DNA of 64,000 bases from Gelidibacter gilvus. Lineage in GTDB: Bacteria > Bacteroidota > Bacteroidia > Flavobacteriales > Flavobacteriaceae. Below are positions 1 through 64,000 of this stretch, piece by piece (the stretch's first letter is position 1; each line of letters opens with the position of its first letter). Both the position numbers and the translations under genes were made by a program. The stretch lies in the NCBI RefSeq assembly GCF_004115975.1, contig NZ_SDDZ01000001.1, positions 744,001-808,000 on the forward strand, read 5' to 3'. A model generated the notes under the pieces. That model had not been told where the DNA came from. It searched no databases and saw only the letters and a list, made by a program, of their open reading frames with translations.

Positions 1-1
1 C

Positions 2-316
2 CATTTGTTGTTTTTATTAGAACTTTCTAAACATCTGGGTTTTTATCCAGACACCTCACAATCTGACTTTCCATACTTTAATTTACGCTCCGGAAGTTTC
101 GAGCTCAAGCAACAAACACCTTACACCATCTCAGGCGAAAATTTAATACTCATGAAACAGCTATTGGGCATAAAGTTTGATGGTCTGAACTCTCTAAAGC
201 TGCATTCAAAACAAAGACAGGCCTTTCTGAATTTATTACTGCTTTATTTTGAATTACACCTATCCGATTTTAGAAAACCAAAATCACTTCAAGTATTTAA
301 TGAAGTGTTTCGTTAA
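2..316 (+). CDS. recO: DNA repair protein RecO, C-terminal part (5' end outside window)
   Basis: The reading frame is open from the left edge of the window, so only about the last 104 residues are seen. RecO helps RecR load RecA on SSB-coated gaps in recombinational repair. The visible part starts with FLLELSKHLGFYPD, contains YFNLRSGSF and ends with an acidic/basic tail around LSDFRKPKSLQVFNEVFR, which matches the C-terminal helical region of flavobacterial RecO as I know it. The N-terminal OB fold is not visible, so the call rests on this tail alone. The next gene starts 15 bp downstream on the same strand and may be co-transcribed. Confidence 0.8.
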   Translation, partial: HLLFLLELSKHLGFYPDTSQSDFPYFNLRSGSFELKQQTPYTISGENLILMKQLLGIKFDGLNSLKLHSKQRQAFLNLLLLYFELHLSDFRKPKSLQVFNEVFR

Positions 317-331
317 ACCAAGTTTTACACT

Positions 332-2743
332 ATGAGATTTTTCTTTTTGATAAGTGCTTTCCTAATCGCTATGGCTTCGGGACAATCACAGAACGTTAAA
401 ATCTTAGAAGAATTCACAAACCTTCCAATTGCTGGAGCGGCTATTTACAATGCTTCAAAAAGCAGATCAACAACTTCAGATATTGATGGTGTTGCCAATT
501 TGAGCCGATTCTTAGCAGATGAATTGATTTTTATAGAGCACTTGCTTTATAAAAGCGGCAGTTATATCACTTCGGATATTTCCAATAGAACAATTTATTT
601 AAAACCGAAAATTGAAGGTTTGGATGAAATTGTGGTCTCGGCTTCAAAATTTCAACAAAGTAAACGAGATATTCCACAAAAAATTATCAATATCAATGCA
701 AAGGCCATAGGATTTTCAAACCCACAAACCAGTGCAGATCTATTGGAGAATAGCGGCAATGTGTTTGTTCAAAAAAGTCAAATGGGTGGTGGAAGTCCGA
801 TGATAAGAGGTTTGTCTGCCAATCGTCTTTTGATGACGGTGGATGGGGTACGCATGAACAACGCCATTTTTAGAGGCGGTAATTTACAAAATGTAATTTC
901 TATTGATCCCTTTACCATTCAAAATACAGAGGTCACCTTGGGCGCGGGTTCAGTGGTTTATGGAAGTGATGCCATTGGCGGAGTGATGAGTTTCTACACA
1001 AAAACGCCACAACTGTCTTATTCTGATTCGCTATATTTTAAAGGAAGTGTTGTAGGACGATATGCCACGGCCAACAAGGAGAAAACTGGACATATTGATT
1101 TGAATTTCGGATTAAAAAAATGGGCTTTTTTCACCAGTGTGAGTTATACTGATTTTGATGATTTACGAATGGGAAACCATGGTCCCATAGATTATATCCG
1201 GTCAGAATATGTGCAAACTTCTGAGGGTGTTGACCGGATCGTCGCAAATGATGATCCTCTAATACAAATTCCTACTGGTTATGACCAAATTAACCTTTTA
1301 CAGAAGATTCGATATGAGCCCAAACAAGATTGGAGCTTTGATTTAGGTTTGTATTATACTACCACATCCGAGTATTCAAGATATGACCGATTGCTTCGTT
1401 ACAAAAATGGAACTTTACGCTCGGCGGAATGGAATTATGGACCACAACGTTGGTTTATGGGGAATTTGCAAGTGACAAAATTAAGTAGCAATTCCAATCT
1501 TTATGATAAAATACAATCTACAGTAGCCTATCAAAATTTTCAGGAAAGTAGAATGGATAGAGATTTCGGTAAAACTGAAAGACATATCAAGGAGGAAGCA
1601 GTAGATGCCCTATCATTTAATTTGGATCTTGAAAAGCAATTTGGAAAAAGAACGGAATTTTTTTACGGATTGGAATATATTTACAATCAGGTCATTTCTG
1701 GCGGGATGCAAGAAAACATCCAAACAGGTACGAGTGTCCCAACAGTTTCGCGCTATCCCAATGGATCAGATTGGCAATCAATGGCCGCTTATACAAGTCT
1801 TAAGTTCAAACCCAATCAAAAATTTGTATTTCAAACAGGCATTCGCTACAATCATGTGATTGTCCATGCAGATTTTACAGAAAACAATGCCTATCTCAAG
1901 TTGCCATATACTGCCACCAGAATCAATACCGGAGCTTTTACGGGAACGGCAGGTGTCAATTGGAACCCAAACCAAACCCTTGGGATACGATTAAATACAT
2001 CATCGGCATTTAGAGCGCCCAATATAGATGATCTTGGAAAAGTCTTTGATTCTGAACCTGGAGCAGTAGTGGTCCCAAATGATAATCTAAAACCAGAATA
2101 TGCTTACGGACTTGAATTGGGTGTCAAACTGAATTTCGAAAATGTGTTTATTTTAGATATGGCGACATATTATACACATTTGGACAATACTTTGGTACGA
2201 CGTGATTTCACATTGAATGGTGCCTCCGAAATTATGTATGATGGCGAGTTGAGCACTGTGCAGGCCATTCAGAATGCAGCAGAATCTCGCATATATGGTG
2301 TTGAAGTTGGAATGCATGTCAATTTTACCAAAGCGCTAAAATTGAAATCTTATTATAACATCATTGGAGGTGAAGAAGAGGGCAATAATGGCGAAAAAAA
2401 ACCCTTGCGCCACGCTGCGCCACAGTTTGGTGCCACCCATTTAATATGGCAAAATGAAAAATTCCAAGTGGATGGATTTGTTAGATATAATGCCGCCTTG
2501 TCTTATAATCAATTGGCGCCTTCTGAACAGAGTAAGGATTATATCTACGCATTGGATGCTAGTGGCAATCCTTATGCACCATCATGGTACACAGTAAATT
2601 TAAGAACCCAATATGAATTTAGCGATGCCATATCTTTAACTGCCAGTCTGGAAAATATTACCGACCAACGCTATAAACCTTACTCGTCAGGAATTGCGGC
2701 TCCCGGTCGTAATTTTATAGTGGCTTTAAAATATACGCTTTAA
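332..2743 (+). CDS. TonB-dependent receptor with carboxypeptidase-regulatory-like N-terminus
   Basis: An 803-residue outer-membrane transporter. Residues 1-18 form a signal peptide. Residues about 22-95 form a small beta-sandwich of the CarboxypepD_reg type, ending at the typical LDEIVVSASKF transition. Residues about 110-225 form the plug, with MIRGLSANRLLMTVDGVRM and GAGSVVYGSDAIGG. The rest is a 22-strand-type barrel ending in an aromatic-rich strand with terminal Leu (FIVALKYTL). The plug resembles haem or siderophore receptors (the GxxSVxYGSDAIGGV block), but the ligand cannot be told from sequence. It follows recO by 15 bp and converges with a T9SS cargo gene. No Fur-like site was recognised upstream. 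Confidence 0.9.
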   Translation: MRFFFLISAFLIAMASGQSQNVKILEEFTNLPIAGAAIYNASKSRSTTSDIDGVANLSRFLADELIFIEHLLYKSGSYITSDISNRTIYLKPKIEGLDEIVVSASKFQQSKRDIPQKIININAKAIGFSNPQTSADLLENSGNVFVQKSQMGGGSPMIRGLSANRLLMTVDGVRMNNAIFRGGNLQNVISIDPFTIQNTEVTLGAGSVVYGSDAIGGVMSFYTKTPQLSYSDSLYFKGSVVGRYATANKEKTGHIDLNFGLKKWAFFTSVSYTDFDDLRMGNHGPIDYIRSEYVQTSEGVDRIVANDDPLIQIPTGYDQINLLQKIRYEPKQDWSFDLGLYYTTTSEYSRYDRLLRYKNGTLRSAEWNYGPQRWFMGNLQVTKLSSNSNLYDKIQSTVAYQNFQESRMDRDFGKTERHIKEEAVDALSFNLDLEKQFGKRTEFFYGLEYIYNQVISGGMQENIQTGTSVPTVSRYPNGSDWQSMAAYTSLKFKPNQKFVFQTGIRYNHVIVHADFTENNAYLKLPYTATRINTGAFTGTAGVNWNPNQTLGIRLNTSSAFRAPNIDDLGKVFDSEPGAVVVPNDNLKPEYAYGLELGVKLNFENVFILDMATYYTHLDNTLVRRDFTLNGASEIMYDGELSTVQAIQNAAESRIYGVEVGMHVNFTKALKLKSYYNIIGGEEEGNNGEKKPLRHAAPQFGATHLIWQNEKFQVDGFVRYNAALSYNQLAPSEQSKDYIYALDASGNPYAPSWYTVNLRTQYEFSDAISLTASLENITDQRYKPYSSGIAAPGRNFIVALKYTL

Positions 2744-2802
2744 GACTTTGGATTCAAGAACCAAGACGGTTCAATTTAATGCCAAACTCGAAACTTAAAA
2801 GC
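2744..2802. repeat. Short-period quasi-repeat between convergent genes
   Basis: The 59-bp gap, together with the last codons of the T9SS gene, is built from loosely repeated words such as AAGAACC, CAGAACC, CAGAACTTAAAA and CGAAACTTAAAA. No terminator hairpin is obvious. The same style of low-complexity, word-repeating spacer recurs at about 7938-7990, 18018-18080 and 52245-52360. Confidence 0.5.
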
Positions 2803-5800
2803 TCAGAACCCAGAACTTAAAACAAACCGTTTGGTAATAATTTGTCCGTTGGAAAGTTCGACTTTGGCAATATAAGCAGCTTGACTTAAATGGCTTAGAT
2901 CGTAAATTTCAGTGGTATTGTTACCTTTGAATTGATTTAGAGTTCTACCCAATATATCCATAACTTCTACGGATATGATACTCAGATTTTGTCCAACAGA
3001 GAATTCAACTTGGGCGTTACTAAGTTCAATAATAGATAAATCTTTGGTGTCCATAATAAAGTTGACCGCGGACAAGGTTTTGTTTTGAAATACAATAACA
3101 AAGCGATTGTTAAAGTCGCCAGTTGCTGAGGTGAAATTATAATCAGAGACCGATAGATTATGATGAATATTCAGGAATTCATCTTTTAGAAAGAGATTGT
3201 TTTCGTCAAAAAATTGACCTTGAGTCTGGGCAACGGACAATTTATACAAGGTTGGCTGTGAAATTGAAGTCTTCAATCCTAAGGGAATTTCTTCTTCTAA
3301 ACTTAAACTGTTAACTGCTTTTCCTTGAATGGCATATTTCTTATTACTTTCAGGAATTTCCGTGTATATGACGGCACTCAAACCCGTTGACAGATTGCGC
3401 TCAGCATCATAGGCAAATCCGTCAACCCCATCAGTTGCACCATCCACATAAGCCACCAAAACTTGATTAAAGACCCCATTATCTGAGGTAAGGTTAATCC
3501 AGAATTTATTTGGTACGTCTGAAGGAGCATTTCTGAAAAACTGAGAGTTGCTATTGGCGTCGGCCATCCTCATGGAATTTTTGAAGGTTAGTATGCCGCC
3601 GTCATTGATTCCTATAACAAAAAAGCCTTGACCTGTCGGAATATAATCCAAGGGCATTTCGGCTGTTCCACCAGCTGTATTTCCACTTCCAGTAGTAATT
3701 ATGGCATAATCATTTCTATTGAAGTTAAGCACTTGATTGCCGGGATTACTTGCCAAAGGTGGACTGGCTTGACTCCATAAATATGCTGCGCCAGATATGA
3801 CATCCGAATTTTGGCTATGAACGAGTTTAAAATCAATAGCAGATGGGTATGGATTCCCAATAAAATTCCAGTCCTTGTCGGTCGCAATGGCATTTGTATG
3901 AATGGTGACTGAGATATTTCCGTTATTGAATTCGCCATTAAACACGGTGGCATCAATTCGCGGGAATGTTCCGGAGTTGTTAGAAGTAGAGGCATAGCCT
4001 ACACCCGGAATCATACTTCCGGTGGCTAACTGCCAATCGTCACCATTATCATCAACATCATCACCATTGATGTCTTCATAGTTTGCAGCCTCAAAATAAA
4101 ACCGTCTATTGGGAGATGCCATACTCAATACAGATTCGACGGATTCATTGGTTACGGGCGAACTCCAATAGGTATAGTCATACCAATTCTGCTTTGGTGC
4201 AGTAGATTTTCTAACCCTTGCAGAGGCTGGGATTTCCAATGTAAAACGTCCTGCATCGCCGTCATCCCCGCGTTGCACAAACGCTCCTTTACTCTCGACC
4301 ACGATTTCACCAAAGTTCATAGGCGAATTTCCATTGACAAGCACATCAGTCATTACTTCCACATAATACTCATCCGTAATATTTAAGGTAAACCCAGAAT
4401 TTACAACGAGGCTACAAGCAGTAAAGTTTCCAGATGTAGGACTTGTTGTATAATTCCCATTAATAATTGCAGTTGTATGTTGGTCTGGAATTGACGGATT
4501 CCAATTTAAGCCATCCCAGGTTGTCTGATTGATCTCCAATCTAACGGCATTGCTGGCAGAATAGCATGTTGCACTACTCTCACGGATTTGCGCGTAATAT
4601 TGATAACCGTCCAAATTAAGGATTCTCAGGATGGTTAAAGCACTACTTTGTTGACCGGAGTAGTCAAGATTTGTTTCCAATATTTCGACCCAATTTACGG
4701 TTCCAGGTGCGTTATAATACCATTGATAGGTTAACGGAAATCCACCCGGAACACCTTCTGTTCCCGAAACCTGTAATGTTGCCGTTAAAATGCAGTTTGA
4801 GTTTGGTGCAATTGGCTGAACGTTTAGCATAGGCGAGGCGCCTCCTGAATAATCGTAGTGTCCAATATCTGAATAATCATTTGTGCCACATGAGCTGGGA
4901 CCTGAACCTACCCAATCAATGATATTCCATTCGCTAAGATTAAAAGTGGGATTTGGGAGCAAAGAAGCAGTATTCAAACGTCTAAAGTTAAATCCTCGAT
5001 CTCCGGTAATCAGTGTCGCATCCATCCATGTATTATCCATATATACGCCAAATTGATCAACAACTTCCGTCCCATTGGATTTTAATAATCTGATGAGGTC
5101 GTGTTCATTATCTTTTTTGTTAATGCCGCTTATAAAAGTGTTTGTTAAAGCCGCAAATTGACCATTTGCACCTTCTTGTGAACATGAGTTCGAATTGGTT
5201 GGATTTGTAGCAACCCCAATGGCTACGACATAGGTTGAATTGTTTGCTAAAGGGACACCTTGAAGTGAAAACGTATGAGTGGGAGCGCTTGATCCATTGT
5301 TATAGATGCTTAAAGAATACTCTCCCAATGGTACCGTTGCGCCTGTACCATTATAGATTTCAATATAACTTAACCCGCCTACTGTGGCGTCAGTAACCTC
5401 GCTGATAAATAAATCAGAAAGACTAGCGCTTCCTTCGCAACCTCCAATGAGGTTGTCTATAATAGTAAATGGGATGGTACTGATACATCCAATGCTGTTG
5501 ACCACTACGATATGACCCGTTGCCGCATTAACTGGAATGGTCACTTCAATGGTGGTCGAATTGATAAAGGTTGTTGCCATTGCAATACCGCTCATACTAG
5601 CAAGGGTAGAGCCGTCAAAATTTGTTCCGGTAACAGTCACGATGGTTCCAATGGGTCCTATCGATGGACTAACTGAGCTGGTCGTCGTAACGCAACGTCC
5701 TGTGCCTCGAATGTCAAAAGTATAGGGGTTTTCATCAGGATCATTATTAGAGATGGACACGACTGCATTTCTATTACCAGCCGCTAAAGGCGAGAATTCA

Positions 5801-7350
5801 ATTTCTAAAATTGAAAATTCTCCAGGAAAAATTGATCCAGCGGGATTTATGATTATTGTAAAATCTCCAGGATGGGCGCCAATAATCGTAACGTTGGAAA
5901 CGGTTAGATCAAAGTTGCCAAGGTTCTGAATGCGGTAGGATTTGGATTGGGTAGCACCTATAAATTGAGCAGCAAATAATGTATTATCAGTACCCTGCGG
6001 GGAATTATCCCCATTAACAATCTCAGGGAATGTGCCTAAGTTACCCTCCACCCTAATTTCAGGTGCCATCACATTCAACACTCCAGAAATATAGGTCGAC
6101 CCATCCCAAAAGCTGCCTGCTGAACCATCCGCCATAATGCCACCGTATGACCAGATGCCGCTATTCAATCGAAAACGTGTGGCGTAATAATAGATTCCGT
6201 GACTGGTAATGGCAGCACCTAAATTAGCGGCATACTCATCATTCTGTCCATCGTTACAATCTAAACAAGCGGCATTATAAGTCGCAGGAATCCAATTGGT
6301 CCATGTGTTTGGATTGGTGTTTGTAGGACTATAACCAATCTCTGCTATAATACCAGGGCCTTGGCCAGTTCCTGGGGTGATCCCTTGTTCATATACTTGT
6401 CCGTAAACATCAAAAGCATCTCCTAAATTGATGGTTCCGATTCCTGGGAATTGTAGGTTGCAGAAATCGACGGTATCCACGCTCAATACGCCGCTCAAAT
6501 TGGAGGTACCATCCCAAAAACCACCACCTGATCCACTATAACCACCATAGCTGTATGGTCCACCATCTAATTGAAATCGACTTGCGTAATAATAGGTTCC
6601 AGAAGTTAATGTCGTACCGATGTTGGCAACATATTCATCGTTATTTCCTGATTGTCCGTTAAAAGTTGCAGGCAGCCATGTCCATTCTGCTGAGTTTGGA
6701 TTATTGTTTAGGATGTTATAGCCGATCCAAGCCGAAATGCCAGCACCCTGTCCCGCAGCTTCGGTGATTCCAGCTTTGTAAACTTGGGCATAAACATCAA
6801 ATCCGTTTCCTACTGTGATGTTTCCATTTTGAGGAAACTGGAGGTTGCAGTAATCTACCGTAGCTGTAGACGCTGCTGTCCAGGAAATGTCATCGATTTT
6901 TATCTGATTACCTGAAGTGCGCAATTCAAGGAATACTGTTCCAACAATATTTACATTACTACTGTATATTGTCGGAATGTCAGAACTTGGTGAAACAATA
7001 ATCTCAGAGCCCCACTGAACCCCATTGATCCAAACCGTTATGCTACGTGGACCTAGACCTGTAAATGCTCTTGCATAGGTGAAGGATAACATTCCAATTC
7101 CTCCAGAATAAATTGGAGAGGTTATGGATCCAGTATTGTTTAGGCAAATTGCTCTACCATTTAATATTTGATCCGTGCGTGCGTTGGTCGCATTCCAAAT
7201 AGTTGTTCCATCATCTCCCGTCCAACTTCGGGGTTGATAGGTATTAGGACTTGATGTTGGAATGTTCGTAAAACTCTCCGAGCCTTGCCCATACCCAGAC
7301 AAACCAATGCATAAGAATGCTACCAATAAGAGGGTGTATTTTTTAATCAT
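2803..7350 (-). CDS. Large secreted multidomain protein with T9SS type A sorting domain
   Basis: A 1515-residue secreted or cell-surface protein. It has a signal peptide (residues 1-21, ending GYGQG). A jelly-roll-like N-terminal module (about 25-160) is followed by two tandem copies of a roughly 130-residue module starting with DYCNLQFP at about 163 and DFCNLQFP at about 293. A choice-of-anchor-D-like domain (about 430-550) follows, with PGDFTIIINPAG and SNNDPDENPYTFDIRGTG. Then come an IPT/TIG domain (about 553-640), a lamin-tail-like domain (about 645-790) and a C-terminal T9SS sorting domain (about 1440-1515) with DILGRTLN and YIAKVELSNGQIITKRFVL. The final SSGF and the stop codon lie inside a short-period intergenic repeat. 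No catalytic domain was recognised; an adhesin or surface-binding role is inference only. Confidence 0.85.
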   Translation of the reverse strand: MIKKYTLLLVAFLCIGLSGYGQGSESFTNIPTSSPNTYQPRSWTGDDGTTIWNATNARTDQILNGRAICLNNTGSITSPIYSGGIGMLSFTYARAFTGLGPRSITVWINGVQWGSEIIVSPSSDIPTIYSSNVNIVGTVFLELRTSGNQIKIDDISWTAASTATVDYCNLQFPQNGNITVGNGFDVYAQVYKAGITEAAGQGAGISAWIGYNILNNNPNSAEWTWLPATFNGQSGNNDEYVANIGTTLTSGTYYYASRFQLDGGPYSYGGYSGSGGGFWDGTSNLSGVLSVDTVDFCNLQFPGIGTINLGDAFDVYGQVYEQGITPGTGQGPGIIAEIGYSPTNTNPNTWTNWIPATYNAACLDCNDGQNDEYAANLGAAITSHGIYYYATRFRLNSGIWSYGGIMADGSAGSFWDGSTYISGVLNVMAPEIRVEGNLGTFPEIVNGDNSPQGTDNTLFAAQFIGATQSKSYRIQNLGNFDLTVSNVTIIGAHPGDFTIIINPAGSIFPGEFSILEIEFSPLAAGNRNAVVSISNNDPDENPYTFDIRGTGRCVTTTSSVSPSIGPIGTIVTVTGTNFDGSTLASMSGIAMATTFINSTTIEVTIPVNAATGHIVVVNSIGCISTIPFTIIDNLIGGCEGSASLSDLFISEVTDATVGGLSYIEIYNGTGATVPLGEYSLSIYNNGSSAPTHTFSLQGVPLANNSTYVVAIGVATNPTNSNSCSQEGANGQFAALTNTFISGINKKDNEHDLIRLLKSNGTEVVDQFGVYMDNTWMDATLITGDRGFNFRRLNTASLLPNPTFNLSEWNIIDWVGSGPSSCGTNDYSDIGHYDYSGGASPMLNVQPIAPNSNCILTATLQVSGTEGVPGGFPLTYQWYYNAPGTVNWVEILETNLDYSGQQSSALTILRILNLDGYQYYAQIRESSATCYSASNAVRLEINQTTWDGLNWNPSIPDQHTTAIINGNYTTSPTSGNFTACSLVVNSGFTLNITDEYYVEVMTDVLVNGNSPMNFGEIVVESKGAFVQRGDDGDAGRFTLEIPASARVRKSTAPKQNWYDYTYWSSPVTNESVESVLSMASPNRRFYFEAANYEDINGDDVDDNGDDWQLATGSMIPGVGYASTSNNSGTFPRIDATVFNGEFNNGNISVTIHTNAIATDKDWNFIGNPYPSAIDFKLVHSQNSDVISGAAYLWSQASPPLASNPGNQVLNFNRNDYAIITTGSGNTAGGTAEMPLDYIPTGQGFFVIGINDGGILTFKNSMRMADANSNSQFFRNAPSDVPNKFWINLTSDNGVFNQVLVAYVDGATDGVDGFAYDAERNLSTGLSAVIYTEIPESNKKYAIQGKAVNSLSLEEEIPLGLKTSISQPTLYKLSVAQTQGQFFDENNLFLKDEFLNIHHNLSVSDYNFTSATGDFNNRFVIVFQNKTLSAVNFIMDTKDLSIIELSNAQVEFSVGQNLSIISVEVMDILGRTLNQFKGNNTTEIYDLSHLSQAAYIAKVELSNGQIITKRFVLSSGF

Positions 7351-7388
7351 GAGGAAATTAATTAATACGTATTACTAACACAGGTCAT

Positions 7389-7396
7389 CAAATATA
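7389..7396 (-). promoter_or_regulatory. -7 promoter element (TATATTTG) for the T9SS cargo gene
   Basis: The minus strand reads TATATTTG, a perfect match to the Bacteroidota TAnnTTTG element, 38 nt upstream of the ATG at 7350. This predicts a 5' leader of roughly 30-35 nt. The divergent recX promoter lies 60 bp away. Confidence 0.5.
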
Positions 7397-7455
7397 AGCT
7401 AAAAAGTCTTACAATCAACATGTTACATTTTTATGGGTATTAATGAATTAGTTAC

Positions 7456-7463
7456 TATTTTTG
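7456..7463 (+). promoter_or_regulatory. -7 promoter element (TATTTTTG) for recX, near-leaderless
   Basis: TATTTTTG matches TAnnTTTG. Only three bases separate it from the ATG at 7467, so the transcript would start at or next to the start codon. This argues for ATG 7467 rather than the upstream TTG at 7461, which overlaps the element itself. Confidence 0.55.
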
Positions 7464-7466
7464 CAT

Positions 7467-7937
7467 ATGTTCACAAAAAAAACCTATACCGTCGATGAAG
7501 CTTTGAAGAGAATGGAGAGCTACTGCAGTTATCAAGAACGCTGTCATAAGGAGGTCATCCAAAAACTGCGTGACATGTATATGATTCCTGAAGCTATTGA
7601 CCATATCGTGGTAAAATTGATGCAGGACAATTTTCTAAATGAAGAGCGTTACGCCAAAGCTTTCGTCAGCGGAAAATTCAGAATTAAAAAATGGGGGAAA
7701 CAGCGTTTAACTCGTGAGCTGAAACAAAAAGATATCGGTAAAACCTTAATTACCATGGCGCTTCAAACCATATCCGACCAAGAATATATGGAAACCTTTC
7801 ATGCTCTAGCTGAAAAGAAGGCAGAAAGTATCAAAGAAACGAATGTCTTAAAGAAAAAGAAAAAGTTGGCAGATTATCTGTTTTATAGAGGATGGGAAAG
7901 TCATTTGGTTTATGATAAGGTGAATGAGGTGTTTTGA
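7467..7937 (+). CDS. recX: RecX family regulatory protein
   Basis: A 156-residue protein of the RecX family, which binds RecA filaments and inhibits their activity. The sequence is mostly helical with the three-helix repeats of RecX: YTVDEALKRMESYCSYQERC near the N-terminus, then IVVKLMQDNFLNEERYAKAFVSGKFR, and WGKQRLTRELKQKDIG. It ends with DYLFYRGWESHLVYDKVNEVF, the usual third repeat. Length is normal for the family. The start at 7467 is chosen because a -7 element overlaps the upstream TTG. The gene is monocistronic; the next gene is convergent, and recA is not in the window. Confidence 0.88.
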   Translation: MFTKKTYTVDEALKRMESYCSYQERCHKEVIQKLRDMYMIPEAIDHIVVKLMQDNFLNEERYAKAFVSGKFRIKKWGKQRLTRELKQKDIGKTLITMALQTISDQEYMETFHALAEKKAESIKETNVLKKKKKLADYLFYRGWESHLVYDKVNEVF

Positions 7938-8098
7938 GTAGGGATTAGGGATGAGGAATTAGGTATTAGAGAGGAGTATTCAGAGGTGAGTGAAAAGTAG
8001 CCAAGATTGATTATCGAATTCTCTGAATGTACCATTTTTTAGAGCCAGGTTAAGGGTTGAAGAATGTTGATTTTTGACAACGGACCACCACCAACAAA
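7938..8098. repeat. Purine-rich quasi-repeat spacer
   Basis: After recX, positions about 7938-7990 consist of degenerate repeats of GGGATTAGG, GAGGAATTAGG and TATTAGAGAGG. The remaining bases up to the terminator show no gene or clear structure. Confidence 0.4.
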
Positions 8099-8132
8099 AA
8101 AACTGTACCATTCCGAAGAACCATACAGTTTT
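8099..8132 (-). terminator. Intrinsic terminator of the small outer-membrane protein gene
   Basis: The arms AAAACTGTA (8099-8107) and TACAGTTTT (8124-8132) are perfect inverted repeats of 9 bp. An A-run lies to the left, which is a U-run on the minus-strand transcript. It sits 22 bp beyond the stop codon at 8154. Confidence 0.65.
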
Positions 8133-8153
8133 AAATATCAATTAGAATGTTGT

Positions 8154-8645
8154 TTATAAGTTAAATGACGCACCAATATTAAGTACAAATTGATTGTAGA
8201 TATATTCCGCTGGATTGGTAATGTTGGTCTTGTATTTAGCAATTGGGAAAGTTGCCTCTGTGAAAATTCCGAATCCATTAGAGAAAAAATAACGTGCACC
8301 CACATGGCCACCAAAATTCTTTAAACTTAAGTTCAAGCCTGGGTAAACATCAAAATTTTCATCAATATTAAGAACGCTTCCTAAATGCGCGTTGAAACGG
8401 CCCTTAACATCAAAACGGTCACCAAAACTAGCATTCAATTCTTCCTTTACACCTAAAGCGTAGGCACCTACTATACCTATAGAGATATTTTCACCAAGAC
8501 CATAATCATAGCTTACACCAATCCCTGTGGCCTTATCTTGGAAGTTGGCACCAATTTGGAATTTATTATCAGTATTTCCTTTAAAAGCCTGTGCATTTGC
8601 AAACGAAACGCTTAGGATACTTAAGATTACAATCAGTTTTTTCAT
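8154..8645 (-). CDS. Small outer-membrane beta-barrel protein
   Basis: A 163-residue protein with a signal peptide (MKKLIVILSILSVSFANAQA). Alternating hydrophobic and aromatic strands follow (FQIGANFQ, GIGVSYDYG, SIGIVGAYA, HLGSVLNI, VYPGLNLSL, GGHVGARYFF, GIFTEATFPI) and it ends with FVLNIGASFNL, whose aromatic-x-Leu end suits BAM recognition. It looks like an eight-stranded barrel, similar to a small uncharacterised flavobacterial outer-membrane family (DUF6646-like, from memory). No ligand or enzyme motif is visible. It is expressed alone, with its own -7 element upstream and a terminator downstream. Confidence 0.7.
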   Translation of the reverse strand: MKKLIVILSILSVSFANAQAFKGNTDNKFQIGANFQDKATGIGVSYDYGLGENISIGIVGAYALGVKEELNASFGDRFDVKGRFNAHLGSVLNIDENFDVYPGLNLSLKNFGGHVGARYFFSNGFGIFTEATFPIAKYKTNITNPAEYIYNQFVLNIGASFNL

Positions 8646-8673
8646 TATAAAAATATTTGATTAAAATTTCGTG

Positions 8674-8681
8674 CAAAGATA
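8674..8681 (-). promoter_or_regulatory. -7 promoter element (TATCTTTG) for the small OMP gene
   Basis: The minus strand reads TATCTTTG, a perfect TAnnTTTG match, 28 nt upstream of the ATG at 8645. Confidence 0.55.
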
Positions 8682-8709
8682 GTTATGTTTTTAATACTGC
8701 ACTAAGTAT

Positions 8710-9573
8710 TTAGCCTAAACTCTTTAGGGTTCTGCTAATGGCTTTTTCATTTTTCCAATCAATCCATTTTTGACCTTGTAGCTTGCGCATTAAAGTATCA
8801 AAATGCCGCATGACCACAATATTATAAACGGCTTGCCCAAAGTTTTTTGGGTTTCTGGCAATAGCGCGTAAACTCATTGAAAACCCTGGAGTGAGATATT
8901 TCATATAATGCCAATACCCTTCTGGCATGTAAAGTACTTCGCCATGTTTTAATTCTGTTCTATAACCTTTTGCCTTTTTAAGCGCTGGCCATTTTTCTAA
9001 ATCTGGATTTGAAAAATCAATGTCCTCACGGGTAATCAGCGAATGTGGAATCTTATAGAGATAATCATTTTGCTTTTGATCAAAGAGAATGCACAGTTTT
9101 TTTCCTTCAAAGTGAAAATGGAAAATGTTGGCGAGATCAATGTCATAATGCATGAATGTATGAGAGTTTTCGCCGCCAAAGAATAGCATAGGTAAGCCCT
9201 TCATCAACTTTAGCCCAAAATCAGGGTACGAGTAATCCTTTTGTAATTGAGGTATTTCCTTTAGGGCGTTCCATAAAAAAATTCGAAATTTAGTCGGTTC
9301 ACGTTTTAAAAGATCGATATAATCTGCCATTTTCATTTTGGCATGAGGCTCATTAAATCCATCTTTATGATGTACAGGACGATCGTCATAAAGTGGTACG
9401 ATCTTATCTCCTGCAATCTCCTTGATGTAGTCTAGTCGCCACTTTTCATAGGCAGGCCATTCTTCAATAAAGCGCTCAATCACAACAGGTTTTTGTGGCT
9501 TGAAATAGTGCTTTATAAAATCCTCTTTGGTAATAGTTTTTACACGAGGGATGTCTTGTAGATCTAGTGCCAA
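8710..9573 (-). CDS. Cupin_8/JmjC-like Fe(II)/2-oxoglutarate oxygenase
   Basis: A 287-residue cytosolic protein of the cupin-like JmjC family (relatives of FIH-type hydroxylases), which usually hydroxylate proteins or small molecules using Fe(II) and 2-oxoglutarate. The metal site is visible as HxD in FMHYDIDLANIFHF (residues about 142-144) with a distal His in YMPEGYWHYMKY. The N-terminal block IPRVKTITKEDFIKHYFKPQKPVVIE is typical of this bacterial group. The start is a TTG at 9573: the only nearby ATG is in another frame and meets a stop at once, and a -7 element lies 19 nt upstream. The substrate is unknown. It is transcribed alone. Confidence 0.75.
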   Translation of the reverse strand: MALDLQDIPRVKTITKEDFIKHYFKPQKPVVIERFIEEWPAYEKWRLDYIKEIAGDKIVPLYDDRPVHHKDGFNEPHAKMKMADYIDLLKREPTKFRIFLWNALKEIPQLQKDYSYPDFGLKLMKGLPMLFFGGENSHTFMHYDIDLANIFHFHFEGKKLCILFDQKQNDYLYKIPHSLITREDIDFSNPDLEKWPALKKAKGYRTELKHGEVLYMPEGYWHYMKYLTPGFSMSLRAIARNPKNFGQAVYNIVVMRHFDTLMRKLQGQKWIDWKNEKAISRTLKSLG

Positions 9574-9592
9574 TACATTAAGGTTTAGCTTG

Positions 9593-9600
9593 CAAAGTTA
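9593..9600 (-). promoter_or_regulatory. -7 promoter element (TAACTTTG) for the JmjC-like gene
   Basis: The minus strand reads TAACTTTG, matching TAnnTTTG, 19 nt upstream of the TTG start. Its position supports the non-ATG start. Confidence 0.5.
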
Positions 9601-9719
9601 AGCAATCGTAGCTGAATGGTTGAAAAGGAATGTTAAATATTTGGGTGTTTTCACGCTAGTCATCAGTTGGTCTGTATGTTATATCCGTTTGTTTTGAAAA
9701 TAACAAAAACTCTCCATTT

Positions 9720-10826
9720 TCAATGACCTTCCAGAACCAATTGCCGCCCCAATGCTGCCAAAAAAGGAATGCCGACATCATCATATTCGTAAATACCGTC
9801 ATTATAAATTTTGTTTTTATTGACATGGATGGTGGCTGTGATAAGGTATTCTTTTTTTGTCTTGCTATTTACGATATAGGCGCAATCGGTTAAATAGCCA
9901 TATGCATAACCTACTTTATTATAAATTTTCAGATGTTCAGGGATGGGATTTTTACTATCGCCAATAACGAAAAACTTGTCATAGCTATCATAATAGTCTT
10001 CTGTAATATAACCGGCTTCTCTTGGAAGGATTCCCATGGCATGAATCAAAAATTGCCGATCATTTTCTGAGAGATGAAATTGCTGATCTTTAGGAAACAG
10101 TTCTGGGAATATCAACCGCTTTAGAATGCCATGTAGGGAACTTATTGGCAAATAGTTTTTATCTGAAAAATCCATCGGTTGATTGACTAAACTGTCGCCA
10201 ACGGTGTATCCAATGCCTTTTTTTATCAGATTCAAGTACAAGGGAGCAATGGCTAGGTTGTTGAGGGATTCTGTCTTCAAAATAATTTCTTCATCATTGT
10301 AAAAGGAAAGAGACTTGGTCACCAAATCGTCAGAATTTAGTGTGGACAAACGGTGTGAGATTCTAGCGGGAATGCCTTTAGCGTTAAGTCGAAGGTTGAT
10401 CTCATCCTGACCCAAAAACTCAAATAATCGGTTGGAAGCAGCGTTACTGCTTACCGCAAAAATCTCGATAATATCTTTGGAGAAGGTTGAGGTGTGGCTA
10501 TCTCCTTCTATTTGATAGGTCGTGTTTCTATCGAGCAATTTGTTTTCGTTCAACTTTTCCAAAGCCAATATGGCTATTGGTAATTTCACAGAACTGGCAG
10601 GATAAAAATAATTGTTATCGTTTACCTGAAATTGATCTTCCTTAAAGCTGACCTGGCCATTTTTATCACGAACGACTTCAGAAAAGAAAACCTGCACTTC
10701 GTGCGAAGGCAGGTCTTTCATTATTCTATTTATTTTGACATCATCCGAAGATAAGGCGTTTTTAACTGGACTCATAGTCGTACATCCCAAAGTGGTTAAT
10801 AATCCAAATAAAACAGCATATTTCAT
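9720..10826 (-). CDS. Class A beta-lactamase-like serine hydrolase, probable lipoprotein
   Basis: A 368-residue exported protein of the serine beta-lactamase/DD-peptidase fold. The N-terminus has a hydrophobic stretch followed by Cys15 (LTTLGC), consistent with a lipoprotein. Catalytic motifs are SxxK at Ser78-Lys81 (PASSVKLP), SxN at Ser126-Asn128 (VSSNAAS), and KVG in place of KTG near residue 315 (YNKVGYAYG). This pattern is common in uncharacterised Bacteroidota serine hydrolases and does not by itself imply antibiotic resistance. It lies 13 bp after the flotillin gene on the same strand and is probably the last gene of that operon. Confidence 0.75.
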   Translation of the reverse strand: MKYAVLFGLLTTLGCTTMSPVKNALSSDDVKINRIMKDLPSHEVQVFFSEVVRDKNGQVSFKEDQFQVNDNNYFYPASSVKLPIAILALEKLNENKLLDRNTTYQIEGDSHTSTFSKDIIEIFAVSSNAASNRLFEFLGQDEINLRLNAKGIPARISHRLSTLNSDDLVTKSLSFYNDEEIILKTESLNNLAIAPLYLNLIKKGIGYTVGDSLVNQPMDFSDKNYLPISSLHGILKRLIFPELFPKDQQFHLSENDRQFLIHAMGILPREAGYITEDYYDSYDKFFVIGDSKNPIPEHLKIYNKVGYAYGYLTDCAYIVNSKTKKEYLITATIHVNKNKIYNDGIYEYDDVGIPFLAALGRQLVLEGH

Positions 10827-10839
10827 TCTTTAAAAATGC

Positions 10840-12267
10840 TTATTCATCCTTTTTTGGAGTGCTTTTACTTTTTGGAGCCTCCTTTTGGACATCAGAGAGT
10901 TCTTTTCCTTTTAAATACTCTGGTAAATCCATTCCGGCCATATTGAACATGTCCTGTAATGGTGGCACTGATTTGTACATGCCTGAAAGGAAATTTGCAG
11001 TTGATGATTTCCCATCGCCGTTGCCGCCGTTTTCCCACACGGTTACTTTATCAATTTTGATGTTTTTAATGGCTTCCGCTTGTGTTCTTACCAATTCTGG
11101 TAGTTTATCAGCAATCAATAGCAATACCGCATCTTTGGAGTTGTTACCGGCGGCTTTCACAATTTGATCTAAACCTGCTGCTTGTTTGGTCAAGACTTCG
11201 TAAAGACCTTGGGCTTCTGCCTGCGCCTTGAATAAAATAGCATCCGCTTCACCTTTCGCTCTTCTACGGATACGTTCTGCATCAGCTTCGGCATCAATTT
11301 CTACTTTTTGTTTGTCTATTTCGGCTGGTACAATAATGTCAGCCATTTGAGAGGAGCGCACGCGTTCCGCTCTAGCTATTTCCGCTTCTTTCTCGGCAGC
11401 ATAGGATTCTTCCAGTCCTTTTGCTGTTTGTACTTTTTCAGATGCGGTAGCCACACGGTCTGCTTCTGCTTCACGTTGACGTCTTAAGGAATCGGAATTT
11501 GCAACCGCAATTTTGGCCGTATTTTCACCTTCAACTGCTTGAGCATTCGCCGCAGCTACTTGAGATCTTTGGTCTTGTACGGCATTGGCCTCACCAATAG
11601 ATCCATCTCTTACTTTTTCGGCAACCGACTTACGAGCCGCATTGATGGCATGGGCGGCAGCTTCTTTTCCTAAAGCTTCAATATATCCAGATTCGTCAAC
11701 AATATCAGTAATATTGACGTTGATCAATTTAAGACCTACTTTTTTCAATTCCGATTCTACACTTTGTGAAATGTTCGTCAAAAATTTATCTCTATCGTTG
11801 TTGATTTCTTCAATGTCCATGGAAGCTACAACCAAACGCAATTGACCGAAAATGATTTCTTTGGCCAATTCTTGGATATCACTCATTCCTAAACCCAATA
11901 AACGTTCGGCAGCATTCTGCATTACGCCCGGTTCTGTTGAAATACCAATGGTAAATCTGGAAGGGACGTTGACCCGTATATTTTGTTTTGAAAGTGCATT
12001 TACCAAGTTGACCTCAATAGACATAGGCGTCAAGGTCAAAAACGAATAATCTTGAATCACAGGAAAAATAAAGGCAGCGCCACCATGAATACATTTGGCA
12101 GATTGGCCACCACCAACTTTACCGTAAACCACTAATATTCTGTCAGAAGGACAGCGTTTGTAGCGTCTGATAAGGATGATTAAAAATACAAAAATAAAGA
12201 GGATCGCAACAACGACTGCAATGGGCAGTCCTAAATTAAACGTCTCTTGTGTCAGCAGGAATCTCAT
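10840..12267 (-). CDS. Flotillin family (SPFH) membrane-microdomain protein
   Basis: A 475-residue flotillin. A single N-terminal membrane helix (LGLPIAVVVAILFIFVFLI) is followed by the SPFH/band-7 domain (about 40-220). A long Ala/Glu-rich coiled coil (about 220-380) carries heptads such as AAHAINAARKS and KAQAEAQGLYEVL. The hydrophilic tail has the flotillin-type VWENGGNGDGKSSTANFLSGM segment and ends in a Lys-rich stretch. Flotillins scaffold detergent-resistant membrane domains. The start lies 32 nt inside the upstream nfeD-like gene, suggesting translational coupling. Pairing with NfeD is the classic arrangement. Confidence 0.92.
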   Translation of the reverse strand: MRFLLTQETFNLGLPIAVVVAILFIFVFLIILIRRYKRCPSDRILVVYGKVGGGQSAKCIHGGAAFIFPVIQDYSFLTLTPMSIEVNLVNALSKQNIRVNVPSRFTIGISTEPGVMQNAAERLLGLGMSDIQELAKEIIFGQLRLVVASMDIEEINNDRDKFLTNISQSVESELKKVGLKLINVNITDIVDESGYIEALGKEAAAHAINAARKSVAEKVRDGSIGEANAVQDQRSQVAAANAQAVEGENTAKIAVANSDSLRRQREAEADRVATASEKVQTAKGLEESYAAEKEAEIARAERVRSSQMADIIVPAEIDKQKVEIDAEADAERIRRRAKGEADAILFKAQAEAQGLYEVLTKQAAGLDQIVKAAGNNSKDAVLLLIADKLPELVRTQAEAIKNIKIDKVTVWENGGNGDGKSSTANFLSGMYKSVPPLQDMFNMAGMDLPEYLKGKELSDVQKEAPKSKSTPKKDE

Positions 12268-12871
12268 AGGTTTTTGGTTTAAAGGGTTCTATTGGTTTAA
12301 TGGTTTGATCAACAATTAGGATACCGTTACTGGTGACATCCACAACTTTAATAATGGTGCCAGATTTCAATTCGGTAAAGGAATCTGAAAGTGCTTCAAG
12401 CTCTCTCAAAGTGCCTTGAACACGCACACTGACCTTGCCCATTCTTGAACGGTTTTCGCCAATGGTCAAATAAACTTCGCCAATGGCGCCAATGGCATTT
12501 TTATAATCGAGTGTGCCACTATCGGTGAGTTTTTTCATATAATGGAACATCGCAGCCATAATGGTCATCATGATCAAACCGGCAATTACCGAAATTAAGA
12601 CCGTAATGGGTTTTGAAAATCCTTCGCCAATACAGGCAATTCCCGTCCATCCAAAAATGGTAAAAAAACCGATGAGATTTTTAAGTGAAATGAATTGAAA
12701 TTCAATGCCAGTATCGGTATCAATCGATGTGTCAACATCATCAAAATCCTCGCCACCATCAAATCCCATAAGGGTCATGATAACAATGAAAAGGAACACG
12801 AGAGAGCCAATAAGGGCGATGACCCAGTAAAACTTGGCGAACAATTCTAAATCTGAAAACCACTCCATCAT
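12236..12871 (-). CDS. NfeD-like membrane protein, flotillin partner
   Basis: A 211-residue membrane protein. Transmembrane segments lie at about 15-37 (WVIALIGSLVFLFIVIMTLMG) and 60-115 (NLIGFFTIFGWTGIACIGEG, then PITVLISVIAGLIMMTIMAAMF). A C-terminal OB-fold domain of the NfeD type follows (about 125-195), with GAIGEVYLTIGENRSRMGKVSV and GTIIKVVDVTSNGILIVD. The protease domain of long NfeD proteins is absent, so this is the short NfeD1b-like class. It is the first gene of the operon with flotillin, whose start overlaps its last 32 nt. Two ATG codons stand in tandem at the start; the first is used here. Confidence 0.85.
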   Translation of the reverse strand: MMEWFSDLELFAKFYWVIALIGSLVFLFIVIMTLMGFDGGEDFDDVDTSIDTDTGIEFQFISLKNLIGFFTIFGWTGIACIGEGFSKPITVLISVIAGLIMMTIMAAMFHYMKKLTDSGTLDYKNAIGAIGEVYLTIGENRSRMGKVSVRVQGTLRELEALSDSFTELKSGTIIKVVDVTSNGILIVDQTIKPIEPFKPKTYEIPADTRDV

Positions 12872-13171
12872 AGTCGGATAATTTTTAATTTAAAAATGGA
12901 ATATAAGACTTTAAAAATCTTAGACCATTTATTTTGATAATAATATTGAAAGCGTATTCACCATGATCTTCCAATGCTTTAGGTAATTCTATTCAATAGA
13001 AACATGGGTTAGATTTCTAATGTAAGACTATTAAAACCGTCACTTCAATTTTTTTTAAGGAGAAGTTCCAAGGTTATTGTCAATCTTCTATTTATAGGTA
13101 GTAAAATTCGGTTTTTTGTTACAGAAGATGTTGTTTTTCTAATTTGATTTCTGAGTTTGGCTGAGGTTACT
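12872..13171. other. 300-bp intergenic region without a recognised gene
   Basis: It lies upstream of the nfeD-flotillin operon and downstream of the DUF2007-like gene. The only structure seen is a small 7-bp palindrome, TTCTATT-C-AATAGAA, near 12988. No perfect TAnnTTTG element on the minus strand and no open frame of note were found. Confidence 0.4.
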
Positions 13172-13588
13172 TTATTTTAAATCAAACTCTGTGTCGCACA
13201 TTTCACACCTATATTTATGTTTGGTATAAAATGGCAGTGATGAAAATAGGATTCCAAAAAGAAACCAGAAAAGTGATTTCAGGTCTTTAATCGTAGAGAA
13301 TAGTTCGACGTGAGTACTCCTGCAATTCGGACATTTAATCGAGTTTCCTTTATCATCCAAAGAGTAGGGTTGAATGGAATTCAAAATTGTTTGAGCTTCT
13401 ATGGCTTGGTGGGAGAGGACTTTCAGTTTAATACCTCCAATGGCTTTACTGACCAATGGATCTGTATCAATGGTAAGATTATCAGATAGAAAGACTTTAA
13501 TGCCATCCGATTCCAATCTGCCTTTGATGATCTGTGCTTCCGTAGAATATTGAAATATCGCAACGATTGTAAATGTTTCGGTTTTCAT
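13172..13588 (-). CDS. DUF2007-like protein with C-terminal zinc ribbon
   Basis: A 138-residue protein. Residues about 5-70 resemble the DUF2007 (putative signal transducing protein) fold: VAIFQYSTEAQIIKGRLESDGIKVFLSD, then GGIKLKVLSHQAIEAQTIL. A treble of residues CPNC (about 84-87) and CEMC (about 130-133) forms a probable zinc ribbon. It is interrupted by a hydrophobic stretch, SLFWFLFGILFSSLPF, that could be membrane-associated. Its function is unknown. An imperfect -7 element, TACCCTTG, lies just upstream at 13593-13600. The neighbours are uncharacterised small proteins. Confidence 0.65.
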   Translation of the reverse strand: MKTETFTIVAIFQYSTEAQIIKGRLESDGIKVFLSDNLTIDTDPLVSKAIGGIKLKVLSHQAIEAQTILNSIQPYSLDDKGNSIKCPNCRSTHVELFSTIKDLKSLFWFLFGILFSSLPFYTKHKYRCEMCDTEFDLK

Positions 13589-13723
13589 AGGACAAGGGTA
13601 GTTTTCTGTTGAAAATAAGCCCCTAGATAATCCTTAGAGGACAAACCCTCCATTTGAAGAGGATTATTTAATTGAAAAAATGGATTTTTAATTGGTCTAA
13701 ATATTAATCTATAGTGTATTTTT

Positions 13724-14272
13724 TTAACTTATTTCACCATTTATTTTCTGTCTTAAAAGTGATTTATCTATAAATCGAAAGTCATTGGGAACCGTGGCAT
13801 CCAATAGATCGATCTGTAAATACTCTGAAATTTCATAGCCTATTTCAAACGCTTCCTTGGCGTTATTTTTTTCATATAATTCCCAATGTTTATTAGTGTC
13901 ATACCATAGATTTATTTCAAAAATTCTGTCACCATTTTTTAATGGTTGATGGAAAACAGAGACGTATTCATAACTATGGATGGTTTTCCATTGTCCCAGT
14001 TTTACAGGGCCAATTTCAAATGTTGATCGGAACCTGGACTGACCGAGATCAATATATACACTCTTTCTAAAAGAAAAGAAAGTACCTATAGCAATAAGAT
14101 AAATTACAACTCTTGATGAGATAATGGAGGTTAAGTATATTTCTGGTCTAAGAAAAGTGTTATAAATAATCCATAACAAAAGTACGGCAGCGAAGGTGAA
14201 AATGAGCGAGGCAATAAAAATTTGCCAAAACGGACGTTTACTACCTGAAACAATTATATGAGCATCAGCCAT
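13724..14272 (-). CDS. Hypothetical membrane protein with two N-terminal TM helices
   Basis: A 182-residue protein I do not recognise. Hydrophobic helices lie at about residues 15-38 (FIASLIFTFAAVLLLWIIY) and 49-67 (IISSRVVIYLIAIGTFF). A soluble C-terminal region follows, with beta-strand character resembling PH-like domains (SVYIDLGQSRFRSTFEIG, WKTIHSYEYVSVF, DRIFEINLWYD). The resemblance is structural guesswork only. A perfect -7 element (14277-14284) directly abuts the start, predicting an almost leaderless mRNA. Confidence 0.6.
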   Translation of the reverse strand: MADAHIIVSGSKRPFWQIFIASLIFTFAAVLLLWIIYNTFLRPEIYLTSIISSRVVIYLIAIGTFFSFRKSVYIDLGQSRFRSTFEIGPVKLGQWKTIHSYEYVSVFHQPLKNGDRIFEINLWYDTNKHWELYEKNNAKEAFEIGYEISEYLQIDLLDATVPNDFRFIDKSLLRQKINGEIS

Positions 14273-14276
14273 AAAA

Positions 14277-14284
14277 CAAATATA
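14277..14284 (-). promoter_or_regulatory. -7 promoter element (TATATTTG), near-leaderless
   Basis: The minus strand reads TATATTTG, with four bases between it and the ATG at 14272. Confidence 0.5.
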
Positions 14285-14460
14285 GGAAATGGATTTATAA
14301 AATTATTATATATTATAAACCATGCTATAAGAATGACAGAAAATGTTTTTGCTTATGTGAAATCCTCGTCTGCACTTAATTCTTTGTGTATGATTTCATT
14401 AAGAAACGAGGCCTTTAGATGGTTTTAAAATCTACTTGCCTATAAAATAAATTTTTAATG

Positions 14461-14515
14461 TTATTGTTTATCGATAATTTTATTTACATTCGTTATTGTT
14501 AAACGATAATTTTAT
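14461..14515 (+). promoter_or_regulatory. Duplicated operator-like repeat over the DUF2975-HTH promoter
   Basis: Two 23-bp direct copies begin at 14461 and 14493, differ at two positions and are spaced 32 bp, about three helical turns. The core is TTATTGTT-n-A-n-CGATAATTTTAT, and the first copy contains the palindrome TTATCGATAA. Between them lies TACATTCG (14485-14492), one mismatch from TAnnTTTG. The second copy runs into the ATG at 14514. This is where the HTH protein encoded at the end of the operon would be expected to bind. Confidence 0.6.
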
Positions 14516-15038
14516 GAAAGATCATACCAAAATCCTGAGTATTGTCACCTATGTTGTTATTCTGACTTCGGTGTCCATTTTATTGAATGAACTACGAGAG
14601 TTCAATTTTGAGCAATTCAAGGAGTTTCAAAGTTGGGCACTAACAGCGGATAAGAATGCGCCATGGTGGACTTCAGAAAACGCTTTGCAATGGAGTTATT
14701 ATGCTATAAGCGCGGGACTCTTTTTCTGGAGAGGCTATTTGATTTATGGATTTACTTATTTTCTTTCGATTTTAAAAGAAATAGAAAAAGGCAATTACTT
14801 TAGTGATAAAAATATAAGCTCATTTAAGAAGGTGGGTAATATATTCATTGGGTATGCCATAAATGTTTTTATACTAAAAATGATTTTGGCCGCTGTGGAG
14901 GGAAGCAGATTTGTAGCGATGGAGCAATTGAAAGAAGGCTTTTCATTATTGATTCCGGCTGGATTGGCGTTTTATATCCTAGCAGAAATATTTAAGCAAG
15001 CTCAGGCAAATCAGGTAGACAATGAATTAACGATATAA
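14514..15038 (+). CDS. DUF2975 family membrane protein (first of two)
   Basis: A 174-residue integral membrane protein with about four helices: near residues 10-28 (IVTYVVILTSVSILLNEL), 65-90, 105-125 and 140-160. The layout and the downstream YozG-like regulator match the DUF2975 family, whose function is unknown. The start is ATG 14514; the longer frame from TTG 14496 would place the start inside the operator repeat. It lies 2 bp before a second family member, and both proteins end in the same residues, ELTI. It is probably autoregulated with the HTH gene. Confidence 0.75.
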   Translation: MKDHTKILSIVTYVVILTSVSILLNELREFNFEQFKEFQSWALTADKNAPWWTSENALQWSYYAISAGLFFWRGYLIYGFTYFLSILKEIEKGNYFSDKNISSFKKVGNIFIGYAINVFILKMILAAVEGSRFVAMEQLKEGFSLLIPAGLAFYILAEIFKQAQANQVDNELTI

Positions 15039-15040
15039 TT

Positions 15041-15535
15041 ATGAAACGAAATATACTTTTTAAAACGCTGGTAGATGTTTTGTTTATCTTCCAATTCATT
15101 GGTGTTATTACTCTTGTTATTGTGATGCCTTTTGGAGATACTAAAATTCAAATGATTGATCAGCCTGTCGTAGAATGGAGTTGGGCCTTATGGCTGGTTT
15201 TGATCTTAAGTTTTTTGACTTATATCATTTTTATTTTGGGGCTTTACCATTTAAGGAAAGTGGCCAGATATTTATTAGTAAATAAGTATTTTGATTTGAT
15301 AGTTGTGAACCACTTAAAAAGGAGTGGATTATATTTTGTTGTAACGGGTATTTTTAGTTTAGTACTATTATTAATGGTTTGGTTAGTTAAAATTATGACG
15401 GGAAAGATAGCCTTATATGATTCTGACATCACGCTATCTTTTTTTATAATCACTATTGGCTTATTTTTTATCATCCAAAGTGATGTCATTTTGAATGCAA
15501 AGAATTTTAAGGATGACAGCGAATTAACGATATAG
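15041..15535 (+). CDS. DUF2975 family membrane protein (second of two)
   Basis: A 164-residue membrane protein with four predicted helices: about residues 8-28, 46-68, 92-114 and 130-150. It is a diverged paralogue of the preceding gene, with the same topology and the same ELTI C-terminus encoded by GAATTAACGATATA. It is separated by 2 bp from both neighbours, so the three genes are surely co-transcribed. The function is unknown; a role in sensing or modulating the adjacent HTH regulator is inference from the conserved pairing. Confidence 0.72.
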   Translation: MKRNILFKTLVDVLFIFQFIGVITLVIVMPFGDTKIQMIDQPVVEWSWALWLVLILSFLTYIIFILGLYHLRKVARYLLVNKYFDLIVVNHLKRSGLYFVVTGIFSLVLLLMVWLVKIMTGKIALYDSDITLSFFIITIGLFFIIQSDVILNAKNFKDDSELTI

Positions 15536-15537
15536 CC

Positions 15538-15744
15538 ATGCCGATAATAGTTAATCTAGATATAATGCTTGAGAAAAGGGGTATGAAAAGTAATGAACTT
15601 GCCGATATGGTAGGCATTACCACCGCCAATCTTTCCATCCTAAAAACAGGCAAAGCACGTGCAATCCGTTTTTCAACTTTAGAAGCTATTTGTGAAGCTT
15701 TAGAGTGTCAACCAGGTGATATTTTGGAATTCATTAAAGATTAA
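15538..15744 (+). CDS. Helix-turn-helix transcriptional regulator, Cro/C1 (YozG-like)
   Basis: A 68-residue single-domain DNA-binding protein. The HTH_26/XRE-type domain fills the whole chain: LDIMLEKRGMKSNELADMVGITTANLSILKTGKARAIRFSTLEAICEALECQPGDIL is all recognisable in order, with ELADMVGITTANLSILK as the two HTH helices. The family is typically encoded next to DUF2975 membrane proteins, as here. It probably binds the duplicated sites upstream of the operon. A hairpin terminator follows. Confidence 0.9.
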   Translation: MPIIVNLDIMLEKRGMKSNELADMVGITTANLSILKTGKARAIRFSTLEAICEALECQPGDILEFIKD

Positions 15745-15754
15745 CTTCCCTTAG

Positions 15755-15808
15755 ACCTCGCCAGTTTCGAGAACCTCTGAGAAATAAGTCGGTTCTGCGA
15801 GGTTTTTT
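15755..15808 (+). terminator. Terminator of the DUF2975-HTH operon
   Basis: Outer arms ACCTCGC (15755-15761) and GCGAGGT (15797-15803) and inner arms GAACC (15771-15775) and GGTTC (15791-15795) fold into a long hairpin followed by a T-run. Confidence 0.7.
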
Positions 15809-15857
15809 ATCAAATAACATCGGGAGTTGTAGGTCTGAAAAGGATTAAAAAACATTG

Positions 15858-15865
15858 TATCTTTG
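15858..15865 (+). promoter_or_regulatory. -7 promoter element (TATCTTTG) for the M61 peptidase
   Basis: A perfect TAnnTTTG match, nine bases before the ATG at 15875. It overlaps an upstream in-frame TTG (15863), so the start at 15875 is preferred. Confidence 0.55.
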
Positions 15866-15874
15866 AGAATCAAA

Positions 15875-17674
15875 ATGTCAAAATCCATGATTCGAACTAT
15901 TTTCTCCTTCATTTTTTTTCTGTCTTCCTTTGCTTTTCAGGCACAAATCTCTTCGAAATACAAGATTTCTTTTGAAAATGCGACACATCACGAAGCAAAC
16001 ATCAACGCAACCTTTACTAATCTTCAAGCAGATGAAGCTACTTTTGCCATGAGTCGTTCTTCACCTGGTCGATACGCCTTGCATGAATTTGCGAAGAATG
16101 TTTACAATGTAAAAGTAACCGACGGAAAAGGAAAGGAACTGATAGCGACGAGGCCAGATCCTTACTCTTGGAAGGTTAAAGGTCATGATGGTACCATTAA
16201 GGTGAGTTATACCTTATTTGCCAATCACGGCGATGGCACGTATGCACAGATTGACGAAACACATGCCCATTTAAATTTACCAGCCACCTTTATCTATGTT
16301 CCAGAACTTGAAGCACAAGAAATAGAGGTGACTTTCGATATTAGGGAAGATCTGAATTGGAAAATTGCCACCCAACTCAAGCATCAACAAGATAACACCT
16401 ATTATGCTCAGAATTTTCAATATTTAATGGACAGTCCAGTAGAGATTGCCAATTTCAGAACACGTGCTTTTAAGGTAAAAGATCAAAACATAGTTTTTGT
16501 GTTACATGATGATGCCGCTTCTGATGAACAATTGGATGCTTACTTCGAGAAAGTCAAAAACGTGGTTTTAGAACAGAAGCAAGTATTTGGTGAATTACCA
16601 CGCTTTGATTATGGTGAATATACTTTCTTGGCCTGTTATATGCCAAATGCTACTGGAGATGGGATGGAACATCGGAATTCTACGTCAATTCCAAGTTCAA
16701 GAAGTTTGTCAAAAGGAGGTGTTGAAATGAATATTGGAACTGTTGCCCATGAATTTTTTCATATTTGGAATGTGGAGCGGCTGCGTCCAAAATCCTTGGA
16801 ACCGTTTGATTTTTCAAGAGCTAATATGAGTGGCGATTTATGGTTTGCTGAAGGGTTTACCAGTTATTATGATGATTTGTCTTTGGTGAGATCTGGAATT
16901 ATGAGTCAGGAAAAATATATTGACGGACTGGTAAGAACCTTTAACTATGTATGGACTTCTCCGGGAAGACAGTTTTTTACACCTATTGAGATGAGCTACC
17001 AAGCGCCTTTTGTAGATGCTGCGAGATCAGTGGATGATACCAACAGAGAAAACACCTTTATCTCCTATTATTCATATGGAAGTATGTTGGGATTGGCGTT
17101 GGATTTATCCTTAAGAGAAAAGAATTTGAATCTTGATGATTATATGACCTTGGTTTGGAACGCCTATGGGAAAACTGAAATTCCCTATACCGTCGAGAAC
17201 CTGCATGAAAGTTTAAATCAGTTTGCAGGAAAGGAATTTGGCGATTACTTTTTTAATAATTACATTTTTAAAAGTGGCATGCCAGATTACAAAAAGGCTT
17301 TTAAACAGGTGGGCTTGAGCTTGGAAATCAAAAACGAGATTGATTTTGGTGCGTCAGTTAGGAGTCAGAGAATTATGACCAATCCTAAAATAGGATCTTC
17401 CGCTTATACATCGGGATTTCAAAAAGGGGATAAAATTCTCAAAATTGGAGAAATTAACTTGGACGGAAATGCAAGCATCAATTCCATATTAGATACGTTT
17501 AAAGTAGGAGAGAAGATTACGGTAATATATGAGCGTTTTGGATCTCAAAATGAAAAAATGCTCACCATTGCCACAGATGTGGTTTACGAACTGAAGCTGA
17601 TGGAAGATAACGCCAAGGAACTGACCAAAAAGATAAAAGAGAACCGTGCGACTTGGTTAAATTCTAAAGTCTAA
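15875..17674 (+). CDS. M61 family metallopeptidase with PDZ domain
   Basis: A 599-residue exported aminopeptidase of the glycyl aminopeptidase (M61) family. The signal peptide ends near FAFQAQ. A beta-rich N-terminal domain (about 25-190) precedes the gluzincin-type catalytic domain, with HEFFHIWN starting at His292 (HExxH) and the distal zinc ligand Glu at about 326 in WFAEGFTSYYDD. A PDZ domain lies near 490-570 (SGFQKGDKILKIGEINLDG). Length is normal. It is transcribed alone from its own promoter and shares a bidirectional terminator with atpC. The substrate is probably periplasmic peptides. Confidence 0.9.
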   Translation: MSKSMIRTIFSFIFFLSSFAFQAQISSKYKISFENATHHEANINATFTNLQADEATFAMSRSSPGRYALHEFAKNVYNVKVTDGKGKELIATRPDPYSWKVKGHDGTIKVSYTLFANHGDGTYAQIDETHAHLNLPATFIYVPELEAQEIEVTFDIREDLNWKIATQLKHQQDNTYYAQNFQYLMDSPVEIANFRTRAFKVKDQNIVFVLHDDAASDEQLDAYFEKVKNVVLEQKQVFGELPRFDYGEYTFLACYMPNATGDGMEHRNSTSIPSSRSLSKGGVEMNIGTVAHEFFHIWNVERLRPKSLEPFDFSRANMSGDLWFAEGFTSYYDDLSLVRSGIMSQEKYIDGLVRTFNYVWTSPGRQFFTPIEMSYQAPFVDAARSVDDTNRENTFISYYSYGSMLGLALDLSLREKNLNLDDYMTLVWNAYGKTEIPYTVENLHESLNQFAGKEFGDYFFNNYIFKSGMPDYKKAFKQVGLSLEIKNEIDFGASVRSQRIMTNPKIGSSAYTSGFQKGDKILKIGEINLDGNASINSILDTFKVGEKITVIYERFGSQNEKMLTIATDVVYELKLMEDNAKELTKKIKENRATWLNSKV

Positions 17675-17680
17675 AACTAA

Positions 17681-17710
17681 AAAATCACGCTTTCGGGCGT
17701 GATTTTTTTT
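17681..17710. terminator. Bidirectional terminator between M61 peptidase and atpC
   Basis: Perfect 10-bp arms AAAATCACGC (17681-17690) and GCGTGATTTT (17697-17706) with a 6-nt loop, A-rich on the left and a T-run on the right, between convergent genes. Confidence 0.8.
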
Positions 17711-17732
17711 ATTCAAAATAAGTGAGTTTTGA

Positions 17733-18008
17733 TTAGTCAACCAATACAATCACTTTATTGTCTTTCATTTCAACAGTACCACTGTTAATGTACATAACCC
17801 AACTTCCGTCTTCTTGTGTGAAGTTTGCTTCCTGTCCTTCCGCAATAGTAGCATTGCCCTTGAATTTCACCGGACCTTTTCCAAGAATGGAAACAATAGC
17901 GGCGTGATTGTTCAACATTTGGAATTCACCTTCAATACCTGGAACGGTAACGCTTTCAACATTACCACTAACAAGTGAGGCTTCAGGGGATACAATTTCT
18001 AAATACAT
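17733..18008 (-). CDS. atpC: ATP synthase F1 subunit epsilon (short form)
   Basis: A 91-residue protein that is only the N-terminal beta-sandwich of subunit epsilon (MYLEIVSPEASLVSGNVESVTVPGIEGEF, then MLNNHAAIVSILGKGPVKF). The C-terminal helical pair, about 45 residues in E. coli and known there to inhibit ATP hydrolysis, is missing. Short epsilons are usual in Bacteroidota, so this is not a truncation. It follows atpD with a 74-bp structured spacer. The remaining ATP synthase genes are not in the window, consistent with the split arrangement known in this group. Confidence 0.92.
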   Translation of the reverse strand: MYLEIVSPEASLVSGNVESVTVPGIEGEFQMLNNHAAIVSILGKGPVKFKGNATIAEGQEANFTQEDGSWVMYINSGTVEMKDNKVIVLVD

Positions 18009-18082
18009 ATTTCTATAGTTTGCAGTCTACAGTCCTCAGTCTGCAGCCACTGAAGACTGAAAACTGAAGACTGAGGACTCAT
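18009..18082 (-). repeat. Inverted-repeat spacer between atpD and atpC
   Basis: AGTCCTCAGTCT (18031-18042) and AGACTGAGGACT (18068-18079) are perfect 12-bp inverted repeats. The loop contains the repeated word ACTGAAGACTGA. The RNA would form a strong stem-loop just after the atpD stop and before the atpC start. Confidence 0.65.
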
Positions 18083-19594
<1,512 letters not shown>

Positions 19595-19673
19595 TTATCT
19601 GTTTAATGTTGAATTAAATATAAAGCGAAAATATACTTACCCAATCAAGTTGGGTACTTCGTTTTTCGCGCTG

Positions 19674-19681
19674 CAAAGATA
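19674..19681 (-). promoter_or_regulatory. -7 promoter element (TATCTTTG) for atpDC
   Basis: The minus strand reads TATCTTTG, 82 nt upstream of the atpD ATG, giving a leader of about 80 nt. The leader contains CCAATCAAGTTGGG, a small inverted repeat. Confidence 0.5.
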
Positions 19682-19731
19682 TGATTTTTTAACTAATTAA
19701 AAAGTGGTTTTCGGCGTTTTTTAAGCAAAAA

Positions 19732-19758
19732 AAAACACCTTCTTTTGAAAGGTGTTTT
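19732..19758 (-). terminator. Terminator of the TonB receptor-SGNH hydrolase unit
   Basis: Perfect 10-bp arms AAAACACCTT (19732-19741) and AAGGTGTTTT (19749-19758), with an A-run on the left that becomes a U-run on the minus transcript. Confidence 0.8.
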
Positions 19759-19780
19759 AATCTATGAGTCTTAGTCTCAA

Positions 19781-21397
19781 TTATCTTAATGCTGGGTTAT
19801 AGTTTGTTGGATATTCTCCTGGTTTAGCTTTATAGCCAGCCGCAACAAAATTGGAGCCGTACTTGGCGTCAATAGCTTTTAAAAATTCGTTAGCCATGAG
19901 TGAATACCCTCTTGATGTTAAGTGGACGCCATCTAAGCTTATCAATCCACCACTAACTAATTTTGTAGTGAATATAAAGTCACCATCAGAAAAACCAGTT
20001 TCCGTTGCAGTTTGTAGAATGCCTTTAAAATCTACTAAGGCTAAATCCTTTTGGTCAGCTATGGCTGCAATAGATTGGTTGTATAAATCAGTAGCTGCTT
20101 TGATATTTGCCTGCTCACTTGGGATAAGTACCCATTTGTCAGCTAAAGGCAAAGTAACGCCTTCTACAGAAAACTGTCCGGCAAGTTGTTGAGGTAATCC
20201 TTGAGCCATTAGAGCGGCTACAGATGCCATATTTACAGTACCAATAACGCTGCTGCTTGGTAAAACCAATAAGTCACCGGCAGTAGCTTGTCTTGCTTGA
20301 CCATAAGTGCTCGCTAATAAATTAGCTACTAATGGTGCTGCTTGAGGTGGTAAACCAAATTGTGCGATAAATGCAGGAAAGGTTGGACTCGCATTTAAAG
20401 CGCCTGCAATTTGTGGTGCAATATTCGTTAAGCTTTCATCATTAATAACCACAGCACTTGCGGCCGTTTCTGAAAAAACGATAACCCTGGACGGATCAAT
20501 TACCGCGAAAATTTGGTTCAAAGCTCCAAAAATGCTATTCAACATTGGAATTTGAGGACCAAAAGCAGGATTTGCTGGGCTTAATGGATTGTGTGGTACG
20601 GTTGTAAAATGCGCTAAGTTCGTAATGTAAGGTACATTGGTAACAACACCTTTTGCACCATTACTTGTTAATGCGTTGACTGCGGCCGAAAATGAAGCGG
20701 CAAACACATTTGGATCTGTAATGTCGTTACTGCCGTAAGTTGCAGGATTTAAGTTGCCTAATTGATAGATTCCAGTACCTCCTGAAGTAGCATAAGCCAA
20801 CACGTCATTTCCACCAATTTCTGAAAGTGTGAAAAATGTTGCGTTCTGGGCTACAGCATCACCAAGAACAGTGGCTGACGCGCTAGACGCCATACGTCCA
20901 AAATAAGGATTTAAAGCACCATATCCAGGGATCCCTAAATGAAAGCTTTTAGCTCCAGGGATGCCATAATTGTTAAACGGACCTGATAACACTTCAGTTA
21001 ATTGAGTTGTTGGAACAGCATTTAGCAATTTTGGCGCTGGACTGGCTCCTGTTAAATCTAAATAGAGTCTCGGTGCTACCGCTACAGTAGAACCCATAAC
21101 AAAGCCTCCAATATTATCTTTCATTAATGGTTGTGTAAATGCACCTCCACCAACATTGGCAAATATTCCAGATAGAATATTAGGGAAGGAGTTTTCCTGC
21201 GCTTTGATAAAAAGAGCATTGTCTGTATATCCGGCAGAAAAAGATGCGCCTACCGCTACATATTTTGAAAAGTCAACGGAACCAGCGGTCAGCTCCGGTA
21301 ATGGTTCGGGCGCTGGGTTGTAATCATAGTCATCATCACTACAAGCTGTAAAAGCAACTAGGATAGCGGACAGTAGTAAATATTTTATATTTTTCAT
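19781..21397 (-). CDS. SGNH/GDSL hydrolase family lipoprotein
   Basis: A 538-residue lipoprotein (LVAFTACSDDD, Cys19 followed by acidic residues). SGNH blocks are visible. Block I reads VAVGASFSAGY, with GAS replacing GDS but keeping the nucleophile Ser. Block III is EIGGNDVLAYA (GxND) and block V is LDGVHLTSRGY (DxxH). A large insertion between blocks I and III and a tandem Ala/Gly-rich middle make it longer than classical lipases. It is encoded 12 bp after a TonB receptor, so it is probably a surface or periplasmic-face esterase acting on the receptor's ligand. That link is inference from operon structure. Confidence 0.82.
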   Translation of the reverse strand: MKNIKYLLLSAILVAFTACSDDDYDYNPAPEPLPELTAGSVDFSKYVAVGASFSAGYTDNALFIKAQENSFPNILSGIFANVGGGAFTQPLMKDNIGGFVMGSTVAVAPRLYLDLTGASPAPKLLNAVPTTQLTEVLSGPFNNYGIPGAKSFHLGIPGYGALNPYFGRMASSASATVLGDAVAQNATFFTLSEIGGNDVLAYATSGGTGIYQLGNLNPATYGSNDITDPNVFAASFSAAVNALTSNGAKGVVTNVPYITNLAHFTTVPHNPLSPANPAFGPQIPMLNSIFGALNQIFAVIDPSRVIVFSETAASAVVINDESLTNIAPQIAGALNASPTFPAFIAQFGLPPQAAPLVANLLASTYGQARQATAGDLLVLPSSSVIGTVNMASVAALMAQGLPQQLAGQFSVEGVTLPLADKWVLIPSEQANIKAATDLYNQSIAAIADQKDLALVDFKGILQTATETGFSDGDFIFTTKLVSGGLISLDGVHLTSRGYSLMANEFLKAIDAKYGSNFVAAGYKAKPGEYPTNYNPALR

Positions 21398-21409
21398 TAT
21401 ATCGTTTTT

Positions 21410-24160
21410 TTATAGGTTGTTGATAGTCCAAGACACATAATACATAGATCCGATTGACCCGGTACCAATAGCCGTAAAGTACTCTTTACCAAGAACGTTG
21501 GTTGCACCTGCCTTAAATGTAGATTTTATCGTAGGAACGGTAAAGTTAATTTGTGCGTCAAGTGAATGATAGGCTGGGATTGCACCATCTCCGAACGTAG
21601 CTTGCCAGTAGTAATCGTCACTCCATCTCCAAGCTGTATTGAATCCAAAGTTTTTAAACAACTCCGTGTTTCCGAAATTGACTTTCGTTTTATGCTCTGG
21701 AGTGTTAAAGCTTGTTTTAAAATCAGGGAATGCTGCCTGGTCAAAATCTTGTTTTGTATAAGTGTAACTGCCACCCAAATCAAAATTTCCAAAAACCTTT
21801 GTTGATACACCAATAGAACCACCATAAGAATTAACATCTGCTCTTGAGTTGGTGTAGGTTTGATAAACTTTATAATCCCCATTGGCAATAGCAGCTATAG
21901 ATAAGGCATTGTCGCCAGCAGTTCCATATAAAGGAGCAACTACAACTTCACCGGAAATGAAATCTTGGTACTTGTTGTAATAAACGCTCATGTCAACGAT
22001 CACGCTATTGAGCTTACCTCTATATCCAACTTCGGCAGTTGTAATCTTTTCTGGAGTTACAAGTGCTGAATTTCCAATTTTTAAATCGGCAGGATTTTCA
22101 GATTGGGCAAAAGCAGTTACAGAAGATGCTAAATATGAATTTGTATACGCCGCACCTCCTGTTTGGGTAATTTGAGCTGGTTGTCCGAATCCAATCTGAC
22201 CTGAAGCACTCACTGGATAATCTCTAACGTAACGGTCTAAGTTACTTGGGGCAGAACCTACCAATACGGCACGACCGGCATCTAAACCAATAAATAAATC
22301 TTGAGTAGTTGGATTTCTAAAACCTGTTTGTACAGAAGCTCTAATATTATGATTTTGGTTCACCGTAAAACCTGCAGAGATTCTAGGAGAAAGAAAACCA
22401 TCAAAAAATTCCGATTTATCATAACGTGCAGAACCTGTCAATTTCAATTTCATTTCTGCGCCTAAGTCAAATTCTTTCTGTAATTGGGTATAGACACCAA
22501 ATTCTGAATAAGGAATAGAGCCGTCAAAATCCGTGTAGATTGTTCCTGAAGAATTCAATTCATATTTTCTGTAAGACCCTCCAACTTGAACGTCAATGAC
22601 ATCCCATAAGTGACTGAAGTTGTAGTTACCATCAGCGTGATAATATTTGGACTGATCTTTAAATTGAGAACCTGTAGCAAAATCAGGATCTTTAATAATT
22701 CTATCGAAAGCCGATTGGAAAGCAGGTGTGCCTGGCTCTAATCTTCCTGTTTCTGCAACTGCTCTTGCTGCGGCATGGGCTTGTGCTTCTGTTGCACCAC
22801 TAAAAGTTGCGCCGGCATAAGTTTGAATGTATTCTCCAAACCATTGTGCATCGGGTTTCCAAGCACGGTTAATATTAATCCCCGTAAAAACCATGTCATA
22901 TGAATCTCCAGCATTATCGGCAACCACATAACCTCTTACGAAGAAATTGTCATTCCTTACTTCAATCTTATGTTGTTGCTGTGTGAAATTATCAATGGCA
23001 TACCTATTTGTTCCTTGGTAAATAGTAGAACCTGTACCAATTTTACCAACATATTGAATTTCAAAATCATTGGCCCAAGGTCTGAAATAAAGACCCCAGT
23101 CGGCTTTGATGCTTTCGGCATTGTAATCGGTTAAATCACGTTCTCCATATCCTGTTCTGCTCACAATAACATCCGGAATAACTCCTAAACCTCCAGAAGC
23201 GGCTCTAATATTGGTAGATACTTCATCACCATAAATATTGTAACCATCGTAATCTATACTTGCCCTCGTGGCACCACCGCTAGGTTTTCCACCATAGTTA
23301 TTGGCGGTCCAATCGGTTCCTTTTAACCATCCAAAGTTTACTTTTGCGGCAAAATGATCGCTGAATTTATAAGCCATCCTTAAACCCGAATCTCTATAGG
23401 TGTTATCTCCACTGGCATCTTGAGAAGTGATACCTTGTTTGTGGTAACCACTGATACCTTGAAAATCGAAAGGGTTTTTACTACGCATAAAGAGAATACC
23501 GTTAAAGGCATTCGCACCATATAAAGCAGATGCGGCACCAGGCAATAACTCGACGCTCAATACATCGGTCTCATTCATTCCAACTAAGTTTCCAATTGGG
23601 AAATTCAGAGCAGGAGAGGAATTGTCCATTCCATCCACCAGTTGCATAAAACGTGTATTTGCAAAAGTTGCGAAACCTCTGGTATTAATGGATTTAAACG
23701 TTAAACTGTTCGTGTTGACATCAACGCCTTTTAAATTCTCCAGTCCATCATAAAATCCAGCAGATGCTGTGTTTTTAATTTCTTTAAGACCAAATCTTTC
23801 AACAGTTACTGGCGATTCAAAAACGCGCTCCGGTGTTCTGGAAGCTGAAATAATCACCTCATCCAAAGACGTGCCTTCGCGAAGCTGAAAGTCAAGGTTT
23901 TGGGTTGTTGTGGTCACCTGTTTTGTTCCCGATTCAAATCCTACACTACTTACTTGAATTGAAAATGGTGGTGTTTGAGAAGTGGTTAAACTGTAGTTTC
24001 CATCAAAGTCTGAAATTGTACCAGTTGACGTGCCTACAATAATAACATTGGCACCTGGTAAGGGTTGACCGGTTCCATCGGTTATTTTTCCGGATACTGT
24101 GGTTTGCGAATAAGTGAGGGTAACACTTAACAGCATCATAATCTTAAGAATTGTTTTCAT
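21410..24160 (-). CDS. TonB-dependent receptor paired with SGNH hydrolase
   Basis: A 916-residue outer-membrane transporter: signal peptide (1-18), CarboxypepD_reg-like domain (about 20-95, VSGKITDGTGQPLPGANVII, GTSTGTISDFDGNYSL), then plug (about 115-235, with SINTRGFATFANTRFMQLVDGMD and ELLPGAASALYGANAFNGI). The barrel ends FTAIGTGSIGSMYYVSWTINNL. The first of a two-gene unit with the SGNH hydrolase lipoprotein. Such pairs suggest uptake of an esterified or lipid-like compound, but the substrate is not identifiable. No perfect -7 element was seen upstream. Confidence 0.9.
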   Translation of the reverse strand: MKTILKIMMLLSVTLTYSQTTVSGKITDGTGQPLPGANVIIVGTSTGTISDFDGNYSLTTSQTPPFSIQVSSVGFESGTKQVTTTTQNLDFQLREGTSLDEVIISASRTPERVFESPVTVERFGLKEIKNTASAGFYDGLENLKGVDVNTNSLTFKSINTRGFATFANTRFMQLVDGMDNSSPALNFPIGNLVGMNETDVLSVELLPGAASALYGANAFNGILFMRSKNPFDFQGISGYHKQGITSQDASGDNTYRDSGLRMAYKFSDHFAAKVNFGWLKGTDWTANNYGGKPSGGATRASIDYDGYNIYGDEVSTNIRAASGGLGVIPDVIVSRTGYGERDLTDYNAESIKADWGLYFRPWANDFEIQYVGKIGTGSTIYQGTNRYAIDNFTQQQHKIEVRNDNFFVRGYVVADNAGDSYDMVFTGININRAWKPDAQWFGEYIQTYAGATFSGATEAQAHAAARAVAETGRLEPGTPAFQSAFDRIIKDPDFATGSQFKDQSKYYHADGNYNFSHLWDVIDVQVGGSYRKYELNSSGTIYTDFDGSIPYSEFGVYTQLQKEFDLGAEMKLKLTGSARYDKSEFFDGFLSPRISAGFTVNQNHNIRASVQTGFRNPTTQDLFIGLDAGRAVLVGSAPSNLDRYVRDYPVSASGQIGFGQPAQITQTGGAAYTNSYLASSVTAFAQSENPADLKIGNSALVTPEKITTAEVGYRGKLNSVIVDMSVYYNKYQDFISGEVVVAPLYGTAGDNALSIAAIANGDYKVYQTYTNSRADVNSYGGSIGVSTKVFGNFDLGGSYTYTKQDFDQAAFPDFKTSFNTPEHKTKVNFGNTELFKNFGFNTAWRWSDDYYWQATFGDGAIPAYHSLDAQINFTVPTIKSTFKAGATNVLGKEYFTAIGTGSIGSMYYVSWTINNL

Positions 24161-24297
24161 TTTAGGAGATTAGTTAATTTTGGATACCAATATAAATAAT
24201 AAAATGATACTTTGAATTGTTTTTCATAAAAAATTATGCATGCATAGTATTATTTGGCAATAAAGGTGGCAGCTATTTGTCAATTACAACAAAAAAA

Positions 24298-24331
24298 AGG
24301 CTAAAAACCACTATAAAGTAGCTTTTAGCCT
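24298..24331 (-). terminator. Terminator of the glmS operon
   Basis: Arms AGGCTAAAA (24298-24306) and TTTTAGCCT (24323-24331) are perfect inverted repeats, extended inward with ACT/AGT pairing. The A-run before them is a U-run on the minus transcript. Confidence 0.8.
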
Positions 24332-24374
24332 GATGTTATATGCCATTACTGTAAAAGTAACACGATGTGAATTC

Positions 24375-26222
24375 TTACTCTACAGTGACAGATTTTGCAA
24401 GGTTTCTTGGTTGATCTACATTTTTTCCTAGCAGGACTGCAATATGATACGACAATAGTTGCAATGGAATAGTAGTTAATAAAGGCGATAAATTCTCTAA
24501 AGTTTCAGGAACTTCAATCACGTGATCCGCGAGTTCTCTAACACTCACATCACCTTCAGTTACAATACCTATAATTTTACCTTTTCTGGCTTTGATTTCT
24601 TGAATATTACTGACGACTTTTTCGTAGTGTCCTTTTTTGGTAGCGATGATAATGACAGGCATGTTTTCATCGATAAGTGCAATAGGACCATGTTTCATTT
24701 CTGCAGCAGGGTAGCCTTCGGCATGGATATAGGAGATTTCCTTTAATTTCAAGGCGCCTTCTAAAGCTACAGGGAAATTATAACCTCTTCCTAAATAAAG
24801 CATGTTACGCGAATCTTTATACAATTCTGCAATGGCTTGGATGTGTTTATCCGCTTTTAAAGCTTGTTTTACTTTTTCTGGAATAAGTTCCAATTCTATC
24901 AACTGTCTGCGATAGTCTGAACTTGACATCGTACCTTTTGCTCTTGCTAAACGTAAAGCTATTAAGGTGAGAACTGTAATTTGAGTTGTGAATGCTTTTG
25001 TGGAGGCAACCCCAATTTCAGGACCTGCGTGGGTGTAAGCACCAGCATCGGTCTCTCTTGCAATGGATGAGCCTACAACATTACAGACACCAAATACAAA
25101 AGCACCTTTTGATTTTGCCAATTTAATAGCTGCCAATGTATCTGCGGTTTCACCAGATTGGGAAATTGAAATCACCACGTCCTTTTCAGTAATAACGGGG
25201 TTTCTATATCTAAATTCTGACGCATACTCCACTTCAACAGGAATTCTTGCCAAATCTTCAAAGATATACTCAGCCACCAATCCTGCATGCCATGAGGTGC
25301 CACAGGCGACAATAATAATGCGGTCGGCATTTAGAAAACGCTTCATATTGTCTTCAATACCAGCCATTTTAATGATGCCCTCTTCCACCAATAAGCGGCC
25401 TCTATAAGTATCTTTTATAGCTAAAGGTTGTTCGTAAATTTCCTTAAGCATAAAATGGTCGTAACCACCTTTTTCGATTTGTTCTAAATTGAGTTGAAGT
25501 TTTTGGATATATGGATTGACCAAAGAGTCATCCTGTATTTTTCTGATTTTGATGTCTTTATCTAATCTGATGATTGCCATTTCATGATCTTCAAGATAGA
25601 TGGCATTGTCAGTAAACTCGATGAAAGGAGAAGCATCACTGGCGATAAAAAACTCACCTTCACCAATCCCGATTGCTAAGGGGCTTCCTAATTTTGCTAC
25701 AACAATTTCATTGGGTTTTGTTTTGTCAAATACTGCAATGGCATAGGCACCAATAACTTGGTTCAAAGCCAATTGGACTGCTTTTCCAAGTTTGATCTTT
25801 TCATTGCTCATGACATCTTCAATCAAATTGATCAGCACTTCAGTGTCTGTATCTGATTGAAACGTAAACCCACGCTTGATAAGTTCTTTTTTTAGCGAAT
25901 CGTAATTTTCAATGATCCCGTTATGAATGATCACTAAATTACCTGAATTGGAATAATGGGGATGTGAATTGACATCATTTGGAACACCGTGAGTGGCCCA
26001 ACGTGTATGTCCAATGCCCAATTTTCCACTGGTGGACATTTCTTTTTCTAAGAGTTCCTTTAAATCAGCAACTTTACCTTTTGTTTTGCATAAGTTGAGG
26101 TCTTTACCATCATATAAAGCAATACCAGCGCTGTCATAGCCTCTGTATTCTAAGCGTTGCAATCCTTTTAAAACAATAGGATAAGCCTCTCTATGGCCAA
26201 TATATCCGACAATTCCGCACAT
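24375..26222 (-). CDS. glmS: Glutamine-fructose-6-phosphate aminotransferase (isomerizing)
   Basis: A 615-residue enzyme that makes glucosamine-6-phosphate from fructose-6-phosphate and glutamine, the first step to UDP-GlcNAc for peptidoglycan and LPS. The class II glutaminase domain starts with Met-Cys2 (MCGIVGYIGHREAYPIVL), with the nucleophile Cys2 exposed after Met removal. HTRWATHGVPND and NGIIENYDSLK follow. Two SIS isomerase domains cover about 290-430 (CGTSWHAG, SQSGETADTLAA) and 460-600 (LGRGYNFPVALEGALKLKEISYIHAE), and it ends with KSVTVE. Last gene of a three-gene unit with the glycogen-synthase-like and DUF4270 genes; the upstream gap is only 25 bp. No glmS ribozyme was seen. Confidence 0.97.
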   Translation of the reverse strand: MCGIVGYIGHREAYPIVLKGLQRLEYRGYDSAGIALYDGKDLNLCKTKGKVADLKELLEKEMSTSGKLGIGHTRWATHGVPNDVNSHPHYSNSGNLVIIHNGIIENYDSLKKELIKRGFTFQSDTDTEVLINLIEDVMSNEKIKLGKAVQLALNQVIGAYAIAVFDKTKPNEIVVAKLGSPLAIGIGEGEFFIASDASPFIEFTDNAIYLEDHEMAIIRLDKDIKIRKIQDDSLVNPYIQKLQLNLEQIEKGGYDHFMLKEIYEQPLAIKDTYRGRLLVEEGIIKMAGIEDNMKRFLNADRIIIVACGTSWHAGLVAEYIFEDLARIPVEVEYASEFRYRNPVITEKDVVISISQSGETADTLAAIKLAKSKGAFVFGVCNVVGSSIARETDAGAYTHAGPEIGVASTKAFTTQITVLTLIALRLARAKGTMSSSDYRRQLIELELIPEKVKQALKADKHIQAIAELYKDSRNMLYLGRGYNFPVALEGALKLKEISYIHAEGYPAAEMKHGPIALIDENMPVIIIATKKGHYEKVVSNIQEIKARKGKIIGIVTEGDVSVRELADHVIEVPETLENLSPLLTTIPLQLLSYHIAVLLGKNVDQPRNLAKSVTVE

Positions 26223-26247
26223 CTTTTATTAGGTATTAAGTTGATTA

Positions 26248-27888
26248 TTAGTTATTTGGTTCAGTATAAAATATCTCCAAATATAACTTTTTATTTTCAT
26301 TGGCACCTATTATGTTACTTCCGTATAAGACAGTGCCTTTTGGAGATAAAATGGAGCTTACAGGTAGTTTTTTGGTAGAATTGTTAGTTGGAGTTAGAAC
26401 AGAACCTTGTGATATGGCGTCTTCTACATTAACATTGGTAGAGACCGCCAATCCTAAACTAACATTTGAGGAATCCTTCAGTAAAAGATTTTTAATGTGT
26501 TCAGTAATTTTGATTTTGTATTTAACACCTTGTGAATTAGCTTCGTCGTTGACACGTTGTAACACGCCAAGGTGATTGCTTCTGGAAATCTCCGCAGAAT
26601 CGAAGTAATAATCCACCAAGGGAATGTTGTTTTTGGTATCGTATATAAAAACTCTATCTGGTTCTTGACCTTGCGTAAGGCTTTGGTCTACATAAAAAAT
26701 CAAATTGGCTTCATTGACCAACCTTTTCGCTTTTACAAATTTTCCTGAAGCATCTGTTTGAACAAAATCGTTTTTGAACGTTTCAAAAGCGGTCATTGTG
26801 CCTTCGTTCGCATCCATATCAGTACCTTCAAATAGTTTGATAACGGCCATGGCGCCCTGTCCGCCTTTCAGATATAATTTCTCATCGCCAGCAATTGGGT
26901 TGCCATTAGGAATATTCAAAAAGAAATCGTTATCTAAAAAATTAATGATATTACTTGTCGGACTAGTTGGGTTTGGATTATAACTCGGGAAATTTAATCT
27001 ATAAGTTCCTGTAATCCGCACGCCATCAGTTGCTGTTTCTGCAGGTGGTGAACTGTAATGAAGAGTGATATTGGCATTGGTAGATCCAAAATTAAGCATC
27101 ATCATAGTGCCATCATTGTTGATAGCTTCCGCTTCAAAATAAATACCTCTAAAATAATTTTGAAAATTATTTTCGTTGCTCAATACTGGGTCACCTCCCT
27201 TAAGTAAAATTTTATTTGACCAAAATGTGGTGTCCATTTTAAAGCGTAACGATGGCGCCAAACGTGTGATTTCTTCCCCTTTTTTAAGTATGATTTCCTT
27301 GTTACTTGGTTTAAAATTGATAGAATCTTTCAATAATGTGCCTTGTAAGGAAGTTAAAGGGATTTGACTTGACGCAGACATTGATCGGTTAGAATAATAT
27401 TTTTGAGGCTGGTTAAATCCTGCATTCGGATCAAAACTTCTCAAAAAATAGTTGTTCTCATAAAGTTTAAAGTTGATAGGACCATTTCCATAAATAGAAT
27501 CTAATTTATAAGAGGTAACATCATTCTCAACTCCAGTAGATTTACTAAAATAAGGAATAGTCAATACTACAGAATCCAATCTTATTTTCTTAGGAAATTG
27601 TGGATCTGCTGTGACTGGCGACAATTGCGTAACCAAACTAGCGGTGCTATTTCCGTACACCAGGTCTTTGTAAAAACCAAATAAATTGGACGGTAAATTG
27701 TTGGTCTGAACAGGCTCTAGCTTATTGGTATAAGCGATGACATCATACTTGAGGTCAGCCACATCAAAGTTATTTAGACCAGAAATATCTGAATCAAGAG
27801 ATACAAAATCCTTGTCACATGCAATGAATGCTGTCATCAATACAGCAAGGATAAATAGGTTTTTTAAGGCGATTTTTTTGTTTTTCAT
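26248..27888 (-). CDS. DUF4270 family lipoprotein
   Basis: A 546-residue lipoprotein with a lipobox ending at TAFIACDKDF. The N-terminal region has LDSDISGLNNFDVADLKYDVIAYTNKLEPVQTNNLPSNLFG, typical of DUF4270, followed by beta-rich repeats with RLDSVVLTIPYFS and a C-terminal LYLEIFYTEPNN. The family is restricted to Bacteroidota and its function is unknown. It sits between a glycogen-synthase-like gene and glmS, an order I recall as common in Flavobacteriaceae, which hints at a role in envelope carbohydrate metabolism, but this is inference. Confidence 0.82.
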   Translation of the reverse strand: MKNKKIALKNLFILAVLMTAFIACDKDFVSLDSDISGLNNFDVADLKYDVIAYTNKLEPVQTNNLPSNLFGFYKDLVYGNSTASLVTQLSPVTADPQFPKKIRLDSVVLTIPYFSKSTGVENDVTSYKLDSIYGNGPINFKLYENNYFLRSFDPNAGFNQPQKYYSNRSMSASSQIPLTSLQGTLLKDSINFKPSNKEIILKKGEEITRLAPSLRFKMDTTFWSNKILLKGGDPVLSNENNFQNYFRGIYFEAEAINNDGTMMMLNFGSTNANITLHYSSPPAETATDGVRITGTYRLNFPSYNPNPTSPTSNIINFLDNDFFLNIPNGNPIAGDEKLYLKGGQGAMAVIKLFEGTDMDANEGTMTAFETFKNDFVQTDASGKFVKAKRLVNEANLIFYVDQSLTQGQEPDRVFIYDTKNNIPLVDYYFDSAEISRSNHLGVLQRVNDEANSQGVKYKIKITEHIKNLLLKDSSNVSLGLAVSTNVNVEDAISQGSVLTPTNNSTKKLPVSSILSPKGTVLYGSNIIGANENKKLYLEIFYTEPNN

Positions 27889-27932
27889 TACTATCTGTAA
27901 GTGGATTTAGAAGCGAATAGTGTGTTGTTATA

Positions 27933-28742
27933 CTATTTAAGAACTTTGGTGTTATAGAAATCTGCATAGGGTTCAGCAAAGTCTTCCTGGGAATAATAGT
28001 CCAGAACCGGTTTTTCCGATGCTTTTAAATAATCCTCCAATTCAGGATCCAGCTCATAAGAGCCTTTTATGAGGGCATCAGAGTAATCAATCGCAATCTT
28101 CATCAAATTGATGAAACTTGGCTTTTCTAAGATTTTAATTGCTGCGTCATCAATATTGTCAAATTTCACTTTGTTAATCATCCCAGTACTTAACGTGCCT
28201 TCAAAACTTTGATCGTATATGGAGGTCACAATTTTACTGTCGGTGAACAAAGGCTCATTTTTATAATATTCTTTGAGGTAAACAGGAAGTAAAGACGCCA
28301 ACCATCCATTAACGTGGATGATGTCCGGTGCCCAATTGAGTTTTTTTACGGTTTCAATAACGCCTTTGGCGAAAAATATGGCACGCTCATCATTGTCAGG
28401 ATAAAGACTTCCATCTTCATCCGTTAAGGTGGCTTTTCTCTTAAAATACTCTTCGTTGTCAATAAAGTAAACCTGGATTCTTTCTTTAGGAATGGAGGCC
28501 ACTTTTATAATCAAAGGCATATCCAAGTCATTGATGACTAAATTAATCCCTGATAGTCTTATTACTTCATGCAACTGATGTCTACGTTCATTTATGTTTC
28601 CATACCTGGGCATGAATATCCGTATTTGTCCTCCTTGTTTATTCACCATTCTTGGAGCTTCAAATGACATTGAAGAAATTTCAGTTTCAGGTAAATAAGG
28701 TACAACCTCGGAAGACACGTACAATATCCTCTTATCTTTCAT
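27933..28742 (-). CDS. Glycogen/starch synthase-like protein, N-terminal domain only
   Basis: A 269-residue protein resembling the N-terminal Rossmann half of GT5 glycogen synthases (ILYVSSEVVPYL, QIRIFMPRYGNINERRHQLHEVIRL, VYFIDNEEYFKRK, DERAIFFAKGVIETVKKLNWAPDIIHVNGWLASLLP). The C-terminal nucleotide-binding half of about 200 residues is absent. The N-terminal KxGGL loop that contacts ADP-glucose in GlgA is replaced by a segment around PETEISSMSFEAP. It is therefore unlikely to be an ordinary glycogen synthase. It is first in the unit with DUF4270 and glmS and diverges from panC. Confidence 0.8.
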   Translation of the reverse strand: MKDKRILYVSSEVVPYLPETEISSMSFEAPRMVNKQGGQIRIFMPRYGNINERRHQLHEVIRLSGINLVINDLDMPLIIKVASIPKERIQVYFIDNEEYFKRKATLTDEDGSLYPDNDERAIFFAKGVIETVKKLNWAPDIIHVNGWLASLLPVYLKEYYKNEPLFTDSKIVTSIYDQSFEGTLSTGMINKVKFDNIDDAAIKILEKPSFINLMKIAIDYSDALIKGSYELDPELEDYLKASEKPVLDYYSQEDFAEPYADFYNTKVLK

Positions 28743-28780
28743 AAATCACGGAGTTTAAAAAAATTAAAATTTAAAACACG

Positions 28781-28788
28781 CAAAAGTA
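28781..28788 (-). promoter_or_regulatory. -7 promoter element (TACTTTTG) for the glycogen-synthase-like/DUF4270/glmS unit
   Basis: The minus strand reads TACTTTTG, 38 nt upstream of the ATG at 28742. It is back to back with the panC promoter, 31 bp away. Confidence 0.55.
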
Positions 28789-28819
28789 CAAAATTTTATG
28801 CAGATTGATAGTAAAATCT

Positions 28820-28827
28820 TAAGTTTG
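28820..28827 (+). promoter_or_regulatory. -7 promoter element (TAAGTTTG) for panC
   Basis: TAAGTTTG, 25 nt upstream of the panC ATG at 28853, within the 110-bp divergent intergenic region. Confidence 0.55.
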
Positions 28828-28852
28828 CACGCTGTTAATATTTTGTTATATA

Positions 28853-29701
28853 ATGATAATTTGCCATAAAAAGGAAGATTTAAGACAGGTTGTAGATGGG
28901 CTGAGGCGTGAAAACCAAACCATTGGTTTTGTGCCTACAATGGGTGCTTTGCATGACGGACATTTGTCGTTAATTAGAAAAGGACTAGAGGAAAACGCTC
29001 GAATGGTGGTGAGCATTTTTGTTAATCCGACACAATTTGACAACACCGCGGACCTCGAAAAATACCCGAGATCCATAGAAAGCGATTTAGAACTATTGCA
29101 AATATTTTCAAAAGATGTGATTGTTTATGCTCCGGCGGCCGATGATATTTATGGAAATAGTATTTCGTCTGAACACTTTAATTTTAATGGTTTGGAAGAT
29201 CAAATGGAAGGCCAATTTAGAAAAGGCCATTTTGATGGCGTGGGGACCGTTGTAAAACGTTTGTTTGAAATCGTACAACCAGATACGGCCTACTTTGGCA
29301 AGAAGGATTTTCAGCAATTCCGGATTATTCAAGAGTTAATAAAAAAACATCATCTTCCTATTAAAGTCGTAGGTGTTGAAATTTTCAGAGATAAAGATGG
29401 TTTGGCCTTGAGTTCAAGAAACGAACGCTTAACCAAAGCGCAGCGAGAAGCAGCACCTTTTATCTACAAAACACTAAAAACTGCCAAAAATCGTTTTGGC
29501 ACGGAAAGTGCAAAGAAAGTTGCGGAATGGGTTGAAAAACAGTTTGCTGAACAGGATTTGCTGACCTTGGAATATTTCACCATTGCTGATGAAGCAAGCT
29601 TACAAACCATCCAAAGAAAAACTAAAACTAAATCATATAGAGCTTTTATTGCTGTTTATGCCGGAGATATCCGACTTATAGATAATATAGCGCTTAATTA
29701 A
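28853..29701 (+). CDS. panC: Pantothenate synthetase (pantoate-beta-alanine ligase)
   Basis: A 282-residue cytosolic enzyme that condenses pantoate and beta-alanine using ATP, giving pantothenate for coenzyme A. Motifs include [16 protein letters not shown] (the HxGH nucleotide site, here HDGH), [34 protein letters not shown] and the KMSKS-like [11 protein letters not shown]. Length is normal. The gene is followed after 13 bp by panD, which supplies beta-alanine, so two adjacent steps of the pathway sit together. Confidence 0.97.
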
Positions 29702-29702
29702 T

Positions 29703-29710
29703 TACCTTTG
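29703..29710 (+). promoter_or_regulatory. -7 promoter element (TACCTTTG) for panD inside the panC-panD gap
   Basis: TACCTTTG lies in the 13-bp panC-panD gap, four bases before the panD ATG. It would give panD its own near-leaderless transcript in addition to any panC read-through. Confidence 0.5.
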
Positions 29711-29714
29711 CCAA

Positions 29715-30065
29715 ATGCAAATACAAGTTGTAAAATCGAAAATACACCGTGTCAAATGTACAGGTGCTGAGCTTAATTATATAGGAAGCATAACCATTGA
29801 CGAAGATTTAATGGATGCTGCCAATATTATTCAAGGCGAAAAAGTACAGATTGTCAATAATGACAACGGCGAACGCTTGGACACTTATGTGATTCCTGGG
29901 CCGAGAAATTCCGGTGAAATAACCCTCAATGGCGCTGCTGCAAGAAAAGTAGCGGTTGGAGATACCCTTATTTTAATTACTTATGCGTTTATGGAATTAG
30001 AAGAAGCCAGAACCTTTAAGCCTTCATTGGTTTTTCCTGATGAAGCTACCAACTTACTCAAATAG
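29715..30065 (+). CDS. panD: Aspartate 1-decarboxylase proenzyme
   Basis: A 116-residue pyruvoyl-dependent enzyme that decarboxylates aspartate to beta-alanine. The self-cleavage site is Gly24-Ser25 in NYIGSITID, where Ser25 becomes the pyruvoyl group. Further family motifs are [27 protein letters not shown] and [20 protein letters not shown]. Length is normal. It is placed between panC and a membrane gene whose TTG start comes 2 bp after its stop. Confidence 0.97.
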
Positions 30066-30067
30066 TA

Positions 30068-31039
30068 TTGAACGCCAAGACCAAAAAAACATTAAGGATC
30101 GGGCTCCCGGTTTTATTGGCCGTTTTTTTTGGTTGGTATACCTTTTCAAAATTACCTATTGATCAAATCATACCGTATTTCAAATCGGCAAATTATGGTT
30201 GGATTGTTTTAGGGATGCTTCTTGGTTTGCTCAGTAATTTATCTCGAGCGTACCGATGGAAATATTTACTGACGCCTATGGGCTACAGTGTGAAGCTTCC
30301 CAACAGCATCATGGCCGTTTTTATTGCTTATTTGGCAAATTTCGGTATCCCAAGATCTGGCGAAGTGCTAAGGGCTGCAGTTTTGACAAATTATGAGGAC
30401 GTCCCATTTCAGAAGGCTTTTGGCACTATTATAGCAGAACGGATGGCAGATATGATCATACTCCTAAGCATTGTTGCCATCACGCTTTTAATCCAGTTTG
30501 ATTTTATTTATGAACTTTTACAGACCGCTTTTCAGCCAAAGAAGCTCATTATTTTTGGAACCATTGGGATTGTTTTTTCGATCTTAGTTTTTGTCTATCT
30601 AAAGAAAAGCCAATCCAAAATAGCTTTAAAAGTGCGAAATTTTGCCCGTGGTTTATTGGAAGGGATCTTGAGTATTTTTAAGATGGAGCATAAGTGGCTC
30701 TTCATTTTCCATACCCTGTTTATATGGACCATGTATGTGTTGATGTTTTATATCACCACTTTAGCGGTAGATGATTTAAGCGGTGTTTCCATTGGTGCAT
30801 TGCTAATCGCATTTATTGCAGGCAGTTTTACCATAGCCGCAACTAATGGCGGTATTTTTGTCTATCCACTGGCTATTGGTGCAGCTTTTTCTATTTTTGA
30901 TATTCCAGAAAATCCAAGTATTGCCTTTGGGTGGATCATGTGGGTCTCTCAAACCCTTATGATTATTGTGCTGGGGAGTCTTTCTTTTTTGTTTTTGCCG
31001 GTCTATAATGCGAAGCAAAAGGCGATCAAGAAAGGTTGA
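30068..31039 (+). CDS. YbhN/UPF0104 flippase-like integral membrane protein
   Basis: A 323-residue membrane protein of the lysylphosphatidylglycerol synthase TM-region (UPF0104/YbhN) family, which includes MprF flippase domains. About eight hydrophobic helices are visible, with conserved blocks AYRWKYLLTPMGYSVKLPNSIMAVFIAYLANFGIPRSGEVLRA and AERMADMIILL. The soluble synthase domain is absent, so a lipid-flipping or polysaccharide-related role is likelier. The start is TTG at 30068, 2 bp after panD; the next Met is inside a helix. The start is inferred from translational coupling. Confidence 0.82.
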   Translation: MNAKTKKTLRIGLPVLLAVFFGWYTFSKLPIDQIIPYFKSANYGWIVLGMLLGLLSNLSRAYRWKYLLTPMGYSVKLPNSIMAVFIAYLANFGIPRSGEVLRAAVLTNYEDVPFQKAFGTIIAERMADMIILLSIVAITLLIQFDFIYELLQTAFQPKKLIIFGTIGIVFSILVFVYLKKSQSKIALKVRNFARGLLEGILSIFKMEHKWLFIFHTLFIWTMYVLMFYITTLAVDDLSGVSIGALLIAFIAGSFTIAATNGGIFVYPLAIGAAFSIFDIPENPSIAFGWIMWVSQTLMIIVLGSLSFLFLPVYNAKQKAIKKG

Positions 31040-31124
31040 GTCTTTACTAAACAATTAAAATGGCGTGGTGAAACAATCCGAATATTTTTTTACCTTGCCG
31101 TAGCTAATATTAATCACAAATTAT

Positions 31125-32264
31125 ATGCAAAAGATAACCCTTGTCCTATTGTTTCTCATCAGCATCTCAATGGGTGCCCAGGTTATTTATCAACCTTTTG
31201 ATTCCGAAAAATTGGGCGAAAGGAGAGAACTTAAGATTCAGTTACCTCGGAATTATGATCCTGAGGATAAAATACAATACCCTTTAATAATTGTTTTGGA
31301 TGGCGATTATTTGTTTGAACCTTTTGCCGGAAATGCCGATTATCAGGCTTATTGGGGAGAGATGCCCAAAGCAATTGTGGTTGGTGTCAACCAAAGAAAC
31401 AGTCGTGAGAAGGACCTTTTTTATGACAAGGAAATCTATTTTCCTGCCCATGAAGGGGCTTCCTTTTTTGAGTTTATAGGCATGGAACTTATCCCATACA
31501 TAGAAAGCAAATACAATGTTTCAAATTTCAGAATTGTGGCGGGACACGATTTGAGCGCGAATTTTATTAATTATTATTTGTTTAAAGACTTCCCAATTTT
31601 TAGGGCGTTTATTTTGTTAAGTCCAGACTTGGCACCAGAAATGGCCGTTAGGGTTCAAGAGCGCCTTTCAACCATTAAAACCGACACCTTCTACTATATA
31701 GCAACAGCTGATAATGATATTGTTGATTTAAAAGAAAAAATTGTTTCGCATAATGCGCAAATGGGAGCTGTTAATAATCCAAAAGTGCATTATAGATTTG
31801 ATGATTTTCAGGACGCCGACCATTATTCACTGGTGGGCTTGGGCATTCCAAAAGCCCTGAATGAAATATTTTCTCTATACAAGCCTATCAACAAACAAGA
31901 ATATGCAGACCTTGTGATGACTTATCCAGAAGGGCCGTTTAAATATCTCGAAAAGAAGTATGCAGACATCAAGTTCTTTTACGGATTTGAAAAGAAAGTG
32001 GTTGAGAACGATATCAGAGCAGTCGCGGCGGCTGCACTGAAGAAAGATGATCGTGATGCCTTGAGGGATTTGTCGAGATTGGCGCGAAAGGAATTTCCAG
32101 ATTCCATGATCAGTGCCTATTATACAGGAATGTATTATGAAAATGAAAATAATCTTAAAAAGGCCTTGCACAACTATCAACAAGGACTGCTTTTAAATGC
32201 TTCTGATTTTATTGACAAGGATATGTTATTAGACAAAATCTACACTATAAAAGATAAAAATTAG
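31125..32264 (+). CDS. Exported esterase-D-fold protein with Asp at the nucleophile position (copy 1)
   Basis: A 379-residue exported protein (signal peptide ending MGAQ). The alpha/beta-hydrolase core of the esterase D/enterochelin esterase type is recognisable: ELKIQLPRNYDPEDKIQYPLIIVLDGDYLFEPF, AIVVGVNQRN, ELIPYIESKYNVS. The elbow, normally GHSxG, reads VAGHDLSANF, so Asp replaces the nucleophilic Ser. A distal His is kept in DADHYSLVGLG and an acidic residue in TADNDIVDL. The last 90 residues look like a TPR-type helical repeat (ALHNYQQGLLLNA). It is tandem with a paralogue. Real substrate and activity are unknown. Confidence 0.75.
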   Translation: MQKITLVLLFLISISMGAQVIYQPFDSEKLGERRELKIQLPRNYDPEDKIQYPLIIVLDGDYLFEPFAGNADYQAYWGEMPKAIVVGVNQRNSREKDLFYDKEIYFPAHEGASFFEFIGMELIPYIESKYNVSNFRIVAGHDLSANFINYYLFKDFPIFRAFILLSPDLAPEMAVRVQERLSTIKTDTFYYIATADNDIVDLKEKIVSHNAQMGAVNNPKVHYRFDDFQDADHYSLVGLGIPKALNEIFSLYKPINKQEYADLVMTYPEGPFKYLEKKYADIKFFYGFEKKVVENDIRAVAAAALKKDDRDALRDLSRLARKEFPDSMISAYYTGMYYENENNLKKALHNYQQGLLLNASDFIDKDMLLDKIYTIKDKN

Positions 32265-32305
32265 CCGCATTCGTGCATTTCATCGAATAATTTATACAGA
32301 TCAAC

Positions 32306-32313
32306 TATATTTG
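32306..32313 (+). promoter_or_regulatory. -7 promoter element (TATATTTG) for esterase-like copy 2
   Basis: TATATTTG, 37 nt upstream of the ATG at 32351. The second paralogue therefore probably has its own promoter. Confidence 0.5.
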
Positions 32314-32350
32314 TATATATTTACCATCCCAAACCTTAAACCTACTTACG

Positions 32351-33517
32351 ATGAAAAAAGCCCTACTTTTTCTCTTCATCATGCTGTGCGCTATATCTAT
32401 TAATGCACAAACAATTTATGAAAGCTTTCAGTCCCGAAAATTAAATACAACTAGAGATTTAAAAATTCGACTTCCAAATAACTACGATCCTTCATCCAAT
32501 TTGAAGTACCCAGTGATTATAGTTTTTGATGGCGATTACTTGTTTGAACCTGTTGTAGGACAAGTCGCTTTCCAAACTTATTTTGACAAAATGCCGGAAT
32601 CCATTGTGGTGGGCCTCGTACAAGGAAAAGATCGCTTCTATGATAGTTATCATGATGAAGTGACAGGATTACCTATTGAGTTTGGTGCTCGATTTTACGA
32701 TTTCATCAGTACAGAATTGATCCCACACATTGATCGTAATTATAAGACCAGTAAATTTAAAGTGGCTGTTGGTCATGATCTCATGGCTAATTTTATGAAC
32801 GCGTTCTTGTTGAAAGATGATCCGATATTTAAGGCCTATGTCAATTTAAGTCCAGATTTTAAAGGGGATATGGATGAGAATATCAGCAACAGATTGAAAT
32901 GGTTAAAAGAAGATGTTTTTTACTATATGGTCACCAGTAGTGATGACGTTGCACCGCTTCGAAATGGCATTCTTGAAGCGAATCAAAAATTGAATCAAGT
33001 TGACAATAAGGCTTTGAAGTACTATTTCGATGATTTTGAAGGCCACTCTCACTATACGTTGGTGACTGGCGGTTTATCCCAAGCTTTGGATAAGATATTT
33101 GAGCTTTATAAACCCATCAGTGATCGGGAATTTAAAGAGGACATTCTTACTTATGAGGGCACATTGGATACCTACATCAGCAAGCGTTATAAAAAAATTG
33201 AGGATTTGTTTGGAATCTCCAAGCCTATTTCGGAAGATGAATTTGAGAAAATAGTAAAAGCAGCTGAGCAACGCGATGATGTTGCATCTCTAGAAAAAAT
33301 TGGGAAATTGGCCAACAAACAAGATCCAACTACGTCTTACGGTACCTATTATATGGCGCTCCATGCTGAAAGAATCGGCAAAACTAAACGTGCTAAAAAG
33401 CTATACGAATCTGCGCTAGATTTAGAGTCCACACCACATATCAACAAAGATCTCATTCTTTTAAAAGTAGAAGGCCTTGCCGTAGCCGGTGATGATAAGG
33501 AAAGTGATATTGACTAA
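32351..33517 (+). CDS. Exported esterase-D-fold protein with Asp at the nucleophile position (copy 2)
   Basis: A 388-residue paralogue of the preceding gene, with a signal peptide ending SINAQ. Collinear blocks are DLKIRLPNNYDPSSNLKYPVIIVFDGDYLFEPV, SIVVGLVQGKDR, ELIPHIDRNYKTSKFK. The elbow reads AVGHDLMANF, so the same Ser-to-Asp change is present. The distal His is in EGHSHYTLVTGG. A helical C-terminal part (MALHAERIGKTKRAKKLYESALD) resembles a TPR. The shared change in two diverged copies argues against a sequencing error. The gene ends 72 bp before radA. Confidence 0.75.
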   Translation: MKKALLFLFIMLCAISINAQTIYESFQSRKLNTTRDLKIRLPNNYDPSSNLKYPVIIVFDGDYLFEPVVGQVAFQTYFDKMPESIVVGLVQGKDRFYDSYHDEVTGLPIEFGARFYDFISTELIPHIDRNYKTSKFKVAVGHDLMANFMNAFLLKDDPIFKAYVNLSPDFKGDMDENISNRLKWLKEDVFYYMVTSSDDVAPLRNGILEANQKLNQVDNKALKYYFDDFEGHSHYTLVTGGLSQALDKIFELYKPISDREFKEDILTYEGTLDTYISKRYKKIEDLFGISKPISEDEFEKIVKAAEQRDDVASLEKIGKLANKQDPTTSYGTYYMALHAERIGKTKRAKKLYESALDLESTPHINKDLILLKVEGLAVAGDDKESDID

Positions 33518-33589
33518 TAAAACCTGAATTAGGATTTATAATAAGAACTAATACCGCAAATAGTTTTAATTTAGCTCAAACTTTAAAGG

Positions 33590-34948
33590 ATGGCTAAAAT
33601 AAAAACAACTTTTTTCTGTCAAAATTGTGGCAGTCAATATTCTAAATGGCAGGGTCAGTGCACGGCTTGTAAAGAATGGAATACCATTGTTGAAGAGGTC
33701 ATCCAAAAGGAAGAAAAATCCAGTTGGAAAAGCCCTTCCTCAGCCGTAAAACGCGCATCCAAACCTTTGCGCATCACTGAGATTGATGTGACCCAGGAAG
33801 CGCGAATGAACACTGAAGATGAGGAATTCAATCGCGTTCTTGGCGGCGGCATTGTTCCCGGATCAATGATTTTGTTGGGAGGAGAGCCGGGGATTGGAAA
33901 GAGTACACTTCTACTTCAAATCTCATTGAAACTGCCTTATAAAACCCTGTATGTTTCTGGTGAAGAAAGCCAGCAACAAATTAAAATGCGGGCAGAACGC
34001 ATCAATCCTAGCAGTGCTAACTGTTATATCCTGACCGAAACAAAGACCCAAAATATCTTTAAGCAAATTGAAGCTCTTGAGCCAGATATTGTGGTTATAG
34101 ATTCCATTCAAACCCTACATACTGAATATATAGAATCGTCTGCTGGGAGTATTTCTCAAATAAAGGAATGCACTACGGAGCTTATAAAATTCGCAAAAGA
34201 AACGGGAACCCCAGTCATTTTAATTGGACATATTACCAAGGATGGGAATATTGCCGGTCCTAAAATTTTGGAGCATATGGTGGATACTGTCCTCCAATTT
34301 GAAGGCGATCGCAACCATGTATTTCGGATTTTAAGAGCCCATAAAAACCGTTTCGGATCTACCAATGAACTGGGGATTTATGAGATGCAAGGATCTGGGC
34401 TTCGAGAAGTTTCCAATCCTTCAGAAATTTTAATTTCCAAAAAGGACGAAGAACTTTCAGGAAATGCCGTAGCCTCTACTTTAGAAGGCATGCGTCCGCT
34501 CATGATTGAAGTGCAAGCGTTGGTCAGTACAGCCGTTTATGGAACGCCACAAAGATCCGCGACCGGTTTTAATGCCAAACGCTTAAACATGCTTTTGGCA
34601 GTGTTAGAAAAACGTGCCGGATTTAGATTGGGCGCTAAAGACGTTTTCTTGAATATTACTGGAGGAATTTCAGTGGATGATCCTGCCATCGATTTGGCAG
34701 TTGTAGCGTCGGTATTATCATCAAATGAAGATGTTGCCATTCCTAAAGATTTTTGTTTTGCCGCTGAAGTTGGACTTTCTGGAGAGATCCGTCCTGTACA
34801 ACGGGTAGAGCAGCGGATTTTGGAGGCGGAAAAGCTAGGTTTTTCAACTATTTTTGTATCCAAATACAATAAAATCGCACTTAAAAACACAGGAATCAAG
34901 ATCCAATTGATTTCTAAAATTGAGGATTTGGTGAGTTTTTTGGTTTGA
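33590..34948 (+). CDS. radA: DNA repair protein RadA
   Basis: A 452-residue branch-migration ATPase involved in recombination intermediates. The N-terminal zinc finger is FCQNCGSQYSKWQGQCTACKEWNT (residues 8-31, four Cys). The RecA-like core has Walker A GGEPGIGKST (about 97-106), VIDSIQT as Walker B and the RadA signature KNRFGS (about 252). The C-terminal half is the Lon-like S5/S16 fold (GISVDDPAIDLAVVASVLSS, AEVGLSGEIRPV). Length is normal. Confidence 0.97.
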   Translation: MAKIKTTFFCQNCGSQYSKWQGQCTACKEWNTIVEEVIQKEEKSSWKSPSSAVKRASKPLRITEIDVTQEARMNTEDEEFNRVLGGGIVPGSMILLGGEPGIGKSTLLLQISLKLPYKTLYVSGEESQQQIKMRAERINPSSANCYILTETKTQNIFKQIEALEPDIVVIDSIQTLHTEYIESSAGSISQIKECTTELIKFAKETGTPVILIGHITKDGNIAGPKILEHMVDTVLQFEGDRNHVFRILRAHKNRFGSTNELGIYEMQGSGLREVSNPSEILISKKDEELSGNAVASTLEGMRPLMIEVQALVSTAVYGTPQRSATGFNAKRLNMLLAVLEKRAGFRLGAKDVFLNITGGISVDDPAIDLAVVASVLSSNEDVAIPKDFCFAAEVGLSGEIRPVQRVEQRILEAEKLGFSTIFVSKYNKIALKNTGIKIQLISKIEDLVSFLV

Positions 34949-35042
34949 GGAATTAAAACCATAGTCGAGAAACTCCAATGCATCATTTTTAACGCAATCA
35001 AGAATAATATCAAATTTCTAAAAATACTTAAACAACCACTAA

Positions 35043-35507
35043 ATGAAATTCAAAGCCGTTCAAATCCTATTTGCTATTGTTTTATTCACCTCCTGCGGAC
35101 CAAAACCTAGCAAATCCATTGCAGATATCACAAAAGAAATTGATACTTATATTTCACACGTTGATGCCAATTCCGATTTAAAAGAAGAAACCATTGAAGG
35201 TGCTTTGACCGATTTGGAAGGTTTTAAGGATATTGGTAAATTCAAGTATACCGTATATTTTGATGGACAGAGCAACCATCTGTATAAAATAAAAAATGTT
35301 GAAATGACCGATAAAACCATTTCTGAGACTTATTATTTTAAAGATGGCGATTTAATGTTCATAGACACCAACCTTGGAGGTGCATCCAATAAAATGTATG
35401 TTCAAAAGTATAAAGTTATTTCCGAAACCAAAACGAATGCCGAAACCCAAAAGCTGTTGTTGGAAAAGGCAAAGCGTTTCCAGAAAAACTTCAATAAAGA
35501 GCGTTAA
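35043..35507 (+). CDS. Hypothetical lipoprotein
   Basis: A 154-residue lipoprotein with lipobox IVLFTSC (Cys18). The mature part is beta-rich (IGKFKYTVYFDGQSNHLYKIKNVEM, ISETYYFKDGDLMFID) and ends in a basic helix, QKLLLEKAKRFQKNFNKER. I do not recognise a family. It lies between radA and ileS in the same direction but is separated by 94 and 194 bp, so it may be independent. A hairpin repeat follows directly after its stop. Confidence 0.65.
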   Translation: MKFKAVQILFAIVLFTSCGPKPSKSIADITKEIDTYISHVDANSDLKEETIEGALTDLEGFKDIGKFKYTVYFDGQSNHLYKIKNVEMTDKTISETYYFKDGDLMFIDTNLGGASNKMYVQKYKVISETKTNAETQKLLLEKAKRFQKNFNKER

Positions 35508-35512
35508 TAATC

Positions 35513-35587
35513 TGCCTTTGTTGGTGTTTTCCACCAACAAATCTAAATAACCTGCCTTTTTCAGTCTTTTTTACCAACAAATCTAAA
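35513..35587. repeat. TTGTTGGTG hairpin repeat, one perfect and one degenerate unit
   Basis: TTGTTGGTG (35518-35526), a 5-nt TTTTC loop and CACCAACAA (35532-35540) form a perfect 9-bp hairpin within a 35-nt unit starting TGCCTTTG. After a 5-bp spacer a second 35-nt unit repeats both flanks (TGCCTTT and ACCAACAAATCTAAA), but its left arm is degraded. Three further perfect copies occur at 63486-63626. Confidence 0.8.
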
Positions 35588-35701
35588 GCCTCAAAGGATA
35601 CTTTTCAGCCTCAAATCCCGCAGTTTTCTTTTTCCGACATTTAGGACTTCTAATTTCTCAAAAATCATTAATTTCGCACTTCGATTAGAATTAATGATAT
35701 C

Positions 35702-38700
35702 ATGAGATTCACTGAATATAAAGGGCTTGACTTACCGAACGTTGCAGAGGAAATTGGCAAGTATTGGAAAGAAAACGGCATTTTTGATAAAAGCGTTACC
35801 ACAAGAGAGGGTAGCAAACCATTCGTATTTTTTGAAGGGCCTCCTTCAGCAAACGGACTCCCTGGAGTACACCACGTTTTGGCGCGCGCCATTAAAGATA
35901 TTTTTCCACGTTATAAAACCATGAAGGGCTTTCAGGTAAAGCGTAAAGCGGGATGGGATACCCACGGCTTGCCAATTGAATTGGGTGTGGAAAAAGAATT
36001 GGGAATTACCAAAGAAGATATTGGCAAAACCATTTCCATAAAAGATTACAACGCTGCCTGTCGTAAAGCAGTCATGCGTTACACAGATGCGTGGAATGAG
36101 CTTACTGAAAAAATGGGCTATTGGGTAGATATGGATAATCCATACATTACTTATGAGCCAAAATATATGGAAAGCGTTTGGTGGTTGCTCAAGCAAATCT
36201 ATGACAAGCAACTTATATACAAAGGCTATACCATTCAGCCGTATTCGCCAAAAGCAGGGACAGGATTAAGCAGTCACGAGCTCAATCAACCTGGTACTTA
36301 TCAGGATGTGACGGATACCACAGCAGTGGCGCAGTTTAAAGCCAATGCCGATTCACTTCCAGATTTTTTACGAGATGAAGGTGATATCTACTTTTTGGCT
36401 TGGACGACCACACCATGGACATTGCCAAGTAATACGGCCTTGACCGTTGGACCAAAAAATGATTATGTCTTGGTTGAAACCTATAATCAATACACGTTTG
36501 AACCGCTAAATGTCATTCTTGCCAAGCCATTGGTTAACAATCAATTTGATGGGAAATTCAAAAGAGTTGAAACGAAACCAGAGTTGTTGGAATATACTTC
36601 AGGCGACAAAAAAATCCCATATTTCATTGTTAAGGAATTCAAAGGAAAAGATTTAGTCGGAATTACCTACGAGCAGTTATTACCATACGCACTTCCAAAC
36701 GACCATCCGGAAAATGCCTTTAGAGTGATTGCTGGGGATTTCGTAACTACTGAAGATGGTACAGGAATTGTCCATACAGCACCAACTTTTGGTGCGGATG
36801 ATGCCTTGGTTGCCAAACAGGCCGTTCCGGAAATCCCACCAATGTTGGTAAAAGATGAAAACGGAAATCTGGTGCCACTTGTAGATTTACAAGGGCGATT
36901 TAGAAAAGAAGTCAAAGATGAACTTTATGGTTTTGCTGGCGAATATGTGAAATCGGAATATTTAGAAGATGGCGAACTAGTTTCTGAATACGAAAAACAG
37001 AAAGTGAGTTTGCAATCTGTGATTTCCAATCTTAAAGAGTATTTGAGTGTTGATGAGCGCTTGGCACTTAAATTAAAAAATGAAAACAAGGCTTTTAAGG
37101 TCGAAAAATATAAACACAGTTACCCAAATTGCTGGCGTACCGACAAACCAATTCTGTATTACCCATTAGATTCCTGGTTCATTAAAGTAACTGATGTCAA
37201 GGACAGAATGTTTGAACTGAATGAAACCATCAATTGGAAACCAAAATCTACCGGAACGGGGCGTTTTGGGAATTGGTTGGCCAATGCGAACGATTGGAAT
37301 TTATCTCGTTCACGTTATTGGGGTATTCCATTGCCAATTTGGAGAACCGAAGATGGTAAGGAGGAAATCTGTATTGGATCGGTTGCCGAATTGAAGGCTG
37401 AGATGCAAAAGGCTGTATCAGCAGGCGTTTTGGCAAAAGACATTTTTGAAGAGTTCGAGGTTGGAAACCAATCGGAAGAGAACTACGCAAAAATAGATTT
37501 ACATAAAAACATCGTTGATGACATCGTTTTAGTCTCGCCGACAGGAAAACCAATGCAGCGTGAAGCGGACTTGATTGATGTTTGGTTTGATTCTGGCGCT
37601 ATGCCGTATGCACAATGGCATTATCCTTTTGAAAATGCCGATCTTATCGATGATAAAAAAGCTTTTCCTGCCGATTTCATCGCAGAAGGCGTTGACCAAA
37701 CCCGTGGCTGGTTTTATACTTTGCATGCTATTGCCACCATGGTATTTGATTCGGTGGCCTATAAAAATGTGGTTTCTAACGGATTGGTATTGGACAAAAA
37801 CGGACAGAAAATGTCCAAACGTTTAGGAAATGCTGTAGATCCTTTTACCACCTTGGATGATTACGGAGCCGATGCCACACGTTGGTATATGATTTCTAAC
37901 GCCAATCCGTGGGATAATTTAAAATTTGACTTGGAAGGCATTGAAGAGGTAAAACGCAAGTTCTTTGGAACACTTTACAATACCTATTCCTTCTTTACAC
38001 TGTATACTAATCTCGATAATTTCAATTATTCTGAAGCTGAAATCCCTTTGGAAGATCGCCCCGAGATTGATCGTTGGATTTTATCTGAGCTACATACCTT
38101 GATTCAAAAGGTTGATGAGTATTATGCAGATTATGAACCGACAAGGGCTGCTCGTGCCATTTCAGATTTCACACAAGATCATTTAAGTAATTGGTATGTG
38201 CGATTGAGCAGAAGACGTTTCTGGAAAGGCGATTATCAACAAGATAAAGTATCGGCCTACCAAACCTTGTACACCTGTTTGGTGACCATTGCAAAACTTG
38301 GCGCACCAATTGCACCGTTTTATATGGATCGACTATATCTCGATTTAAATGCGGTCACTCAAAAGGAAACTTTTGAAAGTGTGCATTTATCAGATTTCCC
38401 CGTTTATGATGAGGCGCTTGTTGATAAGGAATTGGAGCGTAAAATGGAAGCTGCACAAAACATCTCTTCTTTAGTATTGTCTTTAAGAGCTAAAGAAAAG
38501 ATCAAAGTACGTCAGCCCCTGCAAAAAATCATGATTCCTATTTCAAGTGAAGCACAGAAGCAAGAGATTTTAGCGGTGGCAGATTTAATAAAATCTGAGG
38601 TTAACGTCAAGGAAATTGAGGTTTTGGAAGATGCTTCTGATATTTTGGTCAAACAGATAAAACCTAACTTTAAGGTGCTTGGACCTCGTTTTGGACAGGA

Positions 38701-39169
38701 CATGAAGGCAGTGGCTCAGGCGATTGGAGGTTTTGACGCCAAGAATATCAAAGAAATCGAACAAAACGGTAGTTTAGATATGGAAGTTAATGGAAAAAGT
38801 ATTAAATTGGAACTTTCAGATGTAGAAATTACCTCACAAGATATTGAGGGCTGGCTTGTTGCAAGTTCTGGTCCATTGACAGTTGCCCTAGATGTGACAA
38901 TTACAGATGAATTAAGAAAAGAAGGGATTGCAAGAGAGTTGGTAAACCGTATTCAAAATTTAAGAAAGGATTCGGGTTATGAGCTTACTGACAGGATTGT
39001 AGTACACTTCCAGAAAGATGAACATATTATTAACGCAATAAACAAAAACTTAGATTACATAAAAACCGAAACCTTAACCGAAAAGTTGGAAATTCTGGAA
39101 CACTTAGATAATGGTATAGAAATTGCTTTTGATGATGTAAATACCAAGTTGTTTATTAAAAAAATTTAA
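35702..39169 (+). CDS. ileS: Isoleucyl-tRNA synthetase, IleRS2 type
   Basis: An 1155-residue class I synthetase charging tRNA-Ile. The catalytic signature near residues 52-62 reads PPSANGLPGVHH: the HxGH motif appears in the swapped form GVHH. The second signature, KMSKR, lies at about residues 702-706 (NGQKMSKRLGN). The editing (CP1) domain includes TTTPWTLPSNTALTVGP, and the C-terminal anticodon-binding part is long. Length and motifs match the eukaryote-like IleRS2 lineage rather than the roughly 940-residue E. coli type. A DksA-like gene follows after 4 bp. Confidence 0.97.
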   Translation: MRFTEYKGLDLPNVAEEIGKYWKENGIFDKSVTTREGSKPFVFFEGPPSANGLPGVHHVLARAIKDIFPRYKTMKGFQVKRKAGWDTHGLPIELGVEKELGITKEDIGKTISIKDYNAACRKAVMRYTDAWNELTEKMGYWVDMDNPYITYEPKYMESVWWLLKQIYDKQLIYKGYTIQPYSPKAGTGLSSHELNQPGTYQDVTDTTAVAQFKANADSLPDFLRDEGDIYFLAWTTTPWTLPSNTALTVGPKNDYVLVETYNQYTFEPLNVILAKPLVNNQFDGKFKRVETKPELLEYTSGDKKIPYFIVKEFKGKDLVGITYEQLLPYALPNDHPENAFRVIAGDFVTTEDGTGIVHTAPTFGADDALVAKQAVPEIPPMLVKDENGNLVPLVDLQGRFRKEVKDELYGFAGEYVKSEYLEDGELVSEYEKQKVSLQSVISNLKEYLSVDERLALKLKNENKAFKVEKYKHSYPNCWRTDKPILYYPLDSWFIKVTDVKDRMFELNETINWKPKSTGTGRFGNWLANANDWNLSRSRYWGIPLPIWRTEDGKEEICIGSVAELKAEMQKAVSAGVLAKDIFEEFEVGNQSEENYAKIDLHKNIVDDIVLVSPTGKPMQREADLIDVWFDSGAMPYAQWHYPFENADLIDDKKAFPADFIAEGVDQTRGWFYTLHAIATMVFDSVAYKNVVSNGLVLDKNGQKMSKRLGNAVDPFTTLDDYGADATRWYMISNANPWDNLKFDLEGIEEVKRKFFGTLYNTYSFFTLYTNLDNFNYSEAEIPLEDRPEIDRWILSELHTLIQKVDEYYADYEPTRAARAISDFTQDHLSNWYVRLSRRRFWKGDYQQDKVSAYQTLYTCLVTIAKLGAPIAPFYMDRLYLDLNAVTQKETFESVHLSDFPVYDEALVDKELERKMEAAQNISSLVLSLRAKEKIKVRQPLQKIMIPISSEAQKQEILAVADLIKSEVNVKEIEVLEDASDILVKQIKPNFKVLGPRFGQDMKAVAQAIGGFDAKNIKEIEQNGSLDMEVNGKSIKLELSDVEITSQDIEGWLVASSGPLTVALDVTITDELRKEGIARELVNRIQNLRKDSGYELTDRIVVHFQKDEHIINAINKNLDYIKTETLTEKLEILEHLDNGIEIAFDDVNTKLFIKKI

Positions 39170-39173
39170 AATT

Positions 39174-39557
39174 ATGAATGTAGATGCAAACGTTAGATAT
39201 TCTGATAAAGATTTAGCAGAATTTAAAGTATTGATTCAAGAAAAGATACAGAAGGCAATTCGTGATTTAGACCTTATCAAAAGTGCGTACATGAACGACC
39301 TTAATAATGGTACGGATGATACATCGCCTACTTTTAAGGCTTTTGAAGAAGGTAGTGAAACCATGAGTAAGGAAGCTAACTCACAGTTGGCCATTCGTCA
39401 AGAGAAATTTATTCGAGACCTTAAAAACGCTTTGATACGCATAGAGAACAAAACCTTTGGTGTGTGTCGCGTAACTGGTAAGTTGATTGGTAAGGAGCGC
39501 TTAAAATTGGTGCCTCATGCTACTTTAAGTATTGAAGCTAAAAACATGCAACAGTAA
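39174..39557 (+). CDS. TraR/DksA family protein with reduced zinc finger
   Basis: A 127-residue protein of the DksA/TraR type. A helical N-terminal coiled-coil region (DLAEFKVLIQEKIQKAIRDLDLIKSAYMNDLNNG) precedes the C-terminal zinc-finger fold GVCRVTGKLIGKERLKLVPHATLSIEAK. Only one Cys remains of the usual four, so zinc binding is doubtful; this form seems common in Bacteroidota. DksA proteins act in the RNA polymerase secondary channel. The gene is 4 bp after ileS and surely co-transcribed. Confidence 0.88.
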   Translation: MNVDANVRYSDKDLAEFKVLIQEKIQKAIRDLDLIKSAYMNDLNNGTDDTSPTFKAFEEGSETMSKEANSQLAIRQEKFIRDLKNALIRIENKTFGVCRVTGKLIGKERLKLVPHATLSIEAKNMQQ

Positions 39558-39634
39558 CATTCCCATGAAAATGGGAAATCAGAGATTCAGCCTAGCGGTT
39601 CTCGTGAAAAGACATTTGCATTGCTTTTAAACAA

Positions 39635-39661
39635 AAAACACTTCTAAAATAGAGGTGTTTT
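39635..39661 (+). terminator. Terminator of the ileS-dksA-like unit
   Basis: Arms AAAACACTTCT (39635-39645) and AGAGGTGTTTT (39651-39661) with one G-U pair and a 5-nt loop, followed by a T-run. Confidence 0.75.
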
Positions 39662-39709
39662 TTTGTTTGATACGTTATATCATAAAAGCAGGTTTTTCAA
39701 TAAAAATGC

Positions 39710-39717
39710 TATTTTTG
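39710..39717 (+). promoter_or_regulatory. -7 promoter element (TATTTTTG) for lspA
   Basis: A perfect TAnnTTTG match 95 nt upstream of the ATG at 39813, implying a leader of roughly 90 nt. Confidence 0.5.
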
Positions 39718-39731
39718 CACTTTATTTAGAA

Positions 39732-39795
39732 TGAGACGGCTGCCATTAGAATCATAAGATAGCCGAACTGTAATCGTCATTAAAAAAGAGTCTCA
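39732..39795 (+). promoter_or_regulatory. Possible structured 5' leader of lspA
   Basis: Inverted pairs TGAGAC (39732-39737) with GTCTCA (39790-39795), and CGGCT (39737-39741) with AGCCG (39761-39765), could fold the leader into a nested structure. No known riboswitch class was recognised. Confidence 0.35.
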
Positions 39796-39812
39796 CTTTC
39801 GTGGGAAATGTT

Positions 39813-40469
39813 ATGTCCCTAAAAAAAGCGACCTTATTGATCATCATCATCCTAGTGATTGATCAAGTCAGTAAATTTTACATTAAAACCCACTTTGCTC
39901 TACACCATAGAATTGAAGTGTTTGACTGGTTTCATATCTTATTTGTAGAAAATGATGGGATGGCTTGGGGTACAAAGCTGAGTGATTTTATCGCTGGGAT
40001 TTCAGATCGCACCGCAAAATTGGCATTAACAATTTTTCGTATTGTTGCGGTGATTGGAATTGGCTATTGGTTGGTCACTTCGGTAAAGAAAAAAGGGCCT
40101 CATATTCTTATTGTGGCCATCGCCTTAATTTTCGCCGGCGCCTTGGGTAATATCATTGATTCTGTTTTTTATGGCATCATATTCGACGACAGTTATAGCC
40201 AAGTGGCGACATTTCTGCCAGAAACGGGTTATGATACCTTATTTCATGGGATGGTGGTAGATATGCTTCATTTTCCAATTTGGAAAGGTGTTCTACCAGA
40301 GTGGATTCCGTTTTATGGTGGTGATTATTTTACCTTCTTTGAACCGGTGTTCAATGTGGCAGATATGGCAATAAGCTCTGGAATTGGCATGTTGATCGTC
40401 TTCAATAAAAAGGCCTTTCATCAAGATGAAGAAGAAATTGCTGAGGCTGTTTATGTAGAAAAAGAATAA
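39813..40469 (+). CDS. lspA: Lipoprotein signal peptidase (signal peptidase II)
   Basis: A 218-residue inner-membrane aspartyl protease that cleaves prolipoprotein signal peptides ahead of the lipidated Cys. Four helices are visible, with DQVSKFYIKTHF near the N-terminus and the two catalytic Asp residues in ALGNIIDSVFYG and FNVADMAISSG. A loop insertion between them (about 45 residues, around MVVDMLHFPIWKGVLPEW) makes it longer than E. coli LspA and is usual in Bacteroidota. The start is ATG 39813 rather than the in-frame GTG at 39801. It overlaps the convergent 5-FCL gene by 19 bp. Many lipoproteins in this window are its likely substrates. Confidence 0.95.
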   Translation: MSLKKATLLIIIILVIDQVSKFYIKTHFALHHRIEVFDWFHILFVENDGMAWGTKLSDFIAGISDRTAKLALTIFRIVAVIGIGYWLVTSVKKKGPHILIVAIALIFAGALGNIIDSVFYGIIFDDSYSQVATFLPETGYDTLFHGMVVDMLHFPIWKGVLPEWIPFYGGDYFTFFEPVFNVADMAISSGIGMLIVFNKKAFHQDEEEIAEAVYVEKE

Positions 40470-41026
40470 ATGGTTTGTGGCGTGACGCAATAATCTAAAG
40501 CCACATCACTCTCAGAAACATCTTCAATTTTTTCTTCGGCTTCAAAAAGTGACAGCCCTATTTTAAGAGTTTCAGGTCTGCATTCCGAAAGAAACTTATC
40601 ATAGAAACCTTTCCCGTAGCCCACCCGATGGCCTTGTTTGTCAAAAGCTAACAGCGGCACAAAAACCACATCTATTTTAGCGGAATCAATCTCAATACCA
40701 TCAACCGGTTCCGGAATGTTCCAGGAGTTTTTTTTGATCACGGTAGTGTCCAATAAGAGATAATGAATCATTTTCAAACTTTCAAAATGGGTCTTTGAAA
40801 TCACACTATTTTTATCTTTCCCCGATAAAATATTGAGAATATAATCCGTGTTGATTTCTTTATGCTCAGTGATGCTCAGAAAAATATGATAAAAAGAAAG
40901 ATTCCAAATTGGAAGTTGCAGCAATTGGTTAGAAATAGCCAAACTCTTCGTTTCAATGTTTTCTGAAGAAAATTCCTTGCGCTTTTGTTTGTAAATCCGT
41001 CTTAATTCTGATTTATTCATTGCCAT
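40451..41026 (-). CDS. 5-formyltetrahydrofolate cyclo-ligase
   Basis: A 191-residue enzyme converting 5-formyl-THF to 5,10-methenyl-THF with ATP. Motifs are MNKSELRRIYKQKRKEF at the N-terminus (the basic helix of the family) and the phosphate-binding block GHRVGYGKGFYDKFL near residue 132-146. It ends with VALDYCVTPQTI. Two in-frame ATG codons, 41026 and 41020, are possible. Last gene of the rimK operon: 4 bp after the deacylase gene. The link with RimK is probably only positional. Confidence 0.93.
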   Translation of the reverse strand: MAMNKSELRRIYKQKRKEFSSENIETKSLAISNQLLQLPIWNLSFYHIFLSITEHKEINTDYILNILSGKDKNSVISKTHFESLKMIHYLLLDTTVIKKNSWNIPEPVDGIEIDSAKIDVVFVPLLAFDKQGHRVGYGKGFYDKFLSECRPETLKIGLSLFEAEEKIEDVSESDVALDYCVTPQTIYSFST

Positions 41027-41030
41027 GTCA

Positions 41031-42005
41031 TTAGTCGCTTACCACCTTCGTTATATGAAAAAGTGCATCACCTTGATAGACCAATGAAGCTTCGTTCACA
41101 TTAATCACATAGCCATCTAGTGTCGTTTTAACTTCATGGTAGACTTTGCCGTAGGGATCCGTGATTTGTCCTAAAACATCATCCACCTTAACTTTTGTGT
41201 TTACCTTGACTATCGATTTGAACATCCCAGATTGTTTGGCCCTGATCCATTTGCTTTCTTCTATAAACACCGTCGGCAACTTTGGGGGATTTGCTTTAAT
41301 CCGATGATGCAACATGTCATAATGTGCCAAGATGCGTTTGACGCCTTCCACACCAACTTTCGAGATGTTGTCATCTACAAAGAATGATTTTCCACCTTCA
41401 TAAAGTAAAATCGGTTTCCCTAATTGAAAACAGGCATTTCTAAAAGACTTGCCAATATGGTTGGAATATAAGACGAATGGCGCGCCAAAAATACGCGCTA
41501 AATCATTCAGCTCTGGTTGGTTTCTGACGATTCTTATCTGTGCAGCATTAAATCGGCTGGCACCGCCCGTATGGAAATCGATGATCAAATCGACATCCGG
41601 AATAATTTCATGCATCAGCCGGTGTGCTACCCTGCTTGCCAATGAACCATTGGAAGAACCTGGAAACACCCTATTCAAGTCGCGACCATCTGGAAAGGCG
41701 CGTTTGCTACTTAAAAATCCAAAAATATTCAAAATGGGCATGCAAATTATCGTGCCTCGTTTTGGGCGGTTGATACGTCTTGCAATCAATTGCCTGACAA
41801 TATCAACCCCATTAATTTCATCGCCATGAATGCCTGCAGAAAACAAAATAGTCGGCCCCGGTGTTTTGGAGCGTTCAATGATTATGGGAATCTCGATCTT
41901 TGTGGCGGTATGGAGTTTAGCAATATTAAAATTGATTTCCCGTGAGGCGCCCAATGGAATTTCTTCCCCTAAAATGGTGATTGTATTTCTATTTTCTTTC
42001 AGCAT
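41031..42005 (-). CDS. Succinylglutamate desuccinylase/aspartoacylase-family hydrolase
   Basis: A 324-residue zinc-dependent amidohydrolase of the AstE/AspA fold (M14-like). Zinc ligands are visible in FSAGIHGDEINGVD (HxxE, residues about 60-63) and the distal His in LIIDFHTGGASRF. The substrate-binding RDLNRVFPGS block is also present. The C-terminal beta-domain contains VKVNTKVKVDDVLGQITDPYG. It follows rimK by 8 bp. In such clusters the enzyme may remove amino-acid or peptide tags; that is inference, not shown for this protein. Confidence 0.88.
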   Translation of the reverse strand: MLKENRNTITILGEEIPLGASREINFNIAKLHTATKIEIPIIIERSKTPGPTILFSAGIHGDEINGVDIVRQLIARRINRPKRGTIICMPILNIFGFLSSKRAFPDGRDLNRVFPGSSNGSLASRVAHRLMHEIIPDVDLIIDFHTGGASRFNAAQIRIVRNQPELNDLARIFGAPFVLYSNHIGKSFRNACFQLGKPILLYEGGKSFFVDDNISKVGVEGVKRILAHYDMLHHRIKANPPKLPTVFIEESKWIRAKQSGMFKSIVKVNTKVKVDDVLGQITDPYGKVYHEVKTTLDGYVINVNEASLVYQGDALFHITKVVSD

Positions 42006-42013
42006 GAATAAAG

Positions 42014-42886
42014 TTAAACGTTACGTTCAATATATCTTATGATACTTTTGGCGATATCTTTTTTGGTGGCCGCTTCAATCCCTTCCAAACCTGGTGAAGA
42101 ATTGACCTCCAAAATTAATGGGCCACGCGCAGATTGCAACATGTCCACGCCACAAACACCCAATCCGAGTGCTTTAGCAGCTTTCAAGGCAGCGTTTTCT
42201 TCTTCGTCAGTCAATTGAATGATTTCTGCAGTGCCACCTCTGTGAAGGTTAGATCTAAACTCACCGTCTTTACCTTGTCGTTTCATGGCACCAACTATGT
42301 TGCCATCAACTATAAAAGCCCTGATGTCTGCTCCTTTAGCTTCCTTGATGAATTCTTGAATGATGACGCGCGCCTGCAACCCGTGAAAAGCTTCAATCAC
42401 AGATTCTGCGGCATTGTTGGTTTCGGCCAAAACAACGCCCAACCCTTGAGTGCCTTCCAAAAGTTTGATTACCAATGGCGCCCCGCCCACTGATGCGATA
42501 ACCTCAGAAGCATCTTTGGTATAATTTGAAAACACTGTTTTTGGCATTCCCAATCCCGCACGAGAAAGTACCTGAAGACTTCTCAGTTTGTCGCGTGACC
42601 TTACCAAAGCTTGGGATTCAACCACTGAAAACACCTTCATCATTTCAAACTGTCGTACTACTGCAGTGCCATAAAAAGTCACTGAAGCGCCAATTCTAGG
42701 AATAATGGCATCGACATTTTCTAAAACCCGGCCTTTATACAAAATGGCAGGATTTTTCTTTTCAATAATAATATCACATTTTAAAGGATCTATCACTTCA
42801 CAAGTATGCTTGCGCTGTCTGGCAGCTTCCACGAGGCGTTGAGTAGAATATAAATGAGGGTTTCTGGATAAAATAATAATGTTCAT
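42014..42886 (-). CDS. rimK: RimK-type ATP-grasp ligase
   Basis: A 290-residue ATP-grasp enzyme similar to RimK, which adds glutamates to ribosomal protein S6 in E. coli. The preATP-grasp domain is residues 1-95. The ATP-grasp core includes [42 protein letters not shown] and [20 protein letters not shown]-like [14 protein letters not shown]. Genes downstream are an aspartoacylase-like hydrolase and 5-FCL, upstream a retropepsin-like protease, all on the minus strand. The target protein or peptide in this organism is unknown. Confidence 0.93.
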
Positions 42887-42956
42887 TGGGTCTAATTTGC
42901 TTTAAATTTTTAGTGATAAGGATTAATGTGATCGCATAAAGATGCGCACCCAATGC

Positions 42957-43382
42957 TTATTTGTTTTTGTTGTTATAAGATATGTTTTTTTGTGTGACAT
43001 CCACGATAAATTTTTTACTTATGAATTTCCGACCAATTAAAATCGGAAATCTCATGTCTTCCCGCGTACTTAAAGTAAGCGAGATATTGTATTTCTTTTC
43101 AAATAAAATAATGTTGGTCTTTACTTTATATCGGTTTTGAACAACACCATTACTGCTTTTGACTTTTGCCAAGGTATATTCTTTAAATCGAATCTCCTTT
43201 CCGTTATAATGTGGATGGCCTTTATCGTAAAACAAACACACCAACTCTTCATTGTCTATCCATACTTTATGGGTATGGATGGAGGAGGTATAGGCACCTG
43301 TATCTATTTTGACGTCAATATCAAAAAGATCGAGTGCTGGGAAATCTGCTTTGTCAATTCTGCCTATAGTTTTTTTGGGCAT
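42957..43382 (-). CDS. Retropepsin-like RimK-associated protease (ATP-dependent zinc protease family)
   Basis: A 141-residue protein of the small family annotated as putative ATP-dependent zinc protease, now understood as retropepsin-like. The aspartic protease motif DTGA occurs in VKIDTGAYTSSIHTH (about residues 24-38), followed by beta strands and a second hydrophobic segment, FPILIGRKFISKKFIVDV. It is a single-domain form that would act as a dimer. Its neighbour rimK, 70 bp downstream, matches the rimB-rimK pairing reported in Pseudomonas. The substrate is unknown. Confidence 0.82.
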   Translation of the reverse strand: MPKKTIGRIDKADFPALDLFDIDVKIDTGAYTSSIHTHKVWIDNEELVCLFYDKGHPHYNGKEIRFKEYTLAKVKSSNGVVQNRYKVKTNIILFEKKYNISLTLSTREDMRFPILIGRKFISKKFIVDVTQKNISYNNKNK

Positions 43383-43477
43383 CTGTCTTAATTACAATTG
43401 GGTTGCAAGATAATAAAAAATCATTCTTTTATTGAAAGTCTTAAAATGCTTTCTATTGAAAAGTTTTGAAGATATAG

Positions 43478-43485
43478 TATCTTTG
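43478..43485 (+). promoter_or_regulatory. -7 promoter element (TATCTTTG) for uvrC, near-leaderless
   Basis: Perfect match, four bases before the uvrC ATG at 43490. Confidence 0.55.
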
Positions 43486-43489
43486 GTAT

Positions 43490-45280
43490 ATGAGTAAGCC
43501 TACTTTAGAAATCCAATTGCAGACATTGCCCCATGAACCTGGAGTGTATCAATATTTTGATGTCAATGATAAGATTTTATATGTAGGTAAAGCCAAGGAT
43601 CTTAAGAAACGTGTCAGTTCTTATTTTACAAAAAACCATGATTATGGCAAGACCAAAGTACTGGTCAAGAAAATTGTCACCATTAAACATATTGTGGTTG
43701 AGACGGAAACCGATGCCCTGCTTCTCGAGAACAATCTCATCAAAAAGTACCAACCCCGTTATAACGTATTGCTCAAGGATGATAAGTCCTATCCATGGAT
43801 CTGCATCAAAAAAGAACGTTTCCCGCGAGTATTTTCAACACGTCGAGTGATTAAGGATGGTTCTGAGTATTTTGGACCTTATACGAGTATGAAAACGGTA
43901 AAAACGCTTCTCGATCTGATCAAAGGGGTTTATATGTTGCGAACCTGTACTTATGATTTGGCTCCGGAGAAGATCCATACGGGTAAATTTAAAGTCTGTT
44001 TGGAATACCATCTGGGCAATTGCAAAGGGCCGTGTGAAGGCTATCAATCTGAAGCCGATTACCAAGAAGACATCACAGCGATCAGAGAAATTTTAAAAGG
44101 GAATTTTAAAGATTCCTTGTCGCAATTCAAACAACAAATGAAAGCGCATGCTGAGGCTATGGAATTTGAAGATGCACAGCGCATCAAGGAAAAAATTGAT
44201 ATTCTTGAGAATTACCAAGCAAAATCTACGGTGGTCAATCCTAAAATAAGTAACGTTGATGTATTTTCAATAGTTTCTGATGAAGGTTATGCATATATCA
44301 ATTTCCTTCAGTTGTCTTACGGTTCCATCATCCGATCCCATACCATGGAAATTAAAAAGAAATTGGATGAAACTGATGAAGAATTGTTGCCATTGGCCAT
44401 CACTGAAATCAGACAGCGTTTCCATTCTACAAGCAAAGAGGTTTATGTCCCTTTTGATTTGGATTTGGGTGAAGACCTTAAAGTCAGTATTCCAAAATTG
44501 GGTGATAAGAAACGCATTCTTGACCTGTCAGAGCGCAACGCCAAATATTACCGTCTGGAGCGGTTTAAACAAGTCAAAATTATTGATCCCGATCGCCATG
44601 CCAACAGAATCATGGCACAAATGAAGGTCGACTTACGTCTTAAGGAAGAACCCCGACATATTGAGTGTTTTGATAACAGCAATATTCAAGGCACTAACCC
44701 AGTGGCGGCTTGTGTGGTCTTTAAAAATGGGAAGCCTAGTAAAAAAGATTACCGACATTTCAATATCAAAACCGTGGACGGACCAGATGATTTTGCCTCC
44801 ATGGAAGAAGTCGTTTACCGACGCTACAAGCGCTTGTTGGAAGAAGAACAGTCCTTGCCACATCTCATCATTATTGACGGTGGAAAAGGCCAATTGTCTT
44901 CCGCCTTAAAAAGTCTGGATCTTTTAAATTTAAGAGGAAAAATTGCAATCATCGGAATTGCGAAACGTTTGGAAGAATTATTCTATCCAGATGATCCAAT
45001 TCCGTTATATTTAGATAAAAAAAGCGAAACACTAAAAGTTATTCAGCAATTGCGTAATGAAGCCCATCGTTTTGGGATCGAACACCACCGTAACAGACGC
45101 AGCAAAGGCGCTTTGACCACGGAGTTGGAGTTGATACCTGGCATTGGTGAACAATCTATAGTTGATTTGATGACACATTTTAAAACCGTTAAAAAAATCA
45201 GTAATGCGAGCTTTGAGGAATTGCAGCAAGTTGTTGGTGCATCCAGAGCAAAGAAAATCCTTGATTTTTATAATAAGTAA
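43490..45280 (+). CDS. uvrC: Excinuclease ABC subunit C
   Basis: The 596-residue dual-incision nuclease of nucleotide excision repair. The N-terminal GIY-YIG domain has PGVYQYFDVNDKILYVGKAKDLKKRVSSYF (residues 17-46) and the family block YFGPYTSMKTVKTLLDLI. The UVR motif lies near 205-240 (MEFEDAQRIKEKIDILENYQ). The C-terminal RNase H-like nuclease has HIECFDNSNIQGTNPVAACVVF and IIDGGKGQLSSA. Tandem helix-hairpin-helix motifs close the protein. Length is normal. Confidence 0.98.
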   Translation: MSKPTLEIQLQTLPHEPGVYQYFDVNDKILYVGKAKDLKKRVSSYFTKNHDYGKTKVLVKKIVTIKHIVVETETDALLLENNLIKKYQPRYNVLLKDDKSYPWICIKKERFPRVFSTRRVIKDGSEYFGPYTSMKTVKTLLDLIKGVYMLRTCTYDLAPEKIHTGKFKVCLEYHLGNCKGPCEGYQSEADYQEDITAIREILKGNFKDSLSQFKQQMKAHAEAMEFEDAQRIKEKIDILENYQAKSTVVNPKISNVDVFSIVSDEGYAYINFLQLSYGSIIRSHTMEIKKKLDETDEELLPLAITEIRQRFHSTSKEVYVPFDLDLGEDLKVSIPKLGDKKRILDLSERNAKYYRLERFKQVKIIDPDRHANRIMAQMKVDLRLKEEPRHIECFDNSNIQGTNPVAACVVFKNGKPSKKDYRHFNIKTVDGPDDFASMEEVVYRRYKRLLEEEQSLPHLIIIDGGKGQLSSALKSLDLLNLRGKIAIIGIAKRLEELFYPDDPIPLYLDKKSETLKVIQQLRNEAHRFGIEHHRNRRSKGALTTELELIPGIGEQSIVDLMTHFKTVKKISNASFEELQQVVGASRAKKILDFYNK

Positions 45281-45370
45281 CCTACAGAACCCGAAATGTC
45301 GGGAGGTAAATTAATCTACAAGATTCACATCTGAAAGTATTTGGAGTTGGAGGTTTAAAAAATAAATAAT

Positions 45371-47617
45371 TTGAAAAAACTCACGTACATAATCGTTCTC
45401 ACCCTTTTCATTTCCCTATCAATGAACGGTCAGGACAGCATTCCGCAGAAACCACAAAAAACGCCCAAAATAGGTTTGGTTTTGAGTGGTGGTGGCGCCA
45501 AGGGATTTGCGCATATTGGCGTGTTAAAAGTGATTGACAGCTTGGGTATTAAGATTGATTATATTGCAGGAACCAGCATGGGTGCCATCATAGGCTCATT
45601 ATATGCCTCTGGCTATTCTGGAAAACAATTGGATTCTATTTTTAGTTCCCTCAATTTTGATGACGTTATTAACGATAATCTTCCAAGGTCTGCCAAAACA
45701 TTTTATGAGCGGGACAATTCAGAACGGTACGCCGTGACGCTGCCATTTACAAACTTCAAGCTGAAACTGCCTTCAGCGCTATCAAGAGGTCAAAATGTAT
45801 TTAATCTGTTATCGAAACTAACCTTGCATGTCACCGATATTCCCGATTTTGACAAGTTGCCAATTCCTTTCTTTTGTGTGGCTACCGATGTGGAAACGGG
45901 GAAAGCTATTATTTTGGATCATGGAAATTTAGCCCAAGCTGTTACGGCAAGCGGGGCGTTCCCCTCTTTATTTCAGCCGGTTATTATAGATGATCGTGTA
46001 CTTATTGACGGCGGTGTCATTAATAATTATCCTATTGATGAGCTGAAGGCCAAAGGGATGGATTTAATTATTGGCGTGGATGTGCAGGACGGTTTGGCCA
46101 AACGGGAAGACTTAAATTCGGCACCTTCAATTTTACTTCAGATCAATAACTATCGGACTATTAGTGATATGATCAAGAAAGTTGAAAAAACCGACATCTA
46201 CATTAAGCCAGATATAACCGATTATACCGTGGTGTCCTTTAGCGAAGGCAAAAAAATTATTGAAAGTGGTGCAAGGGCAACGCGCATAAAACTTGATGAA
46301 TTAGGACAACTTCCAAAATACAAAAGCTCAAGAGGCGTAGAGATGGACCTTACTTCTAAGGATAGTATCGCTATTAACGAGATTAAGATATATGGAAATA
46401 ATAGATATACTCGCGCCTATATTTTGGGGAAATTGAAGCTTGTTGAAGATACTAAAGTGAGTTATGCTAATTTTAATGAGGGTGTAAATAACTTGGTAGC
46501 GACCAATAACTTTACCACCTTCTATTTTGAATTTGAAAAGACCGATAGACCCAATGTCTTTAATTTATTGGCTACGCTGGATGAAAGTAATGTTACCAAC
46601 TTTTTAAAATTTGGGATCCATTATGATGATCTATATAAAAGTGCAGCGTTGGTGAATTTTACTAAAAAACGGGCTTTGTTAGATGATGATGTCGTGTCCT
46701 TAGATTTGATCTTGGGCGATCAGGTACGCTATAATTTTGAGTATTATATAGATAAGGGCTTTTACTGGAGTATTGGCCTGCGTTCAAGATTTAATCAATT
46801 TAACAGAAATGTCAATGTGAAATTGTTTTTGAATGATCAAGAGCAATCCTTGGCGGGATTAAACAAGATTGGTGTTGAAATTGAGGATCAAACCAACCAG
46901 ATTTATATTCAAACCATGTTTGCAAAAGATTTCGCACTAAGTTTAGGCGGAGAACATAAGCGCTTGAAAATAAAATCGGAAACTGTGTCTGCCAATATCC
47001 CAGGTGGGACACGATTTTTTGAAAATACAGATTATTTGTCCGTTTTTGGAACCTTAAGATTGGATACTTATGACAATAAATACTATCCAAAAACAGGTTT
47101 TTATTTTAGTGGGGATTTTCATCTTTATCTTCACGCATCTCATTTCAATAAAGATTTCAATAATTTCTCTATTGCCAAAGCGGATATAGGCTATGCTTTT
47201 GGAATCTCCGATAAATTATCAACCAATATTTTTACCCAAGGTGGATTTAAAATTGGCGATAACAATACACAGTCGCTCGATTTTGCTTTGGGCGGTTATG
47301 GCAATAATTTCATCAATAACTTTATTTCATTTTATGGCTATGATTATATCACCCTCACCGGAGATAGTTTTGTAAAAACCACGTTGAGTTTGGATTATGA
47401 GCTTTTTAAAAAGCACCATATTACCGTCGCAGCCAACTATGCCAACATAGGCTATGGTCTCTTTGAGTCGGGTACTTGGTTCTCATCTCCTACTTATTCG
47501 GGGTATGCACTTGGTTATGGACTGGAAACATTTTTAGGGCCATTGGAAGCAAAATACACCTATTCTCCTGAACTTGGTGAAAGTATTTGGTTGTTCAACT
47601 TAGGGTTTTGGTTTTAA
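45371..47617 (+). CDS. Patatin-like phospholipase fused to an outer-membrane beta-barrel
   Basis: A 748-residue exported protein. After a signal peptide (1-20), a patatin domain (about 34-320) shows the oxyanion hole SGGGAKG (39-45), the nucleophile elbow GTSMG (Ser69) and the partner Asp in LIDGGVINNYP (about residue 213). A POTRA-like segment (about 335-410, INEIKIYGNNRYTRAYILGKL) leads to a 16-strand-type barrel ending LWLFNLGFWF-like SIWLFNLGFWF. This is the PlpD/type Vd-like architecture. The start is TTG at 45371; no ATG precedes the signal peptide. It converges on a repeat array. Confidence 0.9.
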   Translation: MKKLTYIIVLTLFISLSMNGQDSIPQKPQKTPKIGLVLSGGGAKGFAHIGVLKVIDSLGIKIDYIAGTSMGAIIGSLYASGYSGKQLDSIFSSLNFDDVINDNLPRSAKTFYERDNSERYAVTLPFTNFKLKLPSALSRGQNVFNLLSKLTLHVTDIPDFDKLPIPFFCVATDVETGKAIILDHGNLAQAVTASGAFPSLFQPVIIDDRVLIDGGVINNYPIDELKAKGMDLIIGVDVQDGLAKREDLNSAPSILLQINNYRTISDMIKKVEKTDIYIKPDITDYTVVSFSEGKKIIESGARATRIKLDELGQLPKYKSSRGVEMDLTSKDSIAINEIKIYGNNRYTRAYILGKLKLVEDTKVSYANFNEGVNNLVATNNFTTFYFEFEKTDRPNVFNLLATLDESNVTNFLKFGIHYDDLYKSAALVNFTKKRALLDDDVVSLDLILGDQVRYNFEYYIDKGFYWSIGLRSRFNQFNRNVNVKLFLNDQEQSLAGLNKIGVEIEDQTNQIYIQTMFAKDFALSLGGEHKRLKIKSETVSANIPGGTRFFENTDYLSVFGTLRLDTYDNKYYPKTGFYFSGDFHLYLHASHFNKDFNNFSIAKADIGYAFGISDKLSTNIFTQGGFKIGDNNTQSLDFALGGYGNNFINNFISFYGYDYITLTGDSFVKTTLSLDYELFKKHHITVAANYANIGYGLFESGTWFSSPTYSGYALGYGLETFLGPLEAKYTYSPELGESIWLFNLGFWF

Positions 47618-47620
47618 CAC

Positions 47621-47880
47621 TTCGACTGCGCTCAGTGTGACAGTCTGATGTCAGGGTGAGCGTCAATGTCAGGGTGAGCGTCAATGTCAGGGTGAGCGCA
47701 GTCGGACCCCTTTATAATCCTAAACCATAATTTGGCATATCCAGCCCTTCGACTGCGCTCAGGGTGACAGTCCGATGTCAGTGTGAGCGTCAATGTCAGG
47801 GTGAGCGCAGTCGAACCCCTTTGTAATCTTAAACCATAATTTGGCCTATCCAGCCCTTCGACTGCGCTCAGGGTGACAAC
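47621..47880. repeat. Tandem repeat array between convergent genes
   Basis: Two long units, 47621-47747 (127 bp) and 47748-47856 (109 bp), plus a partial third (47857-47880). The 18-bp length difference equals one extra copy of an internal 18-bp subrepeat built on ATGTCAGGGTGAGCG. Each long unit begins TTCGACTGCGCTCA and contains its reverse complement near the end (TGAGCGCAGTCG), so each can form a long stem-loop. Both units also share the word CCATAATTTGGC. The GC content is clearly above the surroundings. Confidence 0.85.
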
Positions 47881-47891
47881 TATTTAAAATT

Positions 47892-50576
47892 TTAGAGCTT
47901 ATAAGCCACTTTAAACATTATAATTCTCGGCATTATAAACGTTTTACTGTCACTGATCAAAAAACTGTTGAATGAATTCTGTTGCTTAAACCGCATATCA
48001 AATAAATTTGTAGCGTTGATTTCAAAGCCCCACGGACTATCCTCCAATTGATAAAATAAGGACGCATTGGCTGTGTCAAAGGTGTTTTTGGTGTTGTTAC
48101 TTTTGTTGTGATAGCTATCAAAGGCATAATCTGCCTTAAAGATGAAGTCCCTTAAAAAATCATATTGTAGAATGGCAAAAAAATTATCGTTTTCAAAATT
48201 GCTTATCACATTTGAAGATCGGTAAGCATTGAAATCTTTTTTGTAGCCAATGTCTATATTTGGCAATTTTTTAAAGAAAGTCTCCGCGCTGACTGTTGAG
48301 GAAACGGATTTTGAAATATTCAGATCCGTGTCGTCGTTCAAAATTTGGTAAAAGTCATTATAGTTGAAGTTGCTTCGTAATTTGTAACGAATCTTGTTGA
48401 TTTTTTTTGAAATGGCGCCGTTAACGCTCCAACTATGTTCTGGCAAATCAAAGAAAACAGGCGTGCTGTATTGTTCAATGCCTTGTAATTGGGTAACATT
48501 CTTAAAGTGTTCCACCTTTTTATTGAAATTTGTATTGAGGTTAAGGTTCAGGTTTCTAAATAGACTGAACTTGTGATAGTTCAAACTCACCGTATGGTAT
48601 AATTGATTTTCCAAAGTGGCATTGCCTTTATAAACGCTATTGAAATTGTTCAAAACGAAATTGTTGGCCAATTGTTCAATACCCGGGAAACGTGCATTGA
48701 AGCTGTATTTGAAATTGATTTTTTCGCTGTTATTGAATTCAATTTTGGTGGTAAATTGGGGTAATATCAGAGCTTTGGTGTGATTGCTTTTTTCATCAAA
48801 CTGTTGGGTCTGCCAACTGTAAAAATGGGTGTATAGCATCGGTTTGAACGTAGCAATCCCGAACTGGAATTTGTATTCCAAGCCCACAAAGGTGTTCAAG
48901 AAATCATATCCAAAATCATTGCCAAAACCTGCCGTATTAAAGTTGTTGATGGTGCCATTGCTCAGCTGTTGTACATCCTGATTGTAAAAATCGGTAAAAG
49001 CGGCATTGACGCCCACACTTGTATAAATATGATTAAAATTGTTGAGTACCCAATAGTCTTTTACAATGGCATTGACGCTGTGTGCGCTACTGCGTTTGGT
49101 CTGTAAAATATCATAAAGTTCATCCTCTTCCAAAGGAATCAAACCTTGTAGGATTTGTTGGTTGGTCAACCATTCCGTTAGCGGTTTATCATTTTGAAAG
49201 GTATAGGTAGCTTCTAACGTGCCCGTATGGTTTTTGGATAGTTTCCGGCTATAGGTAATGTTCTGTTTAAGGTTTAGGGCATTGATATCAGTATTGCTGG
49301 CAATGCTATTGTTTTGAATGGGGTTGATGGTATTGATCAATCCCTTGCTGTCATTATTGGTGACTTTAATAAAACTATTGTAGGCAAAATCTTCCTCAAA
49401 ACTTGGCTTATAATTCAAGGTGAGTTTACCAATGGTGAAAAAGTTATTGAAGTTGTTGGTCGTGGTACGGTTTTCAAAATAGGGGTCTTCGTTGTTCAAA
49501 TACTCATTTGTAATATGGCTCTCGGTATCGGTCTTACTATTTGAACTGATAATGTAACCACTAACATCCGTGACGTTGTTGATGGCCTGTCTAATATTTA
49601 AAGCCCCAAATTGATTGGTATTTGCGGTATAATCTTGATTGTTGAGGTAGCGTGCAAAATCACTATTGAAAAGATCAAAATAGCTGCTGGCATCACTTAA
49701 GAGTTTACCAAAACCACCTTCAAACTCCAAATAATCCCTAAAACTAAAACTTTTAATGCCTTGATTGTTGAGATCTCCAATAAAATTGACATTGGTTTTA
49801 GGGCTATAATAAAATAAGTTTGGGTTGATCAAATAACGGTCTTTGATACCCGCACCGGCTTCAATGTCTCCAAAGGTAAATTTCTTTTTGTCTTCCTTTA
49901 GTTTAATGTTCATGGCCATGTCTTCATTGTCCTGTAAGCCTTTGAGCATGGCAACCTCATTATAATTGTCAAGTATTTCTACTTTATCAACCGCGTCTGC
50001 AGGAATATTATTGACCGCCAATTTGCTATCGCCTGTAAAAAAGGTTTTGTTCTCCACCAGCACCTTGGTCACTTTTTTGCCCTGTACGGTAACGTTGCCC
50101 GCTCTATCAACTTCCACTCCTGGTAATTTTTTAAGCGCATCACGTAGTTTTCGCTCTTCACCGGTAACAAATTTGCTTACATCATAGGTGATCGTATCTT
50201 TTTTGACCACAATGGGAGGCGTGTAGTTAATGGTGACTTCATCCAATTGGTCTGGATTTTCTTTAAGGACGAAATTCTGTATGAGATTGTCTTCTGTGGT
50301 GGTCAAAACCTTGGTATGAGGTGTAAAACCAAGAAAGCTTACGGTAAGGTTGTAGGTTTGGTTTTTGGAGAGGCTAAGTTGGTAGCTGCCATTGTATTCG
50401 GTAATGGCGAAACGCACCTCCTCATTATCATTTTCAGGAATGGCTAAAATGTTTGCGTATGCCAATGGATTTTGAAGGGTGTCTGTGACTTTGCCAGAGA
50501 CTTTGACTTGTTGGGCATAAGAAGAAAATCCTGCTAAAAGTAGCAGGATTGTGTTTTTTATATGAAATAATTTCAC
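47892..50576 (-). CDS. TonB receptor-like outer-membrane barrel protein linked to GLPGLI
   Basis: An 894-residue outer-membrane protein. Signal peptide (1-21), CarboxypepD_reg-like domain (about 23-105, VSGKVTDTLQNPLAYANILA), a plug-like domain (about 110-225, LRDALKKLPGVEVDRAGNVTVQGKKVTKVLVENKTFF) and a long Asn-rich barrel of the OMP_b-brl_3 type ending RIIMFKVAYKL. The start is GTG at 50576, 6 bp after the GLPGLI stop; there is no ATG nearby. A perfect 10-bp hairpin lies over codons 9-17. It is the last gene of a peptide-GLPGLI-receptor operon. Ligand unknown. Confidence 0.85.
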   Translation of the reverse strand: MKLFHIKNTILLLLAGFSSYAQQVKVSGKVTDTLQNPLAYANILAIPENDNEEVRFAITEYNGSYQLSLSKNQTYNLTVSFLGFTPHTKVLTTTEDNLIQNFVLKENPDQLDEVTINYTPPIVVKKDTITYDVSKFVTGEERKLRDALKKLPGVEVDRAGNVTVQGKKVTKVLVENKTFFTGDSKLAVNNIPADAVDKVEILDNYNEVAMLKGLQDNEDMAMNIKLKEDKKKFTFGDIEAGAGIKDRYLINPNLFYYSPKTNVNFIGDLNNQGIKSFSFRDYLEFEGGFGKLLSDASSYFDLFNSDFARYLNNQDYTANTNQFGALNIRQAINNVTDVSGYIISSNSKTDTESHITNEYLNNEDPYFENRTTTNNFNNFFTIGKLTLNYKPSFEEDFAYNSFIKVTNNDSKGLINTINPIQNNSIASNTDINALNLKQNITYSRKLSKNHTGTLEATYTFQNDKPLTEWLTNQQILQGLIPLEEDELYDILQTKRSSAHSVNAIVKDYWVLNNFNHIYTSVGVNAAFTDFYNQDVQQLSNGTINNFNTAGFGNDFGYDFLNTFVGLEYKFQFGIATFKPMLYTHFYSWQTQQFDEKSNHTKALILPQFTTKIEFNNSEKINFKYSFNARFPGIEQLANNFVLNNFNSVYKGNATLENQLYHTVSLNYHKFSLFRNLNLNLNTNFNKKVEHFKNVTQLQGIEQYSTPVFFDLPEHSWSVNGAISKKINKIRYKLRSNFNYNDFYQILNDDTDLNISKSVSSTVSAETFFKKLPNIDIGYKKDFNAYRSSNVISNFENDNFFAILQYDFLRDFIFKADYAFDSYHNKSNNTKNTFDTANASLFYQLEDSPWGFEINATNLFDMRFKQQNSFNSFLISDSKTFIMPRIIMFKVAYKL
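50527..50550 (-). promoter_or_regulatory. Perfect 10-bp hairpin inside the start of the receptor gene
   Basis: AATCCTGCTA (50527-50536) and TAGCAGGATT (50541-50550) around a 4-nt loop. On the transcript it is followed by a U-rich stretch. It covers the signal-peptide codons just after the GTG start and may act as an attenuator or translation block. Confidence 0.45.
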
Positions 50577-50582
50577 AAAACT

Positions 50583-51320
50583 TCAATTTTTAGATTTGTT
50601 CTCAAAACCATACTCGTCAATTTTTTGTGAAATGTAGGCTTCAAATTCTTCAGATGTTATTTTGATTCCTTGAGTCGGTTTATTGATTTGCACTTGGTTT
50701 TCAAAGGTTATCTCTGTTGCATAATAATTAATATCACCATAGTTTAATTCTAAAATTAATCCTGGAAGTCCACTGTAACCTCTTGGGCCAAAAGGCAGCG
50801 GGATTTCCGTGGTAAACCATGCCGTAATTTTAATGTCATTGACGTAGATTTTATTTTTCTCAAGGATCATCTCTGCTTTTAAACACTTGTAGTTTGCTAT
50901 TAATTTTGTTTCAGAAGTCAGTTTCCAATCTGTTCGTATCGCATCCTCAATTAAAAAGATCTCACCAAGCATTGTTCTTTGAATGGTAACTTTTTGATTT
51001 TTTAAATTTGTGTAGTAAATTTCCTCACCGCCTAATAACTTGGCAGATTTCAGAAAGAAATCACTTTTGTCAGTATCATTAACCAAAGCACTCTCTATTT
51101 TAAAAAGAGACTTTTCTTTATTGAATTCAAGATGATATTTTAACTCATCCAATCTGGAAATGGTTCTATTATAAAAGTCAATATTACTGTCTTTAACACC
51201 CTGATCGCTCTTCTTTTTAGAAGCATTGATTTTATAAAAAACAGATCCGGAGTTTTCTTGATTTTGAGAAAACCCAATGAATGTTAAAAACAGTAATAGA
51301 AAAGTTAGTTTAATTTTCAT
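50583..51320 (-). CDS. GLPGLI family protein
   Basis: A 245-residue exported protein with a signal peptide (MKIKLTFLLLFLTFIGFSQN). The family-defining motif is GYSGLPGLIL at residues 181-190, preceded by the usual ITAWFTTEIPLPFGP and followed by ELNYGD. The family is confined to Bacteroidota and often sits beside a TonB-like outer-membrane protein; the molecular function is unknown. Here it lies 8 bp after a small-peptide gene and 6 bp before the receptor, so the three genes form one transcript. Confidence 0.95.
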   Translation of the reverse strand: MKIKLTFLLLFLTFIGFSQNQENSGSVFYKINASKKKSDQGVKDSNIDFYNRTISRLDELKYHLEFNKEKSLFKIESALVNDTDKSDFFLKSAKLLGGEEIYYTNLKNQKVTIQRTMLGEIFLIEDAIRTDWKLTSETKLIANYKCLKAEMILEKNKIYVNDIKITAWFTTEIPLPFGPRGYSGLPGLILELNYGDINYYATEITFENQVQINKPTQGIKITSEEFEAYISQKIDEYGFENKSKN

Positions 51321-51328
51321 TTATTATT

Positions 51329-51559
51329 TTAATAAGGTCCAGACTCGCTTTCCATGCAGTCTTCATAGACCCAGGCACCCAATTCTAAAGCTCGCGCCCT
51401 GTCGTTCCACGTGAATACTGCTGCTTCATAGATACCCATTGCCATTTCAAAACAGTCTCCAGGTGAATCTTCAATTTGATTATTCATCATAGAAGCGTTT
51501 GCATTAAAGGAGCTAGTAAAAAATAGAACTGCGACTAATAAACTTAATACTTTTTTCAT
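51329..51559 (-). CDS. Small secreted peptide precursor with two Cys
   Basis: A 76-residue precursor with a clear signal peptide (residues 1-22, ending NANA), leaving a mature part of about 54 residues. It holds exactly two Cys (36 and 68), an Ala/Glu/Trp-rich helical core (CFEMAMGIYEAAVFTWNDRA, then LELGAWVYEDC), and an acidic net charge. The spacing C-x31-C suits a disulfide-closed helical hairpin. I recognise no family. It is the first gene of the GLPGLI operon. An inverted repeat, AAACCTA/TAGGTTT (51576-51600), lies in its leader. It could be a structural partner, a signal or a bacteriocin-like peptide. Confidence 0.75.
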   Translation of the reverse strand: MKKVLSLLVAVLFFTSSFNANASMMNNQIEDSPGDCFEMAMGIYEAAVFTWNDRARALELGAWVYEDCMESESGPY

Positions 51560-51620
51560 AATTTCTAAATTTTTAAAACCTACATTTTTTTAATAGGTTT
51601 GGTTATTAATTTGTTTTTCC

Positions 51621-51745
51621 TACAAAGTCTTAAAAATTACAAAGTCGTGTTTTACAAAGTCAAAATCTACAAAGTCTTAAAAAAATAAACCAGCTGGTTT
51701 TGGATCAATCCAGTTTGTTTCAAATGGCCAAGAAGTGACTTTGTA
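51621..51745. promoter_or_regulatory. Four direct TACAAAGTC repeats plus one inverted copy upstream of the peptide operon
   Basis: TACAAAGTC starts at 51621, 51638, 51653 and 51668 (steps of 17, 15 and 15 bp), with GACTTTGTA at 51737-51745. They lie 60-190 bp upstream of the small-peptide start. The regular spacing suggests binding sites for a regulator, though it could also be quasi-repeat spacer DNA. Confidence 0.55.
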
Positions 51746-51984
51746 ATTACTCCAAAAACCATCATCAACGTGTCAAACATAAAAAAAAAAAACGATAAAT
51801 ACAAGTTTTATTTGCATTTATTTTAGTGTTTCATATTGATAATAAATTGGTTAGGTTTTTTAGCCTTGCGAAGTATCATCAGTGCTGAGAACTACGGGAA
51901 AACCGTAATCGGAATTATTTTTAGATTGTTTTAGAAAAAACTTTCTGCAAGCATAGAATTTAGATTATTTCAAATTCTTTTTTC

Positions 51985-51992
51985 TATATTTG
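51985..51992 (+). promoter_or_regulatory. -7 promoter element (TATATTTG) before a micro-ORF
   Basis: Perfect TAnnTTTG, four bases before the ATG of a 22-codon ORF, the same near-leaderless geometry as panD and uvrC. Confidence 0.45.
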
Positions 51993-51996
51993 TGAC

Positions 51997-52065
51997 ATGA
52001 CCACACAATCCTGGACCGGTTTACTTCTTTATCTTCAATTCCTTATGAAAAGGAATCCAGAATAA
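51997..52065 (+). CDS. Possible 22-residue leader peptide ORF
   Basis: ATG at 51997 opens a 22-codon frame (MTTQSWTGLLLYLQFLMKRN, then PE and TAA at 52063-52065). Its only support is the promoter-like TATATTTG placed exactly as at other near-leaderless genes in the window. The peptide has one Trp, one Tyr and a run of Leu, and the downstream genes degrade aromatic amino acids, so a regulatory leader is conceivable. It may equally be chance. Confidence 0.25.
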   Translation: MTTQSWTGLLLYLQFLMKRNPE

Positions 52066-52078
52066 GCACGCCTTGTTT

Positions 52079-52149
52079 TATTCCTGCGTTTGCATTGAGC
52101 CTGTCGAAATGAAGGCAGGAAACCTTTTAGGTTCAGCGCAAGCTAATCT
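52079..52149 (+). repeat. 71-bp dispersed repeat, copy 1
   Basis: It matches the reverse complement of 63741-63811 at 69 of 71 positions. The element begins TATTCCTGCGTTT and ends GCGCAAGCTAATCT, with an internal CCTGTC/GGCAGG stem. No ORF, no terminal direct repeats seen. Confidence 0.85.
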
Positions 52150-52160
52150 CACCAATTTTT

Positions 52161-52180
52161 ATTCCTGCGAAAGCAGGAAT
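52161..52180. repeat. Perfect 8-bp hairpin with GAAA loop
   Basis: ATTCCTGC-GAAA-GCAGGAAT. The word TTCCTGCG is shared with the neighbouring 71-bp repeat. This palindrome type is widespread in bacterial intergenic DNA. Confidence 0.7.
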
Positions 52181-52294
52181 CTCATCAATTTCGTATCTTT
52201 ATAATCAACATTCTATTATTGTAGAAAATTTACTGCCTGTTTCAAAGGCGGGAAGTTGAAATCGAAGTTGAAGTTGAAATTGAAAAATAATTTT

Positions 52295-52353
52295 GAACTC
52301 ATAACTCAGCTTGCCCGTCCGCAGCATTTGCGAAGGCGGGAACTCATAACTCA
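52295..52353. repeat. GAACTCATAACTCA direct repeats flanking a GC-rich insert
   Basis: Copies at 52295-52308 and 52340-52353 bracket about 31 bp containing GCCCGTCCGCAG and GCGAAGGCGGG. The layout resembles a small element inserted with a 14-bp duplication, or simple repeat expansion. Confidence 0.5.
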
Positions 52354-52367
52354 AAACTCAAGAAAAA

Positions 52368-53522
52368 ATGCCATTTTATCATAAACTCGGGAAAATTCCC
52401 CCAAAAAGACATACTCAATTCCGGAAGCCGGATGGGACTTTGTATGCGGAACAGTTGTTTGGAACGATCGGTTTTGATGGGATGTACACCAACTCCTATC
52501 ACGAACAGCGCCCAACACAGGTAAAAGCCATTCAAAAGCAATATAATGTGGCGCCCAAAATTGCCAAAGCCAATCATGTCCAATCGTACCGTTTGCGAGG
52601 CTTTGAGGTAAAACCACAAAATGACTATCTGGAAAGCCGAAAAACAGTGCTTACCAATTCCGATTGCAGTATTATTTTAGCAGCACCCAAACAGTCCACC
52701 AAAGACTATTTCTATAAAAACACCGATGCGGACGAATTGATTTTCGTTCATAAAGGCACTGGTAAATTAAGAACGCATCTCGGGAATCTCGATTTTAAAT
52801 ATGGCGATTATCTGTTAGTGCCAAGAGGCATCATCTATAAAATGGATTTTGATACGGAAGACAACCGCTTGTTTATCGTAGAATCCCGCCGACCAATTTA
52901 TATGCCTAAACGTTACAGAAACTGGTTTGGACAATTGCTCGAGCATTCGCCCTATTGCGAACGTGATATCCGACGCCCGGAAGAATTGGAAACCTATAAT
53001 GAAACAGGAGACTTTTTGATCAAGGTTAAAAAACAGGATGATATCTTTGAAATGGTCTATGCCTCGCATCCTTTTGATGTGGTGGGATATGACGGATACA
53101 ATTATCCTTACGCCTTTTCAATCCACGATTTTGAACCAATCACCGGACGCATCCATCAACCGCCCCCAGTCCATCAAACTTTTGAAACGGATGCTTTTGT
53201 GGTGTGCAGTTTTGTACCGCGGTTGTATGATTACCATCCGTTGAGCATTCCTGCACCTTATAATCATAGTAATATTGATAGTGATGAGGTCCTCTATTAT
53301 GTGGATGGTGATTTTATGAGCCGAAATGACGTTGATGAAGGCCATATTTCATTACACCCTGCGGGCATTCCGCACGGACCGCATCCAGGATCAGTAGAAC
53401 GCAGCATCGGAAAAACAAAAACCGATGAATTGGCCGTGATGGTCGATACCTTCAAGCCTTTAAAAATCACGGAAGAAGCGTTAAAAATAGCGGATGAGGA
53501 TTATTTTAAATCGTGGCTTTAA
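52368..53522 (+). CDS. hmgA: Homogentisate 1,2-dioxygenase
   Basis: A 384-residue Fe(II) ring-cleaving dioxygenase turning homogentisate into maleylacetoacetate in tyrosine and phenylalanine breakdown. The N-terminal cupin has FGTIGFDGMYTNSYHEQRPTQV and ELIFVHKGTGKLRTHLGNLDFKYGDYLLVPRG. The C-terminal part carries the metal-site region PAPYNHSNIDSDEVLYYVDGDF (His and Glu) and SLHPAGIPHGPHPGSVE (His). Length suits the short bacterial form. Its partner hpd follows after 155 bp in the same direction. Confidence 0.96.
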   Translation: MPFYHKLGKIPPKRHTQFRKPDGTLYAEQLFGTIGFDGMYTNSYHEQRPTQVKAIQKQYNVAPKIAKANHVQSYRLRGFEVKPQNDYLESRKTVLTNSDCSIILAAPKQSTKDYFYKNTDADELIFVHKGTGKLRTHLGNLDFKYGDYLLVPRGIIYKMDFDTEDNRLFIVESRRPIYMPKRYRNWFGQLLEHSPYCERDIRRPEELETYNETGDFLIKVKKQDDIFEMVYASHPFDVVGYDGYNYPYAFSIHDFEPITGRIHQPPPVHQTFETDAFVVCSFVPRLYDYHPLSIPAPYNHSNIDSDEVLYYVDGDFMSRNDVDEGHISLHPAGIPHGPHPGSVERSIGKTKTDELAVMVDTFKPLKITEEALKIADEDYFKSWL

Positions 53523-53532
53523 TCCCACCCAA

Positions 53533-53658
53533 CCCTCCCGAAGGGAGGGCTTAGAAGCCGTTAAATCATGAAGGTGACTTTAGAAATGTAAAATTAATTT
53601 AAGTATAACCAAATATTCGAACTTTTGCCCACGTTTGAGTTTCTCCCATTCGGGGAGA
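53533..53658. repeat. Two GC-rich palindromes between hmgA and hpd
   Basis: CCCTCCC-GAA-GGGAGGG (53533-53549) and TCTCCC-ATTCG-GGGAGA (53642-53658), about 90 bp apart; the second is followed by AAGAGGGGCTTTTT. They look like the two ends of one small intergenic repeat element of a kind known in flavobacteria. They could attenuate transcription between the genes. Confidence 0.6.
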
Positions 53659-53677
53659 TTAAGAGGGGCTTTTTATT

Positions 53678-54826
53678 ATGAAATCAGTAGAATACGGACT
53701 AGAGAAAATTTTTGAAGGCGCAGAAGACTTTTTGCCTCTTCTTGGAACAGACTACGTAGAGTTTTACGTAGGGAATGCGAAACAGGCGGCGCATTTTTAT
53801 AAAACGGCTTTCGGATTTCAATCCTATGCTTATAAAGGATTGGAGACGGGATCAAGGGACAAGGTAAGTTATGTGCTCAAACAGGATAAAATCCGATTGG
53901 TATTGACCACGCCTTTAAATAGTAAATCGCCAATCAATGATCATATTGTCAAGCATGGCGACGGCGTAAAAGTTGTTGCCCTTTGGGTGGATGATGCTCG
54001 AAGTGCTTATGAAGAAACTACCAAGCGCGGTGCCAAATCTTATATGGAACCTAAAGTTGAAAAAGATGAACATGGCGAAGTGGTCACTGCCGGAATTTAC
54101 ACTTATGGTGAAACCGTCCATATGTTTGTGGAGCGTAAAAACTATAAAGGTACGTTTATGCCAGGGTTTAGAGAATGGAAGTCTGATTACAATCCAGAAT
54201 CTGTGGGTCTTAAATTCATAGATCATATGGTCGGTAATGTGGGTTGGGGTGAAATGGATACTTGGGTCAAATGGTATGAAGACGTCATGGGCTTTGTTAA
54301 CTTTTTATCTTTTGATGATAAACAGATCCATACCGAATATTCAGCCTTGATGAGTAAGGTGATGAGCAATGGCAACGGCCGCATCAAATTCCCGATCAAC
54401 GAACCTGCGGAAGGTAAAAAACGTTCGCAAATTGAAGAATATCTCGATTTTTATGAAAGTCCGGGAGTGCAGCATATCGCCGTTGCCACCGATGATATCA
54501 TAACCACGGTTTCCCAATTGAAATCACGAGGTGTTGAGTTTTTGTCCACACCACCAGAGGAATATTATAATGCGGTTCCTGGACGTTTGGAAACGTATAG
54601 CCATGAATTGCGTGAAGATATCGAAAAACTAAAAAGTTTGGGCATTATGATTGATGCCGATGAAGAGGGGTATCTCTTACAAATTTTCACCAAACCGGTG
54701 GAGGATAGACCAACCTTGTTCTTTGAAATCATCCAGCGTATGGGTGCCAAAGGATTTGGAGCGGGTAATTTTAAGGCGCTCTTTGAATCCATTGAAAGAG
54801 AGCAGGAATTACGAGGCACTTTATAA
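53678..54826 (+). CDS. hpd: 4-hydroxyphenylpyruvate dioxygenase
   Basis: A 382-residue Fe(II) dioxygenase making homogentisate, the substrate of the upstream HmgA. Two glyoxalase-like domains are seen: the first from LLGTDYVEFYVGNAKQAAHFYKTAFGF, the second from FIDHMVGNVGWGEMDTWVKWYEDVMGF. Iron ligands are His in FIDHMVGN (about residue 183), His in GVQHIAVATDDI (about 267) and Glu in PTLFFEIIQR (about 347). Length is normal. A terminator follows. Confidence 0.97.
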   Translation: MKSVEYGLEKIFEGAEDFLPLLGTDYVEFYVGNAKQAAHFYKTAFGFQSYAYKGLETGSRDKVSYVLKQDKIRLVLTTPLNSKSPINDHIVKHGDGVKVVALWVDDARSAYEETTKRGAKSYMEPKVEKDEHGEVVTAGIYTYGETVHMFVERKNYKGTFMPGFREWKSDYNPESVGLKFIDHMVGNVGWGEMDTWVKWYEDVMGFVNFLSFDDKQIHTEYSALMSKVMSNGNGRIKFPINEPAEGKKRSQIEEYLDFYESPGVQHIAVATDDIITTVSQLKSRGVEFLSTPPEEYYNAVPGRLETYSHELREDIEKLKSLGIMIDADEEGYLLQIFTKPVEDRPTLFFEIIQRMGAKGFGAGNFKALFESIEREQELRGTL

Positions 54827-54854
54827 GCCAAACGCTAACAAATATTTAACGTTT

Positions 54855-54890
54855 AAAACTCCGCATTAATTTGACGGAGTTTTATTGTTT
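54855..54890 (+). terminator. Terminator of the hmgA-hpd unit
   Basis: Perfect 9-bp arms AAAACTCCG (54855-54863) and CGGAGTTTT (54875-54883) followed by a T-rich stretch. Confidence 0.75.
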
Positions 54891-54972
54891 TAATACTTTT
54901 GGAACACTAATTGTAATTCTTGAGGATATATACGAAATCTTAGTGAAGATTTTATTTACAATTATTTAAAAT

Positions 54973-55749
54973 ATGAAAAAACTAAAATTAGTTATAGCGT
55001 TATTCTTCGTAATCCTCAGCGTCACTGCTCAAGAAAAACATGCTTTTCAAGAAGGAGAATGGTTCAAGTTTAAAATGAGTTACAGTGGTTTCCTAAAAGC
55101 AGGAAATGCTACATTGGAAGTAAAGGAATCTCGGTTGAACGGAAGAGATGTTTTTCATGTGGTGGGCAAAGGGTGGACCACAGGAGCAATCAGATGGTTT
55201 TTCAAGGTAAAGGACCGGTATGAAAGCTATTTTGACAAAAAAACAGGGATGCCTTATAAGTTTATCAGGAATATTGATGAAGGCGGGCATACCAAGGATA
55301 TTGAAATTGAATTTGACCACGCGTCTTCAAAGGCACATGTCAATAATAAAAAAACAAAAACAAAACAATCATACGCTATTGAAGAGAACGTTCAAGACAT
55401 GGTGTCGGCGTTTTACTATTTGAGAAACAATTATAAAACAGAGACGATTAAGGAAGGTGATGTGGTGAGTCTAAATATGTTTTTTGATGAAGAGAATTAT
55501 AATTTCAAGCTCAAGTTTCTAGGAAGGGAAGAGCTGAAAACCGCATTTGGTACCATAAATACCCTTAAGTTTAGGCCCTATGTTATGGCGGGCCGGGTAT
55601 TTAAGGAGCAGGAAAGCTTGACCTTATGGGTCAGTGCTGACGACAATAAAATTCCGTTGCGAATTCAAGCCGACTTGGCTGTGGGTTCCTTGAGAGCAGA
55701 TTTAGAGGCCTTTAAAGGCTTAAAACATTCATTTAAAGTACAGTTTTAA
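54973..55749 (+). CDS. DUF3108 domain exported protein
   Basis: A 258-residue protein with a signal peptide ending SVTAQ. The mature part is the beta-rich DUF3108 fold (FQEGEWFKFKMSYSGFLKAGNATLEV, DRYESYFDKKTGMPYKFIRNIDEGGH, QDMVSAFYYLRNNY, LTLWVSADDNKIPLRIQADLAVGSLRADLEAF). The family is periplasmic and of unknown function. It precedes tryptophan 2,3-dioxygenase by 5 bp, so it heads a four-gene run with TDO, an M23 peptidase and pgi. The link with TDO is unexplained. Confidence 0.85.
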   Translation: MKKLKLVIALFFVILSVTAQEKHAFQEGEWFKFKMSYSGFLKAGNATLEVKESRLNGRDVFHVVGKGWTTGAIRWFFKVKDRYESYFDKKTGMPYKFIRNIDEGGHTKDIEIEFDHASSKAHVNNKKTKTKQSYAIEENVQDMVSAFYYLRNNYKTETIKEGDVVSLNMFFDEENYNFKLKFLGREELKTAFGTINTLKFRPYVMAGRVFKEQESLTLWVSADDNKIPLRIQADLAVGSLRADLEAFKGLKHSFKVQF

Positions 55750-55754
55750 AACGC

Positions 55755-56687
55755 ATGTCCAATTCAGAAAATTTAGACCCTATCCTAAAGGAACTTCAGC
55801 AGAAATATGCTGCCATCGACCAGGATACCCAAACCCATTTAAAAGGCTTGCTTTACAGTAAGCCTATGACCTATTGGGATTATATCCAAACCGATGCGCT
55901 GTTGAATTTACAAATACAGCGGACCACTCTTCCTGATGAAATGGTGTTTATTGGTTACCATCAAATCAACGAATTGCTTTTTAAAATGATTCTTTGGGAA
56001 ATAGAGCAGGTTTCAGAGAGCACGGCACTGACCACTGAGTTTTTTGCATCCAAATTGATGCGGGTCAGTAGGTATTTTGATATGCTGACCACGTCATTCA
56101 ATATCATGAGAGAAGGTATGGATGTGGATCAATACATGAAATTCAGAAACACCTTAACGCCTGCCAGCGGATTTCAAAGTGCACAGTACCGATTGATTGA
56201 ATTTGCTTCAACTGAGTTGATTAATCTCATTGATTATCGTTTCCGTAAGGATATTGATAGAAATACGCCTTATACGCATGCCTTTGAGCACTTGTATTGG
56301 CAAGCAGCTGGTAAGGATTATCACACTGGTAAGAAATCCACCACATTGGTCAATTTTGAAAACCGTTATAAAGACGAGTTTTTAAGATTTATGGAAGGTC
56401 ATAACACAAAAAATCTCTGGACCAGATTTAAAGAACTGCCAAAAGCCGACCAAGAGAATGAGGATTTGGTGAAAGCCATGCGGCATTATGATCATACCGT
56501 AAATATAACTTGGGTGTTTGCACACTATTACGCGGCCAAACACTATATAGAAAGTGGATCTGGAGGTGGTGAAGGTACCGGAGGAAGTGATTGGAAAAAA
56601 TACATGCATCCAAAATACCAAAGGCGCATATTTTTTCCTCAACTTTGGACAGAAAAGGAATTGGAAAATTGGGGAACGGAATTATAA
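55755..56687 (+). CDS. kynA: Tryptophan 2,3-dioxygenase
   Basis: A 310-residue haem enzyme that opens the indole ring of tryptophan to N-formylkynurenine, the entry to the kynurenine route. Family blocks are MTYWDYIQTDALLNLQ, DEMVFIGYHQINELLFKMILWEIEQV (substrate-site His), SRYFDMLTTSFNIMREGMD, FRNTLTPASGFQSAQYRLIE and HYDHTVNITWVFAHYYAAKHYIE (haem region), then GTGGSDWKKYMHPKYQRRIFFPQLW. No other kynurenine-pathway genes are in the window. It is followed 2 bp later by an M23 peptidase gene. Confidence 0.96.
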   Translation: MSNSENLDPILKELQQKYAAIDQDTQTHLKGLLYSKPMTYWDYIQTDALLNLQIQRTTLPDEMVFIGYHQINELLFKMILWEIEQVSESTALTTEFFASKLMRVSRYFDMLTTSFNIMREGMDVDQYMKFRNTLTPASGFQSAQYRLIEFASTELINLIDYRFRKDIDRNTPYTHAFEHLYWQAAGKDYHTGKKSTTLVNFENRYKDEFLRFMEGHNTKNLWTRFKELPKADQENEDLVKAMRHYDHTVNITWVFAHYYAAKHYIESGSGGGEGTGGSDWKKYMHPKYQRRIFFPQLWTEKELENWGTEL

Positions 56688-56689
56688 AA

Positions 56690-57982
56690 ATGAAGGAGTT
56701 AATGTATCAAAAAAGTATAGTAGTAGCAGTTTTATTAGGATTGGTGATGTGGTCGTGCAAAGAAGATGTAGATAATAATCCAGAACCTTTTCAAACGTAT
56801 ATAGCACCTGTTGAATTAAGAGAATTTGGGTTTAATCTCAATGACTATATCGTAAAACGGGACACCATTAGATCGGGAGATAGTTTTGGAACCATCTTAC
56901 AAAGGAATAATTTAGGCTATCCAAAAATTTACCAAATTGCCGAAAGTGCCAAGGATTCCTACGACATCAGAAAACTCCAAATAGGAAGGCCTTATACCTT
57001 GCTAATGTCAAAAGACAGTTTGCAAACCCCACAATGTTTTATTTATCAGGAGAATAATATAGATTACGTAGTGATCCATTTTGCGGATTCGATCGTGACC
57101 TATAAAGAGAAAAAACCAGTTACGATTGTGACGAAAGAGGCCTCTGGTGAAATCAATAATAGTCTGTCCGTAACCATGGATTCTCAAGGCTTACCACAAT
57201 CGTTGATTGGAGAAATGGCAGATATTTATGCCTGGACCATTAACTTCTGGAAACTTCAAAAAGGCGATAAATTCAAGATTGTTTACAGACAACGTTATAT
57301 TGAAGATTCAATTTATGCAGGATTGGAAGGTATAGATGCTGCCTATTTTCAACATAAAGGTGAAGATTTTTACGCCTTTAAATTTGAAACGGATTCTGTT
57401 ACAAAAAGTGCGGATTTCTTTGATGAAAAAGCCAAGAGTTTAAAGCGTGCCTTCTTAAAGGCCCCCGTTCAGTTTAGCCGCATTTCATCACGCTACAACC
57501 TCAATCGACGGATTGCCTATTATGGCTATGCTTTACGGCCACATAAAGGTACCGACTTTGCTGCACCAATTGGGACGCCTATTTTGGCCACGGCCAACGG
57601 GACGGTCACGGAATCCACTCAAAAAGGTGGCAATGGGAAATACGTGAAGATCAAACATAGTGACACTTACAGCACCCAATATTTACATATGCGCAATCAA
57701 GCGGTCAAAAAAGGACAATATGTAAAGCAAGGCGATGTGATTGGCTATGTGGGCATGACCGGAAATACCGGTGGACCACATGTCTGTTATCGTTTTTGGA
57801 AAAATGGCCAACAGGTAGATCCCTTTAAGGAAAAACTACCAACTGCTGAGTCGATTCCAAATCATCTGGTTGTTAAGTACCAAGATTTCATTATTCCTTT
57901 AAGAGAGCGTTTGGACAAAATCCCTTACGAATATCAGAATGAATCAACGATAGAACAAGGTTACTCCATTACTAAAAACTAA
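56690..57982 (+). CDS. M23 family peptidoglycan-type metallopeptidase, lipoprotein
   Basis: A 430-residue lipoprotein (GLVMWSC, lipobox near residue 20). The N-terminal half resembles OapA/LysM-like segments (VKRDTIRSGDSFGTILQRNNLGYPKIYQIAE). The C-terminal LytM domain has YALRPHKGTDFAAPIGTPILATANGTV, holding zinc ligands H and D of HxxxD, and TGGPHVCYRFWKNGQQVDP. There the usual HxH reads HVC, so Cys replaces the second His. The start 56690 comes 2 bp after the TDO stop; ATG 56702, with GGAG upstream, is an alternative. The longer frame into TDO is rejected. Confidence 0.88.
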   Translation: MKELMYQKSIVVAVLLGLVMWSCKEDVDNNPEPFQTYIAPVELREFGFNLNDYIVKRDTIRSGDSFGTILQRNNLGYPKIYQIAESAKDSYDIRKLQIGRPYTLLMSKDSLQTPQCFIYQENNIDYVVIHFADSIVTYKEKKPVTIVTKEASGEINNSLSVTMDSQGLPQSLIGEMADIYAWTINFWKLQKGDKFKIVYRQRYIEDSIYAGLEGIDAAYFQHKGEDFYAFKFETDSVTKSADFFDEKAKSLKRAFLKAPVQFSRISSRYNLNRRIAYYGYALRPHKGTDFAAPIGTPILATANGTVTESTQKGGNGKYVKIKHSDTYSTQYLHMRNQAVKKGQYVKQGDVIGYVGMTGNTGGPHVCYRFWKNGQQVDPFKEKLPTAESIPNHLVVKYQDFIIPLRERLDKIPYEYQNESTIEQGYSITKN

Positions 57983-57985
57983 TTC

Positions 57986-59632
57986 ATGGCATTACCAAAA
58001 ATCAACCCAACACATACTGAAGCCTGGACAAAGCTCCAAGAACATTATAAAAGTATAAAGGATGTGCACATGACCCACTGGTTTTCTGAAAATGAAAATC
58101 GTGCGAAGGAAATGACCATCAAATGGGAAGATTTTTATCTGGATTATTCTAAAAACAGGATGGATGCCAGGACTATGGAATTGCTATTGGAACTTGCGGA
58201 AGAAACACAGTTAAAGTCTGCGATTGAAAAACAGTTTCTAGGTGATGTCATCAATGAAACAGAAGGCAGAGAAGTTTTGCATATCGCTTTGCGAAGTCCA
58301 AAATCTGCTAACATAAAAGTAGAAGGTGAGGATATCATGCCTGAGATCCATGAGGTAAAAACAAAAATTAAAGACTTTACAGCCGATATTGTTGAAGGAA
58401 ATAGAAAAGGCTATACCAATAAAGCATTCACAGATGTTGTGAACATTGGTATTGGTGGTTCTGATTTAGGACCTGCCATGGTGGTAGATGTGCTTCAATA
58501 TTACAAGAATCACCTGACCACCCATTTTGTGAGCAATGTGGATGGTGATCATGTGAACGAGGTTTTGAAAAAGCTCCATCCGGAAACCACGCTTTTTGTC
58601 ATTGTTTCCAAAACATTTACGACACAAGAAACTTTATCCAATGCCAATACCATCAAAGAATGGTTTTTGAAATCGGCTTCTAAAGACGATGTCGCCAAAC
58701 ATTTTGTGGCGGTATCCACAAACATTGAAAATGTCAAAAGTTTTGGAATAGATGAAAACAATATTTTTCCGATGTGGAATTGGGTTGGCGGGCGCTTTTC
58801 ATTGTGGAGTGCTGTTGGGATATCCATAAGTTTAGCCACGGGTTATGACAATTTTGATAAGTTATTATCTGGGGCGCATGCCATGGATGAACATTTCAAA
58901 TCAGAAAGCTTTGATAAGAATCTTCCAGTCGTACTGGCCTTAATCGGTATTTGGTACACCAACTTCTTTGAATCTGAAAGCGAAGCTGTCATTGGCTATT
59001 CACAATATTTAAATCAATTTGCTACGTATTTGCAACAGGCCAATATGGAAAGCAACGGCAAAAGCGTCGATAGAAATGGCAACAAGGTCGCCTATCAAAC
59101 TGGGAATGTCGTTTGGGGAGAACCTGGATCCAATTCGCAACATGCATTTTTTCAATTGATCCATCAGGGCACAAAGCTCATTCCTGCCGATTTTATCGGA
59201 TTTGCGAAATCACTTCACGGCAATAAAGACCATCAAGATAAATTGATGTCAAACTTTATAGCTCAAACTGAGGCACTTTTAAATGGAAAGTCGAAAGAAG
59301 AGGTGATAAGTGAGTTTAAAAGTCAAAACACTTCTGAAGAAACTATACAGCAATTGACACCTTTTAAAGTGTTTGAGGGCAACAAACCGACCAATACCTT
59401 ATTGATTGATAAATTGACCCCTGAAAGCTTAGGCAAACTAATAGCCCTTTATGAGCACAAGATCTTCGTGCAAGGCGTCATTTGGAATGTTTTTAGCTAT
59501 GATCAATTTGGGGTTGAGCTTGGAAAACAGCTGGCTACTAAAATATTAAAGGAATTTGATGCTTCAGCTCAAATTGCGGATCATGATAGTTCTACCCTCA
59601 ATTTATTAGAGTATTATAAGAGTTTTAGTTAA
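57986..59632 (+). CDS. pgi: Glucose-6-phosphate isomerase
   Basis: A 548-residue cytosolic enzyme interconverting glucose-6-phosphate and fructose-6-phosphate, the substrate of GlmS. Signatures are VNIGIGGSDLGPAMVVDVLQYY, FVSNVDGDHVNEVL, VIVSKTFTTQETLSNANTIKEWFL, PMWNWVGGRFSLWSAVGISISL (PGI signature) and VVWGEPGSNSQHAFFQLIHQGTKLIPADFIGF with the catalytic Glu/His. It starts 3 bp after the M23 gene. Length is normal. Confidence 0.98.
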   Translation: MALPKINPTHTEAWTKLQEHYKSIKDVHMTHWFSENENRAKEMTIKWEDFYLDYSKNRMDARTMELLLELAEETQLKSAIEKQFLGDVINETEGREVLHIALRSPKSANIKVEGEDIMPEIHEVKTKIKDFTADIVEGNRKGYTNKAFTDVVNIGIGGSDLGPAMVVDVLQYYKNHLTTHFVSNVDGDHVNEVLKKLHPETTLFVIVSKTFTTQETLSNANTIKEWFLKSASKDDVAKHFVAVSTNIENVKSFGIDENNIFPMWNWVGGRFSLWSAVGISISLATGYDNFDKLLSGAHAMDEHFKSESFDKNLPVVLALIGIWYTNFFESESEAVIGYSQYLNQFATYLQQANMESNGKSVDRNGNKVAYQTGNVVWGEPGSNSQHAFFQLIHQGTKLIPADFIGFAKSLHGNKDHQDKLMSNFIAQTEALLNGKSKEEVISEFKSQNTSEETIQQLTPFKVFEGNKPTNTLLIDKLTPESLGKLIALYEHKIFVQGVIWNVFSYDQFGVELGKQLATKILKEFDASAQIADHDSSTLNLLEYYKSFS

Positions 59633-59755
59633 AGTTTGTTTAAAACTTTTGTAAAACTTATTTTATTATGCACGCATTACATCCTGTAAAGCTCATAACT
59701 TCGTCTTGTTAAAAATTTCTTAACGTTTTAGTCATATTAAATCATAATAATGGCT

Positions 59756-59763
59756 TAATTTTG
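59756..59763 (+). promoter_or_regulatory. -7 promoter element (TAATTTTG) for the Oar-like receptor
   Basis: Perfect TAnnTTTG, 34 nt upstream of the ATG at 59798. Confidence 0.55.
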
Positions 59764-59797
59764 CGCAAAATTTAAAATCTAATTTTAAACATTAAAA

Positions 59798-62700
59798 ATG
59801 AAAAAACTTACTCAATTCTTAATGATGGCTGTAGCTTTACTAACTACTGCAGTCATGACGGCTCAAGTAACTTCTTCCAGCATGAGTGGTCGGGTTACGG
59901 ATGCTGAAGGTCCGGTTATGGGTGCAACAGTTATTGCTACCCACGTACCTTCAGGAACGACTTACGGATCGATTACCAATGATGACGGTCGATACAATTT
60001 ACCTGGGATGCGTGTTGGCGGACCATACACAGTAGAAGTGTCTTATATTGGATATGGGACAAACACAACGAGTGATATTGTAATCAGTCTTGGTGCTGGT
60101 TATCTTCACGATGTGATTTTAAGTGAAGAAACGGTTTCCTTAAGTCAGGTGGTCATTTCTGCTAAAAGAACAAGGTTTTCAACAGAGAAAACTGGGGCAG
60201 TTACCAACATCTCAAATGAGCAGTTGACTGCTATGCCAACCATTAACAGAAGTATTACTGACATTGCTAAACTTTCTCCTTATTCAAATGGAATGAGTAT
60301 TGCTGGAGGTGACGGTCGTTCAAGTAACTTTACGGTAGATGGTGCAAACTTTAACAATAACTTTGGATTGAGCTCTAGCTTACCAGCTGGTGGAAGTCCA
60401 ATATCATTAGATGCTATTGAAGAGGTTCAAGTTGTAGTTGCTCCTTTTGATGTGCGTCAATCAAACTTTATTGGTGGTGGTATCAATGCGATTACTAAAT
60501 CGGGAACCAACAGATTTAAAGGATCTGCTTACACTTATTTTAACAACCAAGATATGCGAGGTAACCGTATTGGTGATGTTCAATTTGGGGATCGTGACGA
60601 TCAGTCAAAAACGATTTATGGTTTGACTTTAGGCGGTCCGATCATCAAGAATAAATTATTCTTTTTCGTGAATGCTGAGCAAGAAAAACGTCCAGGACAG
60701 GTTGTATCTTATAGACCTTCGGAAGATGGTGTTTCCAATCTTGATTTGTCCCTTTCACGTACCAGTATCGCTGATATGGAACGCGTAAAACAGCATTTAA
60801 TCTCTAACTATGGTTATGATCCAGGATCATACACTAATTATCCTTCAGATGAAAGCAATAAGAAAATTCTTGTTCGTTTAGACTGGAATATCAATGCTAC
60901 CAACAAATTGAGTGTACGTTATAACTACGCTAAAAATCAAGGATGGAATGGTACCAATGGCAACTCAGCGGATGCTGGTTACCGTTTTAATGGATTTAAC
61001 CGTATTTCAGAATATGCAATGGCATTCTCTAATTCTACGTATTCTATGGATAATATTGTGAATTCAATATCCTTAGATTTAAATAGTAGAATTTCAGATA
61101 AACTTTCTAATCAGTTGCTTGTGACCTCTTCTAAAATAAAAGATGCACGTGGTACTGGTTCTTCTCCATTTCCATTCATTGATATTATGAACGGCAAAAC
61201 TGCAGATGGGAATCAAATTCTTGAGCCTTATATGTCTGCTGGTTATGAACTGTTCACATGGAACAATGCTGTTAACAACAATACCTTTACAATTACTGAT
61301 AATTTAACCTATTATTTAGATAATCATAAAATTACAGGAGGATTAAGTTTTGAGCACCAATTGGCAAACAACTCCTATATGAGAAATGGTACAGGTTATT
61401 ATCGTTATGCCAGTATTGAGGATTTCCTTAGTCAAGCTGCACCAACAGATTTTGCTATAACCTATGGTTACGATGGTGAAAGAAATCCAACTGCTGAGGT
61501 TGCTTTTAACCAGGTTGGAGTTTACCTTCAGGATGATTGGGATAGTGAATCCAAATTTCAAATTATCTTACGGAATTCGTGCTGATTATTTAAAGTATGA
61601 AAACAATCTTATTAGAAACAACGCCATCTATGAGTTAGATTTTGGAGGTAGAAAAATTGATACTGGGAAATGGCCAGATGCCAATGTTCAAGTGTCTCCA
61701 AGAGTTGGTTTCACCTGGGATATCAAAGGTGATCAAACTATGAAACTTCGTGGTGGAACAGGTATTTTCTCAGGAAGATTGCCATTGGTGTTCTTCACGA
61801 ATATGCCAACCAACTCTGGAATGGTACAAGGAAGTTATGCTGCGACAACGACGTATAATTCTGATGGATCAATAAAATCACAAAGTCCTGCTTTAGCTGG
61901 TTTGCAAGGACCTATGATTACTGATGTGGCTGAAATGATTGATAGATTGAACTTGCCAAGTACGATTAGACCTGAAGATGGTCTATTGCCACGTGATGTG
62001 AATGGTGTAGATCCTGATTTCAAAATGCCACAAGTATGGAAATCATCTTTGGCTCTTGATTATGATGTTCCAGTGTCTTTCCCATTGTCAGTTACAGTGG
62101 AAGGTATATACACAAAAAACATGAATGGTGTTATGCTTAAAAATTATAACTTGAAACAACCTGATGGATCATGGGATCGTTTTTCAGGTTCTGATGACAG
62201 ATATATTTATCCAGCTAGTACTGATCTTACTTATACTTCTAGAAACGCTTATGTGTTGTCAAATACAAGTAAAGGTTGGGGAGCAATAGGTAATATTACC
62301 GTTAATGCAGAACCAGTTGAAGATTTGAGATTGATGCTTGCATATACCTATACCGAATCAAAAGAGATTTCTGGTATGCCAGGTAGTAATGCTTCATCAG
62401 CCTATACCAATTTAGTTGGAGTTAACGGAGCACACTTGCCAGAACTTCAACGTTCACAGTATGTTGTACCAAGTAAATTGATTGGATCTGCAGGATATAA
62501 ATTGCCTTGGTCTAATGACTTCGCAAAATCTGCAACGTTGATCAATGTATTCTATTCAGGTTTTTCTCCTAATGGATACAGCTATACGTATTCAAATGAC
62601 ATGAACGGCGATGGTGCTTCTACGGATTTGATTTATATCCCAAGTGGTAGAGGCGATATCAAATTTGTCAGTACTGCTGATGAAGATGCCTTCTTCAACT

Positions 62701-63083
62701 TTATGGAACAAGATAAATATTTGAAAAACAATAAAGGTAAATACGCTGAAGCAAATGCGGTTCGTAGCCCATGGGTTCATAATTTTGACTTGAGATTGGT
62801 ACGTGAGTATTATATCAATATCGGCGAAACAAGAAATACTTTGCAGTTTAGCTTGGATTTCCTGAACATTGGTAATATGATAAATTCTGAATGGGGTGTT
62901 TCTCAAAGAAATGCGGTCTCAAACAACAGTAGAATTTTAAAATATGAAGGAAAAGATGCTAGCAACGTGCCATCGTACTCTTTTGTAAAAGTGAAAGGTG
63001 AATATCCAGTGGATACATTCGACTATAACTACTACTACGGTGAAACTTGGAAGCTTCAAGTAGGTGTTAGATATTCTTTCTAA
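59798..63083 (+). pseudogene. Oar-like TonB-dependent receptor, interrupted by one frameshift
   Basis: A single gene read in two frames: 59798-61543 and 61545-63083. Removing the A at 61544 joins them as QDDWDVNPNFKLSYGIRADY and gives 1094 residues, normal for Oar-like receptors. The first part has a signal peptide (1-22), CarboxypepD_reg-like domain (about 28-115, MSGRVTDAEGPVMGATVIAT), plug (about 125-240, DGRSSNFTVDGANFNNNFG, EVQVVVAPFDVRQSNFIGGGINAITKSGTN) and the first half of the barrel. The second continues the barrel to LQVGVRYSF. As read, translation stops at 61585, inside the barrel. No homopolymer sits at the site. It may be a real lesion or a sequence error. Confidence 0.85.
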
Positions 63084-63130
63084 TTAAACAGTAAAAGAAA
63101 TAGCAGCCTTAACCCGTTGCTAGAGTACAC

Positions 63131-63164
63131 AAAAGCGTCCATCAAAATGATGGGCGCTTTTTTT
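63131..63164 (+). terminator. Terminator after the Oar-like receptor
   Basis: AAAGCGTCCATCA pairs with TGATGGGCGCTTT (one G-U pair) around a 4-nt A-rich loop, followed by seven T. Confidence 0.8.
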
Positions 63165-63470
63165 ATGGATATTTTTGAAAAATTGAAAGGAGTTACGTAG
63201 GTATTCAAGGCTCCTCTAACTTGCCGTATGAAATGGGATTAGACCATCTTTAAGCCATGCTAATAGCTGGTTTGAGTTCAATTAAAGGATATTGCTAGTT
63301 TAAAAAAATTAAAGCGATTGCGGCTTGTTTTAGGGTTGTGCTGTGATTCATTTCAATAGATGGTTTCTCTTAGCAGTTGAGATATGGTTCGCTTTCATTT
63401 TAAGACAGTATGGCTCGCTATAAATTGATTGCGCATATTCGACAGTAGCGGCTTACAAAAGGGTGCTTAA
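63165..63470. other. Noncoding stretch after the receptor terminator
   Basis: About 300 bp with no open frame of note. A TATTTTTG word at 63170-63177 sits right after a terminator and leads to no ORF. Repeated words GCGGCTT and GGCTCGC occur, but I see no defined structure. Confidence 0.35.
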
Positions 63471-63471
63471 A

Positions 63472-63630
63472 AGAGCGATAAGCCGTTGTTGGTGTTTTCC
63501 ACCAACAACTCACCCCCAAAAAGAGCGATATAGGTATTTGTGTGTTGTTAGGTTGGTCTTGAGCCGTTGTTGGTGTATTCCACCAACAATTCAGACTACG
63601 CCATTGTTGGTGTTTTTCACCAACAATCTA
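63472..63630. repeat. Cluster of three perfect TTGTTGGTG hairpins
   Basis: Arms TTGTTGGTG/CACCAACAA with 5-nt loops at 63486-63508, 63567-63589 and 63604-63626. Upstream of them are GCCG or GCCA words, and AGAGCGATA is repeated at 63472 and 63521. It is the same family as 35513-35587. The loops differ (TTTTC, TATTC, TTTTT) while the arms are invariant. Confidence 0.85.
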
Positions 63631-63693
63631 ACTTTGATAACAGCGAACTTTCGTCATGGATGCCGTTAGTAGAATACTAGGGTGTCCAACAAA

Positions 63694-63732
63694 AAAAGCC
63701 ACTACATCTCTAAGAAAAGAATAGTGGCTTTT
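63694..63732 (-). terminator. Terminator of the tsf transcript
   Basis: Perfect 11-bp arms AAAAGCCACTA (63694-63704) and TAGTGGCTTTT (63722-63732), with an A-run on the left for the minus transcript. Confidence 0.8.
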
Positions 63733-63740
63733 ATAGTATA

Positions 63741-63811
63741 AGATTAGCTTGCGCTGAACCTAAAAGGTTTCCTGTCTTCATTTCGACAGGCTCAATGTAA
63801 ACGCAGGAATA
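63741..63811 (-). repeat. 71-bp dispersed repeat, copy 2 (inverted relative to copy 1)
   Basis: Reverse complement of 52079-52149 with two differences. One of them restores a perfect 6-bp CCTGTC/GACAGG stem. It lies between the tsf stop codon and the tsf terminator, so it is part of the tsf mRNA 3' region. Confidence 0.85.
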
Positions 63812-63814
63812 ATT

Positions 63815-64000
63815 TTATCCTAAAGATACACGTTTAAAGTCTGTTACTTTAACATCGCCATAAGAAGCGACATATTTTGCAACATTCAATTTTTCATCTT
63901 TAATGAACGTTTGGTCCAATAGACATTTCTCTTGATCCAAAGTGGTGTTGTCAGAAATGAAACGCTCCATTTTACCTGGAAGAATTCTATCCCAGATTTG
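63815..64000 (-). CDS. tsf: Translation elongation factor Ts, C-terminal end (5' part outside window)
   Basis: On the minus strand the frame is open from the right edge to a TAA at 63815-63817 and gives the last 61 residues. They include WDRILPGKMERFISDNTTLDQ, LLDQTFIKDEKLNVAKYVASYG and a C-terminal VTDFKRVSLG, which is the end of EF-Ts. EF-Ts exchanges GDP for GTP on EF-Tu. No start codon is in the window. The stop is followed by a dispersed repeat and then a strong terminator. Confidence 0.93.
   Translation of the reverse strand, partial: QIWDRILPGKMERFISDNTTLDQEKCLLDQTFIKDEKLNVAKYVASYGDVKVTDFKRVSLG

What the first reader, a model, noticed from the sequence alone, without database searches (positions are those of the whole stretch)
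47892..51559. Small secreted two-Cys peptide, GLPGLI protein and outer-membrane receptor in one tight operon
The three genes are spaced by 8 and 6 bp. The first encodes a 76-residue precursor with a signal peptide and exactly two Cys (36, 68), the second a GLPGLI protein (motif at 181-190), the third a TonB-like barrel with a GTG start. GLPGLI-barrel pairing is familiar in Bacteroidota but has no known function. The added peptide suggests that the pair exports, displays or senses a dedicated peptide.
Basis: partly seen in the sequence, partly recalled or inferred. Interest (0 to 1): 0.7.

Follow-up and report, generated by a model that had tools for sequence, protein, structure and literature searches.

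The report
Swappable secreted peptide–partner gene cassettes
Next to one conserved outer-membrane transporter gene, marine flavobacteria carry exchangeable gene pairs, each coding for a small, very variable secreted peptide and a matching helper protein, which looks like a weapon-and-antidote or identity system and offers a first testable role for the unexplained GLPGLI protein family.

Summary
The three genes are real and exactly where stated. They belong to a recurrent system in Flavobacteriaceae. One clade of TonB-dependent-transporter-like barrels is preceded by cassettes of a small secreted peptide plus a GLPGLI protein: 48 of 64 clade barrels pass a strict rule, against 2 of 69 other GLPGLI-linked barrels (Fisher 1e-19). 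The rule demands two or more Cys; 66 of 68 clade hits have 2 or 4.

At the same site in Gelidibacter species the barrel is 82-94% identical, but mature peptides are 13-37% and GLPGLI 27-43% identical, one cassette pair excepted (94%). Peptide and GLPGLI distances correlate independently of the barrel (partial Mantel 0.42, reached by 0/2000 permutations). Cassettes form tandem arrays with broken barrel 5' ends between them. The window's cassette moved between species (dS 0.15-0.23; flanking genes 0.76-1.20). A third of GLPGLI genes (37 of 112) lack a detected intact peptide, some behind a peptide relic; 2 of 77 peptides lack GLPGLI.

Best reading: polymorphic effector-immunity-like peptide cassettes serving one conserved transporter. 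Toxicity, immunity and transport direction are untested.

The parts
51329..51559 (-). Small secreted peptide gene, 76 aa; leader residues 1-22, mature part acidic with Cys36 and Cys68
   Evidence: homologues; no match over cut-off in Pfam or NCBIfam
50583..51320 (-). GLPGLI family protein, 245 aa, Sec-type leader; AlphaFold2 model pLDDT 90.7 with the fold of the PNGase F-II N-terminal bowl domain and a LolA/RseB-like half barrel
47892..50576 (-). TonB-dependent-transporter-like outer-membrane protein, 894 aa: CarbopepD_reg_2 domain, plug-like region, barrel
   Evidence: the clade is separated by a score gap
51537..51932 (-). Conserved upstream region, 79-92% identical in sister species, found wholly or in part before each cassette of G002 and G003 and ending just inside the peptide gene
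   Evidence: (alignment blocks between positions 1669 and 2066 of the reversed window stretch)
51893..51907 (.). Palindrome TACGG-N5-CCGTA about 340 nt upstream of the peptide start; candidate regulator site
   Evidence: 21 of 71 cassettes against 3 of 100 control upstream regions
51622..51675 (-). Four direct repeats ACTTTGT upstream of the peptide start; three or four copies before all nine Gelidibacter cassettes (in L045 before the first of its two peptides), not as a repeat in the other genera

Best explanation
A polymorphic effector-partner cassette system built on a TonB-dependent transporter. The peptide is exported by Sec and folds in the periplasm, probably held by a disulfide (inferred from the even Cys count). 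The GLPGLI protein, predicted to have a LolA/RseB-like cup fold, binds its own peptide and neutralises or escorts it (inferred from co-variation, one-to-one pairing, and retention of GLPGLI after peptide loss). The conserved barrel passes the peptide across the outer membrane, most likely outwards as Oar does for PopC in Myxococcus (analogy). Outside, the peptide acts on close relatives lacking the matching GLPGLI: a bacteriocin-like or kin-discrimination role (inferred). Cassettes are swapped and stacked by recombination between the conserved upstream region and the barrel 5' end (inferred from mosaic DNA and broken barrel ends, which are shown), and extra GLPGLI genes are kept as a stock of immunity genes (inferred).
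For: Specific linkage: 48 of 64 clade barrels against 2 of 69 others. One conserved delivery component with variable cargo: barrel 82-94%, mature peptide 13-37% and GLPGLI 27-43% identical at the same site in Gelidibacter, one shared cassette (94/94%) excepted; second genus, with Lacinutrix: barrel 85-96% (four genomes), leader 73-82% and mature peptide 25-30% (three), GLPGLI 30-35% (three). Co-diversification: partial Mantel of peptide and GLPGLI given the barrel 0.42, 0/2000; peptide and barrel 0.14 unadjusted (0/2000) but 0.016 given GLPGLI; the leader follows the barrel (partial 0.22) rather than GLPGLI (0.02); the last three partials were not permuted. Horizontal exchange: dS 0.15 and 0.23 in the shared cassette against 0.52 barrel, 0.76 and 1.20 flanks. 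Arrays: 15 loci have two or more intact cassettes, six of them three, with truncated barrel 5' ends between cassettes in several. Asymmetry: intact peptide without intact GLPGLI 2 of 77, GLPGLI without detected intact peptide 37 of 112, Fisher 8e-8; relics with an in-frame stop lie before L119_7966, L129_11042, L199_612 and, with a weak match, L207_5016. Presence/absence: 5 of 9 Gelidibacter have the operon; G004 keeps an 838-bp block at 89% identity that contains the barrel's 3' end. Cup-like GLPGLI fold. Precedent for TonB-dependent export (PMC6434023, abstract and one section seen).
Against: No toxicity, immunity or secretion was shown. The peptides searched (45 of 73) resemble no known family. 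They are small and acidic (median net charge of the mature part -7), unlike common membrane-active bacteriocins, which are usually cationic (recalled). The characterised transporters of this fold mostly import (recalled). No diversifying point selection in the one close pair (dN/dS below 1). Some 'orphan' GLPGLI genes may have a peptide that my start-codon and distance rules missed (L121_11170, L128_9932 and L212_3664 show peptide-like frames); ten of 64 clade barrels have no peptide by any rule I used. Co-variation of the barrel-adjacent GLPGLI with barrel segments was weak and mixed. The pairwise identities behind the Mantel tests are near the noise level of alignment.
Confidence: 0.43

Rival explanations
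1. Export-chaperone or signalling system without killing. GLPGLI is a peptide-specific periplasmic escort that hands a harmless signal or surface peptide to the barrel; variability reflects self-recognition pheromones.
For: LolA-like fold, LolA being a carrier; one-to-one peptide-GLPGLI pairing; a palindrome upstream of cassettes that also lies just behind a histidine kinase/response regulator pair elsewhere in the genome.
Against: Escorts without cargo should be lost, yet 37 of 112 GLPGLI genes have no detected intact peptide and some follow a broken peptide gene.
Confidence: 0.22
2. Import system. The peptide leaves the cell by an unknown way, binds something outside, and the barrel takes the complex back up to GLPGLI, like a siderophore made of peptide; variation stops neighbours stealing it.
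For: The closest Foldseek matches of the barrel are uptake transporters such as FyuA, Cir, FptA and FhuE; GLPGLI would be the periplasmic receiver.
Against: The barrel changes little while the peptide changes almost completely, the reverse of a specific uptake receptor; there is no conserved set of metal-binding side chains besides the cysteines (alignment, 45 of 73 peptides).
Confidence: 0.14
3. Receptor guard. The peptide stays in the periplasm and plugs or locks the barrel against phages or bacteriocins, as the small disulfide-bonded T5 lipoprotein Llp does to FhuA; variation reflects an arms race.
For: Llp acts on FhuA from the periplasmic side and has a Cys11-Cys58 disulphide (PMC9586334, passages seen); the FhuA-Llp structure is among the fold matches of the barrel, as are many other FhuA entries.
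Against: A fixed site on a constant barrel does not call for hypervariable binders; no lipobox over cut-off (LPAM_1 12.3 bits against 20); co-variation is with GLPGLI more than with the barrel.
Confidence: 0.08

Closest known systems
GLPGLI-barrel gene pairs of Bacteroidota (TIGR01200, Porph_ging)
   Same: GLPGLI gene directly upstream of a barrel with a CarbopepD_reg_2 domain
   Different: Other pairs mostly have no peptide gene (2 of 69 pass the strict rule); here the GLPGLI is hypervariable and moves with the peptide
Polymorphic effector-immunity arrays, e.g. Vibrio cholerae type VI clusters (PMC5361080, abstract and outline seen)
   Same: Variable effector-like gene with its partner, conserved machinery, horizontal exchange, surplus partner genes kept after the effector is lost
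   Different: Effector here is a small peptide with a Sec-type leader, the machinery is an outer-membrane transporter; toxicity not shown
Oar/PopC secretion in Myxococcus xanthus (PMC6434023)
   Same: Transporter of the same N-terminal architecture, which the paper says dominates in Bacteroidetes; cargo reaches the periplasm before export
   Different: PopC is a protease, with no GLPGLI partner and no cassette exchange that I know of (recalled); direction of transport unknown here
LolA/LolB and RseB/MucB periplasmic cup proteins; PNGase F-II bowl domain
   Same: Predicted fold (Z 17.2 to the bowl domain, about 6 to 9 to LolA, LolB and RseB/MucB)
   Different: No sequence match to LolA or RseB chains of the PDB; peptide-specific variation. 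The bowl domain's function is itself described as unknown (PMC9522356, passages seen)

Membership tests
GLPGLI family (TIGR01200) | Score over curated cut-off and GLPGLI motif | tested here: met
   166.2 bits against 50; motif at 184-189
TonB-dependent transporter | Transporter barrel fold | tested here: met
   AlphaFold2 pLDDT 87.9; the best Foldseek matches are such transporters (E 1.3e-15 FyuA, then Cir, FptA, FhuE), though TM-scores on the query are only 0.29-0.39 and rmsd 13-20 A. In VIA the top row is a chain of the Mtr complex, Z 15.8, tied with FhuA 15.2 and BtuB 14.7
TonB-dependent transporter | Plug domain over Pfam cut-off | tested here: not met
   PF07715 at 16.6 bits, cut-off 23.9; the plug-like segment 107-240 is the most conserved of five segments
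TonB-dependent transporter | TonB box between N-terminal domain and plug | tested here: inconclusive
   L111 in 68 of 68, E113 in 61, V or I at 114 in 68 (LDEV-like); that this is the Bacteroidota TonB box is recalled
TonB-dependent transporter | Needs TonB/ExbBD for transport | not testable with these tools
   Needs an experiment
Polymorphic toxin or effector-immunity system | Hypervariable effector-like gene beside a co-varying partner and a conserved delivery component | tested here: met
Polymorphic toxin or effector-immunity system | Horizontal exchange and surplus partner genes | tested here: met
   the surplus count may include peptides missed by the rules
Polymorphic toxin or effector-immunity system | Toxin as C-terminal domain of a large trafficking protein | tested here: not met
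   The peptide is a separate gene of 61-116 aa
Polymorphic toxin or effector-immunity system | Toxicity, and protection by the partner | not testable with these tools
   Needs an experiment
Double-glycine peptide bacteriocins or class II microcins | Double-glycine leader and peptidase-type ABC exporter next door | tested here: not met
   Leader is Sec-like by eye; flanking genes are a patatin/Omp85 protein and an HgmA-like protein; that these features define the family is recalled
LolA carrier | LolA fold and sequence | tested here: inconclusive
   VIA Z about 6-9, near the level the tool calls common; no LolA sequence match

The most novel reading that the evidence does not exclude
A new class of interbacterial peptide weapon of Bacteroidota: disulfide-stapled Sec-exported peptides released through a dedicated TonB-dependent transporter, each neutralised by its own GLPGLI protein, with arrays of spare GLPGLI immunity genes and cassette swapping by recombination at conserved flanks. 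It would give the GLPGLI family its first function and add another case of TonB-dependent export.
Probability: 0.3. Interest if true: 0.92.

Novelty: new variant of a known kind. Interest (0 to 1): 0.8.

Why it matters
GLPGLI proteins are common in Bacteroidota and I know of no established function (recalled); in the held library the word GLPGLI occurs in three papers, and the passages seen in one of them (PMC9603813) only list them as regulated genes. Here one subset is tied to a hypervariable secreted partner, which turns 'function unknown' into direct tests: does GLPGLI bind and neutralise its own peptide, and does the barrel export it? If true it reveals a recombining peptide arsenal or identity code across Flavobacteriaceae, and a source of small Cys-containing peptides (precursors of 61-116 aa) that the family libraries searched here do not recognise (45 of 73 peptides searched). 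The nearly constant barrel with swapped cargo also makes it a natural test case for TonB-dependent export.

Tried and rejected
Rejected: (1) a chance ORF: excluded by homologues, purifying selection and controls. (2) A general feature of GLPGLI-barrel pairs: not so outside the clade (2 of 69), although L147, just below the score gap (740 bits), has a two-Cys secreted ORF 284 bp before its GLPGLI and two of nine more distant barrels pass the rule with unlike peptides. (3) A known peptide, defence or phage family: Pfam, NCBIfam and PHROGs for 45 of 73 peptides and PADLOC for the window's three proteins gave no convincing match (NCBIfam and PHROGs each two families matched by one member at E 0.002-0.01; a PDB profile search gave a designed helical repeat at E 0.006). 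(4) Diversifying point selection: not seen in the close pair; near-duplicate peptides in one locus gave dN/dS 0.19-0.49. (5) Covariation of barrel segments with the adjacent GLPGLI, 60 loci: weak and mixed (permutations reaching the value: N-terminal domain 10/1000, plug 894/1000, barrel 241-420 132/1000, 421-650 1/1000, 651-894 14/1000). (6) An own-genome regulon from the palindrome: 10 sites against 16 for the reversed control pattern with a 4-7 spacer, so no enrichment over the whole genome. (7) A structure of the peptide or of a peptide-GLPGLI complex: not run, because only two structure jobs were allowed and no coordinates are returned. (8) A search for the peptide alone finds few relatives (4 of 299 family genomes with one sequence; 45 of 299 at E 0.01 with nine, many of them leader-only matches inside long frames), so the survey was anchored on the barrel. 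(9) The paper searches for bacteriocin, TonB and immunity terms listed nothing whose title or abstract start describes this system; subscription journals are mostly not held. (10) A class-wide panel of 395 genomes gave 8 matches; I looked at two new ones: L296 has three peptides and four GLPGLI genes, L297 (another family, lower score) has none; G039, G415 and G533 were not looked at.

Selection to bear in mind: A2, the barrel model, was built from eight loci fetched because they carry GLPGLI or the peptide. Before counting, loci near contig ends were dropped (5 clade, 1 other), as was 1 clade locus without GLPGLI; of the named set L189, L195, L210 and L217 had no complete barrel ORF, and L127 of the panel is cut by its contig end and gave no barrel ORF. 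Panel and named sets share genomes; duplicates were removed by sequence, but not in the listing. In one search the GLPGLI genes of L178 and L220, with a peptide at 225-260 bp, were counted as having one.
Full report
WHAT WAS CLAIMED AND WHAT IS THERE. The three genes are confirmed on the minus strand: peptide 51329-51559 (76 aa), GLPGLI 50583-51320 (245 aa), barrel 47892-50576 (894 aa, GTG), with gaps of 8 and 6 bp. GLPGLI scores 166.2 bits against TIGR01200 (cut-off 50). The barrel has a CarbopepD_reg_2 domain at residues 26-116 and a sub-threshold plug match. The window belongs to the same genus as Gelidibacter algens: genome G001 of that genus holds a 24177-base contig whose barrel is 100% identical to the one on the 24177-base contig NZ_LZRN01000050.1 of G. 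algens.

SURVEY. A barrel model from eight loci (A2) was run on 299 genomes drawn evenly from the family. Scores fall into a high group (34 barrels in 33 genomes, 826.8 bits and above) and the rest (742.3 and below). I fetched the 34, three further Gelidibacter loci and lower-scoring control barrels, and 80 named loci, the best of 500, from the genome collection. One strict rule was applied to all: ATG start, 55-125 aa, hydrophobic leader, at least two Cys after residue 20, ending within -60 to +140 bp of a GLPGLI gene. It is met by 48 of 64 clade barrels (800 bits and above) and by 2 of 69 other GLPGLI-linked barrels of 500-750 bits (Fisher 1e-19); one of those two, L165, looks spurious. Among 9 still more distant barrels 2 met it, 5 did not and 2 had no GLPGLI. 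Of 762 unrelated genes in the same loci 8 met it. Of the 16 clade misses, relaxed rules show a peptide in L123, L125, L138 and L139, in part with an unresolved start codon, and at 225-260 bp in L178 and L220; ten remain. The edge is not sharp: L147, at 740 bits, has a two-Cys secreted ORF 284 bp upstream. A class-wide panel (395 genomes, 8 matches) added L296, with three peptides and four GLPGLI genes; L297, lower-scoring and from another family, has none; three more matches were not looked at.

THE PEPTIDES. In 73 unique cassettes the peptides are 61-116 aa (median 75); 46 have two Cys, 25 four, one three, one five. Of the 46, 37 have the two Cys 30-34 residues apart and 20 exactly 32. The mature part is acidic in 69 of 73 (median net charge -7). 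Apart from the cysteines little is conserved (A4, 45 chosen of the 73: Cys36 and Cys68 are the only invariant columns). For these 45 Pfam, NCBIfam and PHROGs gave no convincing family; PADLOC was tried with the window's three proteins.

CASSETTES CHANGE, THE BARREL HARDLY DOES. In Gelidibacter the operon lies between a patatin/Omp85 gene and an HgmA-like gene. There the barrels are 82-94% identical, but nine cassettes differ at 13-37% in the mature peptide and 27-43% in GLPGLI, except that the window's cassette and the middle cassette of G002 agree at 94% and 94%. DNA comparison shows why: about 370 bp upstream are conserved (79-92%) and stand, wholly or in part, before each cassette of G002 and G003; the peptide and GLPGLI genes mostly do not align; similarity resumes within the first 80 bases of the barrel gene. 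Barrel differences between the window and G002 or G003 are concentrated in the first 100 residues (28 of 58 and 29 of 62), less so against the more distant G007 (29 of 154). A second genus, which includes Lacinutrix, repeats it: 4 of 13 genomes have a clade barrel; barrels are 85-96% identical, and in the three with a peptide found the leader is 73-82% and the mature part 25-30% identical; three GLPGLI proteins compared are 30-35% identical. Over the 73 cassettes, peptide and GLPGLI distances correlate (Mantel 0.44; 0.42 given the barrel; 0/2000 for both). Peptide and barrel correlate weakly (0.14, 0/2000) and not once GLPGLI is given (0.016); the leader follows the barrel (partial 0.22) rather than GLPGLI (0.02) (these last three partials were not permuted). 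So the mature peptide and its GLPGLI form one exchangeable unit.

EXCHANGE, STACKING AND LOSS. Between the window genome and G002, dS is 0.15 (peptide), 0.23 (GLPGLI), 0.52 (barrel), 0.76 (HgmA-like) and 1.20 (patatin): the shared cassette is much younger than its surroundings. G003 has three cassettes before one complete barrel, with fragments of the barrel's 5' end after the two upstream ones; G002 also has three cassettes, one followed by such a fragment, and an inserted transposase gene with a second gene. Such fragments lie upstream in 10 of 70 unique clade loci by one test (loci with under 500 bases upstream were skipped); L198 shows two by another. Fifteen loci have two or more intact cassettes, six have three. 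The operon is present in 5 of 9 Gelidibacter genomes (in G001 the contig ends before the HgmA-like gene, so its site rests on the patatin neighbour); in the other four the site is empty, and in G004 a block at 89% identity containing the barrel's 3' end remains beside the upstream region.

ASYMMETRY. Of 77 peptide-like intact ORFs, 69 are followed by an intact GLPGLI within 140 bp, two at 225-260 bp, four stand before a second, similar peptide, and two have no intact GLPGLI (L179 second peptide; L198 at 3273, with a truncated GLPGLI relic) (a fifth 'followed by another peptide' entry, L196, is not peptide-like and was dropped, as were 15 frames without a match to the peptide model). Of 112 GLPGLI genes away from contig ends 37 have no detected intact peptide (Fisher 8e-8). 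Before some of these lie peptide relics: with in-frame stops in L119_7966, L129_11042, L199_612 and, with a weak match, L207_5016, or shortened or lacking a normal start in L124_9636 and others. Some orphans may have a peptide my rules missed (L121_11170, L128_9932, L212_3664). That the partner is kept when the peptide is lost, hardly ever the reverse, is what immunity genes do; a pure escort would be expected to go too. The comparison leans on short peptide genes being as easy to find as long GLPGLI genes, which they are not.

STRUCTURE. GLPGLI (56-sequence alignment, pLDDT 90.7) matches the bowl domain of PNGase F-II at Z 17.2 and VioE, LolA and RseB/MucB at about Z 6-9.5, the latter near the level the tool calls common. 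The barrel (68 sequences, pLDDT 87.9) matches TonB-dependent transporters (Foldseek E 1e-15 to FyuA and Cir, low TM-scores); in VIA a chain of the Mtr complex (Z 15.8) ties with FhuA (15.2) and BtuB (14.7), and residues 24-107 match the carboxypeptidase transthyretin-like domain (Z 13, 1.4 A). An LDEV-like stretch follows the N-terminal domain; calling it a TonB box is recalled knowledge.

REGULATION. A palindrome TACGG-N5/6-CCGTA lies 251-367 nt (18 of 21 times 321-367 nt) upstream of the peptide start in 21 of 71 cassettes, across genera, against 3 of 100 control upstream regions and a mean of 0.01 in shuffles. Elsewhere in the genome one copy lies just behind a histidine kinase/response regulator pair (G000:C17:11658, L273), but the palindrome is not enriched in the genome as a whole.

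MECHANISM. Shown: linkage, variability, co-variation, exchange, stacking, asymmetry. Inferred: disulfide, GLPGLI-peptide binding, transport by the barrel, action on neighbours, immunity. Closest precedents are effector-immunity arrays in Vibrio cholerae, where old immunity genes are kept after effectors are replaced (PMC5361080, abstract and outline), and the transporter Oar needed to secrete PopC (PMC6434023, abstract and one section). I hold the weapon-and-antidote reading at 0.43; a harmless signal or surface peptide with an escort, a re-imported binding peptide, and an Llp-like receptor guard (PMC9586334, passages) are the rivals.

NOVELTY. I call it a new variant of a known kind (polymorphic effector-partner cassettes), with parts not known to me to be combined before. 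In the listings I saw no description of it; the library lacks most subscription journals.

Noticed in passing
L152:378-638 and 6421-6642, L052:6417-6734, L237: Other, more distantly related GLPGLI-barrel operons carry different small secreted peptides with 3, 4 or 6 Cys; the principle may reach beyond this barrel clade.
   Followed up: partly
L203, L148, L142: Tandem runs of seven, five and four GLPGLI genes before one barrel, with no peptide (L203, L148) or two (L142) found.
   Followed up: partly
L038:8272-10594: A transposase gene with a Mu-transpos_C_2 domain and a second gene are inserted inside the G002 cassette array.
   Followed up: no
window 47620-47880: Short interspersed repeats (CTTCGACTGCGCTCAGGGTGACA and similar) between the patatin gene and the barrel 3' end; matches of 23-39 bp also at the empty sites of G006 and G008.
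   Followed up: no
window 45371-47617: Patatin phospholipase fused to an Omp85 barrel, next to the operon in Gelidibacter; L297 of another family also has a patatin-like frame (2823-5171, containing PKIGLVLSGGGAKGMA; label by eye) under 6 kb before a GLPGLI-barrel pair.
   Followed up: no
L286:15403-16640: Downstream of the barrel of G307 (contig length that of Lacinutrix mariniflava) stands another small secreted ORF (111 aa) followed by a 276-aa GLPGLI protein, without a second barrel in the fetched stretch.
   Followed up: no
L215:2626-5178, L199, L214: Within one locus several peptides share a nearly identical leader but have different mature parts.
   Followed up: partly
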